Of a stretch of 64,000 nucleotides of DNA, positions 1 through 64,000 are shown one piece after another. The DNA is from Streptomyces caniferus (lineage in GTDB: Bacteria > Actinomycetota > Actinomycetes > Streptomycetales > Streptomycetaceae): positions 930,001 to 994,000 of the forward strand of contig NZ_BLIN01000005.1 in the NCBI RefSeq assembly GCF_009811555.1, in the 5' to 3' direction. How positions within the stretch are numbered: position 1 is the stretch's first letter; the number at the start of each line of letters is the position of its first letter. Both the position numbers and the translations under genes were made by a program. The notes beneath the pieces were generated by a model. It made no database searches, was not told the origin of the DNA, and was given only the letters and a program-made list of their open reading frames with translations.

Positions 1-1
1 G

Positions 2-292
2 TCAACCGGCCCGTTTGCCGCCCGTGTCCGCCGTGCCGGAACCTGTCGCTCCCGGTCCCGCGGCGGCCGAACGCAGCCGCGCGAGCAGCGCATCGGCGGC
101 CGCCGGGTCGCCTTCGGGGTACCCGGCGGCGCGGTCGAGGCCGGCCGTCAGGGCTCGTGCCCGTGCGTCCCACCGTCGGCAGTCCCGGCAGCCGGCCAGG
201 TGGTCGTCGAGCCGGCCGGGGGTGACGCCGGGTGGCAGTTCCTCGCCGTCGAGGCGGGCGGAGAGTGCCGTACGGATGCGCGAGCAGTGCAT
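2..292 (-). CDS. Small zf-HC2 anti-sigma factor-like protein
   Basis: A 96-aa protein with the zinc-binding anti-sigma (ZAS/zf-HC2) signature near its N-terminus: an early Cys (residue 3) followed by His-x3-Cys-x2-Cys in LDDHLAGCRDC. Proteins of this family usually bind and inhibit an ECF sigma factor, sometimes redox-responsively through the zinc site. There is no transmembrane segment, so it would be a soluble sensor. The start at 292 is chosen because the zinc motif starts at once (MHCSRIR) and upstream sequence in this frame is low quality. It is divergent from the ECF sigma gene at 342, with only 49 bp between the start codons. Most ECF/anti-sigma pairs are co-directional, so partnership here is an inference from adjacency. 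Confidence 0.75.
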   Translation of the reverse strand: MHCSRIRTALSARLDGEELPPGVTPGRLDDHLAGCRDCRRWDARARALTAGLDRAAGYPEGDPAAADALLARLRSAAAGPGATGSGTADTGGKRAG

Positions 293-341
293 GCGTCCAT
301 CCTCCCCGAAGCACGGCTGCGCGGCGAGGGGCGGTCGCGGT

Positions 342-935
342 ATGCGGGATGACGAGGCGGTGACGGGCTGGGCGCTGGCCGCCCGTACCGGGGACGAGCG
401 GGCCGTCGAGCAGTTCGTGCGGGCCACCCAGCTCGATGTGCGGCGCTATGTGGCGCATCTCAGCGGTGATCCGCAGGCGACCGACGACCTGGTGCAGGAC
501 ACCTATGTGCGGGCGCTGCGCAGCCTGCCGCGGTTCGAGGGCCGGTCGTCGGCGCGTACCTGGCTGCTGACCATCGCCCGGCGGGTCGTGGCGGACCGTA
601 TCCGTTCCCACGCGGTGCGGCCCCGGCTGGCGGCGACGGACGACTGGCAGACGGCCGCGGAGCGGGTGCAGCCGCGCGGTGTGCCGGGATTCGACGAGGG
701 CGTGGCGCTGGCCGAACTGCTGGCGGCGCTGGCGCCGCAGCGGCGGGAGGCGTTCGTGCTCACCCAGTTGCTGGGGCTGCCGTACGCGGCGGCGGCCGGG
801 GTGATGGGCTGCCCCGTGGGGACCGTGCGGTCCCGGGTGGCGCGCGCCCGCGAGACGCTGGTCGCGCTGCTGACGGAGGCGGAGCGTCCCGAACCGGCCG
901 CCGAGTCGCGCGTCTACGCGGACGCGGTGGCCTGA
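342..935 (+). CDS. ECF-type RNA polymerase sigma factor
   Basis: A 197-aa sigma-70 family protein of ECF size. Region 2 is seen around residues 30-82, with the core-binding stretch DDLVQDTYVRAL and the R-S-x-A-R-T-W-L-x-x-I-A-R motif. Region 4 lies around residues 130-175 and ends in the helix-turn-helix GCPVGTVRSRVARAR. It should direct RNA polymerase to a specific promoter set, with activity probably held by the divergent zinc-finger protein at 2-292. The ATG at 342 (MRDDEAV) is preferred because the family starts just before region 2; translation upstream in this frame looks like noise. The intergenic 293-341 must carry both promoters. A strong hairpin at 959-1002 follows the stop. Confidence 0.9.
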   Translation: MRDDEAVTGWALAARTGDERAVEQFVRATQLDVRRYVAHLSGDPQATDDLVQDTYVRALRSLPRFEGRSSARTWLLTIARRVVADRIRSHAVRPRLAATDDWQTAAERVQPRGVPGFDEGVALAELLAALAPQRREAFVLTQLLGLPYAAAAGVMGCPVGTVRSRVARARETLVALLTEAERPEPAAESRVYADAVA

Positions 936-958
936 CGGACCCGCGACGCGGGAGAGCG

Positions 959-1002
959 ACGGGGCTCATGGACGGGCGCAAGGGCCGGTCCATGAGCCCC
1001 GT
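959..1002. terminator. Bidirectional hairpin terminator between convergent genes
   Basis: A perfect 15-bp stem (ACGGGGCTCATGGAC at 959-973 with its complement at 988-1002) around a 14-nt loop lies between the convergent sigma-factor and PCuAC genes. There is no T-run, as usual in high-GC actinomycetes. Confidence 0.75.
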
Positions 1003-1022
1003 GGCGTGTGGCGCCGACGGGC

Positions 1023-1493
1023 TCAGCCGCCGGGACGTACCGCCCTGGCCCGTACGGTCCGCGGCGGGCTGTCGCGGAAGTGCAGTGTGAAGGTGAGCCG
1101 GTCGCCGGGCGCGAGCCGCGGCGGCGGGCTGACCATGACGTCCAGGGTGGTCGGCGTCATGGTCAGGGCGTCGCCCGCCGGGACGGTGGCGCCGCGGACC
1201 ATCGCCATGCTGCGGGCGTTGTGCCCGATGTCGACGGTGCGGCTGAGCATCGCGCGGTGGCCGGCGGGGCCGGTGACACCCGTCAGGACGTCGTCGGCGC
1301 CGCCGGTGTTGCGCAGGGTGAAGAACGCGGCGGTGGCCTCCGTTCCCGAGGGGATCAGCACCCGGCCCTCGGGGATGCTCAACCGCGCGGGCCTGCCCGC
1401 GTTGCCGGCGGCGGTCCATGCGGTGAGCACGCCGAGGGTCACCAGAGCGGTGAGCAACGGGACGACGACGGACGGGACGGACGGCCGATTCAT
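1023..1493 (-). CDS. PCuAC-like copper chaperone domain protein
   Basis: A 156-aa protein with an N-terminal membrane anchor or signal (residues about 8-27) followed by a PCuAC/DUF461 beta-fold domain. The family carries periplasmic or extracytoplasmic Cu(I), for example towards cytochrome oxidase. The domain is recognisable (AAFFTLRNTGG, VPAGDALTM, LAPGDRLTFTLHF), but the metal motif H-M-x10-M-x21-H-x-M is degenerate: the positions normally His appear as Ser (AMLSRTV) and Asp (LDVMV), while Met residues remain. Its ATG overlaps the stop of the copper ATPase gene by 4 nt (1490-1493), so it is the last gene of a three-gene copper operon. Weak or altered metal binding is possible. Confidence 0.8.
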   Translation of the reverse strand: MNRPSVPSVVVPLLTALVTLGVLTAWTAAGNAGRPARLSIPEGRVLIPSGTEATAAFFTLRNTGGADDVLTGVTGPAGHRAMLSRTVDIGHNARSMAMVRGATVPAGDALTMTPTTLDVMVSPPPRLAPGDRLTFTLHFRDSPPRTVRARAVRPGG

Positions 1494-3844
1494 GAGGTCT
1501 CCCCCTGGGGGCGGGGCCGGCGGCCGTGCGGGCGGCGGGCCGGCCCTTCCGGCCGCCAGGCGCGCAGCCGGAGGCTGTTGCCCACGACGAGCAGTGAGCT
1601 GGCGGACATGGCGGCGGCCGCCAGCATCGGGCTGAGCAGACCGACGGCGGCGAGCGGCACGGTGACGAGGTTGTAGCCGAAGGCCCAGACGAGGTTGCCG
1701 CGGATGGTGCCCAGGGTGCGCCGGGCCAGGCGTACGGCGTCGGGGACGGCCTGGAGGTCCTCGCGTACGAGGGTGACATCGGCGGCGCCGATCGCGGCGT
1801 CGGTGCCGCTGCCCATGGCGATGCCGAGGTCGGCTAGGGCGAGGGCCGCCGCGTCGTTGACGCCGTCGCCGACGACGGCGACCCGGCAGCCCTGCTCCTT
1901 GAGGGTGGTGACGAGGGCGGCCTTGTCCTCGGGGCGGGCCGCGGCGTGGACCTCGGTGATGGCGAGATGGCCGGCCACCGCGCGGGCGGTGGCGGCGCGG
2001 TCGCCGGTGGCCAGGACCGGCCGCAGCCCCAGGCGGCGCAGATGGTCGACGGCACGGTAGCCGTCGGGGCGGAGGGTGTCGCCGACCGCGAGGACGGCCT
2101 CCGGGGTGCCGTCGACGGTGACGAGGACGGCGGTGTGACCGGCCGTCTCGGCGGTGTGCACCGCTTCCGGCAGCGGGGCGGGCAGGCCGGTGAGGTCGCC
2201 GGGCCGGGTGACCTCCACCCGGTGTCGGTCGGCCGTGCCGTGGACGCCGTATCCGGGTGTGGCACCGAAGTCCGCTACGGGCGGCAGCTGTCGGTCCGGC
2301 AGTCGCGCGGCGGCGAAGGCGCCGATCGCACCGGCCAGCGGGTGTTCGGAGCCCTGCTCGACGACGGCGGCCAGCCGCAGCGCCTCGGTGGCGTCGAGGC
2401 CGCCGGTGCGCGCGGTGAGGGCGGTGACGCTCATCCGGCCGGTGGTGAGGGTGCCGGTCTTGTCGAGGACGACGGTGTCGATGCGGCGCAGCCGCTCCAG
2501 CGCCTCCGGGCCGCGGACCAGGATCCCGAGCTGGGCGCCCCGGCCGGTGGCGGCCAGCAGCGCGGTCGGGGTGGCCAGCCCCAGCGCGCAGGGGCAGGCG
2601 ACGACGAGGACCGCCACCGCCGCGGTGATCGCGGACTGCGGGTCGGCCCCGGCGCCGAGCCAGAAGCCCAGGACGGTGACCGAAACGGTCAGTACGGCGG
2701 GGACGAAGACGGCCGCCACGGCGTCGGCGAGACGCTGGACCTTGGTCTTGCCGGTCTGGGCGTCCTCGACGAGCCGGGTGATCCGGGCGAGTTGGGTGTC
2801 GGCGCCCACCGCGTCGGCCCGTACCTCCAGTAGACCGCCCGAGTTGACCGCGCCGCCGACGACGCTCTCGCCCGGACCGGCCTCGACGGGGCGGCTCTCC
2901 CCGGTGATCAGGGACATGTCCAGGGCGGAGCGGCCCTCGACGACGGTGCCGTCGGTGGCGACCCGTTCGCCGGGACGGACCAGGAAGCGGTCCCCGGCCC
3001 GCAGCCGGTCCACCGGGATGCGCCGCTCGCCGTCGGCCGTCCGCACGGCGACGTCCTTGGCGGCGAGTTCGGCCAGGGCGCGGAGCGCGGCCCCGGTGCC
3101 GCGCCGGGCCCTGGCCTCCATCCGCCGCCCGGCCAGCACGAACAGCGGTACGCCGACGGCGGCTTCCAGGTAGAGGTGCGCGGCCCCGTCGCCGGCGGCC
3201 GGCAGCAGGCTGAACGGCATCGTCATACCGGGCGCCCCGGCCCCGCCGAGGAACAGCGCGTAGGCGGACCAGCCGAAGGAGGCGACGACGCCGAGCGAGA
3301 CCAGGGTGTCCATGGTGGCCGCGCCGTGCCGCAGACCACGCAGCGCACGGGCGTGGAAGGGAGCGGCGCCCCATACGGCGACGGGCGCGGCGAGCACGAA
3401 GCACAGCCACTGCCAGTCGCGGAACTGCCAGCCGGGCACCATCGACAGGACCAGGACGGGGAGCGAGAGCACCGCGGTCACCAGCAGCCGGTGCCGCTCG
3501 GCGCGGGCGGCGTCGCCCTCGTCGTCCGGGCGGTCGGCGGGCGACGGCGGGTCGTCCGGGTCCGGCGCGGGGGCGGGCTCGTGGGGCTGTGCGGTGAATC
3601 CGGCCGCCTCGACGGTGGTGACGAGGTCGGTGACGGACACCGCCGCGGGGTGGCTGACCGTCGCCCGGCCGGTGGCGAGGTTCACCGAGGCGGCGACGCC
3701 GTCCAGTCGGCCGAGCTTCTTCTCGACCCGGCCCACACAGGCGGCGCAGGTCATCCCGCCGACCGTGAGGGTGGTGGTGAGGGGCGGGGCCGGTGCGGCG
3801 GGAGGGGGCGACGACGGGGGTCCGGGCCGGGGCTGCGAGGTCAT
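1490..3844 (-). CDS. Copper-translocating P1B-type ATPase
   Basis: A 784-aa heavy-metal ATPase that uses ATP to export monovalent copper. In order: a Pro-rich N-terminus, an HMA domain with GMTCAAC (Cys33, Cys36), six or more membrane segments, the membrane CPC motif (Cys417-Pro-Cys419, the P1B-1 signature), the phosphorylation motif DKTGT (Asp461) and the GDGVND hinge before the last two helices. Length is normal for CopA/CtpA. The ATG at 3844 overlaps the stop of the upstream small gene by 4 nt (3841-3844), and its stop overlaps the PCuAC gene, so all three are translationally coupled. No copper-responsive regulator (CsoR or CueR) lies beside it. The organism-level symbol (copA or ctpV type) is not decidable here. 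Confidence 0.95.
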   Translation of the reverse strand: MTSQPRPGPPSSPPPAAPAPPLTTTLTVGGMTCAACVGRVEKKLGRLDGVAASVNLATGRATVSHPAAVSVTDLVTTVEAAGFTAQPHEPAPAPDPDDPPSPADRPDDEGDAARAERHRLLVTAVLSLPVLVLSMVPGWQFRDWQWLCFVLAAPVAVWGAAPFHARALRGLRHGAATMDTLVSLGVVASFGWSAYALFLGGAGAPGMTMPFSLLPAAGDGAAHLYLEAAVGVPLFVLAGRRMEARARRGTGAALRALAELAAKDVAVRTADGERRIPVDRLRAGDRFLVRPGERVATDGTVVEGRSALDMSLITGESRPVEAGPGESVVGGAVNSGGLLEVRADAVGADTQLARITRLVEDAQTGKTKVQRLADAVAAVFVPAVLTVSVTVLGFWLGAGADPQSAITAAVAVLVVACPCALGLATPTALLAATGRGAQLGILVRGPEALERLRRIDTVVLDKTGTLTTGRMSVTALTARTGGLDATEALRLAAVVEQGSEHPLAGAIGAFAAARLPDRQLPPVADFGATPGYGVHGTADRHRVEVTRPGDLTGLPAPLPEAVHTAETAGHTAVLVTVDGTPEAVLAVGDTLRPDGYRAVDHLRRLGLRPVLATGDRAATARAVAGHLAITEVHAAARPEDKAALVTTLKEQGCRVAVVGDGVNDAAALALADLGIAMGSGTDAAIGAADVTLVREDLQAVPDAVRLARRTLGTIRGNLVWAFGYNLVTVPLAAVGLLSPMLAAAAMSASSLLVVGNSLRLRAWRPEGPARRPHGRRPRPQGETS

Positions 3845-4122
3845 CGCGGTGCTCCCCCCGTCACCGGGCGGGGGGCCGCGCCGCCCATGCCGTGCATACC
3901 GCCCATGCCCCCGTCGTCGGCGGGCGCGCCGCCTCCCGTACGGGTGCCGCCCGCCGGGTGCAGATCCGGGGCCACCGGACCGGCGGCGGCACCGGCCGCG
4001 TACGACAGCGTGCCGAGCAGCGCCAGCAGCACGAGGAAGCCGAGGACCGACCGGGCGGGCAACAGCCGTGGGACGGCCTTGCCGAGAGGGGGCCGACTGC
4101 GATCGGCCGGGGAGCGGGACAT
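3841..4122 (-). CDS. Small Met/His-rich membrane protein of the copper operon
   Basis: A 93-aa protein with one predicted membrane helix (about residues 26-46, LGFLVLLALLGTLSYAAGAA) and a Gly/Pro-rich tail holding GGMGGMHGMGG. Met and His side chains spaced like this are common Cu(I) ligands in copper-handling proteins, so the tail may bind copper outside the membrane; this is inference. It is the first gene of the copper operon, with an ATGA overlap to the ATPase. I chose the ATG at 4122 (MSRSPADRS); an ATG at 4191 in the same frame would add 23 residues. I do not recognise a named family. Confidence 0.65.
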   Translation of the reverse strand: MSRSPADRSRPPLGKAVPRLLPARSVLGFLVLLALLGTLSYAAGAAAGPVAPDLHPAGGTRTGGGAPADDGGMGGMHGMGGAAPRPVTGGAPR

Positions 4123-4492
4123 CGCGTCATCGTGGCAGGCGGAAGCGGCGCCGGGCGGGCGATCCGGGGCTCGTCGGAGGGTGAGGTTCATCCCGTTCCC
4201 GGGCCGGAACTCACCGGCCTCCGGGCCCGACTAACTGGGTTTGGTCGGCGGCCTGTCGACTGGTTCCGGGAGACCTTCCCGGGGGGCTCTTCGGCCGGCT
4301 CCGACCACGCCCGCGAACCCCTCTCGGGCACCCTCTCCGCCGCCCCGTCGCCCTCCCGGCCGTCTCCCGGTCACCGTCCGTTCGAATTCCCCGGCCTTGG
4401 CGGGAACTCGACGCGCCCCGCGCACGACCTCTCCAACGCCGCGCCGTCCGGGCGCGGTTCGTCGTCGACCGGCGCCCGTTGAGGAGGACACC
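4123..4492. other. Divergent intergenic region, copper operon / P450
   Basis: About 370 bp between the divergent copper operon and P450 gene. It should contain both promoters. I see no clear CsoR- or CueR-type palindrome and no convincing small gene. The P450 ribosome-binding site GAGGAGG is at 4481-4487. Confidence 0.4.
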
Positions 4493-5758
4493 GTGTCCAG
4501 ATCGCCCGAACCCGTAGAGCTGTACGGGCCGGAGTACACCCGCGACCCCTATCCCCTGTACGCCGAGCTGCGCGAGCGCGGCCCGGTCCACCGGGTGCGC
4601 TTCCCCAGCGGGGTGTGCGCCTGGCTGGTCACCGGCTACGAAGCCGCCCATCAGGCGCTGACCGACCCCCGGCTGGGCAAGCACCATGCGCGGGGCAACG
4701 CGGCCTGGCGGGCCCGCGCCTCGATCATGCCCGAGCCCCAGCACTCCCAGCTCCAGGTGCATCTGCTCCACCAGGACCCGCCGCGGCACACCGCGCTGCG
4801 CCGCCTGATCACCGAAGCCTTCGCACCGCAGCGGGTCGAGAGGCTCCGCCCCCGGTTCCAGGCGATGGCCGATGCCCTGCTCGACGGGCTCCCGGACGCC
4901 GGCGAGGCCGAGCTGATCGAGGTCTTCGCCGGGCGCTTCCCGTTTCAGGTGCTGGCCGAAGTGATCGGACTTCCCGCGGAGTTCGCGGAGCGTTTCGACC
5001 GGGACTGGGGCAAGGTCGTCCAGCCCGTGGGGCCGTCGGACCCCGCCCGCCCGGCGTACGAGGCGCGGCTGCGCGGACTGCAGCAGTACATCGCCGATCT
5101 CGTCGTCCACAAGCGCGGTGAGCGGGGCGAGGATCTGCTCTCCCGGCTGGTGACCGCCCGCGACGACGGCCGGATCGGTCAGGAGGAGCTGGATTCGATG
5201 ATCTTCCAGCTGCTGGTCGCCGGACAGGAGCCGGTCACCCACCAGATCGGCACGGCTCTGGTCACCCTGCTGCGCCACCCCGGCCACCTGGCGACGCTGG
5301 CCGGCCGTCCGGAGCTGCTGCCCCGTGCCGTCGAGGAGCTCCTGCGCTATGACAGCGCCTTCGAGCTGACGACGTGGCGGTTCTTCGCCGAGGACACCGA
5401 CCTGCACGGGACGCGGATCCCGGCGGGCGACTCCGTCATCGTGGCGCTGTCCGCGGCCCATCGCGACGCCCGGCAGTTCCCCGACCCCGACGCCCTGCAC
5501 TTCGACCGCACCCCCAACCCGCATCTCGCCTTCGGGCACGGCATCCACTTCTGTCCCGGCGCCGCGCTCGCCAGGACCGAGCTGCAGATCGCCCTGGGCA
5601 CTCTGCTGAGGCGGCTGCCGGACCTGCGGCCGGCCGTCCCGGACGACGAGCTGAGCTGGATCCCGGCGGTACTGGCGCGCGGTGTCGAGCGGCTGCCGGT
5701 GGCCTACGGCGCGCCGGCCGGCTGTCCGGTCGCGCACGGGCCGGATGCCGCGTGCTGA
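4493..5758 (+). CDS. Cytochrome P450 paired with an isonitrile synthase
   Basis: A 421-aa bacterial P450. The heme-binding loop is FGHGIHFCPGAALAR with Cys354 as heme ligand; the K-helix ExxR is Glu282-Leu-Leu-Arg285. The I-helix reads AGQEP (Ala243-Gly-Gln-Glu246-Pro247), where most family members have AGxET or AGxDT: the conserved Thr that handles oxygen protonation is replaced by Pro. P450s lacking this Thr sometimes catalyse couplings or atypical oxidations. The GTG start at 4493 follows GAGGAGG by 5 nt. The gene overlaps the next one by 7 nt, so the pair is translationally linked. By analogy to yeast DIT2 beside DIT1, or the fungal xanthocillin P450, it may oxidise or dimerise a tyrosine- or tryptophan-derived isonitrile; the substrate is inferred. 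Confidence 0.9.
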   Translation: MSRSPEPVELYGPEYTRDPYPLYAELRERGPVHRVRFPSGVCAWLVTGYEAAHQALTDPRLGKHHARGNAAWRARASIMPEPQHSQLQVHLLHQDPPRHTALRRLITEAFAPQRVERLRPRFQAMADALLDGLPDAGEAELIEVFAGRFPFQVLAEVIGLPAEFAERFDRDWGKVVQPVGPSDPARPAYEARLRGLQQYIADLVVHKRGERGEDLLSRLVTARDDGRIGQEELDSMIFQLLVAGQEPVTHQIGTALVTLLRHPGHLATLAGRPELLPRAVEELLRYDSAFELTTWRFFAEDTDLHGTRIPAGDSVIVALSAAHRDARQFPDPDALHFDRTPNPHLAFGHGIHFCPGAALARTELQIALGTLLRRLPDLRPAVPDDELSWIPAVLARGVERLPVAYGAPAGCPVAHGPDAAC

Positions 5759-6714
5759 CCAGCCCGGCCCGGCCGCGTACCGGCCCGCCCGCCGGTCACC
5801 CGGCCGGCGGCGCGGCGGTACTCGCCGAGCTCCTGCCGTACCGCCGCACCCTGGACACCGGCCACACCGGCCACGGGGACTTCCCCGACGCCTTCCCCGC
5901 CCAACTGCAGCAGCTCGCCGCGCCCGTGGCGGCGGGCGAGCCGCTCGTCCTCACCCTCCCCGGCTTCCCCTGCAAGTCGCCGAACCCGGCCAAGGTGCTC
6001 GGTCACCTCCCCGACGAGGGCGAACGGCTGGCGCTGCGCTTCCTGGACGCCCTGTGTGCCCGGATCGAGGCCGTCCACCCGCCCGGGGCCCGAGTGGTGA
6101 TCTGCTCGGACGGGCATGTCTTCAGCGATCTCATCCGGGTGCCCGACCGCGACATCGATGCCTACGCCGACGCCCTGCGCGCCATGATCCACGACGAGGG
6201 CCTGACCCGCCTGGACGTCTTCGACCTGCGCGAGGTCTACGGACGGCGGCTGTCGCACGATGCCAAACGGGCCCTGGTCCACGCGCACCACGCCCCCGCC
6301 CTGGAGGCCCTGCGGTCCCTGACGCGCAGCGACGAACCGACCCGCCGCCTGTACCAGGGCATCACCCGCTTCCTCTTCGAGGACTCCGCCTCGTTCACGG
6401 GCACCCGCTCGGCGCTGCAGCGCGACTGCCGGCGCCGCGCCTACGGAGTGATGCAGCGCAGCCGCGCCTGGGGCGACCTGGTCGGCGCGCACCACCCGGG
6501 CGCCTTCCGGCTCTCCATCCATCCGCAGCCCCGGGGCTCGGCCAAGTTCGGCATCCGACTGCTGGATGCGCCCGATGTGTGGATGACGCCCTGGCACTCC
6601 TGCGTGCTCGAACACCGCGACGGACGGCGGGAGTTGCTGCACCGGACGGATGCCGAGCGGCGCGGCCGGCTGGTGCGTCGCCAGGGGCGGCCGAGCCACT
6701 TCGTGACCGGGTGA
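5752..6714 (+). CDS. PvcA/IsnA/DIT1-family isonitrile synthase
   Basis: A 320-aa protein of the pyoverdine/dityrosine biosynthesis family. Characterised members convert the amino group of L-tyrosine or L-tryptophan to an isonitrile, using ribulose-5-phosphate as carbon source. Recognisable blocks are LTLPGFPCKSPNPAKVLG (about residues 66-83), the SDGHVFSDL motif, DxRxVYGR-like LREVYGRRL, and the C-terminal RLSIHPQPRGSAKFGI and TPWHSCVLE. The GTG at 5752 overlaps the P450 stop (TGA 5756-5758). With the P450 it forms a minimal isonitrile pathway with no NRPS or dioxygenase partner nearby. Isonitriles bind copper tightly, which makes the adjacent copper operon and metallophore-type importer notable. 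Amino-acid specificity cannot be read by eye. Confidence 0.88.
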   Translation: MLTSPARPRTGPPAGHPAGGAAVLAELLPYRRTLDTGHTGHGDFPDAFPAQLQQLAAPVAAGEPLVLTLPGFPCKSPNPAKVLGHLPDEGERLALRFLDALCARIEAVHPPGARVVICSDGHVFSDLIRVPDRDIDAYADALRAMIHDEGLTRLDVFDLREVYGRRLSHDAKRALVHAHHAPALEALRSLTRSDEPTRRLYQGITRFLFEDSASFTGTRSALQRDCRRRAYGVMQRSRAWGDLVGAHHPGAFRLSIHPQPRGSAKFGIRLLDAPDVWMTPWHSCVLEHRDGRRELLHRTDAERRGRLVRRQGRPSHFVTG

Positions 6715-6721
6715 CGAAGGG

Positions 6722-6766
6722 GGCACCCGCCCCGGCCCCGGTCATGCCTCACGGCCGGGGCGTGCC
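6722..6766. terminator. Hairpin between isonitrile synthase and ABC transporter genes
   Basis: GGCACccGCCCCGGCC (6722-6737) pairs with GGCCGGGGCGTGCC (6753-6766) with one small bulge, between convergent genes. A likely bidirectional terminator. Confidence 0.5.
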
Positions 6767-6894
6767 GCGCCCCTGGCCGGGGCGGCGAGCGGGGGCGGCA
6801 GGTGCGCCGGTCCCCCGCCGCCGACAGGGCCGTGGCACCGCCACCGATCGCCACCGATAGAGCAGTGGCGCCGCCGCCCCGGTCGGCGAACCGG

Positions 6895-7701
6895 TCACCC
6901 GTCCCCGGCGGGGAACGACTCCCCCGCGGACAACGGCTCCCGGTGGTCGAAGGCGATCAACGGGTCGCCGGTGAGCGGATGTTCGGTCACCGCGGCCCGC
7001 ACCCCGAACACCTCGGCCAGCAGCCGTGGCGTCAGCACCTCGCGGGGCGTGCCGGACGCCACCACCCGCCCGGCGTGCAGCACATGCAGCCGGTCGCACA
7101 GGGCGGCGGCCGCGTTCAGATCGTGCAGGGAGATCAGCGTCGTACGGCGCTGCGCCCGCAGCAGCGCGAGCAGCTCGACCTGGTGCCGTACGTCGAGGTG
7201 GTTGGTGGGCTCGTCCAGTACCAGCACCTGAGGGTCCTGGGCGAAGGCCCGTGCCAGCAGCGCGCGTTGGCGCTCGCCCCCGGACAGGGCGGAGAACCGG
7301 CGGGCGCCCTGCCCGGCCATTCCGACGGCGGCGAGGGCGCCGGCCACCCGCTCCCGGTCGGTGCGGTCGTCACCCGCGAAGGCCCGCTTGTAGGGCGTTC
7401 GGCCCATCGTCACCACCTCGCGTACGGTCAGCTCGAAGTCGCTGCCGCGCTCCTGCGGCAGCGCGGCGACCCGGCGTGCGGTCTGCCCCGGTGTGAGCGT
7501 GCGCAGGTCGTCCCCGGCCAGCAGCACCCGGCCCGCGGTGGGCCGCAGATGCCGGTACACGGTCCGCAGCACGGTCGACTTCCCGCTGCCGTTGGGGCCG
7601 ACCAGCCCGGCGATCTCGCCGTCCGCCGCCATCAGGCGCACTCCGGCCACGACGTCGCGGCTCGCGTAGCCGACGTGCAGATCCTCGATCTCGACGTTCA
7701 C
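6895..7701 (-). CDS. ABC transporter ATPase, siderophore/cobalamin (FecE/BtuD) type
   Basis: A 268-aa ATPase energising import of a metal chelate or cobalamin-like ligand. Walker A is GPNGSGKST (about residues 33-41), the signature is LSGGERQRALLARA and Walker B is VLVLDEPTNHLD. The order LTVREVV and MGRTPYK before the signature is typical of FecE/FhuC ATPases. The GTG at 7701 overlaps the permease stop by 4 nt. Transcription runs binding protein, permease, ATPase. The ligand is not determinable from the ATPase. The convergent neighbour is an isonitrile synthase, so a copper- or iron-isonitrile complex is one candidate cargo (inference). Confidence 0.93.
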   Translation of the reverse strand: MNVEIEDLHVGYASRDVVAGVRLMAADGEIAGLVGPNGSGKSTVLRTVYRHLRPTAGRVLLAGDDLRTLTPGQTARRVAALPQERGSDFELTVREVVTMGRTPYKRAFAGDDRTDRERVAGALAAVGMAGQGARRFSALSGGERQRALLARAFAQDPQVLVLDEPTNHLDVRHQVELLALLRAQRRTTLISLHDLNAAAALCDRLHVLHAGRVVASGTPREVLTPRLLAEVFGVRAAVTEHPLTGDPLIAFDHREPLSAGESFPAGDG

Positions 7702-8786
7702 CGGCCCGCCTCCATCCGCCGGTCCAGGATGAACAGCAGGGCGGGCGCCCCGATCATCGCGGTGACGACCCCCACCGGCAGCTCCTGGGAGTCCATCGCC
7801 GTACGGCACACGACGTCCACCACGATCAGCAGCAGCGCCCCGGTCAGCGCGGACAGCGGCAGCAGTCTGCGGTGGTCGCCGCCGACGACCAGCCGGCACA
7901 GGTGCGGCACCATCAGGCCCACGAAGCCGACGGCTCCGGAGACCGCGACCAGTACGCCGGTCAGCAGGCTGGTCACCACGAACAGCTCCCGGCGCAGCCG
8001 GGTGACGTCGACGCCCACCCCGGCCGCGGTCTCATCGCCCATGATCAGCGCGTTCATGGCACGGGCCCGCGCCTGGAGGGCCACCAGCCCGGCGGCGACC
8101 GCGGCCACCGGCAGCCACAGCACGTCCCAGGTGGCCCCGCTCAGGCTGCCCATCAGCCAGAACAGCACGCTACGGGTCTGCTGTTCGTCGCCGGCCTGGA
8201 GTACGAGGTAACTGGTGAAGCCGGACAGGAACTGCCCGATGCCGACGCCGGCCAGCACCAGGCGCAGCGGCGAGAAACCCCCGCCGCGCCGGGCCATGCA
8301 CCACACCAGCGCGAACGAGGCGAGCGCGCCGGCGAACGCCGCCGCCGACAGTCCCAGGCCCAGGACACCGCCCGCGCCGGCGCCCAGCACGATGGCGGCG
8401 ACCGCGCCGAGCGAGGCGCCGTTGGAGATGCCCAGCAGGTAGGGGTCCGCCAGCGGATTGCGCACCAGCGCCTGGGTCGCCGTTCCCACCAGCCCCAGCC
8501 CCGCTCCCACCAGCGCCGCCAACAGGGCCCGGGGCACGCGCAGTTGCCACACGATCAGGTCGTCGGTGCCCGGCCGGGCCGGCGCCCCGCCGAGCCGCCG
8601 GAACACCACCGACCAGACGTGTGCGGGCGCGATATCGGTAGAACCCAGGGAGACCGCCGCGGTCAGGGCCACCACCACGGCGATGCCGAGCCCCGCGGCG
8701 AGCAGGCCGGCGGGCGGGGTGCGGCGCGCGGACCGCTCGGCCCGCTCCTCGTGCCCGTCCGGCTCGGCGACGGCCGCTGCCCTCAC
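7698..8786 (-). CDS. FecCD-family ABC transporter permease
   Basis: A 362-aa polytopic membrane protein of the FecCD/BtuC family, the channel subunit for siderophore, heme or cobalamin import. Typical blocks are WQLRVPRALLAALVGAGLGLVGTATQALVRNPLADPYLLGIS (about residues 79-120) and the C-terminal GFVGLMVPHLCRLVVGGDHRRLLPLSAL, whose coupling helix contacts the ATPase. Nine to ten hydrophobic segments are visible. It overlaps both neighbours by 4 nt (7698-7701 and 8783-8786), a tightly coupled operon. A single permease gene implies a homodimeric channel. Confidence 0.94.
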   Translation of the reverse strand: MRAAAVAEPDGHEERAERSARRTPPAGLLAAGLGIAVVVALTAAVSLGSTDIAPAHVWSVVFRRLGGAPARPGTDDLIVWQLRVPRALLAALVGAGLGLVGTATQALVRNPLADPYLLGISNGASLGAVAAIVLGAGAGGVLGLGLSAAAFAGALASFALVWCMARRGGGFSPLRLVLAGVGIGQFLSGFTSYLVLQAGDEQQTRSVLFWLMGSLSGATWDVLWLPVAAVAAGLVALQARARAMNALIMGDETAAGVGVDVTRLRRELFVVTSLLTGVLVAVSGAVGFVGLMVPHLCRLVVGGDHRRLLPLSALTGALLLIVVDVVCRTAMDSQELPVGVVTAMIGAPALLFILDRRMEAGR

Positions 8787-9850
8787 CGTGCCGCCTTGAA
8801 CCGGTCGGGGTGGAGGGTGCGGGCGATCTCCTCGACGGTGTCCGCGTTGCCGACGCCGGCGATCGTCGTACGCTCCGAGCCGATCCGCAGGAACTTCCCG
8901 TTGCGCACGGCGGCGAGCCCCTTGGTGGCGGGAAAGCGCTTCAGGAACGCCGCGGCCTCGTCGAAGGCCTTGGCGTTGGCCGCGGCGTCGCCCCGGTTGC
9001 GCACCCCGAGCTGGATCCAGTCCGGGTCCTTGGCGACCACGTCCTCCCAGGAGACCGGCTTGAAGTCCCCGTCGCAGCCGTCGAAGACATTGCGCGCCCC
9101 GGCCTGCCCGATCACGGCGTTGGCGACCTGCTTGCGGCAGACGGCGACCGGCTGCTTGGTGCCCGCGTCGTAGTCGAAGAAGAAGTACGTCGGCCGCTTG
9201 CCGGGGGCGAGACCGCCCACCGCCCTGTGCACCTTGTCGGTCTTCGCCCGCATCCCCGCCACCAGTGCGTCCGCCCGCCGGGAGGTGCCGGTCACCGCGC
9301 CCAGCCGCTTGATGTCGCCCTCCACGCCGGACAGGTCGCGCTGGGGCTTCTCGGCCATCGGTGCGCAGGCGGTGGACGCCAGGTAGAGGTGCTTGATGCC
9401 CGCCGCGGTGAACTCCTCCTCGGTCGGCGCGTCACCGGCCCGGCCCATGGTGTTCATCGACGCGAAGGTGTCGATGTAGAGGTCGGCGCCCGAGCCGAGC
9501 AGCTTCTCCTTGGGGATCACGGACTTCGCCAGCACCGGCACCTTCCGGGCCTGCGCGCCCAGGGCGCCGGGCAGGGCGCCCTCGTGGGGCGGGAACCCGG
9601 TCCCGATGACCCGGTCGCCCGCGCCCAGCCGCAACAGCGTCTCCAGGGCGGCGGCATTACTGGTGACGATCTTGCGCGGCGCGGACCGGAAGGTGGTGGT
9701 GACGCCCTTGCAGTCGGCGACCTTCACCGGAAAGCCCGGCTCGCGGGCGCCCTTGTCCGTGCCCGTGTCCGAGCCCGTGCCGCTCCCGCCGCATGCGGTG
9801 GCGGCCAGCGCGACGACCACCGCGACACCGCACAACTTCCCAGGACGCAT
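8783..9850 (-). CDS. ABC transporter substrate-binding lipoprotein, FecB/FepB type
   Basis: A 355-aa lipoprotein with lipobox LAATAC (lipidated Cys20), anchoring it outside the membrane. The rest is a helical-backbone binding protein (PF01497-like), starting with RKIVTSNAAALETLLRLGAGDRVIGTG and ending with LRIGSERTTIAGVGNADTVEEIARTLHPDRF. It captures the ligand for the FecCD permease. The family binds ferric siderophores, heme or cobalamin; specificity cannot be assigned here. It is the first gene of the operon, and the leader lies at 9851-10183. A run of Asp and Lys after the lipobox is a normal flexible tether. Confidence 0.9.
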   Translation of the reverse strand: MRPGKLCGVAVVVALAATACGGSGTGSDTGTDKGAREPGFPVKVADCKGVTTTFRSAPRKIVTSNAAALETLLRLGAGDRVIGTGFPPHEGALPGALGAQARKVPVLAKSVIPKEKLLGSGADLYIDTFASMNTMGRAGDAPTEEEFTAAGIKHLYLASTACAPMAEKPQRDLSGVEGDIKRLGAVTGTSRRADALVAGMRAKTDKVHRAVGGLAPGKRPTYFFFDYDAGTKQPVAVCRKQVANAVIGQAGARNVFDGCDGDFKPVSWEDVVAKDPDWIQLGVRNRGDAAANAKAFDEAAAFLKRFPATKGLAAVRNGKFLRIGSERTTIAGVGNADTVEEIARTLHPDRFKAAR

Positions 9851-10183
9851 GACGCTTCTCCCCTATTCCTCACCAGCCGGCGCACCGGCCGTTTCACCCG
9901 CCGCCGCAGCGGCCGAAGGGCCGCAGGCGCGACCCGGCACAGGTAGTCGGGCGGGCGGCGGGGGCGGTTCCGGACCCCGGCGTCTTTTCCGGCGGGGCCG
10001 GGCGGCCGAGCCCCGCCGCCGCGGCCCCGGCGGCTGCCCGAAGGGAAAGCGGAGGACGACGACGGGGCTTCAGGGCGACGCAGCACAGCGGCACCGGGAG
10101 GCGGTTGATGACGACGGGTGCGCCCGGCACGACCGGGTCGGCCGAGGGGGCAGGCGTGGCCGGCAGCTCCGCCGCCTAATGGT
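9851..10183. other. Leader region of the metallophore-type ABC operon
   Basis: About 330 bp between the WYL regulator stop and the binding-protein start. It is very GC-rich and contains short inverted repeats, for example CCGGTGCGCCGG near 9876-9887. I looked for a cobalamin-riboswitch B12 box and for AT-rich IdeR/Fur-like boxes on the minus strand and could not place either convincingly. A 78-codon reading frame (9894-10130, minus) has no convincing ribosome-binding site and is left out. Confidence 0.35.
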
Positions 10184-10927
10184 TCACCGGAGTGGTGCCA
10201 TCGGTTTCTCAGCACGGGGTGTGAACGGAGCCAGCGCGGTGGGCTGCACCGCGGCGGCTGCGGCCGAGCCGCGCAGCAGCTCGGTCAGGTTGTGGGGGTG
10301 TGCCTGCTCCGTGGTCGGAGTCGCTGCTGTGATGCGGTCCAGCCGGAAGCCCCGGCCGGCCAGTCGCGTGCGGCACCAGGCGATGAGGTACCACCGGCCG
10401 TCGACGGTGAGCAGTCCGGCCGGTTCCACCATGCGGTTGCTTTCGCGTCCTGCCGCGTCGGTGTAGGACAGCTGCAGGACCGTGTTGGTGGTGAGGGCCT
10501 GTTCCACCGCGGTGCGGACCGTGGCGTCGGAGGGCGCGGGCAGCGCGACGATCCGGGTGGCCAGTTCCTGTGCCGCCGCTGAGACGGGGCCGGTCATCGA
10601 GGCCACCATCTTCTGGGCCGCCGTGCGGGCCGCCCCGGCGTACGGGGCGAAGACATCGGTCGCGGCGAGGGCGACGGCCAGGGCCGAGGCTTCCTCAGCG
10701 GTGAAGTGGATCGGGGGCAGGGTCATGGCCGGGTCGATCGACCAGCCCCCGCCGCGTCCCGGTGTCGTGCGCACCGGGACGCCGGTCTCCATCAGTGCCT
10801 GGAGGTCGCGCTGCACCGTGCGCGTGCTCACCTCGAAGCGCGCGGCGAGCGCCGCGACCGTCAGCGGCTGCGGCGCGACTGCGCGCAACTCTTCCACCAG
10901 CGCATACAGCCGGGCTGTGCGGTTCAT
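10184..10927 (-). CDS. DeoR-type HTH/WYL-domain transcriptional regulator
   Basis: A 247-aa regulator with an N-terminal winged helix (residues 1-60, TVAALAARFEVSTRTVQRDLQALMETGVPV) and a C-terminal WYL ligand-sensing domain (about residues 135-215, VLQLSYTDAAGRESNRMVEPAGLLTVDGRWYLIAW). Such proteins usually control a neighbouring catabolic gene in response to a small ligand. It lies 10 nt downstream of the esterase gene on the same strand, so the two are likely co-transcribed and it may regulate that operon. The target promoter is probably in 11877-12006. Confidence 0.92.
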   Translation of the reverse strand: MNRTARLYALVEELRAVAPQPLTVAALAARFEVSTRTVQRDLQALMETGVPVRTTPGRGGGWSIDPAMTLPPIHFTAEEASALAVALAATDVFAPYAGAARTAAQKMVASMTGPVSAAAQELATRIVALPAPSDATVRTAVEQALTTNTVLQLSYTDAAGRESNRMVEPAGLLTVDGRWYLIAWCRTRLAGRGFRLDRITAATPTTEQAHPHNLTELLRGSAAAAAVQPTALAPFTPRAEKPMAPLR

Positions 10928-10937
10928 GCCGGCGACG

Positions 10938-11876
10938 CTACAGGCCCGTGGTGGACAGGAAGTCCCGTTCGCGTCGCAGCTCCCGTTCGGTGATGGTCAG
11001 CGGGAAGAGGGTGAAGCCGTGCATGGCGCCGGCGACGACATCCAACTGCACGGGCGCGCCCGCCGCCTGCCACCGTTGGGCCAGGAACAGCGAGTCGTCC
11101 CGCAGCGGATCTTCGCTGCCGACGACGATCCGGGCGGGCGGCATGCCGACAAGGTCGGCGAACAGCGGTGAGACCTCCGGATCACGGCGCTGTTCCCCGT
11201 CCATGCCAGGGGTGACCAGCTCATAGGTCCGCCGCAGTGTGTCGGTATTGCTCAGCAACCGCTTGGAGCCGAACGATCGCTGGCTTGGTGTCATCGACAG
11301 GTCGTAGGGGCCAAAGAGCAGGTGGGCGGCCCGGAATGCGCCGGTGATGTCGGGCCGGTCGCGAAGGCGCAGCAGTGTCACGACGCTGAGGTGGGCACCG
11401 GCCGATTCCCCGCCGATCAGCAGCCGCTCGGTGCCGAACTCGGTCGCGGCGTGCCTCACCAGCCACCGTGCGGCGGCTTCGCAGTCGTCGGGTCCGGCGG
11501 GGAAGGGGTGTTCCGGTGCGAGGCGGTAGTCCACGCTGACCACGGCAAGCCGGGTCTGCTCGGCGAGTCGCCACAGTCTTTCGTCCTGCCCGTCCGCGGA
11601 GCCGAACATCCAGCCGCCTCCGTGGAAGTGCAGGTACACGCCGTCAACGTGCTCCGGCACGAAGACTCGTACCTTCACCCCGCCCTCAACGACGCGGTCT
11701 TGGCCCTGCGGCAGTCGCACCGGTGGCGTGTCGCCGCCGAGCCGGTTGCGCCGCAGGGCGGCCAGCAGGGTTGCACTGGGCGTCTCGTCGCGCGCCGGGC
11801 GGCTCGCGGCCGTGGCCTCGAACTGCTCGTTGAATGCCAGGGTCTCGGCCAGGCAGTCCTCATCGGTGATCGTCAT
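10938..11876 (-). CDS. Alpha/beta hydrolase, HSL-family acetyl esterase
   Basis: A 312-aa esterase of the hormone-sensitive-lipase family. The oxyanion motif HGGGW is at about residues 86-90 and the nucleophile elbow GESAG at about 157-161. The catalytic Asp (in VGSEDPLRDD) and His (in GAMHGFTLF) follow in order. Expected activity is hydrolysis of short-chain esters in the cytoplasm. It precedes the WYL regulator gene by 10 nt. The ATG at 11876 has only a weak Shine-Dalgarno sequence upstream, but the family's usual length supports it. Confidence 0.92.
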   Translation of the reverse strand: MTITDEDCLAETLAFNEQFEATAASRPARDETPSATLLAALRRNRLGGDTPPVRLPQGQDRVVEGGVKVRVFVPEHVDGVYLHFHGGGWMFGSADGQDERLWRLAEQTRLAVVSVDYRLAPEHPFPAGPDDCEAAARWLVRHAATEFGTERLLIGGESAGAHLSVVTLLRLRDRPDITGAFRAAHLLFGPYDLSMTPSQRSFGSKRLLSNTDTLRRTYELVTPGMDGEQRRDPEVSPLFADLVGMPPARIVVGSEDPLRDDSLFLAQRWQAAGAPVQLDVVAGAMHGFTLFPLTITERELRRERDFLSTTGL

Positions 11877-12006
11877 GCGTCGACCATCGCAGCCGTCCGC
11901 GACAACACCCTGTCACCGTTCACCGGTGAACCACGTCACATTCCTGTTGTCCTTCCTGCGGCACCACCATCCGCCCCTGCTCGTGCCAACCCCTGCTGCG
12001 TGCCGT

Positions 12007-13188
12007 CTAGTCCGCGGCGCCGGAGGCCGTCCGGAGGTCGACGTTCCAGTCCAGCTGGCGGGTCAGCGTGTCGTCACCGGGGCGCTGAGGGGACGGGGCC
12101 CGGCCGGTGCGCGACGGGGTGCGGGTGCCGCGGGAGATCTCTCCGCTGGCGGTGATGTTGTGCTCCACGCGCGGGCGGCGGCAGGTCTCGTAGAGGGAGA
12201 GTGCGCTGTCCAGGTCGGGGGTGTCCCGCAGGGACTTGGCGAGGATGACGGCGTCCTCCAGCGCCATCGAGGCTCCCTGCCCCGTCGCCGGTGAGGCCGC
12301 ATGCGCGGCGTCACCGATGATCAGCGTCCGTCCGGAGCGCCAGGGCGTTCCCAGGGGGATCTCGGTGGCGTTGGTGGCCATGATGCCGTCCGTGGACGCC
12401 GCGACGATGCGCGCCGCGGGGGTGGCGTCCTTGCCCAGGGTCTCGACGAGTTGCTCCCGCCGGCGGGAGGGCGTGGGGTGGGCGAGTTCATCGGCGGGGA
12501 CGGCTGGACCGGCGACGCGGCCGAACCAGTACGTCTCCCCGGCCGGCGAGACCGCGTAACCGAAGGCAGCGGCGCTGCCCCGCACCATCGTGATGTGCCC
12601 CGTGTCCTGCGCCACCGGGGTGCCGGGCGTGTAGCCGTAGAAGACGCTCTGCCCCGCGTAGACGGGCTCCGCGCCGGGGGCGATCGACCGCCGCAGGGCC
12701 GAGTTCAGGCCGTCCGCGCCGATGAGCAGGTCTCCGGTCGCGGCGCTGCCGTCGGCGAAGCGTGCGGTCGCCTTGTCCGGGCCGTTCTCGACGGACACCA
12801 GCCGCGCCCCGTGCGAGAGGCCGATGCCCCGGCGGACGACCTCGGCCTGCAACGCGGCGTTCAACTCGCCACGGCGCAGGCACCGGTACCGCAGGCGCGT
12901 GTCGTCGGCCTCCCCCAGCGGCACGTGGGCCACCTCGCCGCCCCGGTCGTCGAGAACGCGCATCGAGCGCAGGGGGAAGCCGATCGCGGTGACCGCATCC
13001 GAGGCGTCGAGCTGCGCCAGCGCGCGCATACCGTTGCTCGCCAGGGTCAGGAACGCCCCGATGTCCTCGGCGGTGTCGGAATGCGCCTCGTGCACGGCGA
13101 CGTCGAATCCCGCCTTGTGCAGGGCCAGCGCGGTCGCCGTACCCGCGATCCCGCCGCCGATGACCACTATGCGTGTCACGTGTGCCAC
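12007..13188 (-). CDS. FAD-dependent monooxygenase (UbiH/PHBH type)
   Basis: A 393-aa class A flavoprotein monooxygenase. The dinucleotide fold GGGIAG is at residues 11-16, the DG motif (IGADGLNS) is mid-protein and the GD motif (IIGDAAHAASPATGQGASMALEDA) is near residues 295-320. These enzymes hydroxylate aromatic or polyketide-like substrates with NAD(P)H and oxygen. Start: GTG at 13188 with AGAGG 6 nt upstream; a second GTG four codons on also has a plausible site. It overlaps the remnant at 13176-13598 by 13 nt. The C-terminal tail after residue 365 is short and polar. No pathway partner is adjacent, so the substrate is unknown. Confidence 0.9.
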   Translation of the reverse strand: MAHVTRIVVIGGGIAGTATALALHKAGFDVAVHEAHSDTAEDIGAFLTLASNGMRALAQLDASDAVTAIGFPLRSMRVLDDRGGEVAHVPLGEADDTRLRYRCLRRGELNAALQAEVVRRGIGLSHGARLVSVENGPDKATARFADGSAATGDLLIGADGLNSALRRSIAPGAEPVYAGQSVFYGYTPGTPVAQDTGHITMVRGSAAAFGYAVSPAGETYWFGRVAGPAVPADELAHPTPSRRREQLVETLGKDATPAARIVAASTDGIMATNATEIPLGTPWRSGRTLIIGDAAHAASPATGQGASMALEDAVILAKSLRDTPDLDSALSLYETCRRPRVEHNITASGEISRGTRTPSRTGRAPSPQRPGDDTLTRQLDWNVDLRTASGAAD

Positions 13189-13598
13189 TCCGTTCCTCTG
13201 CGCAGGCCCCCTCGGGCATCCAGGTCAATGATGTACCCGGCCGGCCGGGCCCGTTGTGAACTCTGGGAGAGGGAAGGGCCGGATGTGCGGGGCGGGAGGT
13301 CTGGGCGGGAGTGGCCTGCCCCGGGCCCGTCGCGCACGGCCGGCGCACCGTCAGCTCCGCGGTCTGCCCGCTCCTGAGGCGTGACGATCGGGAAGGCGGG
13401 GTCGGGCTCGTCCGGCAGGGCGCCGAAGGTGAGGAGGGCCCGGGGGTCGCCGTCGAGGGTGACCGTGATGACGCAGGGGTCGAGGCGTGCGAGGAAGCCG
13501 CGGTCGGCGTCGGCGAAGTCCTGGGCGTCGTCCGGGGCGGGCGGCTGGTCGTGACGGGCGGTCGGCCCGCTGTGCTCCCTGTGCTCCGCTGTGCTCAT
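13176..13598 (-). pseudogene. Possible remnant of an alkyl sulfatase N-terminus
   Basis: A 140-codon frame whose residues 26-45 (DFADADRGFLARLDPC) resemble the conserved N-terminal stretch of SDS/alkyl sulfatases (metallo-beta-lactamase fold, usually over 600 aa). The similarity stops after about 50 residues. The rest (PRALLTFGALPDEPD onward) is unlike the family, Pro/Arg-rich and low complexity, and no metal motif HxHxDH follows. I read it as a truncated or decayed gene, or a small chimera. It overlaps the FAD monooxygenase start by 13 nt. The family assignment is from memory and weak. Confidence 0.4.
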
Positions 13599-13691
13599 GG
13601 CGGCGATTGTGGTCCGGTCCGCGACGCCGGGTCATGGTGAGGCAGCACAGTGTCGGCGGTCATCCGTCACAAGGCGGCGCCCGCGCGCCGG

Positions 13692-14150
13692 TCAGGGATC
13701 GAGGCCGCTGCCCTGCGGGCCGTAGAGATCCAGCAGGCGGACGCGGGTGTCGTGCAGCCGGTCGGCCACCGTTTCGGCCACATAGCGGTACATCGCCCGG
13801 CCGAGGATGGGATCGGACTCGCACAGGGCGCGGACCACCTTGGCGTCGAACTCCACGGCCTCGACCGGGCCCACGGTCTCCGCGCCGAAGTGCCACAGAT
13901 AGGGCGGGAACAGCCAGGACCAGCCGAGCAGTTCGTCCCGGCCGAGCGTCTCGACGACCGCGGCGCGGCGCCCGGGGACCCGCTGGTCGAGGACGACCTG
14001 TCCGCTGCGGATGATCCAGAAGTGGTCCGCTCTGTGGCCCTCCTCGAAGAGGCGGGTGGCGCGCGGCAGCGACACCTCGACGGCGATGTCGGTCAGGCGC
14101 CGGCGCCGGTCGGGCGGCATCGCATGGAACAGGTGTCTGCTGGTGGCCAT
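13692..14150 (-). CDS. Stand-alone cyclic-nucleotide-binding domain protein
   Basis: A 152-aa protein that is almost entirely one cNMP-binding beta-barrel: RATRLFEEGHRADHFWIIRSGQVVLDQR, then LGRDELLGWSWLFPPYLWHFGAETVGPVEAVEFDAK. There is no helix-turn-helix, so it is not a Crp/Fnr-type transcription factor. The phosphate-binding cassette with Arg is not clearly intact, so ligand binding is uncertain. It lies 97 nt downstream of the NHLM-type ABC gene on the same strand and could be the last gene of that export operon. Many NHLM ABC proteins carry a similar domain, which makes the neighbourhood suggestive. Confidence 0.8.
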   Translation of the reverse strand: MATSRHLFHAMPPDRRRRLTDIAVEVSLPRATRLFEEGHRADHFWIIRSGQVVLDQRVPGRRAAVVETLGRDELLGWSWLFPPYLWHFGAETVGPVEAVEFDAKVVRALCESDPILGRAMYRYVAETVADRLHDTRVRLLDLYGPQGSGLDP

Positions 14151-14247
14151 CGCGTCCTCCGCTCGCTGACTGCACGATATGCGGAGGTCTGCGGGGATTG
14201 CGGGAAGGCTCGGCCGGGCGGGGCGACGACGGGGAACTCCGGTGGCG

Positions 14248-17139
14248 TCAGGTCAGCTGGCGCCGTACCAGATCGTGCAGCCGGCCGCCGGTGTCGGCGA
14301 GCAGCTCGGCCGGGGCGCCCTGCTCGACGATCCGGCCGTCCGCCATGACGATCACCCGGTCCGCGTCCATGACCGTGGACAGCCGGTGGGCGATCACCAG
14401 ACGGCTGGCGCTGAGCTTGCGGGTGCTGTCGATGACGATGCGCTGGGTCTCGTTGTCCAGGGCGCTGGTGGCCTCGTCGAAGAACAGGATCCGCGGGCGG
14501 CGGACCAGCGCCTGGGCGATCATCAGCCGCTGCCGCTGACCGCCGGAGATGGCGCCGCCGCCGGAGATCATGGTGTGCAGCCCCATCGGCATCCGCTTGA
14601 TGTCCTCGGCCAGGCCCGCCATCTCGGCGGCCGCCCACGCCTCCTCCTGGGTGAAGGACTCGGCACCGCAGATGCAGTCCAGGATCGAGCCGGTGAGGGG
14701 CTGGGCGTTCTGCAGGACGACCCCGCACTGGCGGCGTACCGCCGCCTGGTCCAGGGCGCCCAGGTCCTGCCCGTCGTAGAGCACATGGCCCGAGGTCGGC
14801 TTGTCGAAGCCGATGAGCAGCCGCAGCAGGGTCGACTTGCCGCAGCCGCTGGGGCCGACGACGGCGACGAACTCGCCGGGCCGGACCTGGAACGAGACGT
14901 CGTCGAGGACGAGCGGTCCGTCCTCGGTGTAGCGGAAGGACAGCTTCTTGGCCTCGATGCCGCCGGACAGGGCGCCGGGCTGGGCGCTGGCGCCGCGGAC
15001 TTCGGGCTTCTCGTCCAGCACCGGCTTGATCTGCTCGAACATCGGCATCGCGGCGGCCGCCGAGATGAACGCGCCGGTGATCTGGGTGACCGAGGTCAGC
15101 AGCATGGTCACCGAGGTGTTGAAGGTGAGGAACGAGCCGGCCGACATGCTGCCGCGGGCCGGGCCGGCCAGCAGCATGAACATGGTGAGCGAACAGAGCG
15201 GCAGGTAGACCGCATTGAGGACGGTGGTCAGGTTCTTGATCCGCCCGGCCTTCTGCTGGAGTTCGCGGGAGCGGGCGAACTCGCGGGCCCAAGCCGCGTA
15301 CGCGAAGCTCTCGGCGGCGGCGACCCGCAGCTTGGGCAGCCCGCGCAGGGTCTGGAACGCCTGGTTGTTGAGCTTGTTGCCGAGCTTGATCAGCCGTCGC
15401 TGCCAGCGCAGCTCCCACAGGCCCATGGCCAGGAACACCGCGCCGATGACGACCAGCATGGCGAGGGCCGCCAGCGCCAGCGGCACGCTGTACAGGAGCA
15501 GCAGCACGAGGTTCATCGCGCCGACCGTCGTGGCCTGCACGGCCACCGGTCCGAGGCCGGAGAGCACCCGCCGGATGCCGCTGATGCCCATCGCGGCGCT
15601 GGCCAGCTCTCCGGTGGAGCGTTCGGTGAAGAACTTCGTCGGCAGCCGCAGCAACCGGTCCCACACCGCCGGCTGCAGCGCGCTCTCGATCCGGCCCTCC
15701 ATCCGCAGCACGGTGAGGTTCTGCAGCAGCATGAAGGCCGCGGAGACGACGCTGGTGATGATGACGGCCAGGGAGACCTGCACGATCAGGTTCTTGTCGG
15801 CGCTGGGCACGTACTCCCCGAGCACCTTGCCGGTCGCGATCGGGACGAGGGCGCCGAGGCCCACGGTCACCAGCCCGGCGACGGCCAGGTTCCGCAGGTC
15901 CATCCGCGTGCCGCGCAGGCTGAAGAGCATCAGCCGCAACAGGCTCATGGGCCGCTCCGGCAGCGGGCGGTAGAACATCACGGCGCGCGGCTCGAAGGCG
16001 TCGGCGTTGTCCTTGCCGATGCGCATCCGCAGCCCGGAGGCCGGGTTGACCGCCTCGTAGCGGCCCCGGCGCCACAGCAGGGCCACGGGCGCGCCGGACT
16101 TGGCGCGGTGGCCCACCAGGGGTCCGGTGTCGGTCCGCCACCAGCGGCCCTGGAGCCGGACCGCGCGGGTCCGGATCCGCGAGCTGACCGCGATCCGTTC
16201 GACCGGGGTGATGCGGTCGTTGGCGGCGCCGCCCTTCGGCGGTTCGGTGAGCGTGATCCCGGCCGCCTCCGCGACCGTGCGGCAGACCGCGAAGGTGGCG
16301 TCGTCGCCGGCCCGGTCCGTCTCGGCGCTGCCCCGCCCGCCCCGGTCCTGGCGGCCGATGGAGGCGATCAGTGCCTGGTCGGCCCGCTCGCGGACGGCCT
16401 CGCCCGCCTTGATGCCGGCGGCCGTGCGGTCCTCGTGGGCGCGCTCCAGCTGCTCGATCCAGCGGTCGACGGCGGACAGCAGCCGGTACTGCTGGTTGAC
16501 CATCTGCTGCCACAGCCCGGGGTCCACCAGCAGGTCGCCGGCCGCCTCCGCGCTGTAGGAGGCGCCGTACTGCACGCTGCCGGGCGGGACCGGCATCCAC
16601 AGGATGTCGTCGTCGGCCACCGCCTCATCGGCGGGCCGGCCGTCGAGCGGTGCCTCGAACAGCACGCCCAGACTGCGGGCGGTGCCCAGCGCGAAGGCGT
16701 GTTCCAGCGCGGAGGGGGCCTCGCCCTGGCCGCCGTACGCCGGGTCGTAGCCGTAGTCCTGCGCGCCGTACTGCGGAATCGCCCCGGTGTCGCCGTACTC
16801 CCCGTACTCGTACCGGGGCAGTTCGCGCAGCGGGATCCGGCGCAGCAGGCAGTCCTGGGACGGCCGGCCGAGCAGGGTGTGGTGCGGGCCCGCGACCGGG
16901 CCGAGCAGGAGGGTGCCGGCTTCGAGACGGCCGAGGAAGTGCCAGTGCCCTTCCTCGACGGTGTCGACCGCGAAGAGGTCGAGCGAGCCGCCGGTGACGA
17001 GCCACAGCACATGCGGCCCCTCCAGGGGCACGTTGCGCAGTCCGGTGCAGTCGACGGGGGTGCCGAGGCTGCCCAGCGCCTGCGTCACCGCGTCGGTGTC
17101 GCCCGGTCCCACGACCGCGGGCGGGGGTACGGATGACAC
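14248..17139 (-). CDS. NHLM-type bacteriocin ABC transporter, permease/ATPase without peptidase
   Basis: A 963-aa ABC exporter half with a long N-terminal extension (about 350 aa) that includes a cyclic-nucleotide-binding-like fold (WLVTGGSLDLFAVDT), then a six-helix ABC membrane domain (about residues 390-690) and an ATPase domain. Walker A is GPSGCGKST, the signature is ISGGQRQRLMIAQA and Walker B is ILFFDEATSALD. In NHLM systems this protein works with a C39-peptidase ABC protein and an HlyD-like protein to export leader-cleaved peptides. The GTG at 17139 is 1 nt past the stop of the peptidase gene, so both are co-translated. Two different ABC halves imply a heterodimeric exporter. Confidence 0.93.
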   Translation of the reverse strand: MSSVPPPAVVGPGDTDAVTQALGSLGTPVDCTGLRNVPLEGPHVLWLVTGGSLDLFAVDTVEEGHWHFLGRLEAGTLLLGPVAGPHHTLLGRPSQDCLLRRIPLRELPRYEYGEYGDTGAIPQYGAQDYGYDPAYGGQGEAPSALEHAFALGTARSLGVLFEAPLDGRPADEAVADDDILWMPVPPGSVQYGASYSAEAAGDLLVDPGLWQQMVNQQYRLLSAVDRWIEQLERAHEDRTAAGIKAGEAVRERADQALIASIGRQDRGGRGSAETDRAGDDATFAVCRTVAEAAGITLTEPPKGGAANDRITPVERIAVSSRIRTRAVRLQGRWWRTDTGPLVGHRAKSGAPVALLWRRGRYEAVNPASGLRMRIGKDNADAFEPRAVMFYRPLPERPMSLLRLMLFSLRGTRMDLRNLAVAGLVTVGLGALVPIATGKVLGEYVPSADKNLIVQVSLAVIITSVVSAAFMLLQNLTVLRMEGRIESALQPAVWDRLLRLPTKFFTERSTGELASAAMGISGIRRVLSGLGPVAVQATTVGAMNLVLLLLYSVPLALAALAMLVVIGAVFLAMGLWELRWQRRLIKLGNKLNNQAFQTLRGLPKLRVAAAESFAYAAWAREFARSRELQQKAGRIKNLTTVLNAVYLPLCSLTMFMLLAGPARGSMSAGSFLTFNTSVTMLLTSVTQITGAFISAAAAMPMFEQIKPVLDEKPEVRGASAQPGALSGGIEAKKLSFRYTEDGPLVLDDVSFQVRPGEFVAVVGPSGCGKSTLLRLLIGFDKPTSGHVLYDGQDLGALDQAAVRRQCGVVLQNAQPLTGSILDCICGAESFTQEEAWAAAEMAGLAEDIKRMPMGLHTMISGGGAISGGQRQRLMIAQALVRRPRILFFDEATSALDNETQRIVIDSTRKLSASRLVIAHRLSTVMDADRVIVMADGRIVEQGAPAELLADTGGRLHDLVRRQLT

Positions 17140-17140
17140 G

Positions 17141-19429
17141 TCAGTGCTCCTTGACCAGCTCGGCGTACGGGCCCCCGGCGGCGACCAGGTCCTCGTGCCG
17201 GCCGCGTTCGACGACCACGCCGTGGTCGAGGACCACGATCTCGTCGCTGTCGCGGACGGTGCTCAGCCGGTGGGCGATGACGACGCAGGCACAGCCGCGC
17301 CGCCGCAGGTTGTCCATGATGGTCTGCTCGGTCTGCGCGTCCAGGGCACTGGTGACCTCGTCGAGGACCAGGATGCTGGGGCGCCGGACCAGCGCGCGGG
17401 CGATCTCCAGGCGCTGGCGCTGTCCGCCGGAGAAGTTGCGGCCGTCCTGTTCCACGCGGCTGTAGATGCCGTCGGGGCGACGGGCGATCACATCGTCGTA
17501 GAGCGCGGCGTCCTGGAGTGCGGTGATGACCGCGTCGTCCGGTATGGACGGGTCCCACAGCGCCACGTTGTCACGGACCGTGCCCTCGAAGAGGAAGATG
17601 TCCTGGTCGACGAAGGAGACGGAGGCGGCCAGCGCGCTGCGGGAGAGGTCCTCCAGACGCTGTCCGTCGATGCGGATGCTGCCTTCCCAGGGGCTGTAGA
17701 GGCCGGAGATCAGCCGGGAGACGGTGGACTTGCCGCTGCCGGAGCCGCCGACGAGGGCGACCTGCCGGCCGGGGCCGACGGCCAGGGAGAAGCCGGTGAG
17801 CAGCGGTTTGTCCAGCGGGCTGTAGCCGAAGGTGATGTCCTCCAGCGTCACATGGCCCTTGAGCCTGCGGGTGTCGGCGTCCGGCTCGGGGCGCGAGTAG
17901 AGGCTGTCGACGGGGAAGCTCTCGACGTCCTTGAGGCGGGCCACGTCGGCGGCGAAGTCCTGGATGCGGCCCGCCACGCCGTTGAGCCGGGTGACGGGTG
18001 CGGTGAAGCGGGTCACCAGCGCCTGGAAGGCGACGAGCAGGCCGATGGAGATATGGCCCTCGACCGCCCGCAGTCCGCCGATCCACAGGATCAGGGCGCT
18101 GTTGAGCGTGGCCAGCGTGGGGGCGACGACGGCCAGCGCGGCGCTCGGCACACCGAGGCGCTGCTGCACCTCCAGCGTGGTGGCGTGCTGTCCGGCCCAG
18201 CGGCGGAAGTAACCGTTCTCCCCGCCGGTGGCCTTCATCGTCTCGATGAGCTGCAGACCGGTGTACGAGGTGTTGGTGAGCCGGGCGGTGTCGGCGCGCA
18301 GCTTCTGCGTGTGGGTGGACCGCAGCCGGATCACGATCCGCATGGCGACCACGTTGAGCAGCGCGATCCCCACGCCGATGACCGTCAGTTGCGGGTCGTA
18401 GGTCCACAGCAGGACGGCGTAGAGGATGACGACGATCCCGTCGACGCCCGCGGCGGCGAGGTCGCGCGCCAGGGTTTCGGCGACCGCGTCGTTGGACTGC
18501 AGCCGCTGGACGAGGTCGGCGGGACTGCGCTGGGCGAAGAAGGTGACCGGGAGTCTGAGCAGATGGCGCAGGAAGCGGGCACTGGTCAGGGTGGAGGAGA
18601 TGATGCGGCCGCGCAGCAGGTTCGCCTGTTGCAGACCGGTCAGGAGGGCGGTCAGCGCGACCATCGCGGCCATCGACGCGAAGAGCGGCCCCAGCAGCGA
18701 GGTCTGGTTGCCGATCAGGAACATGTCGATGTACGTACGGCTCAGCGCGGGCACCGCCGCGCCGACCGCGACCAGCAGCAGGCTGGCGAGCAGCGCGGCG
18801 AGCAGGGTGCCGGTGGTGCCGCGCATCCGGGCGGGCACGGCGCCGAGCACGCCGGGCTTGCGGCCGCCCTTGCGGAAGTCCTCGCCGGGCTCGAAGACCA
18901 GGGCGACACCGGTGAAGCTGGTGTCGAAATCCTCGGTCGGCACGAAGCGGCGGCCCTTGTCGGGGTCGTTGATGCGCACGCCGCGGCGGCCGAAGCGACG
19001 GCTGATGCCGTCGTAGACGACGTAGTGGTTGAACTCCCAGAACAGGATGGCCGGCGCCTGCACTTCGGCGAGCGCGGACGGCTCCATCTGCATGCCCTTG
19101 GCCTGCAAGCCGTAACTGCGGGCGGCCTTGAGCACATTGCTGGCGCGCGAGCCGTCGCGGGAGACGCCGCAGGCGATCCGCAGCTCCTCCAGCGGTACAT
19201 GCCGCCCGTAGTGGGCGAGCACCATCGCCAGCGAGGCGGCGCCGCACTCCACGGCCTCCATCTGGAGGACGGTGGGGGTGCGTACGGCCTTCGTCTTCCC
19301 GGGCTTGGGGGCGGGCGGCGCGGCCCGGCGGGTGCGGCGGGCGCCCGGCGCGGGCTCGGGGCGGTGCCGGCCGCGGCCCGGCGGCGGCAGCTGCTGCTGC
19401 GGGGCTGCGGATTCGGGGGAGGCGGTCAT
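17141..19429 (-). CDS. NHLM-type ABC transporter with C39 double-glycine peptidase
   Basis: A 762-aa protein that cleaves leader peptides after Gly-Gly and exports the product. After a Pro/Arg-rich N-terminus comes the C39 peptidase: VECGAASLAMVLAHYG with catalytic Cys62, and the His region FWEFNHYVVYDG (about residues 136-147). A six-helix membrane domain follows, then the ATPase with GGSGSGKST, FSGGQRQRLEIARAL and ILVLDEVTSALD. The ATG at 19429 overlaps the HlyD-like gene stop (ATGA, 19426-19429). The likely substrate is the Gly-Gly leader peptide at 20412-20639, the first gene of the operon. Confidence 0.94.
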   Translation of the reverse strand: MTASPESAAPQQQLPPPGRGRHRPEPAPGARRTRRAAPPAPKPGKTKAVRTPTVLQMEAVECGAASLAMVLAHYGRHVPLEELRIACGVSRDGSRASNVLKAARSYGLQAKGMQMEPSALAEVQAPAILFWEFNHYVVYDGISRRFGRRGVRINDPDKGRRFVPTEDFDTSFTGVALVFEPGEDFRKGGRKPGVLGAVPARMRGTTGTLLAALLASLLLVAVGAAVPALSRTYIDMFLIGNQTSLLGPLFASMAAMVALTALLTGLQQANLLRGRIISSTLTSARFLRHLLRLPVTFFAQRSPADLVQRLQSNDAVAETLARDLAAAGVDGIVVILYAVLLWTYDPQLTVIGVGIALLNVVAMRIVIRLRSTHTQKLRADTARLTNTSYTGLQLIETMKATGGENGYFRRWAGQHATTLEVQQRLGVPSAALAVVAPTLATLNSALILWIGGLRAVEGHISIGLLVAFQALVTRFTAPVTRLNGVAGRIQDFAADVARLKDVESFPVDSLYSRPEPDADTRRLKGHVTLEDITFGYSPLDKPLLTGFSLAVGPGRQVALVGGSGSGKSTVSRLISGLYSPWEGSIRIDGQRLEDLSRSALAASVSFVDQDIFLFEGTVRDNVALWDPSIPDDAVITALQDAALYDDVIARRPDGIYSRVEQDGRNFSGGQRQRLEIARALVRRPSILVLDEVTSALDAQTEQTIMDNLRRRGCACVVIAHRLSTVRDSDEIVVLDHGVVVERGRHEDLVAAGGPYAELVKEH

Positions 19430-20232
19430 GGCAGCAGCCAATCGATCGGGTGCTGCGCGGCCAGGTGCACGGCACCGGTGGCCGGCGTCATGGAGTCGAC
19501 GGCGTACGGCGGGCCGCCGGCGGCCGACCAGGCGTAGCCGGACGCGCTGTGCGGGGCGGCATCGAGCTGTACCAGGACCGCGATGGGCTGGCCGTGCTGC
19601 GAGAACTGCTCGCCGAGCTGACTGTTGCCCAGGTAGGCGCCGATCCGCTGGCGGGTCTGCGCGGTCCTGCCGACGGCTTTGACCCGCCCGCGCAGTACGC
19701 CGTACTTCTGGCTCGGCACGGACTGGACGGTGAGGTCGACGGCGGCGCCGACGGGGACGGTGGCGCCGCTCTGGGCCGGGACGTACAGCGTTGCCGTCAG
19801 GGGGTCGCCGGCATGGGCGACGCGCTCCACGGAGGCGACGTCCGCCCCGGTGGTGACGACGGAGCCGATCGTGGCGACCATCGTGGTCAGCCGGCCGGCG
19901 GCGAGGGTGCGGACGATGGCGGTGCCCCGGGCGGTGCGGACCTTCAGCACCGGGGTGTTGGCGGCCACCCGCTTGCCTTCTTCGGCGAGCACGGCGGTGA
20001 CCTGGCCCGCGACGGGGCTCTGCAGGACGTAACTGCCCTGCCCGTGGGTGAGGATTCCGGGTGCGCCGAGGGTGGACGACACGGTGCCGGTCACCGCCCA
20101 TACGGACGCGGCGATCACGAACAGGACCGTGACGGTCAGCACCAGCCAGCCCTGGGGGCGGGCGAAGCGCACCGGCAGATCGATTTCCTCGGGCGACTGC
20201 AGCTTGGAAAGGGCCTGTTGGCGGAACTGCAC
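19426..20232 (-). CDS. HlyD-like membrane fusion protein of the NHLM-type export system
   Basis: A 268-aa adaptor protein with one membrane helix (about residues 31-50, LVLTVTVLFVIAASVWAVTG) followed by a biotinyl/lipoyl-like hairpin domain (SYVLQSPVAGQVTAVLAEEGKRV) and a beta-barrel (ATLYVPAQSGATVPVGAAVDL). In NHLM systems it pairs with the two ABC proteins, and in Gram-positives probably forms an extracellular conduit. The GTG at 20232 is preceded by GAGGGAAG. It lies 179 nt after the peptide gene, with a candidate attenuating hairpin at 20286-20318 between them. Confidence 0.88.
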   Translation of the reverse strand: MQFRQQALSKLQSPEEIDLPVRFARPQGWLVLTVTVLFVIAASVWAVTGTVSSTLGAPGILTHGQGSYVLQSPVAGQVTAVLAEEGKRVAANTPVLKVRTARGTAIVRTLAAGRLTTMVATIGSVVTTGADVASVERVAHAGDPLTATLYVPAQSGATVPVGAAVDLTVQSVPSQKYGVLRGRVKAVGRTAQTRQRIGAYLGNSQLGEQFSQHGQPIAVLVQLDAAPHSASGYAWSAAGGPPYAVDSMTPATGAVHLAAQHPIDWLLP

Positions 20233-20285
20233 GACACTCTTCCCTCAACTGCAATGGTCTGTGTCAGACGGGTGGCGGCCGGGCG

Positions 20286-20318
20286 CCCCGGTCCCCGGCG
20301 AAGCCAGGGGATCCGGGG
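20286..20318 (-). terminator. Candidate attenuator between peptide gene and export genes
   Basis: CCCCGGtCCCC (20286-20296) pairs with GGGGatCCGGGG (20307-20318) around a 10-nt loop. It lies downstream of the peptide gene on the minus strand. Partial termination here would give more peptide mRNA than transporter mRNA, as in many bacteriocin operons. Confidence 0.45.
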
Positions 20319-20411
20319 CACTCGGCCCGGCATGTCGGCAAGGAGGGGGCGCCGACCTGCCGTTGTCACCGTTCGAAGCCGGCTGTACCGCTCAGCGGCA
20401 CAGAAGACGAC

Positions 20412-20639
20412 TCAGAGACCGGAGACCAGGCCCGTGGCGGTGCCGACGACGCCCGAGGTGTTGGCGCCGGTGGCGCCGTCGACCAGGCCGGTGGCGGTGC
20501 CGACGACACCCGAGACCGGGGCGATCGAGTCAACGGTGTTGGTGGCGTTGCCGACCACACCGTTGAGGAGGCCACCGGACACGTTGTCCAGGTCGGCGTC
20601 GGAGATTTCCTGGGTCTGAACCTGGGGGATGGAGTTCAT
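20412..20639 (-). CDS. Cysteine-free double-glycine precursor peptide of the export operon
   Basis: A 75-aa peptide with a short bacteriocin-type leader (IPQVQTQEISDADLDNVSGG, Gly22-Gly23 as the C39 cleavage site) and a 52-aa core. The core has no Cys, no aromatic and no basic residue. It is made of Gly, Val, Ala, Thr, Asn and Leu in imperfect repeats: NGVVGNATNTV, then SGVVGTATGLV twice exactly. The ATG at 20639 has GAAGGGA upstream. No lanthipeptide, thiopeptide or radical-SAM enzyme is in the operon, so the product may be an unmodified or self-assembling secreted peptide. Automated pipelines might call it a type A2 lantipeptide because of its leader, but the core cannot form lanthionines. 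Confidence 0.88.
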   Translation of the reverse strand: MNSIPQVQTQEISDADLDNVSGGLLNGVVGNATNTVDSIAPVSGVVGTATGLVDGATGANTSGVVGTATGLVSGL

Positions 20640-21397
20640 GGTGTTTCCCTTCGATGAATATCTCGAAATAAAGCTGCGTCCGAACCGTCCGGTGGGGTGG
20701 CCCGGCCGCGGCTGCGGCAGTCGGGTTCCCGAAATCAGGAACCGATGGTGTGACTCCCGCGGTGCGAAGGATCAAAGCATGCGGGCGGGTTGTGCTGCTA
20801 ATCGGAGAACCACCGATCCGGACCCCAACGCCCCACTGAATTACCGGAAGTGCACGCGTATCCATGACTTGGTGGCAGCTTCTTCACAGCTTCTCCAGTT
20901 TCAGTTCCAACCCATCGGTAACCGCTCGTTCGACGAACTGGACATTCCCGCACCAAACCACTGACCTGCAGGTCAGCGTAGGGTTTCGTCACGGGAGGGG
21001 CTGCGCCGACTGCGCATTCGGTGTGCAGATTCCTTGAAGACCGCCAATTTTTACGGCACCTGAGCACAGCACGGTCACGGAACTCCGGCATACCCGTCCG
21101 ACAGGCCGCTCCGAATGTTGCAGGGGCATGAAATGTGCCCGATTCGCCCGGAGTTCATGGGCGGCATCGGCCGAGTTGAACGCATTGAACGGAATCATCG
21201 CAACTATACGTGCGGCATTCCCATGGAAACGGATCGAGTACCCGGAGAACGGACATAACCGCATAACGCCGTGCCTTCGGAACCGTCGGTAATGGGTGGT
21301 TCCGGAGAGCACCACCGACACCCCGGTGGCAGCCGCCCACCGGGTGCGGCACCGTGAAAGGACGCTGCGGGGCCGGCGCCCCGGGAAGGAGCCGTCC
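20640..21397. other. Long, less GC-rich intergenic region upstream of the peptide operon
   Basis: About 760 bp, visibly less GC-rich than its surroundings, separating the divergent peptide operon and PHP gene. It must hold both promoters. It contains a perfect 16-bp palindrome at 20961-20976. Reading frames on either strand have poor codon use, so I call no gene. Confidence 0.5.
20961..20976. promoter_or_regulatory. Perfect 16-bp palindrome, candidate operator
   Basis: CTGACCTGCAGGTCAG is exactly self-complementary. It is isolated in the regulatory gap about 320 bp upstream of the Gly-Gly peptide gene and about 420 bp upstream of the PHP gene. Its size fits a dimeric HTH regulator. The regulator is unknown. 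Confidence 0.4.
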
Positions 21398-22429
21398 GTG
21401 GACCCCGTCGAGGCGCTGGAGCGCATCGCGTTCCTGCTGGAGCGACAGGGCGCGGTGACCTACCGCGTCCAGGCGTTCCGCACGGCCGCGACCGTGATCG
21501 GCGCCCTGTCCCCCGACGAGCTGCGCCGGCGCGCCCTGGACGGTTCGCTGGGCCGTATCAAGGGGCTGGGCCCCAAGACCACCCAGGTGGTCGAGGAGGC
21601 TCTCGCGGGGGTGCGGCCCGCCTATCTGGACCGTCTGGAGGAGGAGGCGGGCGGGCCCCTGGTGGAGGGGGAACGGGGGCAGCGGCTCCGGCGGGCGCTG
21701 CGCGGCGACTGCCATCTGCACTCGGACTGGTCGGACGGGGGCAGCCCGGTCGAGGCCATGGCCGAGGCGGCCCGCGACCTCGGGCACGCATGGTGTGTGC
21801 TGACCGACCACTCCCCCAGGCTCACCGTGGCCCGCGGGCTGACCGCCGAGCGGCTGCGCCGGCAGTTGTCGCTGGTGGCGGAGGTCAACGGGCGGCTGGC
21901 GCCGTTCCGGCTGCTGACCGGGATCGAGTGCGACATCCTCGACGACGGCACCCTCGACCAGGAACCGGAGCTGCTGGACCAGTTGGACGTGGTGGTCGCC
22001 TCGGTGCACTCCAAGCTGCGGATGGACCGGGCGCCGATGACCCGGCGGCTGCTGGCCGCGGTCCGCAATCCGCTGGTCGATGTGCTCGGTCACTGCACCG
22101 GACGGCAGATCACCGGCAAGCTGCGCCCGGAGTCGCAGTTCGACGCCGAAGAGGTGTTCGCGGCCTGTGCCGAGCACCGTACGGCCGTCGAGATCAACTG
22201 CCGCCCCGACCGATTCGATCCCCCGCGCCGCCTGCTCCGCCAGGCGCTGGAGGCGGGCACGCTCTTCGCCATCGACAGCGACGCCCATGCGCCGGGCCAG
22301 CTGGACTGGCAGATCTACGGCTGCGCCCGCGCCGAGGAGTGCGGCGTACCGGCCGAGCGGATCATCAACACCTGGACGGAGCGCCAGTTGGCCACCTGGA
22401 CCCGGACGGGCCGGACGCCACGGCGCTGA
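21398..22429 (+). CDS. PHP-domain phosphoesterase with PolX-like N-terminal HhH
   Basis: A 343-aa protein. Residues 1-75 resemble the helix-hairpin-helix region of PolX-family polymerases (FRTAATVIGALSPDEL, GLGPKTTQVVEEAL), and the rest is a PHP metal phosphoesterase. Metal motifs in order are DCHLHSDWSDG, TDHS, GIECDIL, SVHSKL, VLGHCTGR and AIDSDAH. It lacks a polymerase domain. Family members hydrolyse phosphodiesters in DNA repair or histidinol-phosphate-like substrates; the exact role is unknown. The GTG at 21398 has GAAGGAG 6 nt upstream. It converges with the ClC gene, leaving 8 nt between the stops. Confidence 0.88.
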   Translation: MDPVEALERIAFLLERQGAVTYRVQAFRTAATVIGALSPDELRRRALDGSLGRIKGLGPKTTQVVEEALAGVRPAYLDRLEEEAGGPLVEGERGQRLRRALRGDCHLHSDWSDGGSPVEAMAEAARDLGHAWCVLTDHSPRLTVARGLTAERLRRQLSLVAEVNGRLAPFRLLTGIECDILDDGTLDQEPELLDQLDVVVASVHSKLRMDRAPMTRRLLAAVRNPLVDVLGHCTGRQITGKLRPESQFDAEEVFAACAEHRTAVEINCRPDRFDPPRRLLRQALEAGTLFAIDSDAHAPGQLDWQIYGCARAEECGVPAERIINTWTERQLATWTRTGRTPRR

Positions 22430-22437
22430 GCGGGCCG

Positions 22438-23790
22438 TCAGGCGGCGTGCGGTGCGGGCGCGGCCTCGCCGGTGGCCGGGGTGAGCCGCAGCGCCACGAC
22501 GTACGAGACGACCACGGCGACGATCACCAGCGGCATCACCGTCAGACCGCTGCTCCCCAGCAGCAGGGTGGCCAGCAGCACCGAGGTCATCGGCAGCCGG
22601 AGCATCGCCACGCACATGGCGCCGACGCCCATCGCGAAGGCGGCGGTGAGCGAGAGGCCGGGCAGGTGGGCCAGCACCACTCCGCCGGCCGCGCCGAGGA
22701 ACAGCGCGGGGAAGATGGGGCCGCCCCGGAAGGCGCTCAGCGACGCGCAGTACGCCAGGCCCTTGCACGCGATGAGCAGCAGCAGCGCCGCCACCGAGTA
22801 GCCCGCGCTGTCCCGGAAGAGCGACCCCAGCGCCGACTGGCCCGAAGAGAGCATCTCGGTGGCGGGCTTGCCGGTGGTCCCGGCGAACAGCACCGCCAGC
22901 GCGCCCACCACCAGGCCCATCACCATCGTGGCCGGGACCCGGTGGCGGACCACACGGTCCTTGAGGAACAGCGAGAGCCGCCGTACACCGGCCGCGAGGA
23001 ACGCCGCGGCCACGCCGATGACCAACGCCCAGCCGAACTCCGGCACCGTCGGCTGGGCGGCCTTGGGGATGTCGTGCAGCGCGAGGGAGTACGTACCGAG
23101 ACCGGTCCAGTCCCCCAGCCCGGTGAAGACCAGCGCGCCGATCCCCGCCGCCAGCAGGCCGGGCACCAGCAGCATCCCGAGCATCGGGCCGCCCAGCCCC
23201 GACACCTCCATCAGGAGGAACGCGCCCAGGAGCGGGGAGCCGAGCAGCGCGCTCACCGCAGCGAAGCTGCCGGCGGCGCCCACCGCGGCGACGGCCTGGG
23301 AGGTCGCGCCCCGGCCCAGCAGCCCTGCGGCGCCCGCGGCCAGCCCGCCGCCGAGGGCGATGAGCGGCGCCTCCGGTCCGAGCACCGCGCCGAAGCTGAG
23401 GGACGCCAGTGCCGCGAGGACGACACCGGGGAGCGCGGAGAGCGGGGGCGCACCGCGGAGCGCCAGCCCGTCGGCCGGCTCATGGCCGCCGTGGCCCGGC
23501 AGATAACGGACGGTCAGGCCGACCAGAAGGCCGGCGACCACGAGCATCGGGACCGGCCACCACAGGGGCGTCCCGGTGAAGCCCAGCGCCCGCGGCAGAT
23601 CCTTGTAGATCAGCGGTTCCAGCTCGTGGACCAGCGCGAGGAAGCCGAACGCGACGGCACAGACCGGGAAGCCGACCGCCGCCGCCACCACCAGGAGCTT
23701 CAGGTATCCGCGGGTGCGCACCAGCGCGTACGGGTCCTGGGGCACGGATGCGGGTGTCCCGCCCACCGGGCCGGTGGAGCCGACCGACAT
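22438..23790 (-). CDS. ClC-family chloride channel or chloride/proton antiporter
   Basis: A 450-aa polytopic membrane protein of the ClC fold. Selectivity-filter motifs are present in variant form: SFGAVLGPEAPLIALGGG in place of the usual GREGP loop, and FRGGPIFPALFLGAAGG for GxFxP. With Ala replacing Gly and Pro replacing Arg in the first loop, the gating Glu is kept (GPEAP). Ten or more helices are visible. It probably moves chloride or fluoride-like anions; the variant filter leaves ion choice open. The ATG at 23790 has GAGGAGG-like sequence just upstream. It follows the LysR gene on the same strand by 156 nt. Confidence 0.9.
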   Translation of the reverse strand: MSVGSTGPVGGTPASVPQDPYALVRTRGYLKLLVVAAAVGFPVCAVAFGFLALVHELEPLIYKDLPRALGFTGTPLWWPVPMLVVAGLLVGLTVRYLPGHGGHEPADGLALRGAPPLSALPGVVLAALASLSFGAVLGPEAPLIALGGGLAAGAAGLLGRGATSQAVAAVGAAGSFAAVSALLGSPLLGAFLLMEVSGLGGPMLGMLLVPGLLAAGIGALVFTGLGDWTGLGTYSLALHDIPKAAQPTVPEFGWALVIGVAAAFLAAGVRRLSLFLKDRVVRHRVPATMVMGLVVGALAVLFAGTTGKPATEMLSSGQSALGSLFRDSAGYSVAALLLLIACKGLAYCASLSAFRGGPIFPALFLGAAGGVVLAHLPGLSLTAAFAMGVGAMCVAMLRLPMTSVLLATLLLGSSGLTVMPLVIVAVVVSYVVALRLTPATGEAAPAPHAA

Positions 23791-23946
23791 CGCCTCGCCT
23801 CCTCGGTACCGGGGGTGCCCCGGCGCCCGCCCGGGCCGCCGCCCCGCCGAGCCTGCCATGGCCGGTCCTGCCCGGCATCCGGGGCGCCGCCGGGCAGGTG
23901 TCCCAGGCGAAAGGTGGCCCGGCTCGGCCCGCCGGTGACCCCGTCC

Positions 23947-24855
23947 TCACCCCTGCGGCGCCGCCGCCTCCCGGAGCGCGGCCAGCACCGGGCGGAGCAG
24001 GGGGTGCTCCTCGGCTCCGCGGCGTACGGCGGCGAAGACCCGGCGGGTGGGGGCGACATCGTCGACGGGGCGGACGGCCACGCCCGTGAGGTCCATGTCG
24101 CGCAGGGCGGAGCGGGGGACGAGGGCCACCCCCGCGGCCGCCGAGGCGAGGGCGACGACGGCTCGGAAGTCGTCGGAGGAGTGCTCCAGCCGGGGCTCGA
24201 AACCGGCGTATTCGCAGGCCAGGACGACCACGTCATGGCAGGGGTTGCCGGGGTAGGGGCCGATCCAGGGGTCCTCGGCGAGGTCGGCCACAGCCACCTG
24301 CGCCACGTCGGCGAGGCGGTGGCCGGGCGGCAGCACCGCGTCGAACGGCTCGGCGTAGAGCGGGACCCGGGTCAGCCGCGGATCGTCGGCGCGGGGCGCG
24401 CCCCGGTATTCGACGGCGACCGCCACATCGACCTGCCGGTCCAGGACCATCAGCAGGCTGGCGTCGCCCTCGGCGTCCTGGACGCGCACCCGGATGCCGG
24501 GCGCGGTGCGGGTGAGTGCGGTGAGCGCGGGCGCGACGACCAGGCCGATGCCGGTGGCGAACGCCGCGACGGTGACCGTGCCGGCCTCGCCCGAGCCGTA
24601 GGCGGCGAGCTCGGACTCGGCGCGCTCCAGCTGGGCGAGGACGGCGTTGGCGTGGGCGAGCAGGATGTCGCCCGCGGCGGTCAGCCGTACGCCGCGGGCG
24701 CTGCGCTCCACCAGTCGGTGGCCGGTCTCCTGTTCCAGGGCGGCCAGCTGCTGGGAGACCGCCGAGGGGGTGAGGTAGAGCGCGGCGGCCGCGGCGGTGA
24801 CCGTGCGGTGGTCGGCCACCGCACGGAGGATGTGCAGCCGTCGTGCTTCGATCAT
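23947..24855 (-). CDS. LysR-family transcriptional regulator
   Basis: A 302-aa LysR regulator: an N-terminal winged helix (residues 1-60, LHILRAVADHRTVTAAAAALYLTPSAVSQQLAALE) and a periplasmic-binding-like effector domain from about residue 90 (GTVTVAAFATGIGLVVAPAL). It lies 35 nt downstream of kbl on the same strand, so it is probably transcribed with the threonine-degradation genes, unlike the usual divergent LysR layout. It may control tdh-kbl, or the ClC gene beyond it. The ATG at 24855 (MIEARRL) is the standard family start. Confidence 0.93.
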   Translation of the reverse strand: MIEARRLHILRAVADHRTVTAAAAALYLTPSAVSQQLAALEQETGHRLVERSARGVRLTAAGDILLAHANAVLAQLERAESELAAYGSGEAGTVTVAAFATGIGLVVAPALTALTRTAPGIRVRVQDAEGDASLLMVLDRQVDVAVAVEYRGAPRADDPRLTRVPLYAEPFDAVLPPGHRLADVAQVAVADLAEDPWIGPYPGNPCHDVVVLACEYAGFEPRLEHSSDDFRAVVALASAAAGVALVPRSALRDMDLTGVAVRPVDDVAPTRRVFAAVRRGAEEHPLLRPVLAALREAAAPQG

Positions 24856-24890
24856 GCTTCCAGTTTCGCAGGAGCGGCCCGCGGGCCGCG

Positions 24891-26084
24891 TCAGCCGCCG
24901 AGCACGGCCCTCGCATCGATGAACGCGTCGACCGCGCGGTTGACGTCCTCGGTGGAGTGCGCGGCGGACAGCTGGACGCGGATCCGCGCCTGGCCCTGCG
25001 GGACCACGGGGTAGGAGAAGCCGATGACGTACACCCCGCGCTCCAGGAGCAGCTCCGCCATCCGGGCCGCCTCGGCCGCGTCGCCGATCATGACGGGGGC
25101 GATGGCGTGGTCGCCGGGGAGGACGTCGAAGCCCTCCTCCGTCATCCGGGAACGGAACAGCGCCGTGTTGGCGTGCAGCCGCTCGCGCAGCTCGCCGGCC
25201 GACTCCAGCAGGTCGAGCACCTTCAGCGAGGCGGCCGCGATCACCGGGGCGAGCGAGTTGGAGAAGAGGTACGGGCGCGAGCGCTGGCGCAGCAGCGCGA
25301 CGATCTCGGCGCGGGCCGCGACATAGCCGCCGGAGGCACCGCCGAGGGCCTTGCCGAGGGTGCCGGTGATGATGTCGACGCGGTCCATCACGTCGTGCAG
25401 CTCGGGGGTGCCGCGCCCGCCGGGGCCGACGAAGCCGACCGCGTGCGAGTCGTCGACCATCACCATGGCGCCGTACTGTTCGGCCAGGTCGCAGATCTCG
25501 CGCAGCGGCGCCACATAGCCGTCCATGGAGAACACGCCGTCGGTGACGACGAGCTTGCGCCCGGCGCCGCCGGCCTCCTTCAACTGGCGCTCCAGGTCGG
25601 CCATGTCGCGGTTGGCGTAGCGGAAGCGGCGGGCCTTGCACAGACGGATGCCGTCGATGATGGAGGCGTGGTTGAGGGCGTCGGAGATGACCGCGTCGTC
25701 CGGGCCGAGCAGGGTCTCGAAGACGCCGCCGTTGGCGTCGAAGCAGGAGGAGTAGAGGATGGTGTCCTCCTGGCCGAGGAAGCCGGAGATCCGCTGCTCC
25801 AGCTCCTTGTGGACCTCCTGGGTGCCGCAGATGAAGCGGACCGAGGCGAGGCCGTAGCCCCAGCGGTCGAGCGCCTCATGGGCGGCCGCGACGACCTCGG
25901 GGTGGTCGGCGAGGCCGAGGTAGTTGTTGGCGCAGAAGTTGAGCACCTCGCCGGGGTTGCCTCCCGCGGTGACCGCGACGGTGGCGGACTGCGGAGTGCC
26001 GATGACGCGCTCGGGCTTGTGCAGGCCGGCGGCGCGGATGTCGTCGAGGGTGCCGCGCAGTTCGTCACGTACGGAGTCGAACAT
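24891..26084 (-). CDS. kbl: Glycine C-acetyltransferase (2-amino-3-ketobutyrate CoA ligase)
   Basis: A 397-aa PLP enzyme that cleaves 2-amino-3-ketobutyrate with CoA to glycine and acetyl-CoA. The PLP Lys is Lys245 in [14 protein letters not shown], matching Lys244 of the E. coli enzyme. [16 protein letters not shown] substrate and cofactor residues are present ([12 protein letters not shown]). Length equals the family norm. GGAG lies 9 nt before the ATG. It is 81 nt downstream of tdh on the same strand, giving the classic two-step threonine catabolism pair, and is followed by a LysR gene. Confidence 0.97.
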
Positions 26085-26165
26085 CAGGGATTTCTCCAGG
26101 AGTTGGGGTGAAGCGGTGCGAGGGGGCCGGAGGGGCGCGCCGCGGTCGGGGCGGCCGCGCCGGAA

Positions 26166-27194
26166 TCAGGTGGTCCAGTCGAGGATGATCTTGCCGCTCC
26201 GGCCGCTGGCGGCGTCGTCGAAGGCGGCGTCGAAGTCCTGGTGCGCATAGCGGCCGGTGATCACGGGCGCGAGGTCGAGGCCGCCTTCGAGCAGCACGGA
26301 CATCGCGTACCAGGTCTCGAACATCTCCCGGCCGTAGATGCCCTTGATCGTGATCATGGAGGTGACGATCCGGGACCAGTCGACGGGGAACTGCTCGGCG
26401 GGCAGGCCGAGGACGGCGATCCGGCCGCCGTGCGTCATGTTGGCGATCATGTCGCGCATCGCCTCGGGCCGGCCGGACATCTCCAGTCCGATGTCGAAGC
26501 CCTCGCGCAGGCCCAGTTCGCGCTGGCCGTCGGCGATGGTCGTCTCGGCGACGTTGAGGGCGAGGCTGACGCCGACCTTGCGGGCCAGTTCGAGGCGCGG
26601 CTCGCTGACGTCCGTGATCATGACATTGCGGGCGCCGGCGTGCCGGGCGACGGCCGCGGCCATGATGCCGATCGGCCCCGCGCCGGTGATCAGTACGTCC
26701 TCGCCGACCAGCGGGAACGACAGCGCGGTGTGCACGGCGTTGCCGAACGGGTCGAAGACGGCGGCGATATCGAGGTCGACGGGGACGCGGTGCACCCACA
26801 CATTGGAGGCGGGCAGCGCCACGTACTCGGCGAACGCGCCGTCCCGGCCGACGCCGAGGCCGACGGTGGCGCGGCACAGATGGCGGCGGCCGGCCAGACA
26901 GTTGCGGCACTTGCCGCAGACCAGGTGCCCCTCACCGCTGACCAGGTCACCGGCCTTGATGTCGGCGACGTCCCGGCCGGTGTCGACCACCTCGCCGACG
27001 AATTCGTGGCCGATCGTCATCGGGGTGGCCACGGTCTGCTGGGCCCAGCCGTCCCAGGCCCGGATGTGCAGGTCCGTGCCGCAGATGCCGGTGCGCAGCA
27101 CCTTGATCAGGACATCGCCCGGACCGATGGCCGGCTCGGGTACGTCCATGAGCCACAGACCCGGCTCCGCCTTCTGCTTGACCAGTGCCTTCAC
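26166..27194 (-). CDS. tdh: L-threonine 3-dehydrogenase
   Basis: A 342-aa zinc alcohol-dehydrogenase-type enzyme that oxidises L-threonine to 2-amino-3-ketobutyrate with NAD+. The catalytic zinc site is Cys38, His63 and Glu64 ([20 protein letters not shown]), at the same positions as in E. coli Tdh. The structural zinc cluster is [15 protein letters not shown], and the NAD fold is [19 protein letters not shown] start at 27194. The product feeds Kbl, encoded next. Together they turn threonine into glycine and acetyl-CoA. Confidence 0.97.
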
Positions 27195-27656
27195 CGCAAC
27201 GGCTCCCGTACGTCAGTGTGAGCTGCCGGGGGCCCGTCCCGGCCACCCGATCTTCGTCAGGAAATCTTCCGTACGCGCGCCGCCCGGTCCATCGAGGATT
27301 TCTTAAGCGCGGCCACAGCTTCCCTTTACGCCCCGTGGGGAACGGGCTTCCCGGCCCCCGGGGTGAGCGCGGTCACGCCCGCGCGCCGGGCCGGCGAGGA
27401 CGCCGGACGCGCAGCTCGGGGGCGGTGCAGCGGGTCGGCGGGTGAGGCCCGGACCGGTCCCCCGGACGAGGCCGGGCGGCGCGGGAGTGTAAACGTTCGC
27501 CACCGCAAGCGTCGGAATTCATCACAGCTTGAGTGGCCGTGAGACCCGGATGCACGGGGCTACGTAGGACTGGGTGGCAGCAACACACGGGTGCTGACGC
27601 GACGCACCGCGGTCGCCCGTGTGCCCCGTTCCTGTGCGTCCCTGGAGGTCAGTGAA
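27195..27656. other. Divergent intergenic region, tdh / secreted protease
   Basis: About 460 bp between the divergent tdh and protease genes. It should carry both promoters. I see no gene with a convincing ribosome-binding site and no strong palindrome. The protease Shine-Dalgarno GGAGG is at 27644-27648. Confidence 0.4.
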
Positions 27657-29246
27657 TTGAGCCACCGACATGTGAACAAGCGCCTGCGGACCGGCGCCAT
27701 CGCCACCGCCGGTGTGGCCGCCGTCGCGGCCGCAGCGATCCTGCTCCCCAACGCCAATGCGAGCACGGACCAGCCGGCGGCCCCGAAGACACTCAGCGCC
27801 CACTCGGCCACGCAGCTGGCGGCATCCCTGAAGGCGGACCTGGGGGACAAGGGCGCCGGCTGGTACCTGGACGGCGCGAAGGGCCACCTGGTCATGAACG
27901 TGCTGTCCGAGGACGACGCCAAGAGCGTCACGGCCAAGGGCGCCGTCGCCAAGGTCGTGCACAACAGCATGACCGCGCTGAAGGCCGGTGCGAAGACCCT
28001 GCGCGACTCCGCCTCGCTGCCCGGCACGGCGTGGTCGATCGACCCGAAGACCAACAAGATCGTGGTGCTCGCCGACAGAACCGTTACCGGCGCAAAGATG
28101 GCAACGCTCAACAAGGTCACGGGCGGCATGGGCGCGGGCATGGTCACCGTCAAGCGGTCCCAGGGCGAGTTCAAGCGGTACGACGGCGAGAGCGCGGGCG
28201 GCGGCGGGCAGGCGGCGAGCGGTGCCGGCGGCGCCGGTGCGGCGGGCGGCGGCAATGCCGGGGCGGCCGGCGGCGGCAATGCCGGGGCAGCGGGCGGCGG
28301 CAACGGCGGGCAGGCCGCGGGCGGTGCCGGTGATGACGGCGGCGCCGGTGGAGCCGGTGGCGGACAGGCCGCGGGGCCGGTCGGCGGCAGCGCCATCTTC
28401 GGCGGCAACGCCCGGTGTTCGCTGGGCTTCAACGTCACGGTCAAGGGCGCACCGGCGTTCCTGACGGCGGGTCACTGCGGCAACGACTCCAAGACCTGGA
28501 CGGCCGACCAGGGCGGCAGCCAGCCGCTGGGCACGGTGGCCGACTCCAAGTTCCCGAAGACCGACTTCGCACTGGTCACCTACGACGACACCAGCGCGAA
28601 GCCGGAGAGCTCGGTCGACCTGGGAAACGGCAGCACCCAGGAGATCACCAAGGCCGCGGAGGCCGCCGTCGGCATGAAGGTGCAGCGCTCGGGCAGCACC
28701 ACCGGCCTGCACGACGGCACCGTCACCGGCCTCGATGCGACGGTGAACTACGGCAACGGCGACATCGTCAACGGCCTCATACAGACGGATGTCTGCGCCG
28801 AGCCCGGCGACAGTGGCGGCGCGATGTTCTCCGACGACTCGGCGGTCGGTCTGACCTCCGGCGGCAGCGGCGACTGCACCGCGGGCGGCGAGACCTTCTT
28901 CCAGCCGGTCACCGACGCGCTGAAGGCCACGGGCGCGGAGATCGGTGCCGGGGGCGGCGGCGCGGGCGGCGGTGACGCGGGCGGCGGTGACGCCGGAGCG
29001 GGTGGCGCCGGGGCCGGTGACGCCGCAGCGGGTGGTGCCGGAACCGGCGACGCCGCAGCAGGCGGGGCCGGTGACGCCGGGGCGGGCGACGCCGGCGCAG
29101 GTGACGCCGGAGCCGGTGCCCAGGACCCGGGTACCGGCGCGGAAGACCCGGGTGCCGGTGCCCAGGACCCCGGTACGGGTGCCCAGGACCCGGGAGCCGG
29201 CGGCAGCAGCGACCCCGGAGCGGGCAGTGGTGACGGCCTGAACTGA
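27657..29246 (+). CDS. Secreted S1 (streptogrisin-type) serine protease with Gly-rich linker and tail
   Basis: A 529-aa preproprotease. Residues 1-33 are a signal peptide ending in ANA. A prodomain follows to about residue 177 (QLAASLKADLGDKGAGWYLDGAKG, a fold helper and inhibitor), then a Gly-rich linker (about 178-240), the trypsin-like domain and a 107-aa Gly/Ala/Asp-rich tail. The catalytic triad is His273 (TAGHC), Asp303 (KTDFALV) and Ser386 (GDSGG); the spacing fits streptogrisins. TTG start at 27657, 8 nt after GGAGG, as seen in related proteases. Linker and tail are both unusual: the linker is long, with repeats AGAAGGGN, and the tail repeats GDAGAG then AQDPGTG/GAEDPGAG. These may tether the enzyme in the cell wall or be spacers. 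Confidence 0.9.
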   Translation: MSHRHVNKRLRTGAIATAGVAAVAAAAILLPNANASTDQPAAPKTLSAHSATQLAASLKADLGDKGAGWYLDGAKGHLVMNVLSEDDAKSVTAKGAVAKVVHNSMTALKAGAKTLRDSASLPGTAWSIDPKTNKIVVLADRTVTGAKMATLNKVTGGMGAGMVTVKRSQGEFKRYDGESAGGGGQAASGAGGAGAAGGGNAGAAGGGNAGAAGGGNGGQAAGGAGDDGGAGGAGGGQAAGPVGGSAIFGGNARCSLGFNVTVKGAPAFLTAGHCGNDSKTWTADQGGSQPLGTVADSKFPKTDFALVTYDDTSAKPESSVDLGNGSTQEITKAAEAAVGMKVQRSGSTTGLHDGTVTGLDATVNYGNGDIVNGLIQTDVCAEPGDSGGAMFSDDSAVGLTSGGSGDCTAGGETFFQPVTDALKATGAEIGAGGGGAGGGDAGGGDAGAGGAGAGDAAAGGAGTGDAAAGGAGDAGAGDAGAGDAGAGAQDPGTGAEDPGAGAQDPGTGAQDPGAGGSSDPGAGSGDGLN

Positions 29247-29287
29247 CCGCACCGGAACCCTCCGGACCCCTCAGGATCCCTCCGTGC

Positions 29288-29337
29288 CATCGGCCCCGCC
29301 CCCTTCCCCTTCCCCTGGAAGGAGGGCGGGGCCGATG
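29288..29337. terminator. Bidirectional terminator between protease and VOC genes
   Basis: Left arm at about 29288-29308 (CATCGGCCCCGCCCCCTTCC) and right arm 29317-29337 (its near-exact complement) form a stem of about 20 bp with one bulge, between convergent genes. Confidence 0.8.
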
Positions 29338-29352
29338 CGTCCGGACACCCCG

Positions 29353-30150
29353 TCAGGGCTCCCGTACCTCTCCGTACGAGGTGACGGTGAACAGGCCGCC
29401 ATCGGGGTCGCGGATGACGGCCTGACGGCCCTCGCCGTCCGCGGTGGGCGTGACGGGTGTGACGGTCCCTCCGGCGGCCACCGCGGCGGCCGTCACCTTC
29501 TCGATCTCGTCGACCGGGAAATGGACGTGCCAGCGCGGCCGCACCCGCGGGTCCGGGGCGGACTCCACCGCACCGCCCCGCAGCGTGGCGACGGTGTGCG
29601 TCCCGTCCCGGACGATGACCTGGTCGTGTTCGTAGGTCACATCGCAGCCGCCCGGCTCCCCCGAGGCCCAGCCGAAGACCTCCGCATAGAAGATGGCGGC
29701 GGCGAAGGCGTCCCGGGTGCGCAGTTCGATCAGGGCGGGCGCGGCACCCCGGCCGACCGACCACGCCAGGGTCTGGCCCTCCCAGAAGCCGAACGTGGCG
29801 CCGTCGGGATCGGCGGCGAGGGCGGCGCGCCCGGGACCGAGCTTGAGCGGGCCGACCGCGACGGTCCCCCCGCGTTCGCGGATCCGGTCCGCGGTCTCGT
29901 CGGCGTTCTCCACCGCGAAGTACGAGGTCCAGGCCACGGCCACCTGAAAGCTCTGGGCCAGGGCGCCGATGCCGGCAACCGCCTGTCCGCCGCCCACCGC
30001 GACGGAGAACTCCTCGCCGAGGCTGGCCGGACGGAACCGCCAGCCGAGGACGGCGGAGTAGAACTCCTGCGCGGAATCCAGATCGCGGGCCATCAGACTG
30101 ACCCAGCACGGAGCGCCGCGTACCGGAGTGGCCGGGCCGTGGGCCGACAT
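29353..30150 (-). CDS. Two-domain VOC-superfamily (glyoxalase-like) protein
   Basis: A 265-aa protein made of two glyoxalase/bleomycin-resistance-like (VOC) repeats. The first spans about residues 12-130 (APCWVSLMARDLDSAQEFYSAVLGWRF, ending DPDGATFGFWEG), the second about 140-262 (APALIELRTRDAFAAAIFYAEVFGW, ending DPDGGLFTVTSYGE). VOC proteins include dioxygenases, lyases and antibiotic-binding proteins; the substrate cannot be told. ATG at 30150. It is divergent from the SpoIIE-type phosphatase gene and convergent with the protease gene. Confidence 0.9.
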   Translation of the reverse strand: MSAHGPATPVRGAPCWVSLMARDLDSAQEFYSAVLGWRFRPASLGEEFSVAVGGGQAVAGIGALAQSFQVAVAWTSYFAVENADETADRIRERGGTVAVGPLKLGPGRAALAADPDGATFGFWEGQTLAWSVGRGAAPALIELRTRDAFAAAIFYAEVFGWASGEPGGCDVTYEHDQVIVRDGTHTVATLRGGAVESAPDPRVRPRWHVHFPVDEIEKVTAAAVAAGGTVTPVTPTADGEGRQAVIRDPDGGLFTVTSYGEVREP

Positions 30151-30302
30151 GACATCTGCCTCCTGTTGCTCAGCGCCCCTTCCCACTCTGCCAGCGACGG
30201 GGCAGGGCCGCACCAAGGGCGCGTCCCTGCGGCAGCAGCGCAGTTGTGCCGGTCTTGATCAGGCTCGATGCTGTAGTTACTGAACCGGGCTGGGTTGATG
30301 CC

Positions 30303-32705
30303 ATGAACGCATGGAACGCGGCGGAGAACGCCGACTTCCGTGGTCCCCTCGACGTCACCAGGGCGGCCACAGCGGTCCTGGACGCCCAGGACCGGATCAT
30401 CGGGTGGAGCCCGGCGGCCCAGCGGCTCCTCGGGTACCGGCCGGAGGAGATCATCGGGCGCCCCGTGAAGACGCTCGTCCCGGCCGATTCGACGGACGAC
30501 CTGCCGGAGACCCGGCTGAGCGGCAGCCGGGCGCACATGCTCCGGCACCGTGACGGCCGGATGCTGCGGATGGCCGTCTCGACCTGTCCCCTCACCGAGG
30601 TGTCCGAGGCCGCCGGTGCGCAGCCGTCCCGTGTCCTGGTGGCGGCGGAGCTGGCCGAGCACCGGATGTGGGAGTCCCGTCAGGCGATGTTGCACGGTCT
30701 GGCCACCCAGTCCCCGGTGGGTCTGGCGATCTACGACACCGAGCTGCGGCTGATCTGGGCGAACGGCGCGTATACCCGGGAGATCGGGCTGCCGGTGGAG
30801 GAGTTCCTCGGCGCCCGGGCCGATGAGCTGTACCCGGACGGCGAGTTCGTGAGCGAGGGCTACCCGCGCGCCCTCGACTCGGTGATGCGGCACGTCCTCG
30901 ACACCGGCGAACCGATCCTCGATCTGCACTTCGTCGGCCAGCAGCCCTCCGACCCGGGGCCCGACCACGTCTGGTCCTGCTCCTACTACCGGCTGCAGGA
31001 CGCCCACGGCCAGGTGCTCGGGGTGTGCGAGGACGCCTTCGACATCAGCGGCCGCTACCAGGCCCAGCGCCGGTTGAACCTGCTGGTGGAGGCGGGCGCC
31101 CGGATCGGCACCACGCTCGATATGACGGTCACCGCGCGGGAGGTCACCAACGTGGCGGTGCCGGCCTTCGCTTCCATGGTCACCGTCGACCTGGTGCGGT
31201 CCGTACTGGACGGCGAGGAGCCCGAAGCCTTCGACGGCGCGCTGCCCGCCCTGACGCGGGTGGCCACCCGTACCGCCGATCACCCCCCGGACCGCTCGCA
31301 GCACGGCCCGTACCGCGTCGAGTACCCGCCCGGGTCGCTGCAGTACCGCAGTCTTTCCTCCGGCGGCATGGTGCGCGAGGAGGGCACCATGGTCGTGCCG
31401 TTGCGGGCCGGCGGCTCCCTGATGGGGCTGGTCACCTTCCTCCGCCCCGGTCAGGCGGTCTTCGACGCGGAGGAGATCGAGCTCGCAGACGAGCTGGTGA
31501 TCCGGACGGCGGTGTGTCTGGACAACGCCCGCCGCTTCACCCGGGAGCACACCGCCGCGCTGACCCTGCAACGCCATCTGCTGCCGCAGCACCTGCCGGC
31601 CCAGTCCGCCGTCGACCTGGCCTACCGCTATCTGCCGAGCGACGACCGGGCCGGGGTCGGCGGCGACTGGTTCGATGTCATCGGTCTCTCGGGCACCCGG
31701 GTCGGCCTGGTCGTCGGGGACGTGGTCGGCCACGGCCTCCAGGCGGCGGCGACCATGGGACGGCTGCGGACGACCGTCCGCGCCCTGGCCCGGATGGACC
31801 TGTCCCCCGACGAGCTGCTGAGCCGGCTGGACGACCTGGTGGGACAGACCGCGGAGGAGCAGGCTGCCGCGATCGGCACGGACGCCGGCCCGGACGATGT
31901 GGCCACCGGCGTGACCTGCCTCTACGCGGTCTACGACCCGGTGTCGCGGCGGTGCACCATGGCACGGGCCGGTCATCTGCCGCCGGCCGTCGTCGACGCG
32001 GAGGGCGGCCTGTACTTCCCGGACCTGCCGGCCGGCCCGCCACTGGGGCTCGGCGGCCTGCCGTTCGAATCCCTGGAGATAGAGCTTCCGGCCGGCAGCC
32101 TGATCGCGATGTTCACGAACGGGCTGGTCGAGGGCCGCGACCGGGACGTCGACGAGGGGCTGGCCATCCTGGGCCGGGTGCTGAGCGATCACCGCAGGCC
32201 GCTGGACGAGCTGTGCATTCACACGCTGGCCGAGCTGCTCCCGGACGGACCGGCCGTCGACGACTCGGCACTGCTGCTGGTGCGCACCCGCGAGCTGGAC
32301 GCCCGGCAGGTGGCGGCCTGGGAGCTGCCCGCCGAGCCGGCCTCGGCGGGCAGGGCCCGGGAGCTGGCGACCGGACAGCTGCGCGAGTGGGGTCTGGAGG
32401 AGCTGTCCTATGTGACGGAACTCGTGGTCAGCGAGCTGGTCACCAACGCCGTACGGCATGCGGCGGGGCCCCTGCACCTGCGGCTGCTGCGCGATCTGAC
32501 CCTGCTGACCGAGGTGTCGGACACCGGCCACACCTCGCCCCATCTGCGGCACAGCGCCAGCGACGACGAGGGCGGGCGGGGGCTTTTCATCGTCGCGCAG
32601 CTGGTGCAGCGGTGGGGTACGCGCTACACGCCGTACGGCAAGACGATCTGGACGGAACAGGCGTTTCCGCCGCACTATCCCGGGGCCCCGCGCCCGGCCG
32701 GCTGA
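30303..32705 (+). CDS. PAS-PAS-GAF-SpoIIE phosphatase with C-terminal anti-sigma-type ATPase
   Basis: About 800 aa with five modules: PAS (about residues 15-95, TAVLDAQDRIIGWSPAAQRLLGY), a second PAS (about 135-235, GLAIYDTELRLIWANGAY), GAF (about 255-410), a PP2C/SpoIIE phosphatase (about 435-640, with VGGDWFDVI and GDVVGHGLQAAATMG), and an RsbW-like histidine-kinase-type ATPase (about 675-790, ELVTNAVRHA). Such proteins read a small signal and reset an anti-sigma/anti-sigma-antagonist switch, here with phosphatase and kinase activities in one chain. The start is uncertain: ATG 30303 is used, but an in-frame GTG at 30246 would add 19 residues; neither has a strong ribosome-binding site. The next small gene follows on the same strand. 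Confidence 0.9.
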   Translation: MNAWNAAENADFRGPLDVTRAATAVLDAQDRIIGWSPAAQRLLGYRPEEIIGRPVKTLVPADSTDDLPETRLSGSRAHMLRHRDGRMLRMAVSTCPLTEVSEAAGAQPSRVLVAAELAEHRMWESRQAMLHGLATQSPVGLAIYDTELRLIWANGAYTREIGLPVEEFLGARADELYPDGEFVSEGYPRALDSVMRHVLDTGEPILDLHFVGQQPSDPGPDHVWSCSYYRLQDAHGQVLGVCEDAFDISGRYQAQRRLNLLVEAGARIGTTLDMTVTAREVTNVAVPAFASMVTVDLVRSVLDGEEPEAFDGALPALTRVATRTADHPPDRSQHGPYRVEYPPGSLQYRSLSSGGMVREEGTMVVPLRAGGSLMGLVTFLRPGQAVFDAEEIELADELVIRTAVCLDNARRFTREHTAALTLQRHLLPQHLPAQSAVDLAYRYLPSDDRAGVGGDWFDVIGLSGTRVGLVVGDVVGHGLQAAATMGRLRTTVRALARMDLSPDELLSRLDDLVGQTAEEQAAAIGTDAGPDDVATGVTCLYAVYDPVSRRCTMARAGHLPPAVVDAEGGLYFPDLPAGPPLGLGGLPFESLEIELPAGSLIAMFTNGLVEGRDRDVDEGLAILGRVLSDHRRPLDELCIHTLAELLPDGPAVDDSALLLVRTRELDARQVAAWELPAEPASAGRARELATGQLREWGLEELSYVTELVVSELVTNAVRHAAGPLHLRLLRDLTLLTEVSDTGHTSPHLRHSASDDEGGRGLFIVAQLVQRWGTRYTPYGKTIWTEQAFPPHYPGAPRPAG

Positions 32706-32827
32706 CCGGCTCGGGGAGCTCCGGAACGGATCGGCCCGGCCCATATCGTGCGGCCGTTCGGAGGCGGTCCCATCATGGAACCAAGCGAGGTCCCGGCGAC
32801 TCGGCGGGCGCGGACAGAGGAGGACCT

Positions 32828-33022
32828 GTGACGACCAATGGCAGCGACAAGTCGGCCGAGAAGCCCCCGGTCGAGCTGTACACCGGTAGCGAGCGGCCCT
32901 ACGACCCGGAGGACCTGGTGAAGGTGTCCGGGCGCGAACCCACCCCCGCGACCCTGGAATGGGCCCGGCGTCTGATGGCCGAGGAGGGGCCCGGCCCCGC
33001 CATCGAGCGCTATCTGCCGTAA
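32828..33022 (+). CDS. Small acidic protein of unknown function
   Basis: A 64-aa soluble protein (MTTNGSDKSAEKPPVELY at the N-terminus, then YDPEDLVKVSGREPTPATLEWA, ending AIERYLP). The GTG start has a strong ribosome-binding site, AGAGGAGG, 5-6 nt upstream, and GC-rich third positions. It lies 122 nt after the phosphatase gene on the same strand and may be co-transcribed. No motif is recognised. The conserved-looking C-terminus (WARRLMAEEGPGPAIERYLP) suggests a real, possibly widespread actinomycete protein. Confidence 0.7.
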   Translation: MTTNGSDKSAEKPPVELYTGSERPYDPEDLVKVSGREPTPATLEWARRLMAEEGPGPAIERYLP

Positions 33023-33550
33023 CGGCCACCGGCTGACCGAGCGGGCCGACGGGCCACCGGACGGGGCGCGGGCGCGGACCGCTCCGCGGCACCGGCGCGC
33101 GCACCCGCCCGGCCCGCGGGCGCGGACACCCCCGCGCGCCGCGCGCCCGTACCGGCGGGGAGGGCTGTCCCGCACGGCCGTACCCACGGACGGCTGCCGC
33201 TCACGCACGCACGCCGCCACCTTCTCTCCGCCGCAACCCGCGCTCCGCCACGCGCCGTTGAGCCGCGCGCTCGCGCGCCTTGCCACGGCCCTCCGCCACC
33301 GCCCGTACCGATAAACCGCTTGCGGCGGCCCGTCGCGCTCGGGAAGATCCCCTCGACCGCGGCCGCGCCGCCGCGTCGGCATGCTCCGGAGCGTACCGAC
33401 GGAGCTCGTCTCCCTTCAGGGGGTGCGTATCACCCCTTACGGGCCCTTGCGCCCCGCAGGCGGCACGCACCACCGCTGTGGCACCGCTTCGCACGTCGCC
33501 AGCCCACCGGCCGGGTCCCGTCCGGGACTCGCCGCGGAAAGGAATCCACC
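33023..33550. other. GC-rich intergenic stretch without a clear gene
   Basis: About 530 bp, very GC-rich with runs of Arg-like codons in several frames and no good ribosome-binding site until GGAAAGG near 33537. I see only the promoter region of the DinB gene. Confidence 0.4.
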
Positions 33551-34057
33551 GTGACCACCGAACGCCCCGCCCCGCCCGTACGCGCGAACGAGCGGGAGAC
33601 CCTGCGGACCTACCTCGACTTTCACCGGGCCACCCTCGCCATGAAGACCGACGGCCTCTGCGACGAGGACCTCAGGCGCCAGGCGAGCCCGCCGTCCACG
33701 CTCTCCCTGCTCGGCCTGGTGCGGCACATGGCAGAGGTGGAGCGCACCTGGTTCCGCCGGGTGATCAACGGCGAGGACATCCCGCTCGTCTGGTCGGCCG
33801 ACGGCGACTTCCAGGTGGCGTACGACGCGTCCACGGCCACCCGCGCGGAGGCGTTCGACGCCTGGCAGACCGAGGTGGCGCACGCCCGTCGCATCGAGCG
33901 GGAGGCGGCGTCGCTCGATGTCACGGGATACCAGCCCCGCTGGGGCGAACATGTCTCCCTGCGCCTGGTGATGCTGCACCTGATCCATGAGTACGCCCGC
34001 CACAACGGCCATGCGGACTTCCTCCGCGAGGCCATCGACGGCACGGTCGGTCCCTGA
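33551..34057 (+). CDS. DinB/DUF664-family protein
   Basis: A 168-aa four-helix-bundle protein of the DinB superfamily (DUF664 type). Seen are LLGLVRHMAEVERTWFRRVI (about residues 53-72) and MLHLIHEYARHNGHADFLREAIDG near the C-terminus; the His residues in these two blocks form the metal site of the family. Members include mycothiol- or bacillithiol-dependent transferases and many unknowns. In a mycothiol-producing actinomycete a thiol S-transferase role is plausible but unproved. The GTG at 33551 is preceded by GGAAAGG. Confidence 0.9.
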   Translation: MTTERPAPPVRANERETLRTYLDFHRATLAMKTDGLCDEDLRRQASPPSTLSLLGLVRHMAEVERTWFRRVINGEDIPLVWSADGDFQVAYDASTATRAEAFDAWQTEVAHARRIEREAASLDVTGYQPRWGEHVSLRLVMLHLIHEYARHNGHADFLREAIDGTVGP

Positions 34058-34132
34058 GGGGCCCACAGCGGCCGGTGGCACTTCCGTGCCCACCGGCCGC
34101 CGTGGCGAGCGGACCGGCCGCTGCCGACGCCG

Positions 34133-35020
34133 CTAGCCGAGCTCCAGGCTGGTGACGGCGAAGGTCCGCTCCTGGTCCGTCGGCGGGACCGGGCCGGTGT
34201 ACATCCGGACGGTGTGCGACCGCGGGGTCAGTCCGCGGGCCGCGGCCAGGGCGTGCGCGGCCTGCCGCGGGCCGGGGATGTCGAGGAAGACCTCGCCGTC
34301 CGGGTCGACGGACGCGGTGAGGGCGTCGAAGAGGGCCTCGGCCGCTTCGGTGGTGTCGGCGAAGAGCGGGCCGATGCGATGGCCGGTGCGGGCCGGGCGG
34401 AGCACGCCGTATCCGGTGACGGCGCCCTCGCGCAGAAAGGCGAGGGCGGTGTGGCCGGGGGCCGTCAGCCAGCGGGTGACGAAGGCGCGGCGGTCGGCGG
34501 GGAAGCAGCGCCGGTCGTAGTCGGCGAGGGCGTCGAGGTGGGCGGCGGTGACCGGGACCACCTCGGCCGGCGGCGGTGTGCCGGGGCGCAGAGGGCGTCC
34601 GCCGTAGCGGATGGTGTCGTGGGCGGGCGCGAACCCGGCGCGCTGATAGGTGGCTTGCTGGGCGGGCACGGCGTCGAGGCCCACCGTCCGGGCACCGGCG
34701 TGCGGGAAGGCGGCACGCCAGGTGGCGAGTCCGAGGCCCTGCCGGCGGTGGCCGGGGTCGACGAGGTAGTAGCCCAGGAACGCATAGGCGTCCGAGTAGT
34801 TGACGATCGAGACCGCGGAGACGGTGCGTCCGGCGCGGCGTCCGAGGAAGAAGCCTCCGGGGTCGGTGGGGTGGAAGCAGGCGGTGTCGCCGAGGCCGGG
34901 GTTCCACTCCTCGTCGGCGGCCCACTGGGCGACGCGCTGCCAGTCCTCCAACGAGGCGGTGGAGACGGTCAGTTCGCCGGTGTCGGGCCGGTGGTCGGGG
35001 GCGTTGCCGATAGGGGGCAT
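34133..35020 (-). CDS. GNAT-family N-acetyltransferase, two-domain
   Basis: A 295-aa protein. The N-terminal GNAT domain (about residues 18-135) has the acetyl-CoA loop YLVDPGHRRQGLGLATWRAA (Arg-Arg-x-Gly-x-Gly/Ala pattern). The C-terminal half (about 150-285) is a second, divergent acetyltransferase-like domain (TALAFLREGAVTGYGVLRPARTGHRIGPLFAD) common in this subgroup. The substrate is unknown. ATG at 35020; the stop is TAG. It lies downstream of the amino-acid permease gene on the same strand with a 185-bp gap. Confidence 0.88.
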   Translation of the reverse strand: MPPIGNAPDHRPDTGELTVSTASLEDWQRVAQWAADEEWNPGLGDTACFHPTDPGGFFLGRRAGRTVSAVSIVNYSDAYAFLGYYLVDPGHRRQGLGLATWRAAFPHAGARTVGLDAVPAQQATYQRAGFAPAHDTIRYGGRPLRPGTPPPAEVVPVTAAHLDALADYDRRCFPADRRAFVTRWLTAPGHTALAFLREGAVTGYGVLRPARTGHRIGPLFADTTEAAEALFDALTASVDPDGEVFLDIPGPRQAAHALAAARGLTPRSHTVRMYTGPVPPTDQERTFAVTSLELG

Positions 35021-35205
35021 GCCGGGTGTACGTCCCTTCTGGTGGGGTCAGGGGGCGAGCGGAACCGGTAGGGACCGGTGGCGGCGCGCGGGGGCGGGCC
35101 GGCCGGGAGGTGCGGCCGGCCGGTCCGCCCGTGCGCGCCCGTCACGAGCCGTGATCCGGGGTGTTCCGTGTTGTTCCGTGTTTCGTGAGAGGCGCGCGAA
35201 CAGGC

Positions 35206-36741
35206 CTAGATCAGGTCCATCGCGGCGACCTCGTCGGGACGGCCGTAGCTGACCGGTCCCTGGAAACGCCGTCGGGCGGTGGCGAACCACCAGACGGTGG
35301 CGATGACCAGTACCACCGCCAGCGCGATGGGCGCGTAGTTGAACGAGGCGGGGGTGATGGGAGACGCCTGGGGCAGCATGAACAGCACATTGCTGATCAG
35401 GATCCAGGCCACGGCGACCGCCGCGACGGGCTTGCCGTACCGGCCGAGGTTCCACGGCCCGGCCTGGAAGTCGTCGAGGCGCAGCCGCAGGAAGATGGGC
35501 ACGGCGTAGGCGAGGAACAGGCCGACGACGTTGACGCTCACCACGGCGGTGAAGGCGGTGTGGGACCACCAGCCGGGCAGCACCAGCACCAGGGGGCAGG
35601 CCGCGGCGAGCCAGACGGCCTTCACGGGGGTACGGGTGCGCGCGGACACCGAATGCCACCAACGGGAGCCGGGCATCGCACCGTCCCGCGAGAAGGCAAA
35701 GATCTGCCGGGTATTGCTGGTCATGTTGGCGAGACCGCAGAAGAGCATCGCACCGATAACGATCAACAGCAGGAACTTCGCGGTGCTTTGGCCGAGTGCG
35801 TCGACGAGAATCTGCACCGGCGGCGCCTCGGCGCTCGCGGCGTGCCCATAGTCACGGATCGCGTAGACCAGCGCGAGCATGAGGATCAGTCCGGTGATCG
35901 CGGAGTAAGTGATCGCCCGCATGATGCCCCGGGGGGCGTTGACCGTGGCCTTCACCGTTTCTTCAGACATGTGGAAACTGCCGTCGAAGCCCGTGAAGGT
36001 CCAACTCGTGACGAGCAGGCCCAGCATTCCGCCGTAAATCGCATGGGTGAAGCCGGTGTTGTTGACGAAGTGCATCGCGAACGACGGCTGGTGGTGATCG
36101 GGGACCAGGGCCAGCGCGCTGACGATCACCACCATGCCGATCAGCAGCCACCACACGGAAATACGGTTCACCAGGGCAACCAGCCGCACGGTATACGTGT
36201 TGGCCAGCGCCTGGAGGAGAAGGATGGCCGCCGTGATGCCGACCGTCTGCTGCGCCGTCGGCTCGTAGGACGGCCACTGCATGGCGATGAACGCCTGGAT
36301 GAAGGTGGCGGCGGCGAAGTTGGTGGCCGCGGTCCCGCCGACCTGGCCCACGAAGTTCAGCCAGCCCGTGTACCAGGACCAGGCGCCCTGGTGCCGCTTG
36401 GCGAGCTTGCCGGCCGAGAAGTAGAGCGCGCCGCTGGTCGGGTAGGCGGAGGCGATCTCGCCCATCGCGGCGCCGACGAACAGCACCATGATCGACACGC
36501 CGATCCAGCCGAAGATCAGGATCCGTGGACCACCGGCGTTCATACCGAAGCCGAAGGAGGAGAAGATCCCGGAGATGATGTTGATGATGGTGAAGGAAAT
36601 GGCGAAATTGTCGAACGCCCGGAATCTGCGGGTGAGTTTCCGCGGATAGCCCATGGCGTGGAGCGTGGCGTCATCGTCGAGCGTGCCGGGGTCTGCCGGG
36701 TGGGGGGTTTTCGAGCGAGCTGGGGACGTACGCTCGGACAC
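35206..36741 (-). CDS. APC-superfamily amino acid permease
   Basis: A 511-aa permease with twelve hydrophobic segments. The N-terminal signature FDNFAISFTIINIISGIFSSFGFGMNAGGPRILIFGWIGV and the block SWTFTGFDGSFHMSEETVKATVNAPRGI match the amino acid/GABA/choline permease group. It imports an amino acid or amine by secondary transport; the substrate is not clear. GTG start at 36741 with AGAAAGG upstream. It is a single gene with no enzyme partner adjacent. Confidence 0.92.
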   Translation of the reverse strand: MSERTSPARSKTPHPADPGTLDDDATLHAMGYPRKLTRRFRAFDNFAISFTIINIISGIFSSFGFGMNAGGPRILIFGWIGVSIMVLFVGAAMGEIASAYPTSGALYFSAGKLAKRHQGAWSWYTGWLNFVGQVGGTAATNFAAATFIQAFIAMQWPSYEPTAQQTVGITAAILLLQALANTYTVRLVALVNRISVWWLLIGMVVIVSALALVPDHHQPSFAMHFVNNTGFTHAIYGGMLGLLVTSWTFTGFDGSFHMSEETVKATVNAPRGIMRAITYSAITGLILMLALVYAIRDYGHAASAEAPPVQILVDALGQSTAKFLLLIVIGAMLFCGLANMTSNTRQIFAFSRDGAMPGSRWWHSVSARTRTPVKAVWLAAACPLVLVLPGWWSHTAFTAVVSVNVVGLFLAYAVPIFLRLRLDDFQAGPWNLGRYGKPVAAVAVAWILISNVLFMLPQASPITPASFNYAPIALAVVLVIATVWWFATARRRFQGPVSYGRPDEVAAMDLI

Positions 36742-36865
36742 AACCGAAACCTTTCTGGGGGGACCGGGGGAAGAATGGATCGGGTTGAGCTGATCGAACG
36801 GGTGGAGCAGAATGGGTGACCCTTTTCAGGTGCTGAATCCGGCGCGACACGGGACTCCTCATAAA

Positions 36866-37822
36866 TCAGCCGTCATGCGGAACAGGAAGTCCGCAGGAAC
36901 GTCTCGCCCTGGTCAATTGCTCCTCGGGATCCCCGAATGCACTCCAGGGCATGCGCGAGGCATACGGCCCCATGGCCATGAAGACTTCGCGTGCCTCGAA
37001 TTCACGTTTCGCCATGAACAGCGCATGGGCCAGATACGCCAGATCCAGCACCGGCGTGTAACGGTAGGCGGCCACCTGCGGAAACCAGTTCCGGTAGATG
37101 CCCATGGCGGTGGTGATCCACTGGGGCTGCTCCCAGGTGTGGTCCGCGAGCAGTTCGGCCGGGTTGTAGTCCTCGACCAGCGCCACCAGGGGCAGCAGCC
37201 GCAGCGGTGAGGCGGCGGGAGCCCGCTGGCTCAGGAACGCGGCGACGTCCCAGCTCGCGCTGGACGAACCGCCGTAGCGGGTGAAGAAGAACGACAGGAA
37301 GCGGTGGTGCGCCTCGCGGTGCCAGGGGTCGAGCCGGAGGATGTGGGCGAAGAGGTACCAGGGTCCGGCCGGCGCGGTCAGCAGCCCCTGCGGCGCCGGG
37401 TCCTGCGGGCGGTCGAGGCGCGTCAGCGCCAGTTGCGCCACCCAGGGCGTGGGGTCCTTGGGCAGCAGCTTCGCGGCCCGCTCGCACGCCGATTGCGCTA
37501 TCCGCGCCAGGGCCCCCTGCCGCCGGTCGCCGGCATCGGCCATGCGCAGGGCCCGGAGCATCGCCACCCGGGCCCAGAGCAGCGCCGCCTCGGGCCCCGG
37601 CTCCTCGGCCAGCCAGCGCTCGGCCAGGTCCGAGTCGGCCGCCACGGACGCCAGCACGAGCGACCGGTGGGCGCGCACCTCGAAATCCTCCCGGGCCTCC
37701 CGCAGAACGTCGTGCGCGCTCAAGTACCGTCCGGTCCGTACGTCCATACACGCGCGCGCCAGCGCCCGGTCATCGGCAGCCGGACTCCACACGTACTGCC
37801 CCTCGAAAGAGCCGGCCGCCAT
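36866..37822 (-). CDS. Helical-repeat (TPR-like) protein of unknown function
   Basis: A 318-aa soluble protein, mostly alpha-helical with short repeat-like segments (ALARACMDVRTGRYLSAHDVLREARE, LVLASVAADSDLAERWLAEE, LLWARVAMLRALRMADAGDRR). It has an aromatic-rich centre (RFLSFFFTRYGGSSSASWDVAAFL, WITTAMGIYRNWFPQVAAYRY). No catalytic motif is seen. ATG at 37822 with GGGAGGGG upstream. It looks like a conserved Streptomyces protein acting through protein contacts, but I cannot name the family. It is followed by the permease gene, 124 bp away on the same strand. Confidence 0.75.
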   Translation of the reverse strand: MAAGSFEGQYVWSPAADDRALARACMDVRTGRYLSAHDVLREAREDFEVRAHRSLVLASVAADSDLAERWLAEEPGPEAALLWARVAMLRALRMADAGDRRQGALARIAQSACERAAKLLPKDPTPWVAQLALTRLDRPQDPAPQGLLTAPAGPWYLFAHILRLDPWHREAHHRFLSFFFTRYGGSSSASWDVAAFLSQRAPAASPLRLLPLVALVEDYNPAELLADHTWEQPQWITTAMGIYRNWFPQVAAYRYTPVLDLAYLAHALFMAKREFEAREVFMAMGPYASRMPWSAFGDPEEQLTRARRSCGLPVPHDG

Positions 37823-38887
37823 GGTCCCCTCCCGGTCACGAAGGCGTCATCCCCCACACCACATTCCGGCCGAGACGAATTCAGCCGGATCCCTGCCACC
37901 GGTCAAGTGACAGCGGACACACCTTACTCACCCTCAACTCATCGCGAAAACAAGTCGCCTGGAATATCTGGTTCCGCACCTTTTAGCCTCGATGAAATTG
38001 AAAAGGAAACAACTTTTCGCCCGCCCTCCCGAACCCCTCCACTTTGCGATCCCGTTCAACACCGCGCATTTATTTGGCATATTCACCCGTTCACGTGACC
38101 TTCACAACTGCACATCGTTGCCGATTACCCCTCCGTATCCATCGTTTCCATGGAGGGAGGGCGGTCCGACCCCGCGGCCGCCACACCTTCCCGCCGCCCG
38201 GCCCGGGAAAGGCAGGACCCCCACCCCTCTCTCACCCTGGCGGGACCCGCCCCGCAACCCCTGACCGTTCTCGGCCAGTTCAGGACGCTTTCCGGCCATG
38301 CCCGTCGACGGCCGGCACCGAGGGCGGCGCGGGGTCCGGACGGACGGGAGCGCCGGCCCCGGCGGACCCACCCCTCCCCTGAAGAGGCGTGAGCCGCTTC
38401 GCGCGACCCGCCCCGTCACCGGCCCGGCCACCACCGGGCCCCTACGGGGCCGCGGGCCCACTCGAACCGACAACATTCAATGAATTCCTGACGCGCTTGT
38501 GAAACGGAACAGCGGGAAGCCGGAGTCGACGGGCCGGTGCACCGACGGAGCGGGGGCCGCACAATCACGAAGTCGGCTCAAGAGCAACCGAATTAGCGGA
38601 CGCTACTTTCCGGAACCACGCGATCACATGTAGCGTTCGACTGGACCGGAGGCCGTGACTTCACACCACGTCACGGCTGGGTACGGGCATGGGCGCGAGC
38701 GTTCCTGCGGTACGAGCGGAGCGATCGCCCCCGATGGGCGCACCTGCACCACAAGTGTCTGGCCGCCGCCCCGCCTCACCGCCGGACCGCCTCGCGATCG
38801 CTGCGGAGCACCTCAGAACCCTTGAACGTCGAGCACCGCCATGTCTGTCCGTACACGCCTGCTTTGCAAGAGGAATGGGCCCAGATC
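37823..38887. other. Long intergenic region with AT-richer patches upstream of the peptide cluster
   Basis: About 1.06 kb without a supported gene. Segments 37920-38140 and 38470-38660 are clearly less GC-rich than the surroundings, which suits promoters or recently acquired DNA. A 90-codon frame at 37992-38264 has Pro-rich low-quality coding and no ribosome-binding site. The region marks the left edge of the candidate peptide cluster. Confidence 0.45.
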
Positions 38888-39445
38888 ATGTTTATGAACC
38901 CCTCGACGACCCCGCTTGCGTTGCGTCCGGACGCCGACTTCGTCCGGCCGCCCATAGCCGGGCCCGGCGAAGGGCCACCCCTGGCGGTCGACCGGCTACC
39001 CGACGGAAAGTGGCAATTGACCCTGCACGACCTGGAACCCGTATCGGTGCACCGGCTGCCGTCCGACGAGGTCCACATCATCCTGGCGCCACCGGGCGAG
39101 GAACCGTCCCGGCCCGACGAGCCACCGGCCGGCCAGACCCGGCCGGAGCCGATCCGGATCGATACCGCGGCCCGGACGGTCTTCCTCAGAGGACGCCAAC
39201 TCGATCTGCCACGGCTGGAGTTCGACCTGCTCGCCCATCTCGTGCTGCATCCCCGGCGCGCCTTTACCCGGGAACAGCTGATGGCCGCCGTCTGGCCCAG
39301 CTGCCAGTCCAGCACCCGCACGGTCGACGTCCACATCGCCCGGCTCCGCCGTCGCCTGGGCCCCGGCCTGCGCGACACCATCAGCACGGTCTTCGGCATC
39401 GGCTACAAGTACCTGCCGGCCCCACAGGGCGAGGGCCGCGGCTGA
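38888..39445 (+). CDS. Winged-helix (OmpR/PhoB-type) DNA-binding protein without receiver domain
   Basis: A protein of about 185 aa whose C-terminal 100 residues are an OmpR-type winged helix: RIDTAARTVFLRGRQLDLPRLEFDLLAHLVLHPRRAFTREQLMAAVW, then TRTVDVHIARLRRRLG and ISTVFGIGYKYLP. The N-terminal 90 residues are not a receiver domain and I do not recognise them. Such orphan regulators often control adjacent specialised-metabolite genes. The start is uncertain: ATG 38888 is chosen, with an AAGAGG rather far upstream; TTG 38822 in frame would add 22 residues. It is convergent with the HypX-like gene. Confidence 0.82.
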   Translation: MFMNPSTTPLALRPDADFVRPPIAGPGEGPPLAVDRLPDGKWQLTLHDLEPVSVHRLPSDEVHIILAPPGEEPSRPDEPPAGQTRPEPIRIDTAARTVFLRGRQLDLPRLEFDLLAHLVLHPRRAFTREQLMAAVWPSCQSSTRTVDVHIARLRRRLGPGLRDTISTVFGIGYKYLPAPQGEGRG

Positions 39446-39614
39446 CGCACCGTCGCACGACCGCGGGGGACGTATGACAGGGGCCGGTCGCCGACGCTCG
39501 TCGGCCACCGGCCCCGTCCGCGATCCTGCGCCCGCCGGCCGTCCCTGCGCTCTTCGCACGTTCCCCACGACTGGTGCGAGGGCTCCGCGCCGCCGGCACG
39601 GGGGCTCCGACGCC

Positions 39615-41324
39615 TCAGGCCCCGGCGGGCGAGGCGTTCAGATGCGAGGGGGTCCCGGCCGCGGGGTCCTTGCGCACGAAGGCGCGGCGCAGGGCGTGAT
39701 AGGGCTCGTCCGGGTCGAAGAAGATGCGGTGCATACGCGCCAGTTCCTGCTCCCGGTAGGCGGCGAGCGGCCGCTCGGCCTCGTCGCGTTCGCGGGCGGC
39801 CTTCTTCGTGGCGATCCGGGCCTGGGTCGCGGGTGCCGACGCCAGCCGGCCGGCGAGCCGGGCGGTCCGTGCGGCGAAGTCCTGCGCGGTGCAGTCGATG
39901 ATCCGGTCGACCAGGCCGAGCCGTGCTCCGGCCGCCGCGGTCATCGGCAGGGCACGGGCGGTCAGTTGCCCGGCCACCTCGCGACCCGCCCGGCGGGGCA
40001 GCGTATAGGTCCAGTACTCCGAACCGTAGAGCCCCATCAGCCGGTAGTGGGGGTTGAGCACCACGGACGAGCGGCACCACACCTCGTCGGCGGCGAGGGC
40101 CAGCATCGCCCCACCCGCCGCGGCATTGCCGCCGAGCGCGGCGACCACCAGCCGGTCGGTGGTGGTCAGGACGGCGCCCACCAGGTCGTCCATGGCGTTG
40201 ATGTTGGCCCAGGACTCCTCGGCGGGGTCGGCGGCGGCCTCGATGACATGGAGATGGATGCCGTTGGAGAAGAAGTCCCGGCGGCCGCCGAGAACCAGCA
40301 CGGAGGTCGGCCGGGCACAGGCGTGGCGGTAGGCGGCGAGCAGGCGCCGGCAGTGGCCGGTGCTCATCGCGCCGCCGGGGAAGGAGAACTCCAGGAACCC
40401 GGCCGGGCCGTCCTCGCGGTAACGGATGTCGCTCCAGGTGCGGGGGCCGTCGCCGGGGTCGAGCGGGGCCGGGACCTCGGGGAGCCGCGGGAGACGGTCG
40501 CCCAGCGCCAGGGTGGCGGGCAGTTTGGGGGTGGCGGGCTCCCCCGGCGCGCGGGGTGCCCGCAGTTCCGGGATCCATACCGCGCCGTCGGCCGTCGCCC
40601 GGCAGATCGCGCCGCACCGGGTGGCGAGCAGCTCACCGGGCCGGCCCGTCAGGGTGTCCTCGGGGTGCCCGCCGTGCAAATGCCAGGTGTCGCCGAGGAG
40701 TTCGTCGCGCACGCCGGGCTGGGAGTCGGCGGCGCGCAGCTTGCGCACGACGGTGTCGGTGGGGTCGGACCGCCAGTCGATCCGGCGCAGGTCCTGGCGG
40801 AAGGGCGGCCGGGGGCGGCCGGGTCTCGCGGTGTCGGGGAGGTCGGCCTGCGGCTGCGGCCGGTGGGTGCCGGACGCCACGCGGGCGACGGCCGACAGCA
40901 CCGCCTCGATCGCGCCATCGGCGATCTCGTTGCGGTACAGGTCGCTCTTGCCCACGCCGGGGACGGGGAACTCGGCCGCGGCCCAGATGTCGCCGGCGTC
41001 CATCTCCTCATTGGCCTGCAGGACCGTCACCCCCCACCGTTCGGCGCCCAGGTGCACCGCCCAGTCCACCGACGACGGGCCGCGGTCGCCGACGGGGCCG
41101 GGGTGCACGATCAGGCAGGTGTACGCCGACCACACCTCACGGGGCACGGCCGTCTTGAGCATCGGTGCCACGATCAGGTCCGGGGCGTGCCGGCGCACGA
41201 CCTCCAAGAGCGGTGTCCCGCTCGTCACCAGCTCCACGCCCACGTGGTGTCCCCGCTCGCCGAGTTCCGCGTGGACGCGCTGCGTCAGGCTGTTGAACGC
41301 GCCGGCAATGAGCAGAATGCGCAC
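39615..41324 (-). CDS. HypX-like formyltransferase/enoyl-CoA hydratase fusion
   Basis: A 569-aa two-domain protein. The N-terminal part (about residues 1-250) is a formyl-THF-dependent formyltransferase with the HypX-specific motif HPGPVGDRGPSSVDWA. The C-terminal part (about 270-510) is a crotonase/enoyl-CoA hydratase domain (LVLGGRRDFFSNGIHL, ALGGNAAAGGAMLALAADEVW, NPHYRLMGLYGSEYW). HypX makes formyl-CoA and releases CO for the NiFe-hydrogenase active site. No hydrogenase or hyp gene is in this window, and the gene sits in a peptide cluster, so it may have a different acceptor. The GTG at 41324 has GGGGAG 6 nt upstream. The 68-aa gene at 41351 precedes it in the same direction. Confidence 0.88.
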   Translation of the reverse strand: MRILLIAGAFNSLTQRVHAELGERGHHVGVELVTSGTPLLEVVRRHAPDLIVAPMLKTAVPREVWSAYTCLIVHPGPVGDRGPSSVDWAVHLGAERWGVTVLQANEEMDAGDIWAAAEFPVPGVGKSDLYRNEIADGAIEAVLSAVARVASGTHRPQPQADLPDTARPGRPRPPFRQDLRRIDWRSDPTDTVVRKLRAADSQPGVRDELLGDTWHLHGGHPEDTLTGRPGELLATRCGAICRATADGAVWIPELRAPRAPGEPATPKLPATLALGDRLPRLPEVPAPLDPGDGPRTWSDIRYREDGPAGFLEFSFPGGAMSTGHCRRLLAAYRHACARPTSVLVLGGRRDFFSNGIHLHVIEAAADPAEESWANINAMDDLVGAVLTTTDRLVVAALGGNAAAGGAMLALAADEVWCRSSVVLNPHYRLMGLYGSEYWTYTLPRRAGREVAGQLTARALPMTAAAGARLGLVDRIIDCTAQDFAARTARLAGRLASAPATQARIATKKAARERDEAERPLAAYREQELARMHRIFFDPDEPYHALRRAFVRKDPAAGTPSHLNASPAGA

Positions 41325-41350
41325 AGCGGACTCCCCTGGAGCTGGACCGG

Positions 41351-41557
41351 TCAGCGGGTGATCGTCGTGATCGTTCCCCACCGGCGGCCGCCCGGGACCG
41401 GACCCGCGCTACGGGTCACCCGATCGACGGCCGCCGTGCGGCCCAACGACCGTCCGAAGGTCATCTGACTGGCCGTCACATAGTTCCGCTTGTAGATCAT
41501 CTCGATGGAATTCCGCCAAAGTTGGCGCACCTCGTACGCTTCCACAGACCGCGACAT
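41351..41557 (-). CDS. Small protein upstream of the HypX-like gene
   Basis: A 68-aa basic protein (MSRSVEAYEVRQLWRNSIEM at the N-terminus, then IYKRNYVTASQMTFGRSLGRT, with a Thr/Gly-rich C-terminus). Third codon positions are mostly G or C, the stop is 26 nt before the HypX-like start, and the frame is the only plausible one in this gap, so it is probably expressed. No Shine-Dalgarno is visible before the ATG at 41557; it could be leaderless, since AT-rich promoter-like sequence lies directly upstream. It could be a regulator, a leader-binding helper or a second peptide substrate. Family unknown. Confidence 0.5.
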   Translation of the reverse strand: MSRSVEAYEVRQLWRNSIEMIYKRNYVTASQMTFGRSLGRTAAVDRVTRSAGPVPGGRRWGTITTITR

Positions 41558-41566
41558 TGCCGTTAA

Positions 41567-41596
41567 TTGACATTCACTTGGTCATACTTTTACCTT
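41567..41596 (+). promoter_or_regulatory. Candidate promoter of the GCIS-repeat peptide gene
   Basis: TTGACA at 41567-41572 and TACCTT at 41591-41596, separated by 18 bp, in an AT-richer gap. This resembles a housekeeping (HrdB-type) promoter about 70 bp upstream of the peptide start. Confidence 0.45.
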
Positions 41597-41667
41597 CGGA
41601 GCACGGCATCAGCGCAGGTCAGCGCCGTATGCCCCGTTCGTCTTCCGCACTCTCATCGGAGGTTCCC

Positions 41668-41823
41668 ATGGAGCAGCTCATCAAGAAGATGGCCCAGGAC
41701 ACCGTCTGGCAGAACTGGCTGGCCGCCAACTCCGCACAGCAGGCGGCGAAGAACGGCTGCATCAGCGCGGCCCCGAAGTCGGGTTGCATCAGCGCCGCGC
41801 CCAAGGCCGGCTGCATCTCCTGA
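41668..41823 (+). CDS. Candidate RiPP precursor peptide with three Gly-Cys-Ile-Ser motifs
   Basis: A 51-aa peptide. Residues 1-28 (MEQLIKKMAQDTVWQNWLAA then NSAQQAAK) form an amphipathic, leader-like helix. Residues 29-51 contain GCIS three times at a strict nine-residue spacing (Cys31, Cys40, Cys49) joined by AAPK(S/A) linkers, and the protein ends directly after the third GCIS. GGAGG at 41658-41662 is 5 nt from the ATG. GC-rich third positions support coding. It is followed by a hairpin and then an adenylate-forming enzyme, a small unknown protein and an MFS exporter on the same strand, while the HypX-like gene is divergent. The repeat structure suggests a multi-core or multi-site substrate for modification at Cys, Ser or Lys. 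Confidence 0.85.
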   Translation: MEQLIKKMAQDTVWQNWLAANSAQQAAKNGCISAAPKSGCISAAPKAGCIS

Positions 41824-41862
41824 CCCTCGCGCCCTCAGGGGCCCGCAGCGGGCCGGCGATCA

Positions 41863-41887
41863 CCGGGAGCCACCACCCTGCTCCCGG
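41863..41887 (+). terminator. Hairpin between peptide gene and adenylating enzyme gene
   Basis: CCGGGAGC (41863-41870) and GCTCCCGG (41880-41887) form a perfect 8-bp stem, 40 nt after the peptide stop. A likely attenuator allowing excess peptide mRNA. Confidence 0.45.
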
Positions 41888-41897
41888 CCGCCGGCCC

Positions 41898-41936
41898 GCT
41901 CCGGTCACCGGCCGCTCCGGTCACCGGCCGCTCCGG
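41898..41936. repeat. 16-bp tandem repeat upstream of the adenylating enzyme gene
   Basis: Unit GCTCCGGTCACCGGCC occurs at 41898-41913 and 41914-41929, followed by a partial third copy (41930-41936). It lies between the hairpin and the next ribosome-binding site. Each unit contains the palindrome CCGGTCACCGG-like core, so it could bind a protein or just be a slippage product. Confidence 0.6.
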
Positions 41937-41994
41937 ACACCGCACCCCGAATTCCCGTGTGGGGCACCGCATTCCGACCAGGGACGAGGAATCC

Positions 41995-43233
41995 ATGGAT
42001 GGACAGCCGACCGCCGAGGTCATCGAGCAGATACGCGACATTCCGATCTACCGTGAGTCGCTGGCGAAGGGCCACTTCCCCCTGCTCGACAAGCCGGAGA
42101 TCGCGCGCGGCTTCCCCGACAACTGGATGACGCCCCGGCTGGCCACGGCGCTGGAATCCGGAGAAGCGGAGTTCGTTCTCTCCACCGGCACCCACCACGC
42201 CCGGATGCAGATCATCCGGCCGCCGTATTTCCTGCTGCAGTCGTACTACCGGCTGTGGAGCGAACACCCCGATATCGCCGACACCTGGGAATCCGGCTGC
42301 CGGCGGGTCTCGCTGACCACGGTGCTGGCGACGGAACACGTGGCGCGGGTCAATGCCGCACGGCGCGGTACTGCGCCGGAGCCGGTGCCGGCCCTCGCGG
42401 ACCGCCGGCTCGATGCCCGCACCTGCTATCTCAATCTGCGGCTCGACCCGGCGCTGTGGGAGCGCGACGAGGTGGTGCGGATGCTCCAGGAGATCCGGGC
42501 CGCCGCACGAGCCCACCCGCGCGGCCGGTACCACCTCGACTGCTCCGGATATCACCTGGCGCATCTGCTGCGGAAAGTCGCCGAATTCGGGCTGTGGGAC
42601 GACTTCCCGCCGCCCGCCAGCATCATCCACGCCTACGAATACACCCCGGTGAACGTCCGGCGCTTTCTGCACCAGCACTTCGTCTGCCCGGTCATCGACC
42701 TGTTCGGCAGCACCGAGCTCGGGTATCTCTACTACAGCGACCGCCGCGGCACCTACTGGCCGCATCTCGACAAGATGAGCGTCGAACTCCACCCGGTCGC
42801 CGACGGCAGCACGATCTACCAGCTCATCGTCACCAGTGTGCGCAACCCCTTCATGCCGCTGGTCCGGTACCGCTCGGGCGACTGTGTACGCACCCTGGAC
42901 GGGACGCCGGACCCCGGGAAGATCGCCCAATTCTGCGGCCGGGAAAAGGAATTGCTCGGCACTCCGCACGGTCCCGTGGCGCAGGGCGACCTCGACCGGT
43001 GCATCAGTGAGGCGTCCTCGCGCATCTTCGTGTACCAGTTGCAGCTGACCGGCGATACGGCGGCGCGGCTGGTGTACACGACGTTCGACGGCACACCCGT
43101 CGAGCCCGAGCACGCCGCGGAGCTGGAGGACAGCATCGGCGCACTGACCGGGCGGCGCTGCCGGCTCGAACACCGTCCGCACCTCCCCATCGGGAAGTCG
43201 GGAAAGTACGCCTGGCTCGCGACCGGCCTCTGA
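41995..43233 (+). CDS. PaaK/LuxE-like adenylate-forming enzyme of the peptide cluster
   Basis: A 412-aa ANL-superfamily enzyme nearest in style to phenylacetate-CoA ligase, LuxE or F390 synthetase. The ATP loop is STGTHHARMQ (residues 63-72), a short variant of the usual T-S-G-T-T-G loop. The A5-type motif is FGSTE (237-241), A7 is YRSGD (292-296), A8 is CGREKELLGTP, and the C-terminus keeps GKSGKYAW with a catalytic-type Lys. It should activate a carboxylate as an acyl-AMP, perhaps one to be attached to the peptide or the peptide's own C-terminus. GAGGA precedes ATG 41995. It is followed by the DEIWH protein after 68 nt. Confidence 0.85.
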   Translation: MDGQPTAEVIEQIRDIPIYRESLAKGHFPLLDKPEIARGFPDNWMTPRLATALESGEAEFVLSTGTHHARMQIIRPPYFLLQSYYRLWSEHPDIADTWESGCRRVSLTTVLATEHVARVNAARRGTAPEPVPALADRRLDARTCYLNLRLDPALWERDEVVRMLQEIRAAARAHPRGRYHLDCSGYHLAHLLRKVAEFGLWDDFPPPASIIHAYEYTPVNVRRFLHQHFVCPVIDLFGSTELGYLYYSDRRGTYWPHLDKMSVELHPVADGSTIYQLIVTSVRNPFMPLVRYRSGDCVRTLDGTPDPGKIAQFCGREKELLGTPHGPVAQGDLDRCISEASSRIFVYQLQLTGDTAARLVYTTFDGTPVEPEHAAELEDSIGALTGRRCRLEHRPHLPIGKSGKYAWLATGL

Positions 43234-43301
43234 TCCCTCCACACGCCCGCCCCGCCCGGACGCCCGCCCTCGGACATCTGCCCCACCCGGACAGGAGAAG
43301 C

Positions 43302-43814
43302 ATGACCACCGCACCGCGGATATCTCCCGAAGCCCTCGAAGACCTGCTCGGCGAGGCGCTGTACACCGAGGTGGTGACGCATTTCGACGACAAGAGCGCG
43401 GCGCCGCGGGAGTTCGTGGAGCGCCAGGTCACCGAGTGCCTGCGCTACCTCTATCTCGTCTCCCGGCACCACGACCGGCTCGGCGGTCTCTTCCTGCCCG
43501 TCGAGCAGGACATCGACGAGATCTGGCACTACCTCATCCTGCAGACCCGCGAATACCGGGCGCTGTGCGAGGAACGGCTGCCGGGCCGCTTCTTCATCGA
43601 GCACCGCAGCATCGCCTACGAGGACTACCAGCAGGAGCCGGGCCGCGAGCAGGCCCTCGAAGAGGCGCTGCGCTGGATTCCGCTGTACTGCCGGGAATTC
43701 GGCCCGTTCGACGAGGGTGCGCTGCCGCACTGGACCATGGTGCGATTCCTCCATGAACAGATGGGTCTGTCGCTCGCGGCCATCGCGGCGCTGGAACCCA
43801 TGCCGACGCCTTAG
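43302..43814 (+). CDS. Small DEIWH-motif protein of the peptide cluster
   Basis: A 170-aa soluble, acidic protein. The central block VEQDIDEIWHYLILQTREYRALCEERLPGRFFIEHRS (about residues 66-102) recalls the D-x-x-W-H-x-x-I/L-x-x-T-x-x-Y pattern of GRDP-like (glycine-rich domain protein-like) families, which is only a loose match. Conserved-looking His, Asp, Glu and Cys residues would allow metal binding. GGAGAAGC precedes ATG 43302. It sits between the adenylating enzyme and the exporter, all in one direction, so it is probably part of the modification machinery or a peptide carrier. I cannot give a function. Confidence 0.75.
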   Translation: MTTAPRISPEALEDLLGEALYTEVVTHFDDKSAAPREFVERQVTECLRYLYLVSRHHDRLGGLFLPVEQDIDEIWHYLILQTREYRALCEERLPGRFFIEHRSIAYEDYQQEPGREQALEEALRWIPLYCREFGPFDEGALPHWTMVRFLHEQMGLSLAAIAALEPMPTP

Positions 43815-43845
43815 GGCATCGGGCGGGTCCGAACGGAGAGGAATC

Positions 43846-45153
43846 ATGAGCGCTCGCAACGTTGCCCCTGCCGACCGCGAGGTACCGGAACAGCGGCGGA
43901 TCCTGGCTGTCCTGGTGTTCTCCCAGATCCTCAGCGGCGCGGGCCTGGCCGCGGGGATCACCGTCGGCGCGCTGCTCGCCGAGGAGATGCTCGGCTCGAC
44001 CGGTCTGGCGGGCGTGCCCAGTGCACTGTTCACCGCCGGGGCCGCACTCGGCGCCGTCGGCATCGGCCAGATCTGCCGGCGCCACGGCCGGCGCCCCGGT
44101 CTTGCCCTCGGGTACGCCGTCGGGGCGCTCGGCAGCCTCGGGGTCGTGGTGGCGGCCGCCCTGGGCAGTGCGGTGCTGCTCTTCGCGGCGCTGGTGGTCT
44201 ACGGGGCGGGCACCGCGACGAACCTGATGGCGCGTTATGCGGGTGCGGATCTGGCCTCGCCCGCGCGGCGCGGCCGGGCGGTGAGCACGGTGCTCCTCGC
44301 CACCACGCTCGGCGCGGTGATCGGACCCAACCTGGTGACGCTCACGGGTCAGGTCGCGCACTCCTGGGGCATCCCCCGCCTCGCCGGGCCGTTCCTGCTC
44401 GCCGTCGCCGCGTTCGGGGCGGCCTCGGTGACGCTGGCCTGCCTGCTGCGGCCCGATCCGCTGCGGCTGGCCGAGAAGCTGGCCGCGGCACGGGCGGAGG
44501 CGGCGGCCGAGAGCCCCGCCGACGGGGCCGACAGCGCGTCGGATGCCCGGCCGGACCGGCGCGGGCTGGTCACCGGCACCCTGGTCATGATCCTCACCCA
44601 GTTCGTGATGATCGCGGTCATGACCATGACGCCGGTTCACATGCGGGCGCACGGCCATGGCACACAGGAGGCCGGACTGGTCATCGCCCTCCATGTCGGC
44701 GCGATGTTCCTGCCCTCCCCGCTCACCGGTCTGCTGGTCGACCGGGTGGGCCGGCGCTGGATCGCCGGCGCGTCCGGTCCGGTCCTGCTGGCCGCCGGGC
44801 TGGTCGCCGCCATGGCGCCGCACTCCGTACCCGCGCTCGCCACGGCACTGGTACTGCTCGGTATCGGCTGGAACTTCGGGCTGGTCAGCGGCACCGCCCT
44901 GGTGACCGACGCGCTGCCGCCCGCCCGCCGCGCCTCGACACAGGGGCTGGTGGACGTCGGCATCGCCCTCGCGGGCGCGGCGGGAGGCATGTCCTCGGGG
45001 CCGGTCGTCGTCCTGGGGGGCTACCCGACGCTGGCGCTGGCCGGCGGCATCCTCGCGCTGGCGGTCGTACCCCTCCTCGCATGGGCGGCCCGCCGGCCGC
45101 CGCACACCGGCACCGCGCTCGCCGCAGCCCCCGCCGAAAAGGAACAGACATGA
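43846..45153 (+). CDS. MFS exporter of the peptide cluster
   Basis: A 435-aa major facilitator protein with twelve hydrophobic segments. Visible are FSQILSGAGLAAGITVGALLAEEML (helix 1), the loop 2-3 region GQICRRHGRRPGLALGYAVG and a second-half counterpart VDRVGRRWIAGASG. A cytoplasmic Ala/Asp-rich loop (about residues 210-240) separates the two halves. It probably exports the cluster's product or a small molecule. GGAGAGGA precedes ATG 43846, 31 nt after the previous stop. Its stop overlaps the ATG of a possible 35-aa peptide (45150). Confidence 0.92.
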   Translation: MSARNVAPADREVPEQRRILAVLVFSQILSGAGLAAGITVGALLAEEMLGSTGLAGVPSALFTAGAALGAVGIGQICRRHGRRPGLALGYAVGALGSLGVVVAAALGSAVLLFAALVVYGAGTATNLMARYAGADLASPARRGRAVSTVLLATTLGAVIGPNLVTLTGQVAHSWGIPRLAGPFLLAVAAFGAASVTLACLLRPDPLRLAEKLAAARAEAAAESPADGADSASDARPDRRGLVTGTLVMILTQFVMIAVMTMTPVHMRAHGHGTQEAGLVIALHVGAMFLPSPLTGLLVDRVGRRWIAGASGPVLLAAGLVAAMAPHSVPALATALVLLGIGWNFGLVSGTALVTDALPPARRASTQGLVDVGIALAGAAGGMSSGPVVVLGGYPTLALAGGILALAVVPLLAWAARRPPHTGTALAAAPAEKEQT

Positions 45154-45257
45154 ACATCCCTTCGCTGAACGGATGTTCCCGGCTGCCTTCCGGGGAATTC
45201 TGGAAACTTGGCGTCATTTCTCGTTATCACGCCGGAAACCTGGATGCTGCACTGTGA
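45150..45257 (+). CDS. Possible 35-aa Cys-containing peptide coupled to the exporter
   Basis: An ATG overlapping the MFS stop (ATGA, 45150-45153) with AAGGAA 6 nt upstream opens a 35-codon frame: MNIPSLNGCSRLPSGEFWKL then GVISRYHAGNLDAAL. It contains an NGCS motif that echoes the NGCIS of the 51-aa precursor. Against it, only about 57% of third codon positions are G or C, far below the neighbours, so it could be chance. If real it would be a second peptide or a small cofactor of the exporter. Confidence 0.35.
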   Translation: MNIPSLNGCSRLPSGEFWKLGVISRYHAGNLDAAL

Positions 45258-45295
45258 AGGCAGAGTGGAACCGTGAGGACCAGCCACGGGGGGCG

Positions 45296-45721
45296 ATGAT
45301 GCGGAAGGACACGTCGGCAGCGGGCATATCCGTTCTGCGACTGTGCCGTATGTCGCTGACCGCCCTGCTGGTGGTCCTGGCGTTCCTGCTGAGCGGGGCG
45401 GCGTCGGCGCCCGGTGCGGCGAAGGCCGCGTTCACCACCCCGTCAGCGGCGAAGTCCGCCGGCGCCGCACCGGCCGTCAAGCCCGGCTACGACGGCACGG
45501 AGGAGAAGAGCAAGCGGGAGTCCGAGCGCGGCCAGCCGCGGCGCACCGCCCGTACCTCCGTCGGCGTTCCCCAGCACACCGGCCGGCCGCTCCCGCCGTT
45601 CGGCGCGAGGACCGTGGGGCTCGTCGCCACGGCGGCCTCCGGGGCCCCGGCGGGCAGCTCCACCAAGGCCGCGTCCAGACCGGCCGCCCTCTCCGTCCTG
45701 CACTGCGTCTTCCGCTGCTGA
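45296..45721 (+). CDS. Small secreted or membrane-anchored protein with C-terminal Cys pair
   Basis: A 141-aa protein with an N-terminal signal or anchor (about residues 14-42, CRMSLTALLVVLAFLLSGAA then SAPGAAKA), a charged region (GTEEKSKRESERGQPRRTAR), and a C-terminus ending HCVFRC (two Cys four residues apart). No domain is recognised. ATG at 45296; a second ATG follows directly. It lies 38 nt past the possible 35-aa peptide and upstream of the carbonic anhydrase gene in the same direction, so it may belong to either group. Cys at the extreme C-terminus suggests a disulfide or metal site outside the cell. Confidence 0.65.
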   Translation: MMRKDTSAAGISVLRLCRMSLTALLVVLAFLLSGAASAPGAAKAAFTTPSAAKSAGAAPAVKPGYDGTEEKSKRESERGQPRRTARTSVGVPQHTGRPLPPFGARTVGLVATAASGAPAGSSTKAASRPAALSVLHCVFRC

Positions 45722-45813
45722 GAGCGGTGTGGTGGCCATGCCCCACCCCCGCACCATGCACGTTTCCGCCACCACCCCCACAGTGGCACCACTCATCAGC
45801 AGGAGACCTCCTC

Positions 45814-46416
45814 GTGGAGACCTTCATTCAGCATGCCCGGGGCCTGACGGCCCGTATCGCCGACCGGCGGGAAGAACAGGAGACCTACGGCCGGCTCGCC
45901 GCCGGACAGTCCCCCCTCGCCCTGTTCATCACCTGTTCCGACTCACGGGTCGTCCCGTCCCTGATCACCGGGGCGCGGCCCGGCGAACTCTTCGAACTGC
46001 GCACCGCCGGCAACGCCGTGCCCGTCTACCGCGAGGACATGGCGGCCTGCGCGGAAGCGGCGACCATCGAGTACGCGATGCGCGTCCTGGGCGTGGCCGA
46101 CATCGTGGTGTGCGGTCATTCGCACTGCGGCGCGGTCGGTGCCAGGGCCCGCGGTGAGGACCTGACCGGCGCGCCCGCCGTACGCGACTGGCTGGCGCAG
46201 CAGCTCTCCGACCAACTGCCCAGGGACGAGGAACCGACCGTCGCCGCCGCGGTCCAGCAGCATGTGCGCGAGCAGGTCGACCGGCTGCGGGGCTACCCCT
46301 GCGTCCAGGAGCGGCTGGCCGCCGGCGAGGTGAATCTGCACGGGTGGTTCTACGAAGTGCACACCGGCCTGGTGGCCTCGCACCACCCCGCCTCCGACCT
46401 GTTCCTCCCGCTGTGA
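45814..46416 (+). CDS. Beta-class carbonic anhydrase
   Basis: A 200-aa enzyme that interconverts CO2 and bicarbonate. The zinc ligands are Cys41 (CSDSR, with the catalytic Asp43-Arg45 pair), His102 and Cys105 (CGHSHCGA). Length and order fit plant/bacterial beta-CAs. GTG 45814 follows GGAG by 8 nt. The SulP transporter gene begins 17 nt after its stop, so both are one operon; SulP-CA pairing points to bicarbonate uptake or CO2 supply. Confidence 0.95.
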   Translation: METFIQHARGLTARIADRREEQETYGRLAAGQSPLALFITCSDSRVVPSLITGARPGELFELRTAGNAVPVYREDMAACAEAATIEYAMRVLGVADIVVCGHSHCGAVGARARGEDLTGAPAVRDWLAQQLSDQLPRDEEPTVAAAVQQHVREQVDRLRGYPCVQERLAAGEVNLHGWFYEVHTGLVASHHPASDLFLPL

Positions 46417-46433
46417 AGGCGGGTGGGCACCTC

Positions 46434-47888
46434 ATGAAGCGCTTCACCTCCTTCCGGGCGGACTTCACCGCCTCCCTCGTCGTGTTCCTCGTGGCCGTCC
46501 CGCTGTGTGTCGGGGTGGCCGTCGCCTCCGGGGTCCCGGCCGAACTGGGCCTGGTCACCGGTGTGGTCGGCGGGCTGCTCACCGGCCTGCTGCCGGGCAG
46601 CAGCCTCCAGGTCAGCGGCCCCGCCGCCGGTCTGACGGTGCTGGTCTTCGAAGCCGTCAAGGAGTACGGCATCGGCGCGCTCGGCGCACTGGTACTGGCG
46701 GCCGGCGCGCTGCAACTGGCCATGGGCGCCCTGAAGTTGGGGCGCTGGTTCCGGGCGATTTCGGTCGCCGTGGTCCAGGGCATGCTGGCCGGCATCGGCC
46801 TGGTCCTGATCGCCGGACAGCTCTACGCCCTCGCCGACGCCAAGGCGCCGGGCAGCGGACTCGCCAACCTCGGTGGCATGCCGGGCCTGATCACCGCCAC
46901 CGCGGGGTCGGGCACGGCCCTGGCCGCGCTCGCCATCGGCACCGGCACCATCGCCGTCCTGGTGCTGTGGCCGCGCTGGCGGCGCGCCGCGCGGATCCTC
47001 CCCGCGCCGCTGGCCGCGGTGGCGCTCGCCACCGTCGCGGTGTGGGCGCTGGATCTGCCCGTCGCACGCGTCGAGGTGAGCGGGCTGCTGCACGCGATCC
47101 AGCCGCCCGGCCTCGCCGACCTCGGCCGGCTGACCGAGATCGGGGTGCTCGGCACGGTCCTCGCCTTCGCGCTGATCGCGTCCGCCGAGTCCCTCTTCAG
47201 CGCGGCCGCGGTCGACCGGCTGCACGACGGGCCGCGCACGGAGTACGACAAGGAACTGATGGCCCAGGGCGCGGGCAACGCCGTCTGCGGCCTCCTCGGC
47301 GCCCTGCCGATGACCGCCGTCATCGTCCGCAGCGCGGCCAATGTGCAGGCGGGCGCGAAGACCAAGGCCTCGCGGGTGCTGCACGGTGTCTGGCTGCTGG
47401 TGTTCGCCGCGGCGTTCCCGGCCGCGCTGGGTGTGGTGCCGGTCGCCGCGCTGGCGGGCGTACTGGTCCACGCGGGCTGCAAGCTCATCCCGCTGCGCGA
47501 GCTGCGGCCGCTGTGGCGCGAGCACCGGGGCGAGGCGGTGGTCCTCCTGGTCACGGCCCTCGCGATCGTGACGGTCAACATGTTCGAGGGCGTCCTCATC
47601 GGCCTGCTGATGGCGATCGCGAAGACGGCCTGGGAGACCTCCCACGTCCACCTCGACATCCACACCCCGGACGACGAGGACGAACCGGTGACGGTACGCG
47701 CCGTCGGCAACGCCACGTTCCTGCGGCTGCCCAAGATCCTCGACCAGTTGGAAGCACTGCCCGCCGACCGGAAGGTGGAGCTCGACCTGACCGGGCTGCG
47801 CCATCTCGACCACGCGTGTGGCACCGCGCTGACGAACTGGGCCGAGCAGCACCGTCGTACCCGGCGGGCGGTGGAGCTGGTGTCCTGA
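46434..47888 (+). CDS. SulP-family anion transporter (likely bicarbonate)
   Basis: A 484-aa SulP transporter. The N-terminal half has [26 protein letters not shown] and the family signature region [18 protein letters not shown]; a short STAS-like C-terminal domain (about residues 415-480, [25 protein letters not shown]) follows the membrane part. Members move sulfate or bicarbonate. Coupling to a carbonic anhydrase gene 17 nt upstream favours bicarbonate, possibly with sodium. ATG at 46434 has a GGGTGGG-type weak ribosome-binding site. A strong terminator follows at 47898-47939. Confidence 0.93.
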
Positions 47889-47897
47889 TCGCCCCCG

Positions 47898-47939
47898 GCC
47901 GCCCGGCCGTACGGTCACCTCTCCGTACGGCCGGGCGGC
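47898..47939 (+). terminator. Terminator of the carbonic anhydrase-SulP operon
   Basis: A perfect 17-bp stem (GCCGCCCGGCCGTACGG at 47898-47914 with its complement at 47923-47939) and an 8-nt loop, 10 nt after the SulP stop. Confidence 0.85.
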
Positions 47940-48045
47940 GGGGCCGGGAAGATTCCCCCCGCCACGGTTGTTGAGCGAGGATCATGCCGGTCGTGGCAGC
48001 GCCGCGGCCGGCACCACGCTTGTCGTCGACGAGGGGACGGACGGT

Positions 48046-48492
48046 ATGCCGCTTCAGGGTGAGTACGAGCCGAGCCCGGAGCAGTGGGTACGCGATCAGG
48101 TCGAGGAGTACGAGGGCTCCGGCGGGACGAAGGGCACCACGATCCGGGGAATGCCCGTCGTGGTCCTGACCACCCGGGGCGCGAAGAGCGGGAAGATCCG
48201 CAAGAGTCCGCTGATGCGGGTGGAGCACGACGGGGTGTACGCGGTGGTGGCCTCCATGGGCGGCGCGCCCCGGCACCCGGTCTGGTACCACAACGTCGTG
48301 GCGGACCCCCGGGTGGAACTGCAGGACGGCCCGGCGCGCCGGGACATGACGGCCCGTGAGGTCACCGGCGAGGAGAAGGCCCTGTGGTGGGGCCGTGCCG
48401 TCGAGGCGTACCCCGATTACGCCGACTACCAGGAGAAGACGGAGCGTCAGATTCCGGTGTTCGTCCTGGAGCCGGCGGCCGCGGCGCACTGA
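48046..48492 (+). CDS. F420-dependent (Ddn-type) nitroreductase family protein
   Basis: A 148-aa split-barrel oxidoreductase of the deazaflavin-dependent Ddn/FDOR-A group. Seen are [58 protein letters not shown], with the KSGK-type basic patch and the PxWYHN motif that contact F420. It likely reduces a quinone, nitro compound or unsaturated metabolite with reduced F420. ATG at 48046 ([14 protein letters not shown]) starts at the family's typical N-terminus. A perfect hairpin (48499-48531) follows the stop. Confidence 0.93.
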
Positions 48493-48498
48493 AACCGG

Positions 48499-48531
48499 CT
48501 CCCTCGTGACGCTCAGAGCGTCACGAGGGAG
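48499..48531. terminator. Perfect bidirectional hairpin overlapping the modBC stop
   Basis: CTCCCTCGTGACGCT (48499-48513), a 3-nt loop, and its exact complement (48517-48531): 15 bp. It lies just after the Ddn-type gene and includes the last codons and stop (48513-48515) of the convergent modBC fusion, so the coding sequence itself forms part of the terminator. Confidence 0.85.
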
Positions 48532-50489
48532 ACCTCGGTGGCCTTGACGCTGGTCCACACGGAAACGCCGTCCGCGAGGCCGAGTTCGAGGGCGGCCGAG
48601 GGGGTGATTTCGGCCACCAGGTCGGGGGCCTTTGGCGAGGTGACGAGGATCCGCAGCCGGCTGCCCGCCGAGGTGATCTCCCGGACGGTGCCCGGCCAGA
48701 CGTTGCGGGGGCTGCCGGTGGGCTTCTCGAGGTGCAGCGACACGGCCTCGGGAGCGATGATCGCCAGCGCCCGGGTGCCGTCGGGGAGCCGGTCGGCGGC
48801 GACGAGGCGGCCGCCGTCGGAGAGCGCGAGGCCGTCTTCGGTGGCGGTGCCCGGCCAGGCGTTACGGCCCAGCATCCGGGCGACCCAGGGCGAGCGCGGG
48901 TGCCGGGTGACCTCGGCGGGCGGGGCGTCCTGGAGGGCGCGGCCGTCCTGCAGGACGAGGACCCGGTCGGCGAGCGAGACCGCCTCGACGGGGTCATGGG
49001 TGACGATCAGACAGACGCCGCCGAAGCCCGCGAGATGGCGGCGCAGCGTGTGCCGGACATGCGCGCGGGTGGTCTGGTCGAGCGCGGCGAGCGGTTCGTC
49101 GAGCAGCAGCAGCCGGGGCCGGGCGGCCAACGCCCGTGCGAGGGCGACGCGTTGCGCCTGCCCGCCGGAGAGCTGGGCGGGCTTGCGGTGCGCGAGCGGG
49201 CCGACGCCGAGCCGGTCGAGCCACCGCTGTGCGGTGCGGCGGGCCTCGACGCGCGGGGTGCCGTGGGCGCGCAGCCCGTACGCGGTGTTGGCCAGGGCCG
49301 TCAGATGCGGGAAGAGGGCACCGTCCTGGGGGACCCAGGCGACGCCGCGGCGGTGCGGGGGCAGGGCGGTGACGTCGGTGTCCCCGAGGTGCAGCGTGGC
49401 GCGGGCGCGCGGGGTGAGTCCGAGCAGGGCACGCAGCAGGGTGGTCTTGCCGGCGCCGTTGGGGCCGACGACGGCGAGGGTGGTGCCCGGTTCGGCGTCC
49501 AGGGTCAGCTGGTTGAAGCCGGTGACGTCGGCGTGCAGCGGCCAGCGCTCCCCGGGCGCCGCCGAGGTCGCCGCGGGTTCCTCGACGCGGGGGACGGGCG
49601 GCGCCGCCAGATCGGTGTCGTCCGAGGTGGGCACGGTGCGGGCGGTGCGGGCGGTGCGGGTGGTGGTCGCGCCGGTCCAGCGGCCGCGCAGGCAGACCAG
49701 GACGCCCATGGCGATGACGAGCAGCAGCAGCGAGACCGAGGTGGCGGCCTCCGGGGACCCCTGGAGCAGCAGGTAGACCTGGAGCGGCAGGGTCTGGGTG
49801 GTGCCGGGCAGGTTGCCGGCGAAGGTGATCGTCGCGCCGAATTCGCCCAGCGCGCGGGCCCAGGTCAGCGCGGCACCGGCGGCGAGGCCGGGGGCGACCA
49901 TGGGGAGGGTGACGGTGCGAAAGACCCGTACGGGCGAGGCGCCGAGGGAGGCCGCGGTCTCCTCGTAGCTCGTGCGCAGTCCGGCGAGTGTGCCCTCCAG
50001 GCTGATGACGAGGAAGGGCATCGCGACGAAGGTGGCGGCGACCACCGCACCCGAGGTGTGGAACGGCAGCACGATGCCGAAGGTGCCCTCCAGCCAGGGA
50101 CCGAGGAGTCCGCGGCGGCCGAATCCCATGAGCAGCGCGACACCGCCGACGGTCGGCGGCAGCACCATCGGCAGCAGCACCAGCGAGCGGACCAGCGCTT
50201 TGCCGGGGAAGTCGACCCGCGCCAACAGCCAGGCCAGCGGTACTCCCAGCAGCAGCGAGAGCCCCAGCGCCGAGAACGACACCAGCAGCGACAGCCGGAG
50301 CGCTTCGAGGACGCCCGGGCTGGTCAGATGGGTGCCGAGGTCGCTCCAGGTGGTGCGGGCGAGGATGCCGACCAGCGGCATCAGCAGGAACACGACGGCC
50401 ACCAGCGCGGGCACGGCCAGCGCGACCGGGGCACGGCTGCCCGGCGCGCGGATCCTGCCCGCGCGGGGCGGGACGAGGGTGCGTGTCAT
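48513..50489 (-). CDS. modBC: Molybdate ABC transporter permease-ATPase fusion (ModB-ModC)
   Basis: A 658-aa fusion. Residues about 20-265 are the ModB permease with six helices and the EAA loop (EETAASLGASPVRVFRTVTLPMVAPGLAAGAALTWARALGEFGA). A Thr/Pro linker follows (about 275-315). Residues about 320-560 are the ModC ATPase with GPNGAGKTT, LSGGQAQRVALARAL and LLLLDEPLAALD; a C-terminal Mop/TOBE-like part ends at 658 (LAIIAPEAVSLHLEKPTGSPRN onwards). It imports molybdate using ATP with ModA. Fused permease-ATPase genes occur in actinobacteria. ATG 50489 follows AGGAA. It is downstream of modA. Confidence 0.93.
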   Translation of the reverse strand: MTRTLVPPRAGRIRAPGSRAPVALAVPALVAVVFLLMPLVGILARTTWSDLGTHLTSPGVLEALRLSLLVSFSALGLSLLLGVPLAWLLARVDFPGKALVRSLVLLPMVLPPTVGGVALLMGFGRRGLLGPWLEGTFGIVLPFHTSGAVVAATFVAMPFLVISLEGTLAGLRTSYEETAASLGASPVRVFRTVTLPMVAPGLAAGAALTWARALGEFGATITFAGNLPGTTQTLPLQVYLLLQGSPEAATSVSLLLLVIAMGVLVCLRGRWTGATTTRTARTARTVPTSDDTDLAAPPVPRVEEPAATSAAPGERWPLHADVTGFNQLTLDAEPGTTLAVVGPNGAGKTTLLRALLGLTPRARATLHLGDTDVTALPPHRRGVAWVPQDGALFPHLTALANTAYGLRAHGTPRVEARRTAQRWLDRLGVGPLAHRKPAQLSGGQAQRVALARALAARPRLLLLDEPLAALDQTTRAHVRHTLRRHLAGFGGVCLIVTHDPVEAVSLADRVLVLQDGRALQDAPPAEVTRHPRSPWVARMLGRNAWPGTATEDGLALSDGGRLVAADRLPDGTRALAIIAPEAVSLHLEKPTGSPRNVWPGTVREITSAGSRLRILVTSPKAPDLVAEITPSAALELGLADGVSVWTSVKATEVSLVTL

Positions 50490-50583
50490 CGGGGTTCCTG
50501 GTATCGGGGCGGGCCGGGGTACGGCGACGCGCACGAGCCGGCCCGCTCCCCCGAGCCGGACGGTCCGTGCGCGCCGCACCGGG

Positions 50584-51387
50584 TCACGGCTTCTGGAACC
50601 CGGCCTGCTGCAGGATCTTCTGCGCCTCGGGCGTGCTCAGCCACTTCACGAACGCGGCTGCGGCGGCCGTGTGCTGAGAGGCCTTCAGGGGCGCTGCCGG
50701 GTAGGAGGCGACGGCGTTCTGCGCGTCGGGGATGTCGACGGCGTCGACCTTCTTCGGCGCGGTGGCGGCGTCCGTCTTGTAGACGATGCCGGCATCGGCC
50801 TCGCCGAGCTCGACCTTGCTGAGCACCGCGCGGACGTTGGGCTCCTGCGAGACCGGCTTGACCTTCAGCTTCTGGGCGTCCAGGACCTGCTTGCTGTAGC
50901 GGCCGACGGGCACCTCGGAGGCGGCGAGGACCACCTTCAGCTTGCTGTCGCTGAGTGCCTTGAGGTTGTCGATCTTCTTGGGGTTGCCCTCGCCGGTGGC
51001 GATGACCAGGCGGTTCTTGGCGATGACGGTGGGCGCGCCGACATCGGCCTTGAGCCCGTCCATGGTCTTGGTGTCGGCGGTGACCACGGCATCGGCCGGG
51101 GCGCCCTCCCTGACCTGGGCGGCCAGTTCCTGGGAACCGGCGAAGGAGAAGTTCACCTTGGTGCCGGGGTGCTCCTTCTCGTACACCGCGCCGGCCTTCT
51201 TGAAGACATCGGTCAGCGACGAGGCGGCGAGCACGGTGAGGTCCGCCTTGGGGACCGCGCTGCTGCCGGACTTCTCGGCGCCCTTGTCCTTGGCGCTGTC
51301 GTCGCTGCCGCAGGCGGTGAGCGGTACGAGGAGGGCGGCGGTCACGAGCGCGGCGGCGGCGCGGCGTCCGGTGAAGAGCTGGGACAT
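50584..51387 (-). CDS. modA: Molybdate-binding lipoprotein ModA
   Basis: A 267-aa extracytoplasmic binding protein with lipobox LTAC (lipidated Cys26). The domain has [56 protein letters not shown] and ends [26 protein letters not shown], standard for ModA. It hands molybdate or tungstate to the ModBC fusion, encoded 94 nt downstream. ATG at 51387. Upstream on the same strand is an HTH-TOBE gene that may regulate this operon by sensing molybdate. Confidence 0.94.
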
Positions 51388-51535
51388 GGGGCGGGACTCC
51401 TTGGAACGCGGGACGACGGGTGTCGTCCGAGCGGATGGGAAAAGCCGCGCCGTGGACGGGCGACGCCGCTGGTGTGAGGCAGCCGGCCGGTGGGGGACGG
51501 TGGTTGCGGATCGGCTGGGGTGCTGCCGCGGTGGG

Positions 51536-51931
51536 TCAGGTGCGGTCGATGTGCACGCTGGTGGACTTCACGCGGGCGGTGGCCTGCATGCCCACCTCCA
51601 GGCCCAGTTCCTCCACCGCTTCCCGGGTCAGCAGGGACACCAGGCGGTGCGGACCGGCCTGGATCTCGACCTGGGCGGCGACATCGCCGAGCTTGACGGC
51701 GGTGACGATGCCCGGGAAGGCGTTGCGCGCGGAGGTGTACGAGGCGTCGTCCTCACCGGTGCCGTTCTGCGCCACCTCGATGGAGAAGGCGGCGAGATCA
51801 CGGCCGTCGATGAGGCGGCGGCCGCCGTCGTCGCGATGGGTCGCGACCTTTCCGGCGTCCGCCCAGCGGCGGGCGGTGTCGGGGCTGACGCCCAGCAACC
51901 GCGCCGCCTGGCCGATCGTGTAGGACTGCAT
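51536..51931 (-). CDS. HTH-TOBE (Mop) molybdate-responsive regulator, copy 1
   Basis: A 131-aa protein with an N-terminal excisionase/MerR-type helix-turn-helix ([26 protein letters not shown]) and a C-terminal Mop/TOBE domain ([48 protein letters not shown], ending [13 protein letters not shown]) that would bind molybdate. It lies 148 nt upstream of modA on the same strand. ATG 51931 is preferred because homologues begin at the HTH; ATG 51973 would add 14 residues. No Shine-Dalgarno is visible, and AT-rich sequence directly upstream would suit leaderless expression. A close paralogue is at 55326-55733. Confidence 0.88.
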
Positions 51932-52230
51932 GTGCGACAAGATATGCCGTATCAGCTCGCATTTGCAATTCATCAGGCGAAGCTATATGGCAGATGCCAG
52001 TTCCTCTGGAGGAAGGAACGAAAGGCCGGCCTCCGCCCCGCGCGCGACCCGAATGCCCGGCGGAATTCTCGGTGTCTCAGCGGATTTGCCGGGCGCATTC
52101 GGATATCCGCCCGGCGTCTGCCCAGCAGGCCCGGACCGCGGCGCGGTGTGTGGTTAGGGTGCTGACAACAGAGCAGGGAAAACGCGACATTCCACTCCTT
52201 TGCTTTCCACTCCCCCGGTGAGGCATTTCC
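51932..52230. other. Divergent regulatory gap, HTH-TOBE / Mop genes
   Basis: About 300 bp between divergent molybdenum genes, AT-richer near 51940-51990. It should hold both promoters. GGTGAGG before the Mop gene is near 52217-52223. No clear palindrome found by eye. Confidence 0.35.
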
Positions 52231-52650
52231 ATGAGCCTGAGCATCCGTAACCAGATTTCCGGCACCGTTCTCTCCGTCACCCCCGGCGAGGTCATGGCAA
52301 CCGTCAAGGTCCGTCTGGACGGCGGCCAGGAGATCACCGCCGCGATCACCCTGGAGGCCGTGCAGGAGCTGGGCATCGTCGAGGGTTCCGCGGTGCGCAC
52401 CCTGATCAAGTCCACCGAGGTCGCGCTCGCGACCGGCGCGGTGGACGGTCTGAGCATCCGTAACCGGATCCCCGGCACCGTCACCGAGGTCACCACTGGC
52501 GGCGCGATGGCGGGCGTCAAGGTCGCCGTAGCGGGCGGGGAGCTGACCGCCGCGATCACCAAGGACGCGGCCGAGGACCTGGGCCTGGCCGCCGGTGCCG
52601 AGGTCACCGCGCTGGTCAAGTCGACCGAGATCGCGCTCGCCGCGGTCTGA
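52231..52650 (+). CDS. Tandem Mop-domain molybdate-binding protein
   Basis: A 139-aa protein made of two molbindin-like Mop/TOBE domains (residues 2-68 and about 72-139). They begin LSIRNQISGTVLSVTPGEVMATVKV and LSIRNRIPGTVTEVTTGGAMAGVKV and end KSTEVALA and KSTEIALA. Molbindins bind molybdate at domain interfaces and buffer cellular molybdenum. ATG 52231 with GGTGAGG upstream. It is divergent from the HTH-TOBE regulator and convergent with a MoCo oxidoreductase gene, consistent with a molybdenum homeostasis locus. Confidence 0.93.
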   Translation: MSLSIRNQISGTVLSVTPGEVMATVKVRLDGGQEITAAITLEAVQELGIVEGSAVRTLIKSTEVALATGAVDGLSIRNRIPGTVTEVTTGGAMAGVKVAVAGGELTAAITKDAAEDLGLAAGAEVTALVKSTEIALAAV

Positions 52651-52705
52651 GCGCGGGGCCGCCGAAGCCTCCGGGGCACGGGGGCTCCGGCTCTTCCCAC
52701 GGCCG

Positions 52706-53260
52706 TCAGGGCGCGTCCGGCCCCGCCCCGCCGGGCCGGTACCCGTCCGCCCCGGGCGGGACGCAGGTCCCGAACCAGATGCCGGTGATGGCGCTGATGT
52801 AGCGGGCACCGCAGCGGTCGGACGGGACCACGAGCTGGCTGCCCGCCGCGTCGAGCGGCCGCCCGTCCATGGCCGTGGCCAGCAGGACCGGCGCATCGCC
52901 GAAGTCCGCGTCGAGCTCCGCCCAGGACAGCGCCGTGTGGTGTCCGTCCCGGCCGGTGACCGCCAGTACGTAGCGGGAGCGGTCCTTGCGCCGCCGGACG
53001 TCGAAGGCCGGCCCCGCCGCGTCGATGACCTCCCGCAGCAGCGGTCCCTCGAAGGTGTGGTGCTGCGGCCCGTTCGTGGCGCAGTCGAAGACCACCTCGG
53101 CCCGCCGCTGCGGCCACCGCTCCCGCAGCTGGGCGACCGTCAGCGCGAGCGGACGCCGTAGCTGACCGCGGATCAGGAAGCGCCGGGGGTCGGGAGGTAC
53201 GGCGCCCTCGGGCGCCGGGCGTACGGCTGTGGTGCGGGACGGCGGGCCGAGTCGGCTCAT
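52706..53260 (-). CDS. Small molybdopterin-dependent oxidoreductase (sulfite-oxidase fold)
   Basis: A 184-aa protein of the sulfite-oxidase/YedY-like MoCo-binding fold: FLIRGQLRRPLALTVAQLRE at the start, the cofactor Cys in EVVFDCATNGPQ (about residue 57, aligning with the xCxxN motif), GPLLREVIDAAG, and APVLLATAMDGRPLDAAGSQLVVPSDRCGARYISAITGIWF. It lacks signal peptide, heme or dimer domain. The substrate is unknown. Context in a molybdenum locus supports the cofactor assignment. ATG at 53260. Confidence 0.85.
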   Translation of the reverse strand: MSRLGPPSRTTAVRPAPEGAVPPDPRRFLIRGQLRRPLALTVAQLRERWPQRRAEVVFDCATNGPQHHTFEGPLLREVIDAAGPAFDVRRRKDRSRYVLAVTGRDGHHTALSWAELDADFGDAPVLLATAMDGRPLDAAGSQLVVPSDRCGARYISAITGIWFGTCVPPGADGYRPGGAGPDAP

Positions 53261-53758
53261 TCGAGACCCCCTTGAGGCGATCCGCGCGGCGGCTGCCCTG
53301 CTGTGATGCCCGACCGGCCCGCCGCTGAATCACGGATGCCAGCCACTTACGCATGTTCACCTCGCTGATGTGAGGCAAAAGGGGCCAAGAGGGCAGCAGG
53401 TCCGGAGCCGCAGGACGGCTGGACGTACCGGCCGCCGGGCGTGCCGCCGCCCAGCCTGGGGGTACCGCCCAGCGTGAGCTGGGGGAGCGTCGCCGCTGCG
53501 CCATGGGGCGCGCTGCCGGGCATCACGTACGTCCCGCACCGTGTTCAGGTCCATGCCGCCGAGTGAAGCAACGCCGCACCCCCGGGCACGACTGGTGCCC
53601 AGCACGGAAAAACACCGGCACCGAGCCCGGGATCTGGAGGATCAACCAAGAGGACTATGGCCAGGATCAGCTGGCATTTACGATGCTTGTACTCACTTTC
53701 GCCTCGTGAATGTGAGATGCCGGGGTCCACTCCCGGCAGCCGCCCAAGGAGCACGCAC
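53261..53758. other. Divergent intergenic region upstream of the PucR gene
   Basis: About 500 bp between divergent genes, holding two hairpin repeats (53450-53485) and AT-richer sequence 53640-53720. There CTCAC (53692-53696) and GTGAG (53712-53716) form a spaced inverted repeat that could be an operator. A strong ribosome-binding site followed by ATG at 53354 (minus) opens a frame that runs into the next gene; I leave it out. Confidence 0.4.
53450..53485. repeat. Paired CCCAGC/GCTGGG intergenic hairpins
   Basis: CCCAGCCTGGG (53450-53460) and CCCAGC-GTGA-GCTGGG (53468-53483) stand 7 nt apart. This short inverted element resembles the small GC-rich hairpins often scattered between Streptomyces genes. 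Confidence 0.5.
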
Positions 53759-55279
53759 ATGCACGTCCAAGATCTCCTCCAGCTCGACTCGCTCGATCTG
53801 ACCCTGCTGTGGGGCGACGGCCCCCTCCTCACCCGGGAGGTCAGTGGTGTCACCGCCACCGACCTGGAGGACCCGGCCCGGTCCCTCCAGCCGGGCGAGC
53901 TGGTGCTGAGCGGACTGGTGTGGTGGACGCCCGAGGACGGCCGCACCAAGGTCGACCGGTTCGTCTCGGCGCTGCACTCCGCCGGCGCCACCGCCTTGCT
54001 GGCCGGCGAGGAGACCCATGGCACGGTCCCGGACGCCCTCGTGGAGTCCTGCCGTGAGCGGGGCATCGTCCTGGTGGCGGTGCCCGCGCAGACCAGCTTC
54101 CGCGCCATCACGGAGGCGGTGCATCTGCGCCAGTGGGGCGATCTGAGCCGGCGCCCCACCGCACACCACGCGCTGCCGGAGAACGTCCGCACCGAACTGG
54201 CGGGTCTGCTCGCCGAGGACGCGGCACCGGACACGCTGCTGGACCGTGCCTTCGCCCATCTGGGCGGGCCGCCCTGCTATCTGGTGACGGCGACCGGCCG
54301 GGTGATCGCCCGGACGCCGGCCGCCCCGTACCTCTCGGCGCGGCAGGCCGCGCAGGAACTGACGGCGGCGTCCGGCACCGGCCTGCGGATCGACGGGGAG
54401 CCCGGTCCGTACGACGGCTGGCAGCTGTATCTGCGGGGCGCGGCCGACGCCCCGCCCCGGGCGCTGCACGAGATCGCCGAGGTCATGGCGCAGTACCGCC
54501 ATCGGGCCGAGCTGCGGCAGGCGGCCGAACGGCGGGCGGCGGACGAGCTGATCGCGCTCGCCGAGGCCGGCCCGGCCGACGGTGCGGCGCTGGAGGCGGC
54601 GCTGCACGCCTGCGGACTGCCGGCCAACGGTCCGTACCGGGTGGTGGTGGCCGCGTCGGGCGACGCCGAGGGCGAACAGGCGGTGGGCGCGCTGACCGAG
54701 GCGTTGCGGCACTCCCCCGGCGAGCCGTTCGCGGCGGGCCTGCTCCCGGGCGGCCAGGCGGTGGCGGTCGTCCACGCCCGCCCCGAAGCGGAGGACCGTA
54801 TCCCGCTCGGCGAGCTGTGGCCGAGCGTGCACGCCTGCCGGCCGCAGACGCCGCTGCATGCCGGGGTCAGCGGCCCGGTCACGGCCGCCGGTGGCCTCAA
54901 CTCCGCGCTGGACCAGGCACGTTACGCACTGGCGGCGGCACGCGCCGGAGCCCCGGACGGCGCCCGGGTGACCTCCGTCGAGGACCTCAGCACCCTGGGC
55001 GCGCTGCTCGCCGGGGTCCCCGCGGATGTGCGTACGGCCTTCAGCAGCCGGGTGCTCGGCCCGTTGGCGCGCGCCGGGAGCACCTCGCACCGGATGCTCC
55101 TGGAAACACTGGAGGTCTTCCTCGCCCACCACGGGTCATGGGCGCGGACCGCCGAAACGCTGCATCTGCATGTGAACACGGTGCACTACCGTATCCAGCG
55201 CATCGAGACGCTCACCGGCCGCGACCTGTCCCGGCTCGATCACAAACTCGATCTGCAGGCGGCGCTGCTCTGCCGCTGA
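53759..55279 (+). CDS. PucR/CdaR-family transcriptional regulator
   Basis: A 506-aa regulator. The N-terminal PucR ligand domain (about residues 5-125, LLWGDGPLLTREVSGVTATDLEDPARSLQPGELVLSG) is followed by a GGDEF-like middle region (about 270-420) and a C-terminal PucR HTH (about 445-503, LLETLEVFLAHHGSWARTAETLHLHVNTVHYRIQRIETLTGRDL). The family controls purine, GABA or xenobiotic catabolism genes, some of which need molybdoenzymes. ATG 53759 with AAGGAG 7 nt upstream. It is convergent with the second HTH-TOBE gene. Confidence 0.93.
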   Translation: MHVQDLLQLDSLDLTLLWGDGPLLTREVSGVTATDLEDPARSLQPGELVLSGLVWWTPEDGRTKVDRFVSALHSAGATALLAGEETHGTVPDALVESCRERGIVLVAVPAQTSFRAITEAVHLRQWGDLSRRPTAHHALPENVRTELAGLLAEDAAPDTLLDRAFAHLGGPPCYLVTATGRVIARTPAAPYLSARQAAQELTAASGTGLRIDGEPGPYDGWQLYLRGAADAPPRALHEIAEVMAQYRHRAELRQAAERRAADELIALAEAGPADGAALEAALHACGLPANGPYRVVVAASGDAEGEQAVGALTEALRHSPGEPFAAGLLPGGQAVAVVHARPEAEDRIPLGELWPSVHACRPQTPLHAGVSGPVTAAGGLNSALDQARYALAAARAGAPDGARVTSVEDLSTLGALLAGVPADVRTAFSSRVLGPLARAGSTSHRMLLETLEVFLAHHGSWARTAETLHLHVNTVHYRIQRIETLTGRDLSRLDHKLDLQAALLCR

Positions 55280-55289
55280 ACGGCGCCGG

Positions 55290-55310
55290 GGCCGGCGGGC
55301 GGCGCCGGCC
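55290..55310. terminator. Weak hairpin between PucR and HTH-TOBE genes
   Basis: GGCCGGC (55290-55296) and GCCGGCC (55304-55310) with a 7-nt loop, between convergent genes. Short stem. Confidence 0.3.
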
Positions 55311-55325
55311 GGCCGAAGCCGCGGC

Positions 55326-55733
55326 TCAACTCCGCTCGCCCGCCCGGTCGATGTACACATTGGTGGACTTCACCCGGGCGGTGGCCCGCACCCCGACCTC
55401 GATCCCGAGTTCCTCGACGGCCTCCCGGCTGATCACCGACACCAGCCGGTGCGGCCCGGACTGGATCTCGACCTGGGCGATCACATCGTCGAGGGTCACC
55501 TTGGTGACGATCCCGGCGAAGGAGTTCCGCACCGAGGTCAGCACCTCGTCCGACACCGGATGCAGACCCCCGGCGCGCTCCTTGGCGAACGCCGCCAGGC
55601 CGGCCCCGTCGATCACACGGTTCCCCGCGCCGTCCCGGTCCATCCGCAGCTGCCCGCCATCGGCCCAGCGGCGGACGGTCTCCGAACTCACGCCCAGCAG
55701 CCCAGCTGCCTGACCAATGCTGTATGTCGGCAC
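55326..55733 (-). CDS. HTH-TOBE (Mop) molybdate-responsive regulator, copy 2
   Basis: A 135-aa paralogue of the protein at 51536-51931: the HTH YSIGQAAGLLGVSSETVRRWADGGQLRMD and the Mop domain [48 protein letters not shown] correspond almost residue for residue. GTG start at 55733. It sits about 3.8 kb from copy 1, at the other side of the PucR and MoCo genes, and likely arose by duplication within the locus. Both may sense molybdate but bind different operators, since the recognition helices differ (SPDTARRW versus SSETVRRW). Confidence 0.88.
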   Translation of the reverse strand: MPTYSIGQAAGLLGVSSETVRRWADGGQLRMDRDGAGNRVIDGAGLAAFAKERAGGLHPVSDEVLTSVRNSFAGIVTKVTLDDVIAQVEIQSGPHRLVSVISREAVEELGIEVGVRATARVKSTNVYIDRAGERS

Positions 55734-55742
55734 CCCCGCACT

Positions 55743-56291
55743 CTAGGCCCTGCCGTCACCGCCCCGGCCCTCTCCGGTACCGCGCGGACGACGGGAGTTC
55801 GGCGACGCCCCCTCGGGCAGCGGCTGCTCCCCCTCGACCAGTTCCTCCAGCGCGGGGAGGGCCTCGTGCAACAGCCGCTGCCGGTCGGGGGCCAGCCGGG
55901 CGATCCGTTCGCGGAGCACCCCGGTGGTCTCCCTGCGTACGGCGCGCAGCAGCGCCAGCCCGTCGTCATTGAGGCTGATCAGGCTGGCGCGCTGGTCCGC
56001 GGGGTCGGGGCGGCGGGCGATCCAGCCGCAGTTGTCCAGCAGATCCACCATGCGGGAGGTGGTGGACAGGGCAATGTTCATCCGCGCGGCGAGTTCGCTG
56101 ATACGCAGCGGGCCGTGGGCGGCGAGGGCCGCGAGGGCGGCCGTGCGGCTGGGGGTGAGATCGGGGTGCCGGCTCCGGCCGCGGAGCAGTGGCAGCAATT
56201 GCTGGATCACCGCGCGCAGCCGCCCGGCCACCTCCGCCGGTTCGGTCCGGGACGGCGACGGGCGCTCGGGCGGGGCGTCGGGCTGCTTCAT
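55743..56291 (-). CDS. MarR-family regulator of the adjacent exporter
   Basis: A 182-aa MarR-type winged-helix protein (about residues 25-150): LTPSRTAALAALAAHGPLRISELAARMNIALSTTSRMVDLLDNCGWIARRPDPADQRASLISLNDDGLALL, with the DxRxxxLxLT wing pattern as DQRASLISL. The C-terminus is a charged Pro/Arg tail. Its ATG shares one base with the exporter stop (TGATG at 56291), so it is co-translated with the MFS gene. The usual arrangement is repression of the exporter relieved by its substrate. A candidate site lies upstream of the exporter. Confidence 0.92.
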   Translation of the reverse strand: MKQPDAPPERPSPSRTEPAEVAGRLRAVIQQLLPLLRGRSRHPDLTPSRTAALAALAAHGPLRISELAARMNIALSTTSRMVDLLDNCGWIARRPDPADQRASLISLNDDGLALLRAVRRETTGVLRERIARLAPDRQRLLHEALPALEELVEGEQPLPEGASPNSRRPRGTGEGRGGDGRA

Positions 56292-58234
56292 CAGGGGCTC
56301 CTGGAGGGCGGTGGGGGCGAGGCCGGTGGGGAGGGCGGATCGGTACGGGCTGCCGGGTCGGGGCCGGTGGTCGCGCCCCCGGGACCGGTCGACGCGGCGG
56401 GATCCTTCGTGGCGGGGGACCCCGGCGTCCCGGCCACGGCGACCGGCGACGGCGCGGCTGCCACCGCCGCTGCCGGTACCGCCGCCGCTGTTCCGTCCGC
56501 CGGGTGACGGGCCCGGCCGTCGTCGTGGACGTACCGCCCGCCGCGCAGCAGCGAGGCGACGGCGGCGATCAGGCAGGCGGCGATGGCGAAGCCGAAGGCG
56601 ACGGCCAGCCCGTCGGAGAACGGCTGGGAGATGAGCCGGGGGAAGAATTCCCGGCCGGTCAGGTACGCGGCGTGGCCGGGCGGAAGGTGATCGAGCACCT
56701 GCGGTCCGAGGAGGGTCCGGACCGGGTTGTAGCCCAGGAGGGAGGCGAACAGCACGCCCACCGGGGGCAGCGCCGCGACCTTGGCTGCGTCGGCCGCCGG
56801 GACGCCCTGGGCGGTCAGTCCGGTGGTGAGGGCGCGGGGCAGGGCCCCGGCCAGGCCCGTGATCATCAGCGAGAAGAAGATGCCGATGGACAGCACCATG
56901 GCCGAGTTCTGGAAGGTGGTGCTGATGCCGGCGCCCACCCCGCGCTGGTCGGGCGGCAGGCTGTTCATGATGGCGGCCCGGTTGGGCGCCGCGAACAGGC
57001 CCATGCCGATGCCGTTGAGCAGCAGGATCAGCGCGAAGCCGGGGTAGCCGAAGTCGACCGGCAGGGCTTGCAGCGCCCCGAACGAGGCGGCCGCGAGCAG
57101 CATCCCGCCGGTGGCGAAGGCCCGCGCCCCGAACCGGTCCGACGCCCATCCGGATACCGGCCCGGCCACCAGGAAGCCCAGCGTCAGCGGCAGCATGTAG
57201 ATGCCGGCCCACAGCGGCGTCTCGGTGAAGCCGTAGCCGTGCCGGGGCAGCCAGATCCCCTGCAGCCAGATGATGAGCAGGAACATCAGCCCGCCGCGGC
57301 CGAGCGAGGCGAGCAGACTGGCGAGGTTGCCCGCGGTGAACGCGCGGATGCGGAAGAGCCCGAGCCGGAACATCGGCGCCGCCACCTTCGTCTCGACGAC
57401 GCAGAAGACGGCGAGCAGCAGCACCCCGCCCCCCATCGCGGTGAGCACGGCGGGGTTGCTCCAGCCCATGGTGTGTCCGCCGTACGGCTGGATGCCGTAG
57501 GTGATCCCGGCCAGCAGGGCGATCAGTCCGGCCGCGAAGGTGAGGTTGCCCCACCAGTCGGGCCGGGCCGGGGTGCGGATGCCGGTGTCCCGCAGCTTCA
57601 GATAGGCCCACGCGGTGCCGAACACCCCGAACGGCACGGACACCAGGAAGACCAGCCGCCAGTTCACCGGCCCGAGCAGACCGCCGAGCACCAGCCCGGC
57701 GAACGAGCCGGTGATGCCCGCGACCTGGTTCAGGCCGAGGGCGAGGCCGCGCTGCCGGGCGGGGAAGGCGTCGGTGAGGATCGCGTTGGAGTTCGCCATC
57801 AGCATGGCGCCGCCCACGCCCTGCAGGACCCGCATGGCGATCAGCCAGAGGGCACCGGCCGTGCCGTGCTGCCAGGTCACCGACAGCAGCACGGAGAAGA
57901 CGGTGAAGACGGCGAACCCCAGGTTGTACATCCGGGTCCGGCCGTACATGTCGCCGAGCCTGCCGAAGCTGACCACCAGCACGGCGGTGACGACCAGGTA
58001 GCTCATGATCAGCCACAGCAGCAGGCTGGTGTTGCCCGGCTGCAGGGGGTCCACGCCGATGCCCCGGAAGATGTCGGGCAGCGCGATGAGCATGATCGAC
58101 ATATTGATGGACGCGATCAGCACGCCCAGGGTCGTGTTCGACAGGGCGACCCACTTGTAGCCCGGGCCCGGCGCGCGGCGCGGCCGCGGGCCCGGCGCGG
58201 CCCGGTCGCCGAATGCAGCAGCAGTACTTCCCAC
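56291..58234 (-). CDS. DHA2-type (14-helix) MFS drug exporter with long tail
   Basis: A 647-aa exporter: fourteen hydrophobic segments, motif A GRLGDMYGRTRMYN, and motif C-like GLVLGGLLGPVNWRLVF (GxxxGPxxGG-type region). It expels drugs or a cell-made metabolite using the proton gradient. The last 80 residues form an Ala/Pro/Thr-rich, low-complexity tail of unknown role. GTG 58234 follows GGGAG; a longer frame upstream is not used. It is first in the MFS-MarR operon. Confidence 0.9.
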   Translation of the reverse strand: MGSTAAAFGDRAAPGPRPRRAPGPGYKWVALSNTTLGVLIASINMSIMLIALPDIFRGIGVDPLQPGNTSLLLWLIMSYLVVTAVLVVSFGRLGDMYGRTRMYNLGFAVFTVFSVLLSVTWQHGTAGALWLIAMRVLQGVGGAMLMANSNAILTDAFPARQRGLALGLNQVAGITGSFAGLVLGGLLGPVNWRLVFLVSVPFGVFGTAWAYLKLRDTGIRTPARPDWWGNLTFAAGLIALLAGITYGIQPYGGHTMGWSNPAVLTAMGGGVLLLAVFCVVETKVAAPMFRLGLFRIRAFTAGNLASLLASLGRGGLMFLLIIWLQGIWLPRHGYGFTETPLWAGIYMLPLTLGFLVAGPVSGWASDRFGARAFATGGMLLAAASFGALQALPVDFGYPGFALILLLNGIGMGLFAAPNRAAIMNSLPPDQRGVGAGISTTFQNSAMVLSIGIFFSLMITGLAGALPRALTTGLTAQGVPAADAAKVAALPPVGVLFASLLGYNPVRTLLGPQVLDHLPPGHAAYLTGREFFPRLISQPFSDGLAVAFGFAIAACLIAAVASLLRGGRYVHDDGRARHPADGTAAAVPAAAVAAAPSPVAVAGTPGSPATKDPAASTGPGGATTGPDPAARTDPPSPPASPPPPSRSP

Positions 58235-58686
58235 GGGGCACCCACTCCCACCCGGGATATTTACTTGCTTGACTTCAACCAATCCAACTCTCGGGAGCGG
58301 GGACCGGCCAGCGCGAAGGGCGGCGCCGCGTGCGTACGGCGCTCCCCCGTCCGCCCCGGCCCCGTACCGCCGCGCGCCCCGCCAGCTCCTCCTCCCTCCC
58401 CCACCGCTTCGGGCGCGGCCCCCTCCGGCCCGGTGCATCCGAACAGAGCAGTCCGATCCCCCATCGGTGCGGCGTCGTCAGTCCGGGAGCAATCGGTTCG
58501 TGCACCTGCCTGCCACACCGGACACCACGCCATCAACCGGGCAGGGAACGGCAGTTGAGGGTGGAGGGACGGATTGAGGGACCCTCACCACCACCCGAAA
58601 GGCTGCCGTTTGGCGCACTTTTCCCCTTGCGTGCGAAATATGACGATGTGAATCTGAAGATCCCATTCGTCGAAGGAGTTGATCGC
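58235..58686. other. Divergent intergenic region, exporter operon / small-peptide operon
   Basis: About 450 bp. Near 58259-58280 lies the AT-rich TTACTTGCTTGACTTCAA stretch (candidate MarR site, listed separately). The middle is GC-rich with no gene. Sequence 58600-58660 upstream of the peptide gene is less GC-rich and probably holds its promoter. Confidence 0.4.
58261..58278. promoter_or_regulatory. Candidate MarR operator / exporter promoter
   Basis: TTACTTGCTTGACTTCAA just upstream of the exporter start is the only AT-rich stretch here. It contains TTGA-N2-TCAA on the minus strand (TTGAAGTCAA), a short inverted repeat of the size MarR dimers bind. Confidence 0.35.
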
Positions 58687-58872
58687 ATGGTTACGGATCG
58701 CACAGCGCCGGTCGAGACGGCCGCCCTGGCCGCCGAGGTCGAGGGACTGCTTGAACCCGCCGAGGCCGACGGTGTCTTCCGCGATACCCGCGAGTGTGGA
58801 GGTGCGCTGCTGCTGGCCGCGCTGCTCCTGATCTCGCCGCCCACCCCCCGCCCCAAGACTGACGTGCGCTGA
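58687..58872 (+). CDS. Small hydrophobic-tail peptide heading an unknown operon
   Basis: A 61-aa peptide. Residues 1-35 are acidic and leader-like (VETAALAAEVEGLLEPAEAD). Then comes DTRECGG followed by the hydrophobic run ALLLAALLLIS (about residues 40-50) and a PPTPRPKTDVR tail. GAAGGAG 8 nt before ATG 58687 is a strong ribosome-binding site. It is followed 16 nt later by the unknown-protein gene and then a tightly overlapped operon. The Gly-Gly before a hydrophobic segment looks like a leader/core border, so it may be the substrate of the downstream proteins, or just a small membrane protein. Confidence 0.75.
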   Translation: MVTDRTAPVETAALAAEVEGLLEPAEADGVFRDTRECGGALLLAALLLISPPTPRPKTDVR

Positions 58873-58888
58873 GGCTGAGGGGAAAGCG

Positions 58889-59593
58889 TTGGCTGAACAG
58901 ACGCAGGGAGCAGTCCCGCTGAGCGCTGTGATCGCCGATGCCGCAACCGGGGTCGCCCTCGCCCTGCGGGGTGAGGGCGACCCTTATGCGTTGTCGGCCG
59001 TTCTGCGGCAGAGCGATGCACTGGCCCCGGCCGCCATCCGGGTGCTCGGCGCCGATGCGCTCGCTCCGTACGCGATGGACCATCCCGGAACGCCCGTCGT
59101 CGGCGGGGACGATGCCGAGGTCGTCCGGCAGGCGCTCACGGCCTACCCACCAGGAGCGGACGCCTCGGAGGTGTCGGTGTGGACCTACCGGGGCCTGGTC
59201 GAGGCCTCGCACGCGTTCCTTCCCGGAGACGCACGGCACTGGCCGCCACCACCCGAGGCCGCGGCCGGATGGGTCGACACCGACCCCTGGCCGAAGCTCT
59301 CCCACCGCGTGTCCCAGCTCGCCGCGCTCGCGCTGCCCGGGCTGGCGCCCGGTCTCGCCGAGCAACTGGCGGCACGCACCGACGATCTGGCCCGCGGCTT
59401 CGTCCGGGCGGTACGCCGCATGGACTGGCTCCAGGCGGCCGGCCTGGGCCGTTGGCTGGCGCGGCTGCCCGACGTACCGCAGACCCTGGGGCTCGACAGC
59501 GGGCTGGCGTTCGTCCGCCAGATGGGCGGCGGCGACCCGCGGGTGACGCTGCATGTCGTGGCCGCCCGGCGATTCCACGGACGGGGTTGGTGA
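58889..59593 (+). CDS. Unknown protein, first of the overlapping operon
   Basis: A 234-aa soluble protein, Ala/Leu-rich with acidic patches (SVWTYRGLVEASHAFLPGDAR, PWPKLSHRVSQLAALALPGLAPGLAEQL). No catalytic motif is recognised. TTG start with GAGGGGAAAG just upstream; an in-frame GTG near 58928 is an alternative. Its stop overlaps the next GTG by 4 nt (GTGA, 59590-59593). Position between the peptide and the two paralogues suggests a partner role in the same process. Confidence 0.75.
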   Translation: MAEQTQGAVPLSAVIADAATGVALALRGEGDPYALSAVLRQSDALAPAAIRVLGADALAPYAMDHPGTPVVGGDDAEVVRQALTAYPPGADASEVSVWTYRGLVEASHAFLPGDARHWPPPPEAAAGWVDTDPWPKLSHRVSQLAALALPGLAPGLAEQLAARTDDLARGFVRAVRRMDWLQAAGLGRWLARLPDVPQTLGLDSGLAFVRQMGGGDPRVTLHVVAARRFHGRGW

Positions 59594-60573
59594 CCGGCGG
59601 CCGGGGCGACCCCGGGCTGCTGGACTCGATGGTCCGGGGCAGCCTGGGGTGGCTGGAGGAGGCGCGCGACTTCTTCCGGCTGCCCCCGAACGTCACCACG
59701 GACGCCGACCCCAATCTGACGCTCAAACCGCTGGGCGAACTCGCCGAACTGACCCAGCTCATCGGTGTGCTGCACCCGCGGGACGAGATCCGGCAGACGG
59801 CCCGCGGGCTCTTCGCCTTCGCCTGGAACGAGACCCGCGACGGCGAGCTGTTCGCCGAGCTGATCCGTGGTGAGCCCTTCGCCACCTATCCGGTCGAGCT
59901 GTACGGGGTGTTCGCCCAGGCCGGGCTGCGGCATGCCGAGGCCGACGCGCTGGTGGACACCACGACCCGGCTGCGTGGCTGGCGGGTGGCCCGCGAGGAT
60001 CACACCCGTACCCTCGGAGTGCTCAACGCGGAGCGGCGGATCGGGCTGCGCCAGCACGCCGACTTCGGGGCCGTCCTGTCCCTGACCGGCCTCGGCGGGC
60101 TGCCGGAGCCCTGGGCGCTGGACCGCAAGGCGGCGTACGGCGTGACCCATGACGTCTTCCACCTCACCGACTGGGGGCGCAACCGGCAACGGCTCTCCCC
60201 CGAGCTGGCCGGCTATCTGCGGCTGTGGGTCCCCTCCTGGCTGGAGAACTGGCTGGAGGAACAGCTGTGGGACCTGGCCGGCGAGTTGCTGGCCGTGACG
60301 GCCTGCCTGCCCGGAGCCCCGTACGATCCGCAGGCCTGGCAGCGGCTGGCCGGCGCCCAGGCGGCCGACGGCAGCGTGCCGGAGATCGGCGCCGCGCCGG
60401 CCTCCGGCGACCGGGCCGAGGCGTTCACGGCCTGCTACCACTCCACCCTGGTGACCGCGTTCGCCGCCACCCTCGCCCGTATCGCCTCGGACGAGGCCGA
60501 GGCCGGCCCGCCGGCCGGGGATACGGCGATGGCGGACGGGCGGACCTCCTGCGAAAGCGAGACAGCCCCGTGA
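59590..60573 (+). CDS. Unknown operon protein, paralogue A
   Basis: A 327-aa protein that resembles Streptomyces proteins annotated DUF6895 (recalled, not searched). Features shared with paralogue B: LGVLNAERRIGL, YGVTHDVFHLTDWG, VPSWLENWLEEQLWDLAGELLAVTACLPGAPYDPQAW and a C-terminal CYHSTLVTAFA. The invariant His, Asp, Glu and Trp residues suggest an enzyme of largely helical, possibly alpha-barrel fold, but no known active-site motif is seen. GTG 59590 overlaps the previous stop; its own stop overlaps the next start (GTGA, 60570-60573). Confidence 0.82.
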   Translation: MTGGRGDPGLLDSMVRGSLGWLEEARDFFRLPPNVTTDADPNLTLKPLGELAELTQLIGVLHPRDEIRQTARGLFAFAWNETRDGELFAELIRGEPFATYPVELYGVFAQAGLRHAEADALVDTTTRLRGWRVAREDHTRTLGVLNAERRIGLRQHADFGAVLSLTGLGGLPEPWALDRKAAYGVTHDVFHLTDWGRNRQRLSPELAGYLRLWVPSWLENWLEEQLWDLAGELLAVTACLPGAPYDPQAWQRLAGAQAADGSVPEIGAAPASGDRAEAFTACYHSTLVTAFAATLARIASDEAEAGPPAGDTAMADGRTSCESETAP

Positions 60574-61493
60574 CCGTGACGGCCGCATCCCCCGCCTTGC
60601 TGCACGGTGTCGGCGACCGGGCCCTGACCTGGCTCGACGACCACCGAGAGCACTTCCGGCTGACCCCCGACGATTTCGCCAGCAACGGTGCGGTCGTCGA
60701 GCGCCTCAAGCCCATCGGGGAGCTGGCACTCAATATGCAGGTGCTGTTCCGGGAGGGCGTGGCCGGCTCCCGGCAGAAGGAGCGGGCCGGGAAGCTGCTG
60801 GACTTCGCCTGGCGGGAGCTGCTGGACGGCGGCAATGTGCTGGCCCGGCTGCAGCACGACGAGCCGCTCTCCCCCGTGCCCCTGGAGGTCTATGCGACCT
60901 TCCACGAGCTCGGCCACCGCCACCCGGGGCTGGAGGCCACGCTGGAGATCTGCCGGCGCACCACCACCTGGACGGCGCTGGAGATGATGCCCAACCGGCG
61001 GCTCGGCGTGCTCAACGCGGAACGCAAGCTCGGCCTGCCGCCCAGCAGCGATTTCGACCAGGCCGTGGCCCGCACCTGGCTGGGGCAGCTGCCCGAACCG
61101 TGGACCGTGCAGCTGCACATCGCCTACGACCTCACCCACACCGTCTTCCACCTCACCAACTGGGGCGAGGCTCCGGGGCGCATCCCGCCGGCCGTCGCCG
61201 ACTACCTCACGCGGTATCTGCCCGCCTGGCTGGAGGACTGGGCGGACCTCGAACACTGGGATCTGCTCGGCGAACTCCTCGTCGTCGACGCCTGCCTGCC
61301 GCGGCCGACGCTGGACGCGGAGCTGTGGGAGCGGTACGCGGCGGCCCAGTCGCCCTCCGGCGCGATGCCCATCCAGCGCCGGATGCCGCAGGGCGACCCG
61401 GCGCGGGTCTTCGACCTGGTCCACCACCCCACCCTGGTCGCCGCGTTCGCCTCCGCGATGGCCACCTCCCGGGCCCTGTCCGCCGTCGGATGA
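60570..61493 (+). CDS. Unknown operon protein, paralogue B
   Basis: A 307-aa paralogue of the preceding protein: LGVLNAERKLGL, YDLTHTVFHLTNWG, LPAWLEDWADLEHWDLLGELLVVDACLPRPTLDAELWERYAAAQ and VHHPTLVAAFASAM line up with paralogue A. Paralogue A has Cys where B has Val-His near the end. Two diverged copies side by side suggest a heterodimer or two successive steps. GTG start at 60570; the stop overlaps the serine hydrolase ATG (ATGA, 61490-61493). Confidence 0.82.
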   Translation: MTVTAASPALLHGVGDRALTWLDDHREHFRLTPDDFASNGAVVERLKPIGELALNMQVLFREGVAGSRQKERAGKLLDFAWRELLDGGNVLARLQHDEPLSPVPLEVYATFHELGHRHPGLEATLEICRRTTTWTALEMMPNRRLGVLNAERKLGLPPSSDFDQAVARTWLGQLPEPWTVQLHIAYDLTHTVFHLTNWGEAPGRIPPAVADYLTRYLPAWLEDWADLEHWDLLGELLVVDACLPRPTLDAELWERYAAAQSPSGAMPIQRRMPQGDPARVFDLVHHPTLVAAFASAMATSRALSAVG

Positions 61494-62530
61494 CCGCCGA
61501 AAGCCCCGGGCCGGCGCTCGGGGACCGCCTCGCGGACGCGGTCACCCTGATCGACGCGCCGGACGTGGTGCTGGCGGTCACCCGGCGCGGCCGGCGGACC
61601 GTGATGACCGGTGGCTCGGCGCTGGCGCCGCCCACCCCCCGCCATGCGCTGCGCTACGAACTGGGTTCGCTGTCCAAGACCTTCACCGTGCTGCTGCTCG
61701 CCGAACTGGCCAGGGCGAAGGTGCTGTCCCTGGACGACCGGCTCGTGGACCATCTGCCGCCGCTGCCGCTGCCGCACCCGCACTCGCGCCACATCACCCT
61801 GCGGCAGCTGGCCACCCACACCTCCGGGCTGCCGCGGATCCCCGCCGACCTGATCGTCGGCGCGCTGGTGCACCCGTACGCCAACGGCTATGCCCACTAC
61901 GACACCGAACGGCTGCTGCGCACCTTCGCCCGCACCCGGCCGCGGCACCGCCCCGGCACCCGCTGGCGGTACTCCAACCTGGGGCTGGCGCTGCTCGGCC
62001 CGGCCATGTCCGGTGCCGCGGGCGCCGGCTACCCCGCCCTGCTCACCGACCGGGTGCTGCACCCGCTCGGGCTGGCGGACACCACGCTGGGTCCCGGAAC
62101 CACCGGTACCGACGCCATCGGCCACCGTACGAACGGGGTGACGCCGGTGGGCAGCGCCGATATGGGCGCCTTCGTCGCCGCCGGGTCGGTCCGGGCCACC
62201 CCCGGCGACCTGCTCACCTACCTCGAAGCGCACCTCTCCCCCGACGACACGCCGCTGGCCGGGCCGCTGCGCGACGTCCAGGTCCCGCTGCTGCGCCGCG
62301 GCTGGCGCAAACGTCACACGCACACCCTGACCTGGTATCAGCATCCCTCCCCAGGCGGGCCGTTGCTCTTCCACGTCGGGGCGACCTTCGGCCAGCAGGC
62401 GTTCCTCGGCTTCCACCCGGCGTCGCACACCGGGCTGGTCGCGCTGGCCACCCGCCGCGGCCGCACCTGCCGGATGATCAGCACCGCCTACGAGCTGCTG
62501 TACGCGCTGGCCGGCGATCCCGCCGCCTGA
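61490..62530 (+). CDS. Serine hydrolase, beta-lactamase class C / penicillin-binding-protein-like fold
   Basis: A 346-aa enzyme with the SxxK catalytic tetrad Ser60-Leu-Ser-Lys63 (LGSLSKTFTVLLLAELA), the Y-x-N motif in RYSNLGLALLG (about residues 154-158) and a C-terminal HxG-type motif FHVGATFGQQAFLG. There is no signal peptide, so it acts in the cytoplasm, unlike secreted PBPs. Relatives include esterases, D-aminopeptidases and amidases, so it could trim or transfer acyl/peptide groups. It is last in the peptide-DUF operon by a 4-nt overlap. Confidence 0.88.
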   Translation: MTAESPGPALGDRLADAVTLIDAPDVVLAVTRRGRRTVMTGGSALAPPTPRHALRYELGSLSKTFTVLLLAELARAKVLSLDDRLVDHLPPLPLPHPHSRHITLRQLATHTSGLPRIPADLIVGALVHPYANGYAHYDTERLLRTFARTRPRHRPGTRWRYSNLGLALLGPAMSGAAGAGYPALLTDRVLHPLGLADTTLGPGTTGTDAIGHRTNGVTPVGSADMGAFVAAGSVRATPGDLLTYLEAHLSPDDTPLAGPLRDVQVPLLRRGWRKRHTHTLTWYQHPSPGGPLLFHVGATFGQQAFLGFHPASHTGLVALATRRGRTCRMISTAYELLYALAGDPAA

Positions 62531-62546
62531 ACCGGACGGGGCCGCC

Positions 62547-62569
62547 ACAGGTCACAGGTCACAGGTCAC
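62547..62569. repeat. Tandem 7-bp repeat across a stop codon
   Basis: CAGGTCA occurs three times in a row at 62548-62568, spanning the gap after the serine hydrolase and the TGA of the convergent regulator (62559-62561). Probably replication slippage. Confidence 0.6.
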
Positions 62570-64000
62570 CCGCCAGGATCCGGGCCAGCGAGGTACCGGG
62601 CCGCTCCTCGCTGGCCCGGTGGAAGAGGTCCGCGTACGCCTCGTCGCCGATCGCCGCGCGGGCTCGCCGCTCGCACTCCTCGCGCACCGCACGCAGCTCC
62701 GGGGTGCCGCGCTGCGGATGCCCCACGGTCCGCCAGAGCGCCTGGCCGCTTCCGTAGACGCGGGCGGCAGCCGCGCCATGGCCCTGGGCCGCGACCGCGG
62801 CCGCGAGCAGATCCAGGCCCAGCGCGATACCGAACTTGTCACCGATGCCCTGTTTGGCCGCGAGCATCGCCCTGGCGTGATCCGCCGACTCCCCCGGCCG
62901 GCCCTGGAGCAGCGAGATCAGCGAGAGCTGGTAGTCGATATAGGACCGGGCCCAGTGTTCGCCGCGCTGCACACACCCCCGGCGCAGGGCGCTCGCCTCG
63001 GCGCGGGCCTCGGTGAGCCTGCCCAGGCCGGTGAGTGCGAAGAGCTGTACGAGGTGGCAGCGCAGCCGTGCGGGAGAGCCGAAGGGGGCGGACGGCGGGG
63101 GGCCGAGCACCTTTTCCGCGACGGTGTGCGCGGACAACGGGCGGCCGGCCATCAGATGGGTGAGGCCGACGAGGTAGCCCGCCTGGAGCACCGCCTCCGC
63201 GTCGTCGGACGCCCGTGCCGCGCGTGAGCACTCCAGGCCCAGGGCGTCGGCCAGCGCCAGGTCGCCCTGCAGCAGGACGGCGACGCCGAGCGCCCACAGC
63301 GCCCGGGTGCGTGCCGGGCCGGGTTCCTGATGGGCGGCCAGGGCACGGGCGAGGTACTCCCGGGCCTCGTGGAGGTGGCCGCAGCAGCTCCAGAAGAAGC
63401 CCATCGCGGCGCTGAGTTCCTGGGCCCGTTCCGGGTCGGTGGCCAGGAGGTGGTCCAGTGCGGTGCACAGGTCGACATGGGCCTCGGCGACCCTGCCGTA
63501 CCAGTCGACCTGTTCGGGGCCCAGCCAGCCCAGTTCGGCGCGGCGGCCGAAGGAGGCGAAGTGCGCGGCGTGCCGGTCCGCGAGCGCGGTGGTCTCGTCG
63601 AGTTCGGCCAGCCACATCCGGCCGTACTCGCGCAGCGTGTCGAGCATGCGGTAGCGCGGGCCCTCGCGGGTGAGCACCGACTTGGCGGCCAGTGCGTGCA
63701 GCGTGCTGCGCACCGCCGGGGCGGTGAGCGGCCCGCCGGCGCACACGGCGCTCGCGGACTCCTCGTCGAAGGTGCCGCGGAAGACGGAGAGCCGGGCCCA
63801 CAGCAGCCGTTCCAGCGGGGTGCACAGCTCATGGCTCCAGCCGATGGTGCAGCGCAGCGTCCGGTGCCGCGGCAGCCGTACGGGCCCGTCGTCGTCGAGG
63901 GTGTCGAAGCGGGAGGAGAGCCGCTCCGCGATCCGCTCGACGGAGCTGTTCGCCAACTGGGCACCGGCCAGCTCCAAGGCCAGGGGGATGCCTTCGAGGC
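62559..64000 (-). CDS. C-terminal part of a STAND-type ATPase/TPR transcriptional regulator (partial)
   Basis: At least 480 aa; the 5-prime end lies beyond the window. At the window edge it reads EGIPLALELAGAQLANSSVERIAERL, the post-Walker part of an AP-ATPase/NB-ARC (STAND) domain as in AfsR- and LuxR-like regulators. Then come a winged-helix-like region (LERLLWARLSVFRGTF, ALAAKSVLTREGPRYRMLDTLREYGRMWLAEL) and a TPR-like helical C-terminus ending ERPGTSLARILAGDL. No LuxR or SARP DNA-binding domain is at the C-terminus; if present it must be N-terminal, outside the window. It is convergent with the peptide-DUF operon and may control it. Confidence 0.85.
   Translation of the reverse strand, partial: LEGIPLALELAGAQLANSSVERIAERLSSRFDTLDDDGPVRLPRHRTLRCTIGWSHELCTPLERLLWARLSVFRGTFDEESASAVCAGGPLTAPAVRSTLHALAAKSVLTREGPRYRMLDTLREYGRMWLAELDETTALADRHAAHFASFGRRAELGWLGPEQVDWYGRVAEAHVDLCTALDHLLATDPERAQELSAAMGFFWSCCGHLHEAREYLARALAAHQEPGPARTRALWALGVAVLLQGDLALADALGLECSRAARASDDAEAVLQAGYLVGLTHLMAGRPLSAHTVAEKVLGPPPSAPFGSPARLRCHLVQLFALTGLGRLTEARAEASALRRGCVQRGEHWARSYIDYQLSLISLLQGRPGESADHARAMLAAKQGIGDKFGIALGLDLLAAAVAAQGHGAAAARVYGSGQALWRTVGHPQRGTPELRAVREECERRARAAIGDEAYADLFHRASEERPGTSLARILAGDL

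Follow-up and report, generated by a model that had tools for sequence, protein, structure and literature searches.

A candidate RiPP-like cassette joining a GCIS-repeat peptide to a PaaK-like adenylating enzyme in Streptomyces and beyond

A gene for a 51-residue peptide with three Gly-Cys-Ile-Ser (GCIS) motifs, found in the stretch of 64,000 nucleotides of Streptomyces caniferus analysed here (the window, located on contig C5 of a 9.15 Mb assembly), opens a cassette in which it is followed by the genes of a PaaK-like adenylating enzyme of the ANL superfamily and of a small protein with a DEIWH motif. The order of the three genes and their co-inheritance hold across two phyla, and the cassette is, judging from its sequences, a candidate for a system of RiPP-like kind. 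We give about an even chance to the reading that this is a multi-core cassette in which the enzyme acylates the GCIS cores with the DEIWH protein as its partner, the precursor is cleaved at Lys residues, and a transporter of the major facilitator superfamily (MFS) exports the products. This compact three-gene system is present in about one-eighth of the sampled Streptomyces and also in Sorangium, and we found no description of it in a literature search that covered titles and the beginnings of abstracts, outside preprints and most subscription papers. The features of the window that matter here are the following.

38822..39445, + strand: winged-helix regulator (Trans_reg_C), a clade-local neighbour outside the conserved cassette
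39615..41381, - strand: HypX-like formyltransferase/crotonase, outside the cassette
41351-41557, - strand: open reading frame of a "68-aa protein", probably intergenic
41668..41823, + strand: precursor-like peptide, 51 aa, with conserved leader residues L4, W14, W17, N21 and S22 and three K-x-G-C-I-S repeats
41824..41994, + strand: spacer between the peptide and enzyme genes, with a strong hairpin right 3' of the peptide stop in most relatives
41995..43233, + strand: PaaK-like adenylating (ANL) enzyme, 412 aa; the open reading frame opens at GTG 41959
43302..43814, + strand: DEIWH protein, 170 aa, predicted to be all-helical, a constant partner in the cassette; no solved relative found
43846..45153, + strand: MFS exporter, frequent in the cassette but not constant

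Co-inheritance and distribution of the cassette

We collected cassette loci in a genome scan with the PaaK-like protein as the query and kept the best 80 of 85; since the search was seeded on this gene, peptides without a PaaK-like gene could not turn up. All 80 loci have the peptide gene immediately 5' of the PaaK-like gene and on the same strand. The DEIWH gene lies directly downstream in 78 of them (both misses are contig ends), and in 17 of these 78 the PaaK-like and DEIWH genes overlap. A second set of 39 loci from the genus of the window, taken partly from the same genomes (e.g., L127 and L039), has the peptide at 38 loci and the DEIWH gene at all 39. In the exception (L161), a decayed cassette, the PaaK-like gene is truncated and the peptide is absent. 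An MFS gene follows the DEIWH gene within 3 kb in 55 of the 80 loci, overlapping it in 24 of the 55; it is not just downstream in the other 25, some of which are cut short by contig ends. The co-occurrence of peptide, adenylating enzyme, DEIWH protein and MFS exporter, which a preliminary description of this DNA had proposed from the window, is thus seen across genera and in two phyla.

Most loci are from Streptomyces. The ten others (of 80) comprise one from Kitasatospora, six from Pseudonocardiaceae (Kutzneria, Sciscionella, Actinokineospora, two Amycolatopsis and one further) and three from Sorangium, and the known hosts are Streptomyces, Kitasatospora, five lineages of Pseudonocardiaceae and Sorangium. 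Strong full-length matches occur in 48 of the 392 sampled genomes of the genus (approximately one in eight). When the DEIWH profile was run on 396 genomes from the whole phylum, with at most nine candidates scored per genome, only the window's own genome had a match at E<=1e-8, so the distribution looks patchy. Spread by plasmids was considered and set aside, as the cassette had no match in the plasmid collection.

The history of the cassette was traced with a tree of the PaaK-like and DEIWH proteins (78 rows, i.e., 77 loci and the window; quick method, midpoint root), from which L087 and L112 (no DEIWH gene, contig end) and L106 were left out. The Sorangium sequences fall inside a group that otherwise consists of Pseudonocardiaceae, with support of 99 for the group and 85 for the inner fork. 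This nesting among actinobacterial sequences suggests transfer between phyla, most likely out of actinobacteria and into Sorangium.

The GCIS-repeat peptide

The preliminary description had picked out the peptide for its three GCIS motifs at a spacing of nine residues, which are indeed there, and its homologues, its co-inheritance with the neighbouring genes and the signs of purifying selection show that the gene is real. It is preceded by a GGAGG Shine-Dalgarno sequence. Searching proteins with the peptide brought up 76 homologues at E<=1, all from Streptomyces where named, and a profile built from 32 members gave 222 relatives at E<=0.01; peptides from Sorangium and Kitasatospora are also among the 120 profile matches listed.

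Across the 80 loci, the peptide has a conserved first half, the leader, in which L4, W14, W17 and N21 are invariant (80/80) and S22 nearly so (79/80). The second half consists of two to six copies of x-G-C-[I/V]-S. The 241 motifs counted include 227 GCIS, 12 GCVS, one GYIS and one GCIC. The spacers between repeats differ in both length and sequence (AAPK, ATPK, VAK, KK, ADK, etc.), and Lys is the second residue ahead of the motif in every one of the 161 later repeats and in 77 of the 80 first ones. In Sorangium the spacer is reduced to KK or RK, and the peptides are almost pure tandem arrays of KAGCIS. The motif forms the exact C-terminus of 73 of the 80 peptides (72 GCIS and one GCVS), and the other seven carry extra residues (R, KG, RSQNRGS and others). 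Few residues of the repeat other than Cys and Ser are chemically unusual, a point against the acylation route proposed below.

Pooled pairwise NG86 estimates, made only with the 27 ungapped sequences of 51 residues, gave a dN/dS of 0.27 for the whole peptide, 0.14 for the repeat half and 0.45 for the leader. These values point to purifying selection on the peptide family, with looser constraint on the leader than on the core. In 64 of the 80 loci the 70 nt after the peptide stop show a hairpin signal (z<-1.5 against 40 mononucleotide shuffles per locus). A hairpin at this place in most loci might act as an attenuator, and would possibly allow the peptide to be produced in excess.

The features expected of a RiPP precursor and its enzymes are found here: a ribosomal peptide with a conserved leader and a separate core, and enzyme genes that are inherited with it (80/80 and 78/80, in loci found via the PaaK-like gene). 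Precursors of the cyanobactin and microviridin types consist of a leader and repeated cores. The GCIS peptide resembles such multi-core precursors in being short, in having a conserved leader and near-identical cores parted by spacers, and in adjoining modifying genes, often together with an exporter. It differs from them in the enzymes, as no LanM, YcaO, radical SAM or ATP-grasp protein and no lasso pair was found among the cassette proteins; the sole recognised enzyme is the ANL adenylating enzyme, accompanied by an orphan helical protein. Scans of the window's cassette proteins with Pfam and NCBIfam gave none of the enzymes that define the lanthipeptide, YcaO azole, radical SAM, lasso and graspetide classes, in agreement with the preliminary description, and the enzyme set of the cassette fits none of these classes.

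The PaaK-like enzyme, the DEIWH protein and a possible route

The preliminary description had called the adenylating enzyme PaaK-like, and a weak similarity to PaaK was borne out. Its start is better placed at 41995, with MDGQPTAEV... as in relatives, than at 41959. Residues S75-T-G-T78, E253, Y304-R-x-G-D308, R328 and K416 (numbering from GTG 41959) are invariant in 30 enzymes, Sorangium included. We take STGT, E253, YRxGD, R328 and K416 to be the adenylation motifs, and the set is complete in the PaaK-like protein. The 30 members had no match to the Pfam AMP-binding family at E<=1, and the protein is thus a divergent branch of the ANL superfamily. Motifs and fold, the latter from a predicted model (mean pLDDT 89.6), both place it among ANL/PaaK-like enzymes: a fold search with the model put PaaK1 on top, with NatL2, AjiA1 and ClxA among the other matches (E to 3.5e-17).

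Among proteins of solved structure, ClxA is the closest by sequence (E 2e-7), with AjiA1 and NatL2 next. ClxA and NatL2 serve the making of benzoxazole-type small molecules and, to our knowledge, neither is linked to a peptide gene. The PaaK-like enzyme shares the ANL/PaaK fold with the three proteins, which are its best solved sequence matches, and differs from them in that the structure alignments show only about 15-20% identity. In the published account, the aryl adenylate formed by ClxA or NatL2 goes straight to an amine or a phenol without CoA, a C-terminal cap extension completes the active site of the partner, and AjiA1 is 90% identical to NatL2 (PMC12519233). By analogy with this direct transfer from the adenylate, the economical reading is that the PaaK-like enzyme acts by direct acyl transfer onto a nucleophile of the peptide. 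Because the resemblance to ClxA and NatL2 is weak and the top fold match is PaaK1, the enzyme may instead be a CoA ligase or use another acid.

The DEIWH gene, proposed in the preliminary description, is real and highly conserved, with a mean column identity of 67% in 37 sequences and invariant residues E45, E68-Q69, D72-E73, W75-H76, H101-R102 and W144. Its model is all-helical (mean pLDDT 88.3), and a fold search of the PDB with this model gave nothing usable, so any role given to the protein is a guess. Its constant presence in the cassette suggests that either the chemistry or recognition of the peptide depends on it, and one guess from the sequence is that E-x-x-H and the neighbouring acidic residues may bind a metal. 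A few relatives carry the public name "glycine-rich domain-containing protein", and this naming is what the family shares with GRDP (PF07173). The GRDP-like profile matched none of the 37 members and the PDB gave no fold match, on which grounds membership in that family was rejected; in a search for the GRDP family in the window's own genome the control was silent. Precomputed labels assign PF27765 to the DEIWH protein, a family that the Pfam scan run here did not give.

In the route that we propose, the peptide would provide a conserved leader and two to six (x)GCIS cores parted by Lys-ended spacers. The PaaK-like enzyme would use ATP to turn a small, perhaps aromatic, carboxylic acid into an acyl-AMP, and the acyl group would pass directly to the nucleophile of each core, direct transfer being suggested because no gene for CoA or carrier chemistry recurs in the cassette. 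The preliminary description had named Cys, Ser or Lys as the site of modification; of these, Lys is less plausible than the other two, and the acceptor would most likely be the near-invariant Cys or, failing that, Ser. The DEIWH protein may recognise the leader or complete the modification, housekeeping proteases could cut at the Lys residues, the MFS protein would export the short products, and in some lineages a BVMO-type monooxygenase may tailor them. If this holds, two to six short acylated peptides would come out of each precursor. Only the DEIWH, PaaK-like, MFS, SulP and carbonic anhydrase families occur in more than 11 of the 80 cassette neighbourhoods. Among the families that recur widely round the cassette in these loci, none was seen that would supply the acid, which counts against the route.

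A further-reaching claim would make the cassette the founder of a RiPP class of its own: a stand-alone PaaK-like enzyme, together with its obligate helical partner of unmatched fold, would acylate (perhaps aroylate) each Cys or Ser of the tandem GCIS cores, and the class would have been passed between Actinomycetota and Myxococcota. This we put forward tentatively, as somewhat less likely than not. Acylation of ribosomal cores by such an enzyme would be a reaction type beyond the usual RiPP classes and would suit peptide engineering. With three genes, a single defined core motif and predicted masses, the cassette makes a clean test case. For the unmodified units the computed [M+H]+ values are 379.165 (GCIS), 450.202 (AGCIS), 466.197 (SGCIS), 493.208 (NGCIS), 833.419 (SGCISAAPK) and 860.430 (NGCISAAPK).

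Other uses of an adenylating enzyme next to such a peptide have to be weighed against this acylation route. The enzyme might adenylate the carboxylate of the C-terminal Ser, in the peptide or in a freed GCIS unit, and attack by the Cys or by the N-terminus would then give a thiolactone or a macrocycle, possibly an autoinducer-like one. PaaK-like enzymes do make acyl-AMPs, the nucleophilic Cys stands two residues ahead of the terminal Ser, and most peptides (73/80) have the motif as their exact ending, all of which speaks for this reading. However, internal cores have no free carboxylate until they are cleaved, the seven peptides that extend past the motif do not fit, and the nearest solved sequence relatives use small aryl acids. 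On balance, we regard C-terminal activation as unlikely.

The near-invariant Cys and Gly of the repeats could also mean that the peptide works in the manner of a carrier protein or a PEARL scaffold: acyl groups would be bound as thioesters to its repeated Cys residues and processed there by the DEIWH protein before a product free of peptide is released. A change in repeat number would do such a carrier no harm, and no protease was found among the families recurring widely round the cassette in the 80 loci. We think it rather unlikely all the same: conserved Lys-ended spacers and the conservation of Ile/Val and Ser suggest that the sequence of the core matters, and the repeats are internal, whereas PEARL scaffolds grow at the C-terminus.

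Finally, a short and stable family with a Cys repeat might be a small functional protein, e.g., one that binds metals or thiols, and that regulates its two partners or is modified by them. Strict co-inheritance would fit functional partners as well as it fits a precursor and its enzymes. The free variation of repeat number and spacers around a fixed motif is nevertheless typical of multi-core precursors, and the frequent coupling to an exporter gene by overlap (24/55) also speaks against a functional microprotein, which we judge improbable.

HypX and other neighbours

The preliminary description had built part of its mechanism on the HypX-like gene, as formyl chemistry acting on the GCIS peptide. 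In favour of such formyl or CO chemistry, HypX is adjacent to the cassette in the window and in 11/80 and 11/39 loci. Against it, HypX is absent at the other loci (three of the 80 unreadable) and is found with a hydrogenase in 51 of 51 genomes, the window's own genome has a hydrogenase and a single full HypX, and the cassette is intact in a genome (G090) that keeps only a scrap of HypX. The model has next to no probability left and is refuted as a family-wide mechanism. HypX is a formyl-CoA/CO synthase that supplies the NiFe hydrogenase. Domain scans upheld the earlier identification of the HypX-like domains, and likewise those of the winged-helix and MFS proteins. The HypX-like gene of the window, adjacent and divergent to the cassette, encodes both the formyltransferase and the crotonase domain and, with its genus-wide genomic tie to NiFe hydrogenase, most likely belongs to the hydrogenase-maturation system as the gene for the CO ligand. 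It lies beside the cassette only in Streptomyces, in the first set mostly with wider synteny; the unreadable loci (L056, L105 and L108) have under 3 kb of upstream sequence.

Among 121 genomes of the genus (G000-G120), NiFe hydrogenase (match at E<1e-8) is found in all 51 that carry HypX (E<=1e-40) vs 18 of the 70 that do not (Fisher p 8e-19, a value that, like the other statistics given here, ignores kinship). The distance between HypX and the hydrogenase is 15 kb or less in 32 of the 38 genomes for which both coordinates are available; in G023, G071 and G084, which count among the 38, the two genes lie on different contigs. The other 13 of the 51 have no hydrogenase coordinates and stand outside this count. 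All 12 genomes in which HypX adjoins the cassette (G000 and the 11 of the second set of loci) have a hydrogenase match below 1e-40. G090 has no hydrogenase match, and its HypX-like scrap, next to the cassette, has 42 residues. The remark in the preliminary description that the window has no hydrogenase is misleading: the genome has one full-length HypX and carries a hydrogenase on contig C3. A hydrogenase elsewhere in the genome that needs this HypX had been named there as evidence against the model, and as regards presence it was found. HypX, absent beside most cassettes and tracking NiFe hydrogenase across the genus, was rejected as a cassette enzyme and is a bystander, which here most likely still serves the hydrogenase although the genes lie apart in this clade.

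The earlier overall reading as a RiPP-type cluster is kept for the adenylating enzyme, the DEIWH protein and the MFS exporter, while HypX, the winged-helix regulator and the 68-aa protein drop out. The regulator was considered as a regulator of the cassette and discarded, being clade-local with matches of 34-38% at some other loci. The 68-aa open reading frame, listed as a gene in the preliminary description, shows 11, 6 and 31 gap columns when aligned to the three full-length DNA matches nearest to it. Since two of the three alignments break the multiple-of-three pattern of gaps, and thus the frame, it is probably spurious and the region intergenic.

Carbonic anhydrase and SulP genes are often close to the cassette, on either side of it and with identities that differ among loci. 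In 12 of the 18 cassette genomes a carbonic anhydrase gene lies no more than 10 kb away, and 74 of 121 genomes of the genus have such a gene at E<=1e-50. With this frequency in the genus and their inconsistent side and identity, the two are doubtful members of the cassette.

In 11 loci, spread over four genera (Streptomyces, Sorangium, Actinokineospora and Amycolatopsis), a gene for a BVMO-type class B flavin monooxygenase lies no more than 10 kb from the cassette. Of 121 sampled genomes, 4 of the 18 with the cassette and none of the 103 without it carry an orthologue of at least 68% (Fisher p 0.0004, kinship ignored). The gene adjoins the DEIWH gene in G017 and is remote from the cassette in G090, G115 and G094, where (in G094) it is split in two pieces.

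Monooxygenase genes around the cassette

In four genera, a class B flavin monooxygenase (BVMO type) is encoded in the neighbourhood of the cassette. Within the 121-genome sample, a close orthologue was found only in cassette-positive genomes, including those in which the two are unlinked.

Loci with a BVMO gene
L092, L098, L099, L103, L105, L106, L107, L110: near the cassette
L059, L060, L085: at greater distance from the cassette
L164, L165, L166, L167: further BVMO loci

A beta-carbonic anhydrase-like gene lies in the vicinity of the BVMO gene in both Sorangium So ce26 (L098) and genome G090 (L164).

Genes beyond the exporter

45335-45721: small protein with C-terminal end VLHCVFRC, encoded after the MFS exporter and before carbonic anhydrase
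45817-46413: carbonic anhydrase
46344-47888: SulP transporter

The small protein is probably secreted, judging by eye, and has similar matches at 18 of the 80 loci (the best 80 of 85), mainly in relatives of the window. Carbonic anhydrase is encoded within 10 kb of the cassette in 12 of the 18 cassette genomes. Together with a SulP transporter gene, it recurs around the cassette in many Streptomyces, on variable sides and strands.

A decayed cassette, and HypX in the window's genome

At a decayed cassette (L161; G303:C17:627000-645000), the PaaK-like gene is reduced to its C-terminal part and the GCIS peptide gene was not found, with DEIWH and MFS genes retained.

The window's own genome has a single full-length HypX match, inside the window, and encodes a NiFe hydrogenase large subunit on a different contig, C3 (L122; G000:C3:466915-468471).
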